From Oscillospiraceae bacterium (GTDB lineage: Bacteria > Bacillota > Clostridia > WRCU01): DNA of 15,722 bases. A program made the translations under genes and the position numbers. How positions within the stretch are numbered: position 1 is the stretch's first letter; each line of letters begins with the position of its first letter. Shown here one piece after another: positions 1-15,722 of this stretch. The DNA is taken from positions 1-15,722 of the forward strand of contig WRCU01000008.1 of the NCBI GenBank assembly GCA_009783805.1. The letters are read 5' to 3'. The notes beneath the pieces were generated by a model, which was given only the letters and a program-made list of their open reading frames with translations, was not told the origin of the DNA and ran no database searches.

Positions 1-597
1 AAGCCCGGGGTCGGCCCGCTCCTGGACATGGGGCCGTACTACATAACCGCGCTCGTCGCGTTGTTCGGGCCCGTCAGGAGGCTCGTGGGCTATGCGAACT
101 CCGTGGCCGAGAAGAGGGTCTTCGACCCGAAGCAGCCGGACTACGGGAAGGTGTTCCCGGTCCATACCCCCACCATAGCGACGGCGATCCTGGAGTTCGA
201 GTGCGGGGCCCTTTCGACGTTCTTCATCACCTCGGAGTGCTTCAACTACATCCACAAGATCGAGCTGTACGGGACAGACGGGTTCCTGTTCGCCAGTGAC
301 CCCAACTCATTCCTGACCCCCATCGCATACCAGCCGAAGAACAGCGACAGGCGCGAGGTGCAGGCGACGCACGGCTACGGCGACAATTCCAGGGGCATAG
401 GGCTCATGGACATGGCGTACGCCATACGGAACGGCAGGGGGTTCCGACCCAACGGCGACTTCACCAGGCACGTGCTCGAGATCATGCTCTCGATCATGGA
501 CTCATCGAGGAAAGGCGGGTACGTGGACCTCAAGACCACCTGCGTGAGGCCCGACCCCATCAAGCCCGGATTCAACCCGGACGTCCTGAACTATTGA
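1..597 (+). CDS. Gfo/Idh/MocA family oxidoreductase, C-terminal part (5' end outside window)
   Basis: The frame is open from the first base, so only the last 198 residues are present. The fragment starts in a segment with the family's D-x-G-x-x-Y motif (LLDMGPYYITALV, about residues 8-20), which lies in the substrate-binding alpha/beta domain. A region follows that resembles the usual VPTH-type strand (HTPTIATAILEFECGAL), then a beta-sheet C-terminal domain. The Rossmann NAD(P) fold and the EKP catalytic lysine motif would lie upstream and cannot be checked. Members oxidise or epimerise sugars, inositols and related polyols with NAD(P) in the cytoplasm. The next gene, another dehydrogenase, begins 68 bases downstream, and a sugar isomerase follows, which suits a carbohydrate-oxidation cluster. 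Family assignment is firm; the substrate is unknown. Confidence 0.9.
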   Translation, partial: KPGVGPLLDMGPYYITALVALFGPVRRLVGYANSVAEKRVFDPKQPDYGKVFPVHTPTIATAILEFECGALSTFFITSECFNYIHKIELYGTDGFLFASDPNSFLTPIAYQPKNSDRREVQATHGYGDNSRGIGLMDMAYAIRNGRGFRPNGDFTRHVLEIMLSIMDSSRKGGYVDLKTTCVRPDPIKPGFNPDVLNY

Positions 598-665
598 CGG
601 GATAGGCTTAATAGAAGGCGGGAAGGCGACGAATAACGTGGAACGGGGCCTGGAGGGGCATACAC

Positions 666-1619
666 ATGAAGAGCAGGATAGCGGTGCTGGTGAAGCCGGG
701 CAAGTTCGAGATCGAGGAACGCGAGGTTTCGGTCGGCTACGAAAACGAGGTCGTGGTGAAGATCGCGCAGTGCGGGCTCTGCAGGTGGGAGCTCAACCAT
801 TGGCAGGGGATATTGGGGACCTGCCCGCAGACCCCGGGCCACGAGTGGTCGGGGACCGTCCATGACAAGGGCCCGGGGGTCACGGAGTTCGAGATCGGCG
901 ACCCGGTCACGGCCCTGCCCGGTGCGCCGGGGTTCACGGACTACACGAAGATAGGCAAGAACCGTCTGTTCAAGCTGGACAAGGGCGTCAACCTCCTCCA
1001 CGCGATGGGGGAGCCCTTAAAGTGCATCATGACCGTGCTGCGCAGCACGAGGGCCGAGGCGGGCGACACGGGCGTCATAGCGGGCTGCGGGCCGATGGGG
1101 TTGTGGTGCGTGCAGGGGCTTTCCGGCCATATGCTGCCCAGGCTCATCGCCGTCGACATCGACGACGCGAAGCTGGCCTGGGCCAAGAAGTACGGGGCGA
1201 CGCATACCGTCAACGCGGCCAAGGAAGACGCGGCCAAGGCCATATCGGACATAACCGGCGGCAGGTTCGCGGACTTCGTGATAGACGGGTCGGGCGTCCC
1301 GTCGCTGCTGATAGAGTCCGTCAAATACCTGAAGAGGAGCCGAGGCAGGCTGCTCATCATGAGCTCCTACGAATCCATATGCAAGGAATTCGACTTCCGT
1401 GAGGCCACGAGCAGGAGCGCCGAGATAATCTCCCCGCACCCTTCGTACAGCCTGGACGAGGCCGAGGACATGCGCAGGACCGTAATGATGCTGGACAACC
1501 TCACGTTCCATTCCGAGGACATAGTCACGCACGTTTACAAGCTGGAGGATATCCAGAAGGCATTTGAGGACCTCGAGTCCCGCGTCCCCGGATACATCAA
1601 GGGGACGGTGGTCCCGTAG
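666..1619 (+). CDS. Zinc-dependent medium-chain dehydrogenase (alcohol/sorbitol dehydrogenase-like)
   Basis: This 317-residue cytoplasmic NAD(P)-dependent alcohol or polyol dehydrogenase has a GroES-like N-terminal domain (about 1-125) and a Rossmann domain (about 130-280). Likely catalytic zinc ligands are Cys39 (in CGLCRWE), His59 with Glu60 (PGHEW) and Glu116 (EPLKC), the last as in sorbitol dehydrogenases. The nucleotide loop is GCGPMG near 141-146, and an acidic residue after the second strand (AVDIDD) favours NAD over NADP. It is shorter than the usual 340-350 residues. The four-cysteine structural-zinc lobe is missing, and that stretch reads GAPGFTDYTKIG. The usual Ser/Thr-Asp after the first zinc cysteine is replaced around Trp-Glu. 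The ATG is preceded by GGAGGGG (652-658) at 7-base spacing. An AT-rich stretch at 606-614 could be promoter material, but it may simply be co-transcribed with the oxidoreductase upstream. Confidence 0.9.
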   Translation: MKSRIAVLVKPGKFEIEEREVSVGYENEVVVKIAQCGLCRWELNHWQGILGTCPQTPGHEWSGTVHDKGPGVTEFEIGDPVTALPGAPGFTDYTKIGKNRLFKLDKGVNLLHAMGEPLKCIMTVLRSTRAEAGDTGVIAGCGPMGLWCVQGLSGHMLPRLIAVDIDDAKLAWAKKYGATHTVNAAKEDAAKAISDITGGRFADFVIDGSGVPSLLIESVKYLKRSRGRLLIMSSYESICKEFDFREATSRSAEIISPHPSYSLDEAEDMRRTVMMLDNLTFHSEDIVTHVYKLEDIQKAFEDLESRVPGYIKGTVVP

Positions 1620-1650
1620 GCGACGAATGGACGGGATACCAATCATTCAT

Positions 1651-1706
1651 GCGGCCGCGGCCGCCATGCGCGCTTACCGGCGCTTGGCGGCTTCGTCGCA
1701 TGGCGG
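1651..1706 (+). promoter_or_regulatory. Competing inverted repeats before the sugar isomerase gene
   Basis: The 90-base spacer holds a perfect 14-bp palindrome (1651-1664, built from NotI-like GCGGCCGC units). It also holds a 10-bp perfect inverted repeat, CCGCCATGCG at 1661-1670 and CGCATGGCGG at 1697-1706, with a 26-base loop. The two overlap at 1661-1664, so as RNA hairpins they could not form together. The second arm ends three bases before the ATG at 1710. Whether this is regulatory, an operator or chance in G+C-rich DNA is not known. The 1681-1708 part also looks like a decayed copy of the dispersed repeat described further downstream (CTTCGTCGC ... GGCGGAT). Confidence 0.3.
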
Positions 1707-1709
1707 ATC

Positions 1710-2528
1710 ATGGGGGGTAGGGACTTGGATATAGCCGTCGCTTCCGTATGCTACAGGAACGCGTTCGAGGACGAGATAGAGGCGATGCTGGCCGATTCGG
1801 CGGAGGCCGGGTTCAGGCTGGTCGAGCTGCACGGGCCGAGGATATGGGACCCTGAGGCCCTCAAGTCCTTCGACGCGCCGGCCATGAGGGCCAGGCTCGA
1901 CGCCCTGGGCCTGCGCTGCGTCGGCCTCTACCCGCCGGGGTTCGGGGGCAGGGACGCCGAGGACGTGGAGCGGCGCGCCAAGTCCATGGCTTTGGCGGTC
2001 TCCCACGCAAAGATATTGGGATGCGGCTACGTGAACTGCTCGGGCGCCGAAAGACGGTCCGAAGGCGTCGACGCCTCGCTGGACAGGGTCGCGCTGATGC
2101 TGGAAAGGACGCTGGAGCTGGTGGGGGACTCGGACGTGCGTTTCGGGCTCGAGAACCACCGGCACAACGTCCTGGAGGGGATCGGGGACTACCGGCGCGT
2201 ATTGGGCAGGGTCAGGGACGCCAGGGTGGGCGTGACCGTCGATACGGGGCACTTCCTGGCGGCGGGCGTCGACAGCCTGGACGTCATAAGGGAATTCGGC
2301 GACAGGGTATATGGCGTCCATATCAAGGACCACCTGGACGGCGAGCCCGTATGGATCGGGCGGGGCGAGGTGGCCTTCGCCCAGGTCATATCAACGCTGC
2401 GCGGAATAGGCTATGGAGGGGCGCTGACCATAGAGCTGGAACACGGGAAGGGGGCGGACGCCAGGCGCGGGGTGAGGGAGTCGATGGCCTACCTGTCCGG
2501 CGTCCTGGGCGTGAGGGTCGGGACTTAA
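1710..2528 (+). CDS. Sugar phosphate isomerase/epimerase family (xylose isomerase-like TIM barrel)
   Basis: This 272-residue single-domain TIM barrel belongs to the AP-endonuclease-2/xylose-isomerase-like superfamily, whose members isomerise or epimerise sugars, keto-sugars and inositol derivatives using a divalent metal. Metal and catalytic positions match the family pattern: Glu148 (LENH), Asp178 and His181 (VDTGH), His204 (VHIKD) and Glu242 (TIELEH). Length is typical. The ATG at 1710 gives an N-terminus of MGGRDLDIAV with only a weak ribosome-binding site inside an inverted-repeat arm. A TTG at 1725 sits 7 bases after a run of six G and would start directly at the first strand (MDIAVASV). 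TTG is used by nearby genes, so the start is uncertain by five codons. It lies downstream of two dehydrogenases on the same strand, consistent with a shared sugar pathway. Exact substrate unknown. Confidence 0.88.
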   Translation: MGGRDLDIAVASVCYRNAFEDEIEAMLADSAEAGFRLVELHGPRIWDPEALKSFDAPAMRARLDALGLRCVGLYPPGFGGRDAEDVERRAKSMALAVSHAKILGCGYVNCSGAERRSEGVDASLDRVALMLERTLELVGDSDVRFGLENHRHNVLEGIGDYRRVLGRVRDARVGVTVDTGHFLAAGVDSLDVIREFGDRVYGVHIKDHLDGEPVWIGRGEVAFAQVISTLRGIGYGGALTIELEHGKGADARRGVRESMAYLSGVLGVRVGT

Positions 2529-2535
2529 AGCCGCC

Positions 2536-2657
2536 ATGACGGATCGCCGCGTCGCCGGCGCCCCTCGCGATGACAGACCACGGATCGCCGCGTCGCCGGC
2601 GCCCCTCGCGATGACAGACCACGGATCGCCGCGTCGCCGGCGCCCCCGCTATGATGG
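2536..2657 (+). repeat. Tandem 41-bp repeat, about 2.8 units
   Basis: Three units begin with GATCGCCGCGTCGCCGGCGC at 2542, 2583 and 2624, a period of exactly 41 bases. The first two are identical over the 33-base core (2542-2574 and 2583-2615); the third degenerates after its first 25 or so bases. The core ends in CCTCGCGATGAC and its reverse complement matches the element at 4067-4099 in about 29 of 33 bases. A reading frame runs through the array into the next gene. The period is not a multiple of three, so the repeats would encode different peptides each time, and I therefore treat the array as non-coding. Confidence 0.85.
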
Positions 2658-2703
2658 CACTGGATGGCTCCCATGCGATAATAGGCAGGGAAGGCGGTGG
2701 CCC

Positions 2704-3930
2704 ATGAACGATGACAAGAGGATCGTCCGGCGTTTGGCCTGGGAATACGCCGAGGCGTCGCAGGACCCTAAGAACGCCGAAAAGATGCGGCTCCATCGGG
2801 CCGTGAACGACCTGAGGCAGGTGCGCCCGGTCGTGCTGCTCGATGAGATTCCCTTCCATGAGCTCAACTACGACGGTTCGCTCAATTACCGGTGCGGGGA
2901 CCGGACGCTGGCCCACGCCGAATGGTGGATGCGGAACGCCCTGTTCAAGTGGCGGCATTTCCCGGCGGACATGTTCCTGCAGCCTTTCTTCCCCATCCAA
3001 AAAATCATAAGGTCCACCGGGATCGGGATAGCGACCAGGGAGACGATCCTCCCCACCGACCCGCGGAACGGCGTGGTCTCCCACGCATACCACGACCAAC
3101 TGCCCGACGTGGAGTCGATCGAGAGGCTGACCGAACCTATCCTCTCGTACGACCGCGAGTCGACCGCGGCCATGTTCGACAAGGTCGCCGACGCCATCGG
3201 GGACATACTGCCGGTGCGCATAACGGGTCACAAGACGCACATAGTGCCTTGGGACGACCTTTCGCGGCACCACGGGATCGAGAGGATGCTGCTGGACACC
3301 GCGGACCGGCCGGATTACCTGCACGCCGCCATAAGGAAGCTGATCGGGTTCGAGGTCTCGAAGGCGAAACAGATGGAGGACCTAGGGCTCTTCGAGATCC
3401 AGATGCCCGACATCCACTGCACGCCGGCCCTCGCTAGCGACCTGCCGGGTGACTATGACGGCGGCGTGGTGCGTAGGGGCAACATATGGGGCAAGACCCA
3501 CTCGCAGATCTTCGGCTCCGTCTCGCGCGAGGCGCATGAAGAGTTCTGCCTCAGCTACCTGCGGGAGGTCATGGAGCCTTTCAGGCTGGTCTATTACGGA
3601 TGCTGCGAGCCCCTGGATAGAAAGGTCGACATGATAGGGACGATACCCCACCTCCGTAAGATATCGATAACTCCATGGGCGGACATCGAGATGTCGGCCG
3701 AGGCCATAGGCGGCAAATACGTGCTCTCCAGCAAGCCGAACCCGGCGCTTGTGGCCGTGGACTTGGACGAGGGGGAGGTGCGCCGCGAGATAGGCGGCAT
3801 ACTGTCGGCCTGTAAAAGGCACGGCTGCAACTGCGACATCGTGCTCAAGGACATCAGCACGGTGGGGTATAGGGCCGACAACCTCATGCGTTGGGAAAGG
3901 ATCGCTATGGAGCTCGTCGAGGGCTGGTAG
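2704..3930 (+). CDS. Uroporphyrinogen-decarboxylase-superfamily-like protein, function unknown
   Basis: From the ATG at 2704 the product is 408 residues, soluble, with no signal or membrane segment. The overall pattern suggests the UroD/MtaA-like methyltransferase TIM-barrel superfamily, recognised from C-terminal motifs rather than a firm match. These are IHC near residues 237-239, YGCCEPLD (298-305), ISITPWAD (320-327) and SKPNP (343-347). The Cys/His residues could bind zinc, as in corrinoid-dependent methyltransferases of this fold, but no corrinoid protein is nearby. The frame extends 56 codons upstream to an ATG at 2536, but that part is translated from a non-coding tandem repeat. The chosen ATG has GGAAGGCGG a few bases upstream. 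Relatives I recall sit in carbohydrate-degradation loci of anaerobes. Its role beside sugar dehydrogenases is unknown; haem synthesis is unlikely given the context and length. Confidence 0.7.
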   Translation: MNDDKRIVRRLAWEYAEASQDPKNAEKMRLHRAVNDLRQVRPVVLLDEIPFHELNYDGSLNYRCGDRTLAHAEWWMRNALFKWRHFPADMFLQPFFPIQKIIRSTGIGIATRETILPTDPRNGVVSHAYHDQLPDVESIERLTEPILSYDRESTAAMFDKVADAIGDILPVRITGHKTHIVPWDDLSRHHGIERMLLDTADRPDYLHAAIRKLIGFEVSKAKQMEDLGLFEIQMPDIHCTPALASDLPGDYDGGVVRRGNIWGKTHSQIFGSVSREAHEEFCLSYLREVMEPFRLVYYGCCEPLDRKVDMIGTIPHLRKISITPWADIEMSAEAIGGKYVLSSKPNPALVAVDLDEGEVRREIGGILSACKRHGCNCDIVLKDISTVGYRADNLMRWERIAMELVEGW

Positions 3931-3943
3931 GGCGGGGTTGCAT

Positions 3944-4117
3944 GACGGATTGCATGCTGCCACCGCAAGGGTTGAGATGGCGAGGCGATCCCGCCTTTAT
4001 GGGTTGCTTCGTCGCTTACGCTCCTCGCAATGACGGATATAAGGCCCCTCGCAATGACTTTATGCTGTCATCGCGAGGAGTGCCAGCGACGTGGCGATCT
4101 GCCCTCGCAATGACGGG
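3944..4117. repeat. Cluster of dispersed GTCATTGCGAGG-type repeats in both orientations
   Basis: The 266-base spacer 3931-4196 has no convincing gene. It holds several copies of a short element. A reverse-oriented copy at about 4001-4036 ends in CTCCTCGCAATGACGG; a CCCTCGCAATGAC fragment lies at 4046-4058. A forward copy at 4067-4100 begins GTCATCGCGAGGAG, and another reverse end lies at 4101-4116. Forward and reverse ends together form imperfect palindromes, so the transcript could fold into hairpins. A small hairpin (AGGCG 3983-3987, CGCCT 3992-3996, then TTAT) might weakly terminate the upstream gene. Interspersed repeats carrying CGTCATTGCGAGG are common in intergenic regions of several bacterial groups. 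These copies share the family core with the tandem array at 2536-2657. Confidence 0.75.
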
Positions 4118-4129
4118 GAGCGAAAAGGG

Positions 4130-4135
4130 TATAAT
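4130..4135 (+). promoter_or_regulatory. TATAAT-like box upstream of the 2-oxoacid dehydrogenase operon
   Basis: The hexamer TATAAT stands out in a G+C-rich spacer 62 bases upstream of the E1 alpha start, directly after the repeat cluster. No good -35 box lies at 17-bp spacing; the nearest candidate, ATGACG, is only 14 bases away. In an archaeon the same sequence could be part of a TATA box. It is the most plausible promoter position for the operon, but unproven. Confidence 0.3.
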
Positions 4136-4196
4136 GTGGGTAGCCCCGCGCGCCGCGATAGGCCGTGATGGGGCCCGCTGAGGATCGGTGATCTGA

Positions 4197-5195
4197 TTGC
4201 CACGCAATGGGGATGCGAATGACGGCCATGCGGCGCTGCTTGCGGACCGCGCCTTCTGCCTGAACTTGCTTAGGCACCTGATGCTGGTGCGCAAGTTCGA
4301 GGAGCGCGTATATCAGCTGTTCGGGCAGGGGAAGGTGCACGGCACCGCGCACCTCTGCGTCGGCGAGGAGGCCACGGGCATAGGGACGACCTTCGCCCTC
4401 AAGGAGGGCGACCTCATGTTCGCCAGCCACAGGGGGCACGGTCAGGCGATCGGCAAGGGGATACCCGTCGAGCGGATAATGGCCGAGATACTCGCGAAGG
4501 ATACCGGCGTGAACCACGGCAGGGGCGGCTCCATGCACATTGCCGACATCGGCCACGGCGTGCTCGGCGCCAACGGCATCATGGGGGCCAGCGGACCCCT
4601 AGCCTGCGGCGCGGCGCTGTACGTCAAGATGAAGGGCATCAAGGACCGCGCGGCCGCCTTCTTCTTCGGCGACGGATCGAGCAACCTGGGCGCCATACAC
4701 GAGTCCATGAACCTCGCGGCCGTGTGGGGGCTGCCCGTCATGTTCGTCCTGACCAATAACGGGTACGGAATGGGGACGCCGCTGAAGGCGGCCGTCAACG
4801 ACACCGACTTGACCAAGCGCGCCGTCCCGTTCGGCATGAAAAGCTACGAGGTAGACGGGAACGACGTGCTCGCGGTCTACCTGACCGCAACCGAGGCGCG
4901 CGGCTACGTCGTCGGGAACGGGGCGCCCGCGCTGATCGTCGAAAATACATACAGGACCAGCGGCCACTCAAAGAGCGACGGCAACCTGTACCGCTCTAAG
5001 GAGGAGATCGAGTGGTGGAAGGCGAGGAACCCCGTCATCAGGTTCACGGAGCGGCTCTTCGAGGGCGGGTACGCCCAGGGGGACATAGACGAGGCCGACC
5101 GATGGGCCGCCAGGACCGTCGATGATGCCGTCGATTACGCGATGGGCTGCCCGGACCCGGCCATAGACGATTTTGAGAGGGCGTCCTACGCCTAA
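4197..5195 (+). CDS. 2-oxoacid dehydrogenase E1 alpha subunit (pyruvate/acetoin type)
   Basis: This 332-residue thiamine-diphosphate enzyme forms an alpha2beta2 E1 with the next gene's product. It decarboxylates a 2-oxoacid (or cleaves acetoin) and passes the acyl group to lipoyl lysine. The TPP/Mg motif runs from GDG (158-160) to NN (187-188). SHRGHG (77-82), GRGGSMH (108-114) and the C-terminal YRTSGHS are typical of pyruvate and acetoin dehydrogenase E1 alpha; length is normal. The start must be TTG at 4197, because an in-frame TGA immediately precedes it and the next in-frame ATG is at codon 29, inside conserved sequence. GAGGATCGGTGATC upstream supplies a ribosome-binding site. The first ten codons fall in what looks like a decayed copy of the dispersed repeat. 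First gene of a six-gene run. Substrate cannot be read from sequence; pyruvate or acetoin is most likely. Confidence 0.93.
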   Translation: MPRNGDANDGHAALLADRAFCLNLLRHLMLVRKFEERVYQLFGQGKVHGTAHLCVGEEATGIGTTFALKEGDLMFASHRGHGQAIGKGIPVERIMAEILAKDTGVNHGRGGSMHIADIGHGVLGANGIMGASGPLACGAALYVKMKGIKDRAAAFFFGDGSSNLGAIHESMNLAAVWGLPVMFVLTNNGYGMGTPLKAAVNDTDLTKRAVPFGMKSYEVDGNDVLAVYLTATEARGYVVGNGAPALIVENTYRTSGHSKSDGNLYRSKEEIEWWKARNPVIRFTERLFEGGYAQGDIDEADRWAARTVDDAVDYAMGCPDPAIDDFERASYA

Positions 5196-5216
5196 GCCAG
5201 TAGGGAGGGTCACCCC

Positions 5217-6203
5217 TTGAGGGAGATGACGTACGCCGAGGCGATACGCGATGCGATGAGCGGCGAGATGCGCCGGGATGAGGGCGTCTTCCTCATGGGT
5301 GAGGACATAGGCGTGTATGGCGGCGCATTCGGCGTGACGAGGGGCATGCTGGCGGAGTTCGGGCCTGAGCGGGTGCGCGACACACCGATATCCGAGTCCG
5401 CGTTCGTCGGCGCCGGCACCGGCGCCGCGATGATGGGCCTGCGCCCGATCGTCGAGCTCATGTTCTCCGACTTCATGGCGGTATGCTACGACCAGATAAT
5501 CAATCAGGCGGCCAAGCTGCGCTTCATGTTCGGAGGCAAGGTAACGGTGCCCATGGTGATACGCGCGGCCTCCGGCGGGGGTACCGGGGCGGCGGCCCAG
5601 CACTCCCAATCCCTGGAAGCCATGTTCTGCCACGTCCCCGGCCTGAAAGTCGTCGCCCCCAGCACGCCGCGCGACGCGAAGGGCCTGCTCATCAGCGCGA
5701 TACGGGACGACAACCCCGTCATATTCCTAGAGCAGAAGCTCCTATACGGCACGAAGGGCGCGGTGCCCGAGGGCGACTATGCGATCCCGCTGGGCTCCGC
5801 CGACGTGAAGCGCGAGGGCGGCGACGTGTCCGTCATCACGTATGGGCGGACCGTGCAGATGGCCCTCGACGCCGCGGAGCGGCTGGCGCGTGAAGGGGTG
5901 AGAGTCGAGGTCCTCGACGTCAGGTCGCTCTATCCCCTGGACCGCGGCGCGATCATAGGGACCTCGAAAAAGACCGGCCGCGTGGTCGTGGCGCATGAGG
6001 CGGCCTTGTTCGGCGGCTTCGGCGGCGAGATCGTCTCCGTGATCGCAGACAGCGAGGCGTTCTTCCACTTGGACGCGCCGATCAAGCGCGTGGGCGCATT
6101 GCATTGCCCCATACCGTTCAACCCTGGCCTGGAGGCGCAGGTGCTGCCTTCCGCGGTCCGCATCGAGGCGGCCGTCCGCGAGGTCATTACGGGAGGGGTC
6201 TAA
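5217..6203 (+). CDS. 2-oxoacid dehydrogenase E1 beta subunit
   Basis: The 328-residue partner of E1 alpha contributes the pyrimidine-binding half of the TPP site and the C-terminal transketolase domain. Visible motifs are GEDIG (28-32), DTPISESAF with Glu60 as the cofactor-activating glutamate, and QHSQSLEA around His129. LDVRSLYPLD and HEAALFGGFGGEI lie in the C-terminal half. Length matches the usual 325 or so residues. The TTG at 5217 follows AGGGAGGGT (5202-5210) at 6-base spacing. The in-frame ATG at 5226 would be too close to its own purine stretch. It begins 21 bases after E1 alpha stops, and its TAA shares one base with the E2 ATG, so translation of E1 beta and E2 is probably coupled. 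The motifs fit pyruvate or acetoin type enzymes; the branched-chain type is less likely but not excluded. Confidence 0.94.
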   Translation: MREMTYAEAIRDAMSGEMRRDEGVFLMGEDIGVYGGAFGVTRGMLAEFGPERVRDTPISESAFVGAGTGAAMMGLRPIVELMFSDFMAVCYDQIINQAAKLRFMFGGKVTVPMVIRAASGGGTGAAAQHSQSLEAMFCHVPGLKVVAPSTPRDAKGLLISAIRDDNPVIFLEQKLLYGTKGAVPEGDYAIPLGSADVKREGGDVSVITYGRTVQMALDAAERLAREGVRVEVLDVRSLYPLDRGAIIGTSKKTGRVVVAHEAALFGGFGGEIVSVIADSEAFFHLDAPIKRVGALHCPIPFNPGLEAQVLPSAVRIEAAVREVITGGV

Positions 6204-7162
6204 TGCCGCCCAGCGCCCGCAGGATCCCCTCCACACCGAAGGCCAAGGCGGCCGCCCGCGAGCGCGGGGTAGACCTCGGGCTGGTCGCCCCTACCGGCAG
6301 GCACGGCGAGGTGGTCGCATCAGACGTAATGTCCGCGCGGCTTAATAAACATGCGGCGACCCCTCTCGCCATGCGCATGGCCTTAGATAGGAACATAGAC
6401 CTGTCATCCATACGGGGGAGCGGCCACGCCGGGAAGGTCTTCAGCATTGACATGCCGAGTGCGGGGAAGGCGGGCAGGCCGGTCAGGATGTCGCCCATGA
6501 GGAAGGCCGTGGCGGATAGGATGCTGCTGAGCCATACGGCCATACCGCCGGTCACGCAGAACGTGGAGGCCGACGTCACGGCCTTCCTCCGTTTCCGCAA
6601 GGAGATGAACGCGAGTCTCCCAAAGGAAGAGGGCATATCCGTAAACGATTGGATACTGAAGGCCGCGGCCGTGGCGCTCCGTGAGAATGACCGTTTCCGC
6701 TATCAGCTCAATGAGGGCGGAGGGTACCTGGCATACGACGAAGTGAACGTGGGGATGGCCGTCTCCCTCGACGACGGGTTGATCGTCCCCGTTATCCGCC
6801 GAGCCGACGCGCTGACGGCGCACGAGATCGCCGCGGAGTCCAAGCGGCTCGCCTCGGCGGCGCGCGGCAGGCGCCTTTCCCCAAAGGACCTCGAAGGCGG
6901 CGTATTCACGGTCAGCAACCTCGGCATGTACGGGGTGACCTCCTTCACCCCCATCATAAACCACCCCGAGGCCGCGATACTGGGCGTATGCGCGCCCGTA
7001 TGCAGGCTGGCGATGGAAAGGGACGGCACGGTCGCCGAGCATAGCCACATGACGCTGTCGCTGACGTATGACCATAGGATCATCAACGGGGCGGAGGCCG
7101 CCGTCTTTGCGAACAGGATAAAGGGTCTGCTGGAGCGTCCCGAGGATCTTCGGCTGATATAG
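6203..7162 (+). CDS. 2-oxoacid dehydrogenase E2 acyltransferase lacking a lipoyl domain, with two subunit-binding domains
   Basis: The product has 319 residues from the ATG at 6203, which overlaps the E1 beta stop and follows GGGAGGGG at 4-base spacing. It opens directly with a peripheral-subunit-binding domain (about 5-42, STPKAKAAARERGVDL). A second follows (about 51-84, ATPLAMRMALDRNIDL ... GSGHAGK). The catalytic acyltransferase domain (about 95-319) comes after a linker of only about ten residues. The active-site motif reads DHRIINGAEAA, with His291 present and Asn295 where most family members have Asp. Ordinary E2 proteins begin with one to three lipoyl domains; none is present here. 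The frame does extend upstream to about 6104, but that overlaps E1 beta and resembles no lipoyl domain. E2 should form the core that binds E1 and E3 and transfers the acyl group to CoA, using lipoyl arms supplied by E3. Confidence 0.93.
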   Translation: MPPSARRIPSTPKAKAAARERGVDLGLVAPTGRHGEVVASDVMSARLNKHAATPLAMRMALDRNIDLSSIRGSGHAGKVFSIDMPSAGKAGRPVRMSPMRKAVADRMLLSHTAIPPVTQNVEADVTAFLRFRKEMNASLPKEEGISVNDWILKAAAVALRENDRFRYQLNEGGGYLAYDEVNVGMAVSLDDGLIVPVIRRADALTAHEIAAESKRLASAARGRRLSPKDLEGGVFTVSNLGMYGVTSFTPIINHPEAAILGVCAPVCRLAMERDGTVAEHSHMTLSLTYDHRIINGAEAAVFANRIKGLLERPEDLRLI

Positions 7163-7175
7163 GGAGAGGGATCTT

Positions 7176-8870
7176 ATGGCGTCGGAAATCATAATGCCGA
7201 AGAATGGCATGACCCTGACCGAGGGCACGGTCGTCCGTTGGCTGAAGGGCATAGGCGAGGCGGTGGCCTCCGATGAGCCGATCCTGGAGATAGAGACCGG
7301 TAAAAGCGCCATGGAGGTGGAGTCGCCCGCCTCCGGCGTCCTGCTGGCCAGATACGCGGAGGAGGGCGACGTCGTGCCCGTCCTGGCGGTGATCGGCTAC
7401 GTCGGGCAGGCCGGCGAAGGCGTCCCGGCGTCCATGCCCGCCTTAAGGGGCGGCGGCGCGGAGCCGAAGGCTGCGGCAAGGACGGCCGTAAACGAGGGAT
7501 ATGACTACGACATCGCGATAATCGGCGGCGGCCCCGCCGGCTACGTGGGCGCGATCCGGGCGGCCCAGTCGGGCGCGCGCGTGGTCCTCTTCGAAAAAGG
7601 GGACCTTGGGGGGACATGCCTGAACCGTGGCTGCATACCCACGAAAAGCTACTTGAAATCGGCGGGGATCATGGCGGACATCCGCAAGGCGGAGCGGTTC
7701 GGCATCGAGTTCGACGGGACGGCGCATGCGAACCTCGGGAAGATACATGATCGCAAGGAAGGCGTCGTCCGAACCCTTCGGGACGGAGTCGGCAAGCTGC
7801 TGGATCGCCGCGGAGTCAAGGTGGTCGACGCCCGGGCCGAATTGGCCGGGGATCGTGAGGTGGCGGCGGGCGGCGCCGGCTATTCCGCAGCCAAGATCAT
7901 ACTGTGCACGGGTTCCAAGGCGGTCCTGCCCCCCATCCCGGGCATGGGCCACGCCGGCGTGCTCACCAGCGACTCGATCCTAGGGCTCCGCGAGCTCCCT
8001 AGGCACCTCTGCGTAATCGGGGGCGGCGTGATAGGCTGCGAGCTGGGCTATGCGTTCCGGGCGTTCGGCAGCGAGGTCACCATACTGGAGGCGGAGGAGC
8101 GGATCCTTCCCGGATTCGACGGAAGCGTGTCCGAGGCCATCCGCGGGGCGCTCGCCGAAATGGGGATCACCGTGATGACCGGCGCGAAGGTGCGGGGCGT
8201 CGGCGATGACGGCGGGCGGCCCGTAGTCGCCGTCGAAGGGAACGCGTTCCCGTGCGACAAGGTCCTGGTTTCGGTCGGCAGGGCGCCGGTGCTGGACTGT
8301 CTGGGCCCGATGAGGGACAGGTTCCAAATGGAGCGCGGATACATCAAGGTGGACGGCCATATGGAGACGGGCGTCAAGGGGATCTACGCGGCGGGGGACG
8401 TAAGCGGCAGGCTTATGCTGGCGCACGCGGCCTCGATGATGGCGGAGGCCGCGGTGATGAGCGCGCTGGGCGACGAAAGGGTCTGTGACCTGCGTTACGC
8501 GCCTTCCTGCCTCTATACCGTGCCGGAGGCGGCGGGCGTCGGGATGACCGAAAGGCAGGCACGGGAAAGGCACGGCGATGACGTGTCCGTCGGCCACTTC
8601 CCTATGGCCGCGAACGGACGCGCGGTGGCCTCCGGCGACGGCGGGGGCTTCGTCCGCGTCATTGTCGGGCGCCGCTATGGGGAGATACTCGGGACCCACA
8701 TCGTCGGCGCGTCGGCGGTCGAGATGATCGCGGGTCCCGCCGCCCTTATGGCCAGCGAGGTAACCGCCCATGAGGTCGCGGAATCCCTGCCCCACGCCCA
8801 CCCGACCTACAGCGAGGCCTTTGCGGAGGCCTGCGCGGACGCGCTGGGGAGATGCGTGCACCTGCCGTAA
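7176..8870 (+). CDS. lpdA: Dihydrolipoamide dehydrogenase (E3) with N-terminal lipoyl domain
   Basis: The product has 564 residues, about 100 more than a plain E3. Residues 1-76 form a lipoyl domain whose attachment lysine is Lys43 in IETGKSAMEVESP. An Ala/Gly/Pro-containing linker (about 78-108) leads to the flavoprotein. FAD-binding GGGPAGYVGA starts near 117, the redox disulfide is Cys148/Cys153 (GGTCLNRGCIPTK), and the NAD-binding GGGVIG is at 282-287. The C-terminal interface domain has the catalytic His542/Glu547 pair (HAHPTYSE). All key residues are intact, so it should reoxidise dihydrolipoyl groups with NAD. The ATG follows GGGAGAGGG at 5-base spacing, 13 bases after E2. E3 proteins with a lipoyl domain are known in some acetoin and pyruvate complexes. 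Here it is the only lipoyl domain encoded in the operon. Confidence 0.96.
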   Translation: MASEIIMPKNGMTLTEGTVVRWLKGIGEAVASDEPILEIETGKSAMEVESPASGVLLARYAEEGDVVPVLAVIGYVGQAGEGVPASMPALRGGGAEPKAAARTAVNEGYDYDIAIIGGGPAGYVGAIRAAQSGARVVLFEKGDLGGTCLNRGCIPTKSYLKSAGIMADIRKAERFGIEFDGTAHANLGKIHDRKEGVVRTLRDGVGKLLDRRGVKVVDARAELAGDREVAAGGAGYSAAKIILCTGSKAVLPPIPGMGHAGVLTSDSILGLRELPRHLCVIGGGVIGCELGYAFRAFGSEVTILEAEERILPGFDGSVSEAIRGALAEMGITVMTGAKVRGVGDDGGRPVVAVEGNAFPCDKVLVSVGRAPVLDCLGPMRDRFQMERGYIKVDGHMETGVKGIYAAGDVSGRLMLAHAASMMAEAAVMSALGDERVCDLRYAPSCLYTVPEAAGVGMTERQARERHGDDVSVGHFPMAANGRAVASGDGGGFVRVIVGRRYGEILGTHIVGASAVEMIAGPAALMASEVTAHEVAESLPHAHPTYSEAFAEACADALGRCVHLP

Positions 8871-8947
8871 ACGTATATGCGCCCGCATAAAAGGCGCGCA
8901 TACCTGACTTAAGCGGTGAACACTTTTTCGATGGGGGATCATAAGCC
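8871..8947 (+). promoter_or_regulatory. Spacer between E3 and kinase: short inverted repeat and ribosome-binding site
   Basis: The 77-base gap is the longest inside the operon. It begins with an imperfect inverted repeat, TATGCGC (8876-8882) against GCGCATA (8896-8902), enclosing an AT-rich loop with GCATAAAAGG. A five-T run lies at 8924-8928, too far from the stem for a standard terminator. GGGGGATC (8933-8940) is the ribosome-binding site of the kinase gene at 7-base spacing. The spacer could host an attenuator or a second promoter for the kinase and lipoate ligase, or be neutral. Confidence 0.3.
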
Positions 8948-10501
8948 ATGAGTTGCTTCTTAGGCATCGACGCGGGGACCAGCGGCATCAAGGCCATGGT
9001 GCTAGATGAGCGGGGGGCCGTCCGCGGATCGGGGCATGGCGAATGCGGCGTCATCACCCCCTATCCCGGATGGGCGGAGCAGAGCCCGGAGGACTGGTGG
9101 CGGGCGTGCGACCGGGCGGTGAGGCAGGCGGTCGCGGAATCCGGCCTTGGGGCTGACATCAAGGGCATCGGCCTATCGGGGCAAATGCAGGGGCTGACCA
9201 TGGTGGACAAAGGGCACAGGCCTATCGGGAACTGCATCATATGGCTCGACCAGCGCTCCGGCGCGGAAGTCGAGGAGATATACGGGCTGATGGACGGGGC
9301 CGAGATGCTCGAGCGCACCGCCAACTTCTGCTTCAACAGCTTTTGGGCGCCTAAGCTGCTGTGGATGCGCAAGAACCGCCCGGAGGACTTTGGGCGCATA
9401 CATAAGGCGATGTTCGCGAAGGACTACCTGCGCCTGCTCATGACGGGCGAGGTCGCCGCGGAGGTCAGCGACGCGTCGCTCACCCTCCTCATGGACGTGC
9501 GCAGCCGCCGTTGGTCGCGGGAGATGTTCGACAGGCTCGGCCTCCCGTTCGGGATCGCACCGGAGCGTCTCCTGGAGTCCGCCGAGGTCGCCGGCCCCCT
9601 CAGGGCCGAAGTCGCCGACGGGTGGGGCCTGGCAGCGGGCACGCCCGTCGTCGCAGGCGCCGGGGACCAGCCCGCGGGCGGGGTGGGCACTGGGATCGTG
9701 CGCGAAGGCATGGTCGGCGCGACGATCGGGACGAGCGGCGTCGTGTTCGGCTGCTCGGACCGCCCGTTCGTCGACGACGCGAACCACGGGATGTACTCCA
9801 TGGCGCATGCGATGCCGGGCAAATGGTGCTACCTCGGCCTCGTGCTGTCCGCAGGCGGAGCTCTCAAGTGGCTGCGCGACGCTTTCTGGGCTGAGATGCG
9901 CGACTCCGGGGCCGACGTGTACGGATACATGGACATGCGCGCCGAGCGCGTCCAACCCGGCAGCGAGGGCCTAACGTTCCTGCCGTACCTCAACGGCGAG
10001 AACACGCCGCACCCCGACGGCGACGCGCGGGGCGTGCTGTTCGGGCTCTCGCTGCGCCACGGCGTGCCGGAGATCTGCCGCAGCGTCATGGAGGGCGTCG
10101 CGTTCGCCATGCGCGACTGCCTCGACGTATGCCGCGGTCTGGGCATCCCTGTCAGCGAGGTACGCGCGAACGGCGGCGGCGCCAGGAGCGCGCTATGGCG
10201 GCGGATACAGGCGGACGTCTACGGCGCGGACCTGGTCACCATGAACATGGAGGAGGGCCCGGCGGCCGGCGGGGCCATACTGGCCGCTGTCGGGGCGGGG
10301 CATTTCAACAGCGTGCCCGAGGCCTGCGACGCGCTGCTGAAGGTGACGGGCGTAACCAGCCCCATACCGGAGAACGTCCGCATATACGAGGACTATTACC
10401 AAACCTACCGTTCGCTGTACCCTAGCCTGAAGGGGCGGTTCGCCGAGCAGGCGCGGAACGTGAGGAAGCACCTTCGGCAAGGCGGGGGGGCGGCGACTTG
10501 A
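8948..10501 (+). CDS. xylB: Xylulokinase-like FGGY-family carbohydrate kinase
   Basis: The 517-residue product has the two actin-like ATPase domains of FGGY sugar kinases. Motifs in order are IDAGTSGIKAMVLD with Asp8, GLSGQMQGL (xylulokinases have GLSGQMHG) and CIIWLDQRS. Then come AGAGDQPAGG with the likely catalytic base Asp240, GATIGTSGVV, TFLPYLNGENTPHPD, and the adenosine motif NGGGARSALWRRI. Xylulokinase of E. coli is slightly shorter and uses the equivalent pair Asp6/Asp233. It would phosphorylate D-xylulose or a related ketose in the cytoplasm. It sits inside the 2-oxoacid dehydrogenase operon and its TGA overlaps the next gene's TTG (TTGA), so the kinase and lipoate ligase are translationally coupled. 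Another FGGY specificity, such as a different pentulose, remains possible. Confidence 0.88.
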   Translation: MSCFLGIDAGTSGIKAMVLDERGAVRGSGHGECGVITPYPGWAEQSPEDWWRACDRAVRQAVAESGLGADIKGIGLSGQMQGLTMVDKGHRPIGNCIIWLDQRSGAEVEEIYGLMDGAEMLERTANFCFNSFWAPKLLWMRKNRPEDFGRIHKAMFAKDYLRLLMTGEVAAEVSDASLTLLMDVRSRRWSREMFDRLGLPFGIAPERLLESAEVAGPLRAEVADGWGLAAGTPVVAGAGDQPAGGVGTGIVREGMVGATIGTSGVVFGCSDRPFVDDANHGMYSMAHAMPGKWCYLGLVLSAGGALKWLRDAFWAEMRDSGADVYGYMDMRAERVQPGSEGLTFLPYLNGENTPHPDGDARGVLFGLSLRHGVPEICRSVMEGVAFAMRDCLDVCRGLGIPVSEVRANGGGARSALWRRIQADVYGADLVTMNMEEGPAAGGAILAAVGAGHFNSVPEACDALLKVTGVTSPIPENVRIYEDYYQTYRSLYPSLKGRFAEQARNVRKHLRQGGGAAT

Positions 10502-11208
10502 CCATATGGGTGGAGAACGACCGCACCGACCCGCCCTGGAACCTCGCGTGCGAGGAGCACCTGCTGACCGCGAGGCGCGAGTCCGTAGCCATGCTGTGGC
10601 GCAACGCCCGATCGGTGATCATCGGGAGGAACCAGGACTTGGAATCCGAGGTCGACGCGGCCCTCGCCGAGCGGCTGGGCATCCCGGTCGTGCGCAGGCT
10701 CACCGGCGGCGGCGCGGTCTTCCATGACCTGGGGAACGTGAACTTCACGCATATATACACCTACGAAGGCGGGCATGAGATGGACTTCGCGCCCTTCGCC
10801 CGCCTGCTGACCTCCGCCTTGGGCGGGATGGGCGTCCGGGCCGAATTATCCGGTCGCAACGACATACTCGTCGACGGCGCCAAGGTATCCGGGTGCGCGC
10901 ACGCCTGCGTCGGCGACCGCGCGATCTACCACGGCACGCTGCTCTTCTCCGCCGACCTCTCCCAGATGGAGGGCCTCCTGCGCTACAGCGAGGAGAAGTA
11001 CCGGGGCAGGGGCATCAAGTCCGTATCCTCGAGGGTGGCGAACCTGAACCGCTGGATAAAGGGCATGGACGTGGCGGGTTTCATGGGATGCCTGCGGGAA
11101 GCCTTGGGCGCGGGGGCTAAGCGGTACGCGCTGACTGAGGCGGACGAATCGGCCATCGACGCGCTGTGCGGCGGCAAGTACCGCGACCCCAATTGGAACC
11201 GTATATGA
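10498..11208 (+). CDS. lplA: Lipoate-protein ligase A, catalytic domain only
   Basis: This 236-residue ligase of the BPL/LplA fold attaches lipoate to the lysine of lipoyl domains. The motifs are intact: NLACEEHLL (15-23), RRLTGGGAVFHDLGN (66-80) and RNDILVDGAKVSG with the catalytic Lys129. HGTLLFSADL and GIKSVSSRVANL follow further on. It ends at the KYRDPNWN motif that closes the large domain, so the roughly 80-residue C-terminal accessory domain of E. coli LplA (338 residues) is absent. In Thermoplasma acidophilum that domain is a separate protein, LplB, needed for lipoate activation; no such gene is visible here. The start is TTG, overlapping the kinase stop by four bases, and the resulting N-terminus aligns with the family. 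Being in the operon, it most likely modifies Lys43 of the E3-linked lipoyl domain. An octanoyl-transferase role (LipM-like) is an alternative. Confidence 0.9.
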   Translation: MTIWVENDRTDPPWNLACEEHLLTARRESVAMLWRNARSVIIGRNQDLESEVDAALAERLGIPVVRRLTGGGAVFHDLGNVNFTHIYTYEGGHEMDFAPFARLLTSALGGMGVRAELSGRNDILVDGAKVSGCAHACVGDRAIYHGTLLFSADLSQMEGLLRYSEEKYRGRGIKSVSSRVANLNRWIKGMDVAGFMGCLREALGAGAKRYALTEADESAIDALCGGKYRDPNWNRI

Positions 11209-11238
11209 CACGCGCGTGGGCGTCCCGTATGGGCCCTT

Positions 11239-11279
11239 GATGAGGTCGATGCCGCCTTATCTTCCGCATCGCCTCAATC
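11239..11279. terminator. Possible hairpin between convergent genes
   Basis: GATGAGGTCGATGC (11239-11252) can pair with GCATCGCCTCAATC (11266-11279) over about 13 bases with two bulges and a 13-base loop. It sits where the lipoate ligase (+) and the glycoside hydrolase (-) converge, and overlaps the hydrolase stop codon. Neither side has a T-tract, so it is not a standard intrinsic terminator. A perfect 10-bp palindrome CACGCGCGTG (11209-11218) directly follows the ligase stop. Confidence 0.3.
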
Positions 11280-12713
11280 GGCGGCCGTAACCTCCTCCAG
11301 CCTTATGTCCGCGGCGTAGAATATCGTGTTCGCGTCCATCTTCCAGACGTATATCGACGGGGCTAAGGCCAGATCGTCGGGGACCGTGAACTCCAGCGAC
11401 TTCGCCTCCCATGTGTTCGACGTAAAGGCCAAGGTATGGTGCGTCTGCCTATCGGCCTCGCACGCCGATGAGTAGGCCACTCCTATCGTCGAGGCCATGT
11501 TGGCGGCCGAGCTGTTGCGGCCCCACGCGCTGAGCCGGTGGCGGGCGCCGCGCCTCAGCTCCAATATGCGCCCGGCCCCTCCCGCGCCCCCGAAGCCTAT
11601 GACCAATACGTTGCCGTCCCTCCCGAGGTCGGACCCGCCCTTCACCGACGAGCCGCGCCCCCAACCTTGCCATCCGACCATCCCTTCGGAGAAGTCGCCG
11701 TTCGGCAGCGTCGGGAGGCCGGGGCCGGGCACGGAGCCTTCTAGCAAGAACCTGTTGTCGTCCCAAACCAACCCGCCGACCCAAGTGAGGTTCCCGGGCC
11801 GCCCGCCGTCCGTCCGGTCTATCGCCCAGCCGCATCCCCTCTCTGCTTCCGTGAGCGGCAGGCCCGCGTCGTCCCAAGCCCAGTACATCCTGCCGACCCC
11901 ATTGCGCAGCGACGAGTCGTACATCGCCCGGATGGCCGAATGCTGCGAGACGTTGCCCCTCCCCACGCCGAACTCACCCAAGAACACGCATAGGCCCGCA
12001 TCCCTCGCGTCTGAGAAGTAGGCGTCGAAGTCGCGCTCGCCGCCGTACCAAGAATCGTACACATGGAGCGAGTATAGGAGGTTGCCGTACTTCGCGTTCA
12101 ACGTAGGCCCCATGCGGATGACCGCGCTGGCATACCCCCCCTTGCCTCCGCGGTAGCCGCTGCCCTGCCCCCACTGGTGCTCATCCAGGACGATGACGTT
12201 TTCGGCTCCCTCCGCCCTGATGGCCCCGATCACCTCGTCGTGGGCCTTGAGCCAGCTCTCGGCGGACTCCCTGGAGTCGTCCGGGCCGGGTTCGTTCATT
12301 ATATTAAACCAGACGTACGGGTTGCCCTTGTATCGCCTGGCCTTGTCCGCCCACCATTCTTTCAGGACCCCTCCGTCGTGCATGTATGAGTCCTTGTTCT
12401 TCCGGTACCCGACCGCGGGCGGGTACGTCCCGGTGTAGTCATGGACCTCCAGGATGACCGGCGCGCCCCGGTCGGTGAATGCCTTGATCAGGCCGTCCAG
12501 GTCGGGGTTGTTCCCGGCCGCGAACTCCCAGCCCATAGCGGCGCACAGCCGGACGGAGTTGAACCTCCATACGTCCAGGATGAGGCCGACGTCCTGCAGC
12601 GTGTCCCTGGGGAAGACCCATCCCGGCCCGTTGACGTTGACGCCCCGCACATGGAACTCGCTTCCGTCCGGGCAAATTATCTTCGTTCCCTTTATCCTGA
12701 AATGACCGCCCAT
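11274..12713 (-). CDS. GH5-type glycoside hydrolase (cellulase superfamily) with C-terminal CBM-like domain
   Basis: The product has 479 residues. An (alpha/beta)8 GH5-type domain spans about 5-325. The acid/base is Glu141 in FNIMNEPGP, the nucleophile is probably Glu247 in FLGEFGVGRG, and the substrate-site HVYDSW is at 217-222. The start HVRGVNVNGPGW is typical of endoglucanase/mannanase relatives. Residues about 335-479 (LPNGDFSEGMVGW onward) look like a jelly-roll carbohydrate-binding module of the CBM4/9 or CBM6 kind. An in-frame TGA at 12726-12728 lies four codons upstream of the ATG. An N-terminal extension is therefore excluded, and the visible start (MGGHFRIKGTK) is not a signal peptide. 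The enzyme thus appears cytoplasmic, unusual for a CBM-bearing GH5. The ribosome-binding site is GAGGGGCGATC. It is transcribed against the operon. Substrate is a beta-glucan, mannan or glycoside, undetermined. Confidence 0.88.
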   Translation of the reverse strand: MGGHFRIKGTKIICPDGSEFHVRGVNVNGPGWVFPRDTLQDVGLILDVWRFNSVRLCAAMGWEFAAGNNPDLDGLIKAFTDRGAPVILEVHDYTGTYPPAVGYRKNKDSYMHDGGVLKEWWADKARRYKGNPYVWFNIMNEPGPDDSRESAESWLKAHDEVIGAIRAEGAENVIVLDEHQWGQGSGYRGGKGGYASAVIRMGPTLNAKYGNLLYSLHVYDSWYGGERDFDAYFSDARDAGLCVFLGEFGVGRGNVSQHSAIRAMYDSSLRNGVGRMYWAWDDAGLPLTEAERGCGWAIDRTDGGRPGNLTWVGGLVWDDNRFLLEGSVPGPGLPTLPNGDFSEGMVGWQGWGRGSSVKGGSDLGRDGNVLVIGFGGAGGAGRILELRRGARHRLSAWGRNSSAANMASTIGVAYSSACEADRQTHHTLAFTSNTWEAKSLEFTVPDDLALAPSIYVWKMDANTIFYAADIRLEEVTAAD

Positions 12714-12871
12714 ATAGATCGCCCCTCACGTCGGTCCCGTATTTGAATGCGCATATATATTACCCCATAATTACAGCCGTAGGCATCGTCCGGCCGGGAT
12801 AGCCGGGTCGGGACGGGGGGAGCGGAGCGATGAGGGTTCAGCCCGATGGGCCAATAGGGGAGGGAACTGCC
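12714..12871. promoter_or_regulatory. Divergent promoter region with an AT-rich island
   Basis: The 158-base spacer separates the minus-strand GH5 gene from the plus-strand DUF4432 gene. An AT-rich island at about 12746-12776 contains GCATATATATTACCCCATAATTA, stark in this G+C-rich DNA and a natural place for promoters in both directions. Read on the minus strand it gives GGTAATATATATGCG, about 45 bases before the GH5 ATG, close to what an archaeal TATA box would show; no convincing bacterial -35/-10 pair is seen. AGGGGAGGGA (12856-12865) is the ribosome-binding site of the plus-strand gene. Confidence 0.45.
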
Positions 12872-13936
12872 ATGGAGTACGACGGCGCTTTACGGGGGTA
12901 CATAGGCGACCTCAGCCAAGTCGCGGGGATACAGCACATCGAATACAGGAGCGGCAGGGCGAAGGGCGTGGAGGGCTATGAGGTCAGGACCGGCGCCGGC
13001 CTGCGGTACACCGTCCTAAAAGATCGGTGCATGGACATTTCGGCCGCGGAGTTCAGGGGAGTCCCCTTAACGCACGTGACGGGGGTGGGCGTGACGTCCC
13101 CGCAGATGGTCGACGACAAGGGCATGGGCTTCCTGCGCGGCTTCAATCCGGGTTTCCTGGTTACCTGCGGCTTGACGCAGGCTGGGTCGCCCTGCGTCGA
13201 CGGCGGCGAGGAGCTGCCCCTTCACGGGCGGATAGGGGGCATGCCGGCGGAGGAGTCGGGCTTCAACACGGAATGGGCCGGAGCGGGCAGGCCCGAATTC
13301 CGCATGTGGGGCAAGGTCAGCGAGGCGACCTATTTCGGGGCGCACGCCGTATTGCATAGGCATATACGGTCGCCCTTCGGAAGGAACGTGATCCGCATAC
13401 GCGACGAGGTCGTGAACGAGGGATACGACGACATGCCGTTCATGATCCTCTACCATCTCAACTACGGCTACCCGCTGCTGCAGGAAGGCACGCTGCTCAG
13501 GGGCGGCATCCGGTCGGCGACGCCGAGGAACGCCAGGGCGGCCGAGGGCCTGGCCGATTACGGGGTCATCCACGCGCCCGTCAAGGGCTTCGTCGAGCAA
13601 TGCTATTACCTCGAGCTGGACCAGGACGGCGACGGTCACGCATGCATAGCCCTCTTGAACTACGCCCTAGGATTCGGGGTCTACGAAAGGTACGTAAAGG
13701 CCCCGCTGCCGAACCTGACCATGTGGAAGCAGCTCGGTGAGAAGTACTATACCGTCGGGCTGGAGCCCGCGAACTGCCGGCCGGACGGGCGGGCTGAGGA
13801 GAGGGCGGCCGGGACGTTGAGGACGTTGGCCCCCGGGGAGCGCGAGGTCATGGAGCTGGAGATAGGCATTCTGGACGGGGAGGCCGAGATGAGGGCCTTC
13901 GAGGATAGGTATCCCCGGACGCCCGGATTGGGATGA
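12872..13936 (+). CDS. DUF4432 family aldose 1-epimerase-like protein
   Basis: From the ATG at 12872 the product is 354 residues. An upstream in-frame ATG at 12830 lacks a good ribosome-binding site, whereas 12872 follows AGGGGAGGGA at about 6 bases. The sequence fits the DUF4432 family of the galactose-mutarotase-like beta-sandwich fold. Visible are DRCMDIS (51-57), a glycine-rich FNPGFLVTCGLT, LPLHGRIGG (115-123) and LYHLNYGYPLL (193-203). The histidines in the last two are candidate sugar-binding residues. Proteins of this family are cytoplasmic and occur in sugar-utilisation clusters, where a mutarotase or keto-sugar isomerase role is presumed. It lies 43 bases upstream of the GH95 gene on the same strand, so the two are probably co-transcribed. 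Reaction not established. Confidence 0.87.
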   Translation: MEYDGALRGYIGDLSQVAGIQHIEYRSGRAKGVEGYEVRTGAGLRYTVLKDRCMDISAAEFRGVPLTHVTGVGVTSPQMVDDKGMGFLRGFNPGFLVTCGLTQAGSPCVDGGEELPLHGRIGGMPAEESGFNTEWAGAGRPEFRMWGKVSEATYFGAHAVLHRHIRSPFGRNVIRIRDEVVNEGYDDMPFMILYHLNYGYPLLQEGTLLRGGIRSATPRNARAAEGLADYGVIHAPVKGFVEQCYYLELDQDGDGHACIALLNYALGFGVYERYVKAPLPNLTMWKQLGEKYYTVGLEPANCRPDGRAEERAAGTLRTLAPGEREVMELEIGILDGEAEMRAFEDRYPRTPGLG

Positions 13937-13979
13937 GCCTTGCATGGGGATCATGGCGGTAGGGAAGGAGCGGCGCGAT

Positions 13980-15722
13980 ATGGGCGGTCAGCCTATGAGG
14001 CTTTGGTATCCCGCACCGGCGGAAAAATGGACGGAGGCCCTCCCCTTGGGCAACGGCAGGCTGGGCGCGATGGCCTTCGGCGGGGTCCCCGACGATTTGA
14101 TCCAGCTGAACGAAGACACGCTGTGGTCCGGGTATAAAAGGGATTGGAACAACCCCGGTGCGAAGGGCCTGCTGCCGGAGGTGCGCGCGCTCCTGGCCGA
14201 AGGGCGGCATGGGGAGGCCGACAGGCTGTGCAGGGGGATGATGGGGCCCGCCACGGCCACGTACCTGCCGTTGGGAGACCTGAGGCTGAGCGTAAACCAT
14301 GCGGGCGGGCAGACGGGCCCAGACGTCGGCCCGCAATGCGGGTCGTCGGATTCGGGCCGCGTAGGCGCGGAGGCCGACGGGGGCGCGGAGCCTGGCCTGG
14401 GCGCGGGAGTTGATGAATGGGGGGCCGCGGAAGGCTACGTCCGCGATCTGGACCTGACGTCGGGGGTGGCCTCCGTCTCGTACGCGGTCGGGGGGGTCAC
14501 TTATCGGCGCGAATACCTATGCTCCCACCCCGACCAGGTCCTGGCGGTCCGCCTTACCGCGTCGAGGCCGCGGTCCGTAACGCTCACCGCCTCCCTGTCC
14601 AGCCCGCTGCGTTCTCAGAGCTCCGCCGAGGCCGGGGCGTACGTCATGTGGGGGACGGCCCCGGAGGTGAACGTCCAGCGCTACCGCGACGTGCCTGAGC
14701 CCACGCTGTACGGCGACCCCGATAACACGCCGGCCCTGGCCTTCCACTGCAGGTTGGCGGCGGAGGCCGAAGGCGGGCGTGTGGAGGCGGGCGAATGGGG
14801 CCTGCGCATAGTCGGCGCGGACAGCGCTACCCTTATCTTTGGGGCCATCACGGAATACCCATATGGGGGCGGGCGCGGGGCCGCGCCCGACAGGTCGGCC
14901 ACCCTTCCGGCGATGGGCGCGGCCGTAGCCGGGCACGTCCGGGAGGCGCTCCGCCTGGGCTATTGCGCGCTGCGCGCAAGGCACGTCGATGACCATTCGC
15001 AGTTAATGAGCCGCGTCACGCTGAGCCTAAGCGACGGCGTAGGCGACGCCGAGCGCATGGATACCGAAAGGCGGATCAGGGCCTACGACGGCTCAGACGC
15101 CGGCCTGATCGGGCTGCTCTTCCAATACGGGCGCTACCTGATGGCCGCCTCCTCGCGTCCGGGCACCCGCCCCGCGAACCTGCAGGGGATCTGGAACCGC
15201 GAGATGCGGCCCGCATGGAGCAGCAACTACACGCTCAACATAAACGCGGAGATGAACTATTGGCCGGCGGAGCCCTGCGCGCTGCCGGAGTGCCACAAGC
15301 CCCTTCTGGACTTCATAGGCGAGCTCTCCGTCAATGGGGCGGAGACGGCCAGGGTGAACTACGGCGCGGCCGGCTGGGTCGCGCACCACAACTCGGACCT
15401 GTGGGGGCAGACGGCCCCGGTCGGAGACTACGGGCTGGGCGACCCCGTCTACGCCGTATGGCAGATGGGCGGCGCGTGGCTGTGCAGGCATCTGTGGGAG
15501 CACTACCTGTATGGGCTTGACACGGGTTTTTTACGAGAAAAAGCTTACCCCATCATGAAAGGGGCCGCCCTCTTCTGCCTGGACTGGCTGGTCGAGGATG
15601 GGGAGGGGAGCCTAATAACCTCGCCATCGACATCCCCGGAGCACAAGTTCCGCGTTGGCGGCGCCCTATGCTCCGTCAGCGAGTCATGCGCCATGGACCT
15701 CTCCATCATCTGGGGCCTGTTC
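13980..15722 (+). CDS. GH95 glycoside hydrolase (alpha-L-fucosidase/alpha-L-galactosidase family), 3' end outside window
   Basis: The frame is open for 581 codons to the last base, so the C-terminal part is missing (family members are usually 750-800 residues). The N-terminal beta domain begins LWYPAPAEKWTEALPLGNGR and holds QLNEDTLWSG and TYLPLGDL. The (alpha/alpha)6 catalytic domain has NLQGIWN, YTLNINAEMNYW (Asn420 and Asn422 match the base-assisting asparagines of Bifidobacterium AfcA) and SPSTSPE with the likely general acid Glu554. The final catalytic Asp would lie beyond the window. Codons at 14295-14435 form a Gly/Ala/Asp-rich insert of about 47 residues between LGDLRLSV and the next strand. 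The ATG at 13980 follows GGAAGGAG at 9 bases; an in-frame ATG at 13953 is weaker. No signal peptide is seen, suggesting action on imported oligosaccharides. Fucoside versus galactoside specificity is open. Confidence 0.92.
   Translation, partial: MGGQPMRLWYPAPAEKWTEALPLGNGRLGAMAFGGVPDDLIQLNEDTLWSGYKRDWNNPGAKGLLPEVRALLAEGRHGEADRLCRGMMGPATATYLPLGDLRLSVNHAGGQTGPDVGPQCGSSDSGRVGAEADGGAEPGLGAGVDEWGAAEGYVRDLDLTSGVASVSYAVGGVTYRREYLCSHPDQVLAVRLTASRPRSVTLTASLSSPLRSQSSAEAGAYVMWGTAPEVNVQRYRDVPEPTLYGDPDNTPALAFHCRLAAEAEGGRVEAGEWGLRIVGADSATLIFGAITEYPYGGGRGAAPDRSATLPAMGAAVAGHVREALRLGYCALRARHVDDHSQLMSRVTLSLSDGVGDAERMDTERRIRAYDGSDAGLIGLLFQYGRYLMAASSRPGTRPANLQGIWNREMRPAWSSNYTLNINAEMNYWPAEPCALPECHKPLLDFIGELSVNGAETARVNYGAAGWVAHHNSDLWGQTAPVGDYGLGDPVYAVWQMGGAWLCRHLWEHYLYGLDTGFLREKAYPIMKGAALFCLDWLVEDGEGSLITSPSTSPEHKFRVGGALCSVSESCAMDLSIIWGLF

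Follow-up and report, generated by a model that had tools for sequence, protein, structure and literature searches.

Active-site coupling in 2-oxoacid dehydrogenase complexes is classically explained by a swinging arm on E2. The gene cluster in the window (the whole stretch of 15,722 nucleotides analysed here) raises the question of how the active sites are coupled when the lipoyl arm is carried by E3. In the present study, we consider it quite likely that the cluster encodes a 2-oxoacid/acetoin-type complex whose single arm was relocated from E2 to E3, where a ligase would load Lys43, through copying between genes and subsequent loss of the E2 copy.

Domain composition of the cluster

The genes for E1 alpha and beta, the E2 acyltransferase and E3 lie in one cluster, as judged from ORFs and Pfam matches (Table 1). 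The complex is of the 2-oxoacid (or acetoin-type) dehydrogenase type, with a substrate presumably to match; E1 alpha carries a GDG...NN motif, which we take to indicate ThDP binding, and scored 304.7 bits, under the NCBIfam PDH cut-off of 393.85.

Table 1. Features of the gene cluster and the neighbouring ligase gene
Feature	Position	Strand	Evidence
E1 alpha (ThDP-binding), 332 aa, TTG start	4197..5195	+	PF00676, 240 bits; GDG...NN motif
E1 beta	5217..6203	+	PF02779, PF02780
TAATG, one-base overlap of E1-beta stop with E2 start	6201..6205	+	sequence
E2 acyltransferase without lipoyl domain, 319 aa, ATG 6203, stop 7162	6203..7162	+	ORF, Pfam
First subunit-binding domain (PSBD) of E2	6230..6337	+	Pfam E3_binding
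Second PSBD of E2	6353..6463	+	Pfam E3_binding
E2 catalytic domain	6479..7150	+	Pfam
E3 (dihydrolipoyl dehydrogenase), 564 aa, lipoyl domain at the N-terminus, ATG 7176, stop 8870	7176..8870	+	
Lipoyl domain of E3, residues 4-69	7185..7382	+	PF00364
Lys43 codon AAA, predicted lipoyl attachment site, motif ETGKS	7302..7304	+	
Linker part between lipoyl domain and E3 body, residues 89-105, pLDDT under 50	7440..7490	+	
E3 body	7506..8831	+	Pfam; motifs GGTCLNRGC (redox) and HAHPTYSE
Lipoate-protein ligase	10498..11208	+	PF21948

First, the E2 lacks a lipoyl domain. In the Pfam search, 2-oxoacid_dh matched residues 93-316 with 244 bits, E3_binding matched two stretches, and Biotin_lipoyl gave no hit on E2 at E up to 0.01, in agreement with the first-pass annotation. 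The protein also starts directly with a subunit-binding domain, as had been claimed, but two such domains are present rather than one. According to the excerpted text of PMC6270654, one to three lipoyl domains per E2 chain represent the textbook form, from which the E2 of the cluster departs. As a point against the proposed complex, the motif DHRIING at 7070-7090 has Asn in place of the Asp common to most E2s examined. The AlphaFold2 model reached a mean pLDDT of 85.1.

Second, a lipoyl domain with an attachment lysine, as looked for anywhere in the complex, was found on E3 at residues 4-69 (Biotin_lipoyl, 44.8 bits against a cut-off of 22.1), with Lys43 as the predicted site; the E3 body was also matched. 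The earlier assignment of this domain and of Lys43 was upheld by the Pfam match, by the codon itself and by an alignment of 30 lipoyl-E3 proteins in which the Lys43 column is invariant. In the AlphaFold2 model of E3 (mean pLDDT 89.6), the turn that holds Lys43 connects strands 35-41 and 44-49. A point against the proposed role is that the attachment motif reads ETGK instead of ETDK, a form unique to the cluster's own copy among 102 motifs from 116 lipoyl-E3 proteins examined, though a separate check found ETGK also in locus L060 and STGK in L157. Both the redox and base motifs of E3 are present, the body is structurally matched to lipoamide dehydrogenases such as 2eq6, and the protein scored 451 bits with TIGR01350, above the cut-off of 408.8. 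Lys43 is predicted to be lipoylated. Reading the domain as a biotin carrier was rejected, as the MKM motif, the biotin signature, is absent from it, though present in a carrier protein encoded on contig C220 of the same genome.

Third, the layout suggests a route for the arm. Within the cluster E3 alone carries the arm, as the first-pass annotation had proposed, and the mechanism most probably relies on an arm tethered to E3. The E2 would form the core and provide the acyltransferase site, and its two PSBDs would hold E1 and the lipoyl-E3, the partner of each PSBD being a presumption. The lipoyl domain of E3, borne by a linker some 29 residues long, would visit the E1 site for reductive acylation and the E2 site to pass its acyl group to CoA, before being reoxidised at an E3 site. 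Scavenged lipoate would be attached to Lys43 by the ligase encoded nearby. This ligase is LplA-type and is the only PF21948 match in the draft genome (73.25% complete, 339 contigs), in which no LipA was found; its score with TIGR00545 was 239.2 bits, under the cut-off of 280. In evolutionary terms, copying of lipoyl segments from one gene to the other would leave E2 free to lose its own copy.

Distribution among relatives

The short form of E2 is shared by ten relatives (P0002-P0010 and P0012); E2s with 49-60% identity to that of the cluster have this form. Five lipoyl-less E2s, namely four of those ten and P0055, probably adjoin a lipoyl-E3, as the longest contig has the same length for each of them as for a lipoyl-E3 found in the separate E3 search. 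In the loci examined, which represent the matches listed by a contig scan rather than a census, 7 of 124 unique E2 ORFs were lipoyl-less, the count covering non-repeated sequences from L018 onward with a closed 5' end and the start of the catalytic domain. Six of these seven adjoin a lipoyl-E3 passing the score cuts, and the seventh (L060) adjoins a lipoyl-E3 below the E3 score cut. Among the lipoylated E2s, 10 were beside a lipoyl-E3, 59 beside a plain E3, and 48 had no E3 in sight. The contrast between lipoyl-less (6/0) and lipoylated E2s (10/59) gave a Fisher p of 4e-5, in a test that ignores relatedness and with loci that are related and were picked by similarity.

A later check covered 10 further short E2 frames, a selection picked by eye. 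Four were lipoyl-less E2s, all adjoining a lipoyl-E3 (L237, L238, L239 and L241). In L242 the E2 is truncated to 246 aa, no PSBD was found on it, and its neighbours are a plain E3 and a stand-alone lipoyl ORF of 88 aa; the E2 match in L240 is weak, and 9 kb of sequence there showed no E3. The E2 is cut at the 5' end in L243, L245 and L246, which places them outside judgement, and L244 has a lipoylated E2 cut at the 3' end. In total, a lipoyl-E3 stands beside 11 of the 13 short complete E2 frames examined, the exceptions being L242 and L240. The L241 E2 shows one PSBD above the score cut; two PSBDs are therefore not strictly required for the layout, and the idea of two PSBDs as a precondition is weakened. 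Both states were observed within one genus, with the E2 lipoyl domain absent in 11 of 14 genomes and present in 3. In L111, a lone lipoyl ORF at the contig end is perhaps the first part of an E3 that runs off the contig.

Origins of the layout

The lipoyl-less E2 was shown to have arisen more than once: a single clade was rejected with p-AU of 8.3e-5 (loci) and 0.0015 (all rows), in tests made after the tree was seen. The careful tree held 55 of 238 rows, L060 being left out for its long branch; the fragments P0109, P0113 and P0116 were dropped from the trees, as were P0065, whose state is unclear, and P0001, a copy of the window, and L237-L246 entered neither the trees nor the Fisher tests. 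The careful tree needed 8 changes once five lipoyl-less proteins from contigs shorter than 3 kb were removed, and the tree of locus rows only (20 rows, 6 lipoyl-less) gave 3. The relatives suggest that the lipoyl arm moved between subunits several times.

Where both E2 and E3 carry a lipoyl domain, each copy was most similar to its partner from the same locus, and this held for 10 of 10 loci. In one genus, 3/36, 6/37 and 9/34 fourfold sites differed within a locus, against 18-27 of 32-35 between orthologues, a pattern at silent sites that points to conversion of one copy by the other. Such gene conversion offers a plausible way for the arm to change subunit; it is seen only where both copies exist, and for the lineage of this bacterium we infer it. 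We also put forward, tentatively and at somewhat less than even odds, that the lipoyl arm is a mobile segment whose copies are kept alike by ongoing gene conversion and which is handed repeatedly from E2 to E3, usually in complexes with a two-PSBD E2 that could hold both E1 and the arm-bearing E3. If so, E3-tethered arms would be no mycoplasma oddity but an alternative design that recurs in Bacillota.

Alternative sources of the arm

The claim that E3 bears the only lipoyl domain holds for the gene cluster; the draft genome contains two further Biotin_lipoyl matches, the C220 protein, which adjoins a carboxyltransferase, and a second E2 on contig C122. The latter protein (463 aa) has a lipoyl domain and might supply the arms, either mixed into the core or lending its lipoyl domains, so that the domain on E3 would be secondary. 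Such sharing has a parallel in Corynebacterium glutamicum, where OdhA depends on the arms of AceF. The first-pass annotation had named another E2 serving this E1 as a reason to abandon its reading; such an E2 exists, but nothing ties it to the E1 of the cluster, because its own E3 and E1-alpha genes adjoin. Moreover, the two E2s are 35% identical and the C122 lipoyl domain is 41% identical to that of the cluster's E3, and the pairing of a lipoyl-less E2 with a lipoyl-E3 recurs in separate lineages. We regard arms borrowed from C122 as unlikely. The 41% identity likewise led us to reject a recent copying of the C122 lipoyl domain onto the E3 of the cluster.

Still less probable, in our estimate, is that the E3 lipoyl domain has another redox task while a free carrier, encoded in an unassembled part of the genome, serves the complex. 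The role assigned to the domain here is read from sequence, the truncated E2 of L242 does have a free lipoyl ORF next to it, and the assembly, being 73.25% complete, may lack LipA, GcvH (likewise not found in the draft) or a free-standing lipoyl protein. However, no free lipoyl ORF of at least 60 aa was found in the 11 loci pairing a lipoyl-less E2 with a lipoyl-E3, four of which span only about 4 to 5 kb, and the excerpted text of PMC7873978 reports one lipoylated band, PdhD, in extracts of Mycoplasma hyopneumoniae. A sequencing or assembly error that deleted the E2 lipoyl domain, which the first-pass annotation had raised, was rejected as very unlikely: the draft that includes the contig is fragmented, but the TAATG overlap joins E1 beta directly to E2 and the relatives have the same short form.

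Implications and known systems

An E3-tethered arm implies that active-site coupling needs no arm on the core. The number of arms would follow the number of docked E3 dimers, which makes the stoichiometry testable, and the repeated switch, with both states in one genus, provides matched pairs for measuring the cost of the change.

A literature search on the layout and on lipoyl-domain gene conversion, with most subscription journals outside its scope, returned only work on M. hyopneumoniae and on the E3 of Streptococcus pneumoniae. For the latter, Hakansson and Smith reportedly described in 2007 a dihydrolipoamide dehydrogenase "harboring its own substrate", an E3 to which a lipoyl domain is fused; the likeness to the present cluster covers E3 only. 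The 10 loci with a lipoyl domain on both subunits have the same E3 fusion, and two PSBDs on E2 in 10 of 10, and differ in that the E2 lipoyl domain is kept. Lipoyl-less E2s are also represented in NCBIfam by NF011416 (PRK14843, length 347), an equivalog model, and NF008815 (PRK11857, length 308). The lipoyl-less E2 of L147, which adjoins a lipoyl-E3, matched all 347 positions of NF011416 with 750.6 bits, whereas the E2 of the cluster differs from both models, scoring 180.5 bits with NF011416 (cut-off 429) and 185.7 bits with NF008815 (cut-off 378). In the excerpted text of PMC7873978, the pyruvate dehydrogenase of M. hyopneumoniae has a lipoyl domain on E3 (PdhD) lipoylated at K42, lipoate is attached by ligase, and lipoate synthesis genes were not found by its authors; the absence of a lipoyl domain from its E2 follows that text and a 2003 prediction cited there (Matic 2003). 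Thus, in both organisms E3 has a lipoyl domain and E2 has none, the M. hyopneumoniae E2 being known by description and not by sequence comparison, although that organism is distant and has two ligases against one PF21948 match here. The layout, which the first-pass annotation thought perhaps undescribed, is not new, given the arm on E3 in M. hyopneumoniae (PMC7873978, as excerpted) and the lipoyl-less E2 model NF011416; in other words, it is a rare arrangement with precedent.

Results

The window is an entire contig (C8) of a draft genome of 1.92 Mb in 339 contigs, 73.25% complete. In the first-pass annotation, the only lipoyl domain of the encoded 2-oxoacid dehydrogenase-type complex had been placed on E3, with none on E2, and this arrangement proved to be real. 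First, E2 comprises two subunit-binding domains (PSBDs; Pfam E3_binding) and an acyltransferase domain by Pfam and domain scan, and no lipoyl domain was found in it using Pfam. Second, E2 initiates on the last base of the E1-beta stop codon (TAATG), which leaves no space upstream of E2 for a lost lipoyl domain. Third, ten relatives (P0002-P0010 and P0012; 49-60% identity, 316-347 aa) are equally short, begin at about the same position and carry no precomputed PF00364 (Biotin_lipoyl) annotation.

Genes of the complex and adjoining genes in the window
Gene	Position	Strand	Length	Remark
E1-alpha	4197-5195	+		
E1-beta	5217-6203	+		
E2	6203-7162	+	319 aa	
E3	7176-8870	+	564 aa	
FGGY sugar kinase	8948-10501	+		
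Lipoate-protein ligase	10498-11208	+		Sole PF21948 match in the draft genome

In E3, a lipoyl domain (residues 4-69) is followed by a linker, with pLDDT <50 at residues 89-105 of the predicted structure, and by an E3 body that contains the redox and base motifs and structurally matches solved lipoamide dehydrogenases, e.g. 2eq6. Lys43 is predicted to sit in a hairpin turn of the lipoyl domain, and its column is invariant across 30 aligned lipoyl-E3 proteins. The lipoylation of this E3, its docking and the route of its arm are putative. The E2 catalytic motif (DHRIING, window 7070-7090) contains Asn vs Asp in most E2s examined; all 12 E2s of alignment A2 share this Asn, as do the lipoylated relatives P0011 and P0013, which makes it a clade feature. 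The cluster neighbours (alcohol-dehydrogenase-like, xylose-isomerase-like, FGGY kinase, DUF4432 and GH5) suggest sugar or polyol breakdown, and E1-alpha scores below the NCBIfam PDH cut-offs. A 464-aa ORF immediately upstream of the complex (window 2536-3930) was matched by nothing in Pfam at E up to 0.01 nor, in a shortened version, by any NCBIfam model at E up to 1e-5.

Elsewhere in the draft genome, a second gene set on contig C122 encodes a lipoyl-bearing E2 with one Pfam PSBD, a plain E3 (without lipoyl domain) and an E1-alpha gene truncated by the contig end. The draft genome has two E2 matches and two Pyr_redox_dim matches, the latter one in each gene set, and its three Biotin_lipoyl matches are the window E3, this second E2 and a protein on contig C220 adjoining a carboxyltransferase. 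A further E1-alpha/E1-beta pair lies near a xylose-isomerase-like gene on the 8 kb contig C55 (L015:1795-3831), on which no E2 or E3 was found; this pair may borrow E2/E3 or work alone. LipA and GcvH were not found in the 73.25% complete draft, and such absences are weak evidence because about a quarter of the genome is missing.

The ORFs of fetched loci were scored with HMMs built in this analysis. The 124 unique E2 ORFs with an intact 5' end comprised 117 that carry a lipoyl domain and seven that do not, the latter being those of the window, L038, L060, L064, L147, L096 (Erysipelotrichaceae MAG) and L122 (Lachnospiraceae MAG). For six of the seven, the adjoining E3 passes the score cuts, and all six of these E3s bear a lipoyl domain, as does the L060 E3, though scoring below the E3 cut; the lipoylated E2s lie beside lipoyl-E3 (10), beside plain E3 (59) or have no E3 seen (48). 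Using Pfam, no lipoyl domain was found in the six non-window lipoyl-less E2s, each with two E3_binding stretches, and the domain was present in 4/4 tested partner E3s. From equal longest-contig sizes, five lipoyl-less E2s probably adjoin lipoyl-E3 proteins (P0003/P0122, P0004/P0124, P0007/P0123, P0009/P0128 and P0055/P0142); a sixth candidate, P0113/P0184, was excluded, P0113 being a fragment.

As a counter-check, ten further short E2 frames from outside the fetched loci were considered. Four belong to clusters of E1-alpha, E1-beta, lipoyl-less E2 and lipoyl-E3 (L237, L238, L239 and L241), and four are cut by contig ends, including the lipoylated L244. The misfits are L240, with a weak E2 match and no E3 within 9 kb, and L242, with a plain E3 and a 246-aa E2 without PSBD, the start of whose catalytic frame is overlapped by a neighbouring 88-aa free lipoyl ORF (L242:5959-6953); this E2 may be a broken gene, or the separate ORF a free lipoyl carrier. 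Short complete E2 frames lie beside lipoyl-E3 in 11 of 13 cases. In one genus (family search, 59 genomes), lipoyl-E3 was observed in 14/14 genomes, with E2 lipoyl-less in 11 and the domain on both proteins in three. The E2 of L147, a member of this genus, exceeds the cut-off of NF011416 (PRK14843), a lipoyl-less E2 model presumably made from streptococci.

Tandem lipoyl domains occur on the E3s of L157:1147-3210 (688 aa), L238:6964-9003 (680 aa) and L241:5743-7767 (675 aa), and in L238 and L241 the adjoining E2 has none. The L122 lipoyl-E3 (L122:7977-9686) reads GGTCTNSGS vs GGTCLNRGC elsewhere, the second redox cysteine being missing, and a lipoate-ligase-like ORF, judged by eye, lies on the opposite strand about 600 bases beyond it (L122:10304-11257).

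Two PSBDs were observed in 17/17 E2s paired with lipoyl-E3 (seven lipoyl-less, ten with their own lipoyl domain) and at least two in 43/59 paired with plain E3 (Fisher p 0.016, for loci that are not independent and were collected with a two-PSBD query). Two of the four lipoyl-less E2s of the counter-check clusters have two clear PSBDs, the second PSBD of L238 is at the score cut, and L241 shows one. The double PSBD is therefore usual in E2s paired with lipoyl-E3, and not required, because L241 shows one; it would let one E2 chain hold both E1 and the arm-bearing E3.

Discussion

The lipoyl-less state of E2 arose more than once. It required 12 changes (at least nine forced by well-supported branches) in a FastTree phylogeny of 238 E2 catalytic domains, nine changes, all forced (9-11 across bootstraps), in an IQ-TREE phylogeny of 55 of these, and three among the fetched loci alone. 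A single clade of lipoyl-less E2s was rejected (p-AU 8.3e-5 for the loci, 0.0015 for all). Because these counts include possible regains, and some metagenome proteins on short contigs may be misjudged, we claim several switches and not an exact number. In the portion of the E2 tree that holds the window, L069:6230-8002 encodes an E2 with two lipoyl domains, beside a plain E3.

Copying between the E2 and E3 lipoyl segments is a likely route to the relocated arm. At 10/10 loci with the domain on both proteins, the E3 lipoyl domain is closest, among 158 domains compared, to that of its own-locus E2 (76-100% identical), the DNA identity of the lipoyl part being 76.6-97.5%; three more such loci with E2 cut by the locus end (L218-L220) gave 87-100% over short stretches. 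In genus g56, with three species carrying both domains, 18-27 of 32-35 fourfold sites differ between species in orthologous lipoyl segments, and 3/36, 6/37 and 9/34 between the two copies within a locus. A single old duplication does not yield such low within-locus difference, and the pattern fits gene conversion or repeated fresh duplication. This signal comes from g56; the window's lineage retains one copy only.

The title of Matic et al. (2003) refers to a novel arrangement of the lipoyl domain. According to a review, each E2 chain has one to three lipoyl domains (PMC6270654). In Mycoplasma hyopneumoniae, a 2021 study describes a single lipoylated band, PdhD, modified at K42, in stated agreement with Matic et al. 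2003, and also names E3 lipoyl domains for Alcaligenes eutrophus and Neisseria meningitidis (PMC7873978). The arm-on-E3 layout is already known, and the window adds a case in a lineage whose nearest available genome is of the same class; the lipoyl domain lies on E3 in both the M. hyopneumoniae PDH and the window complex.
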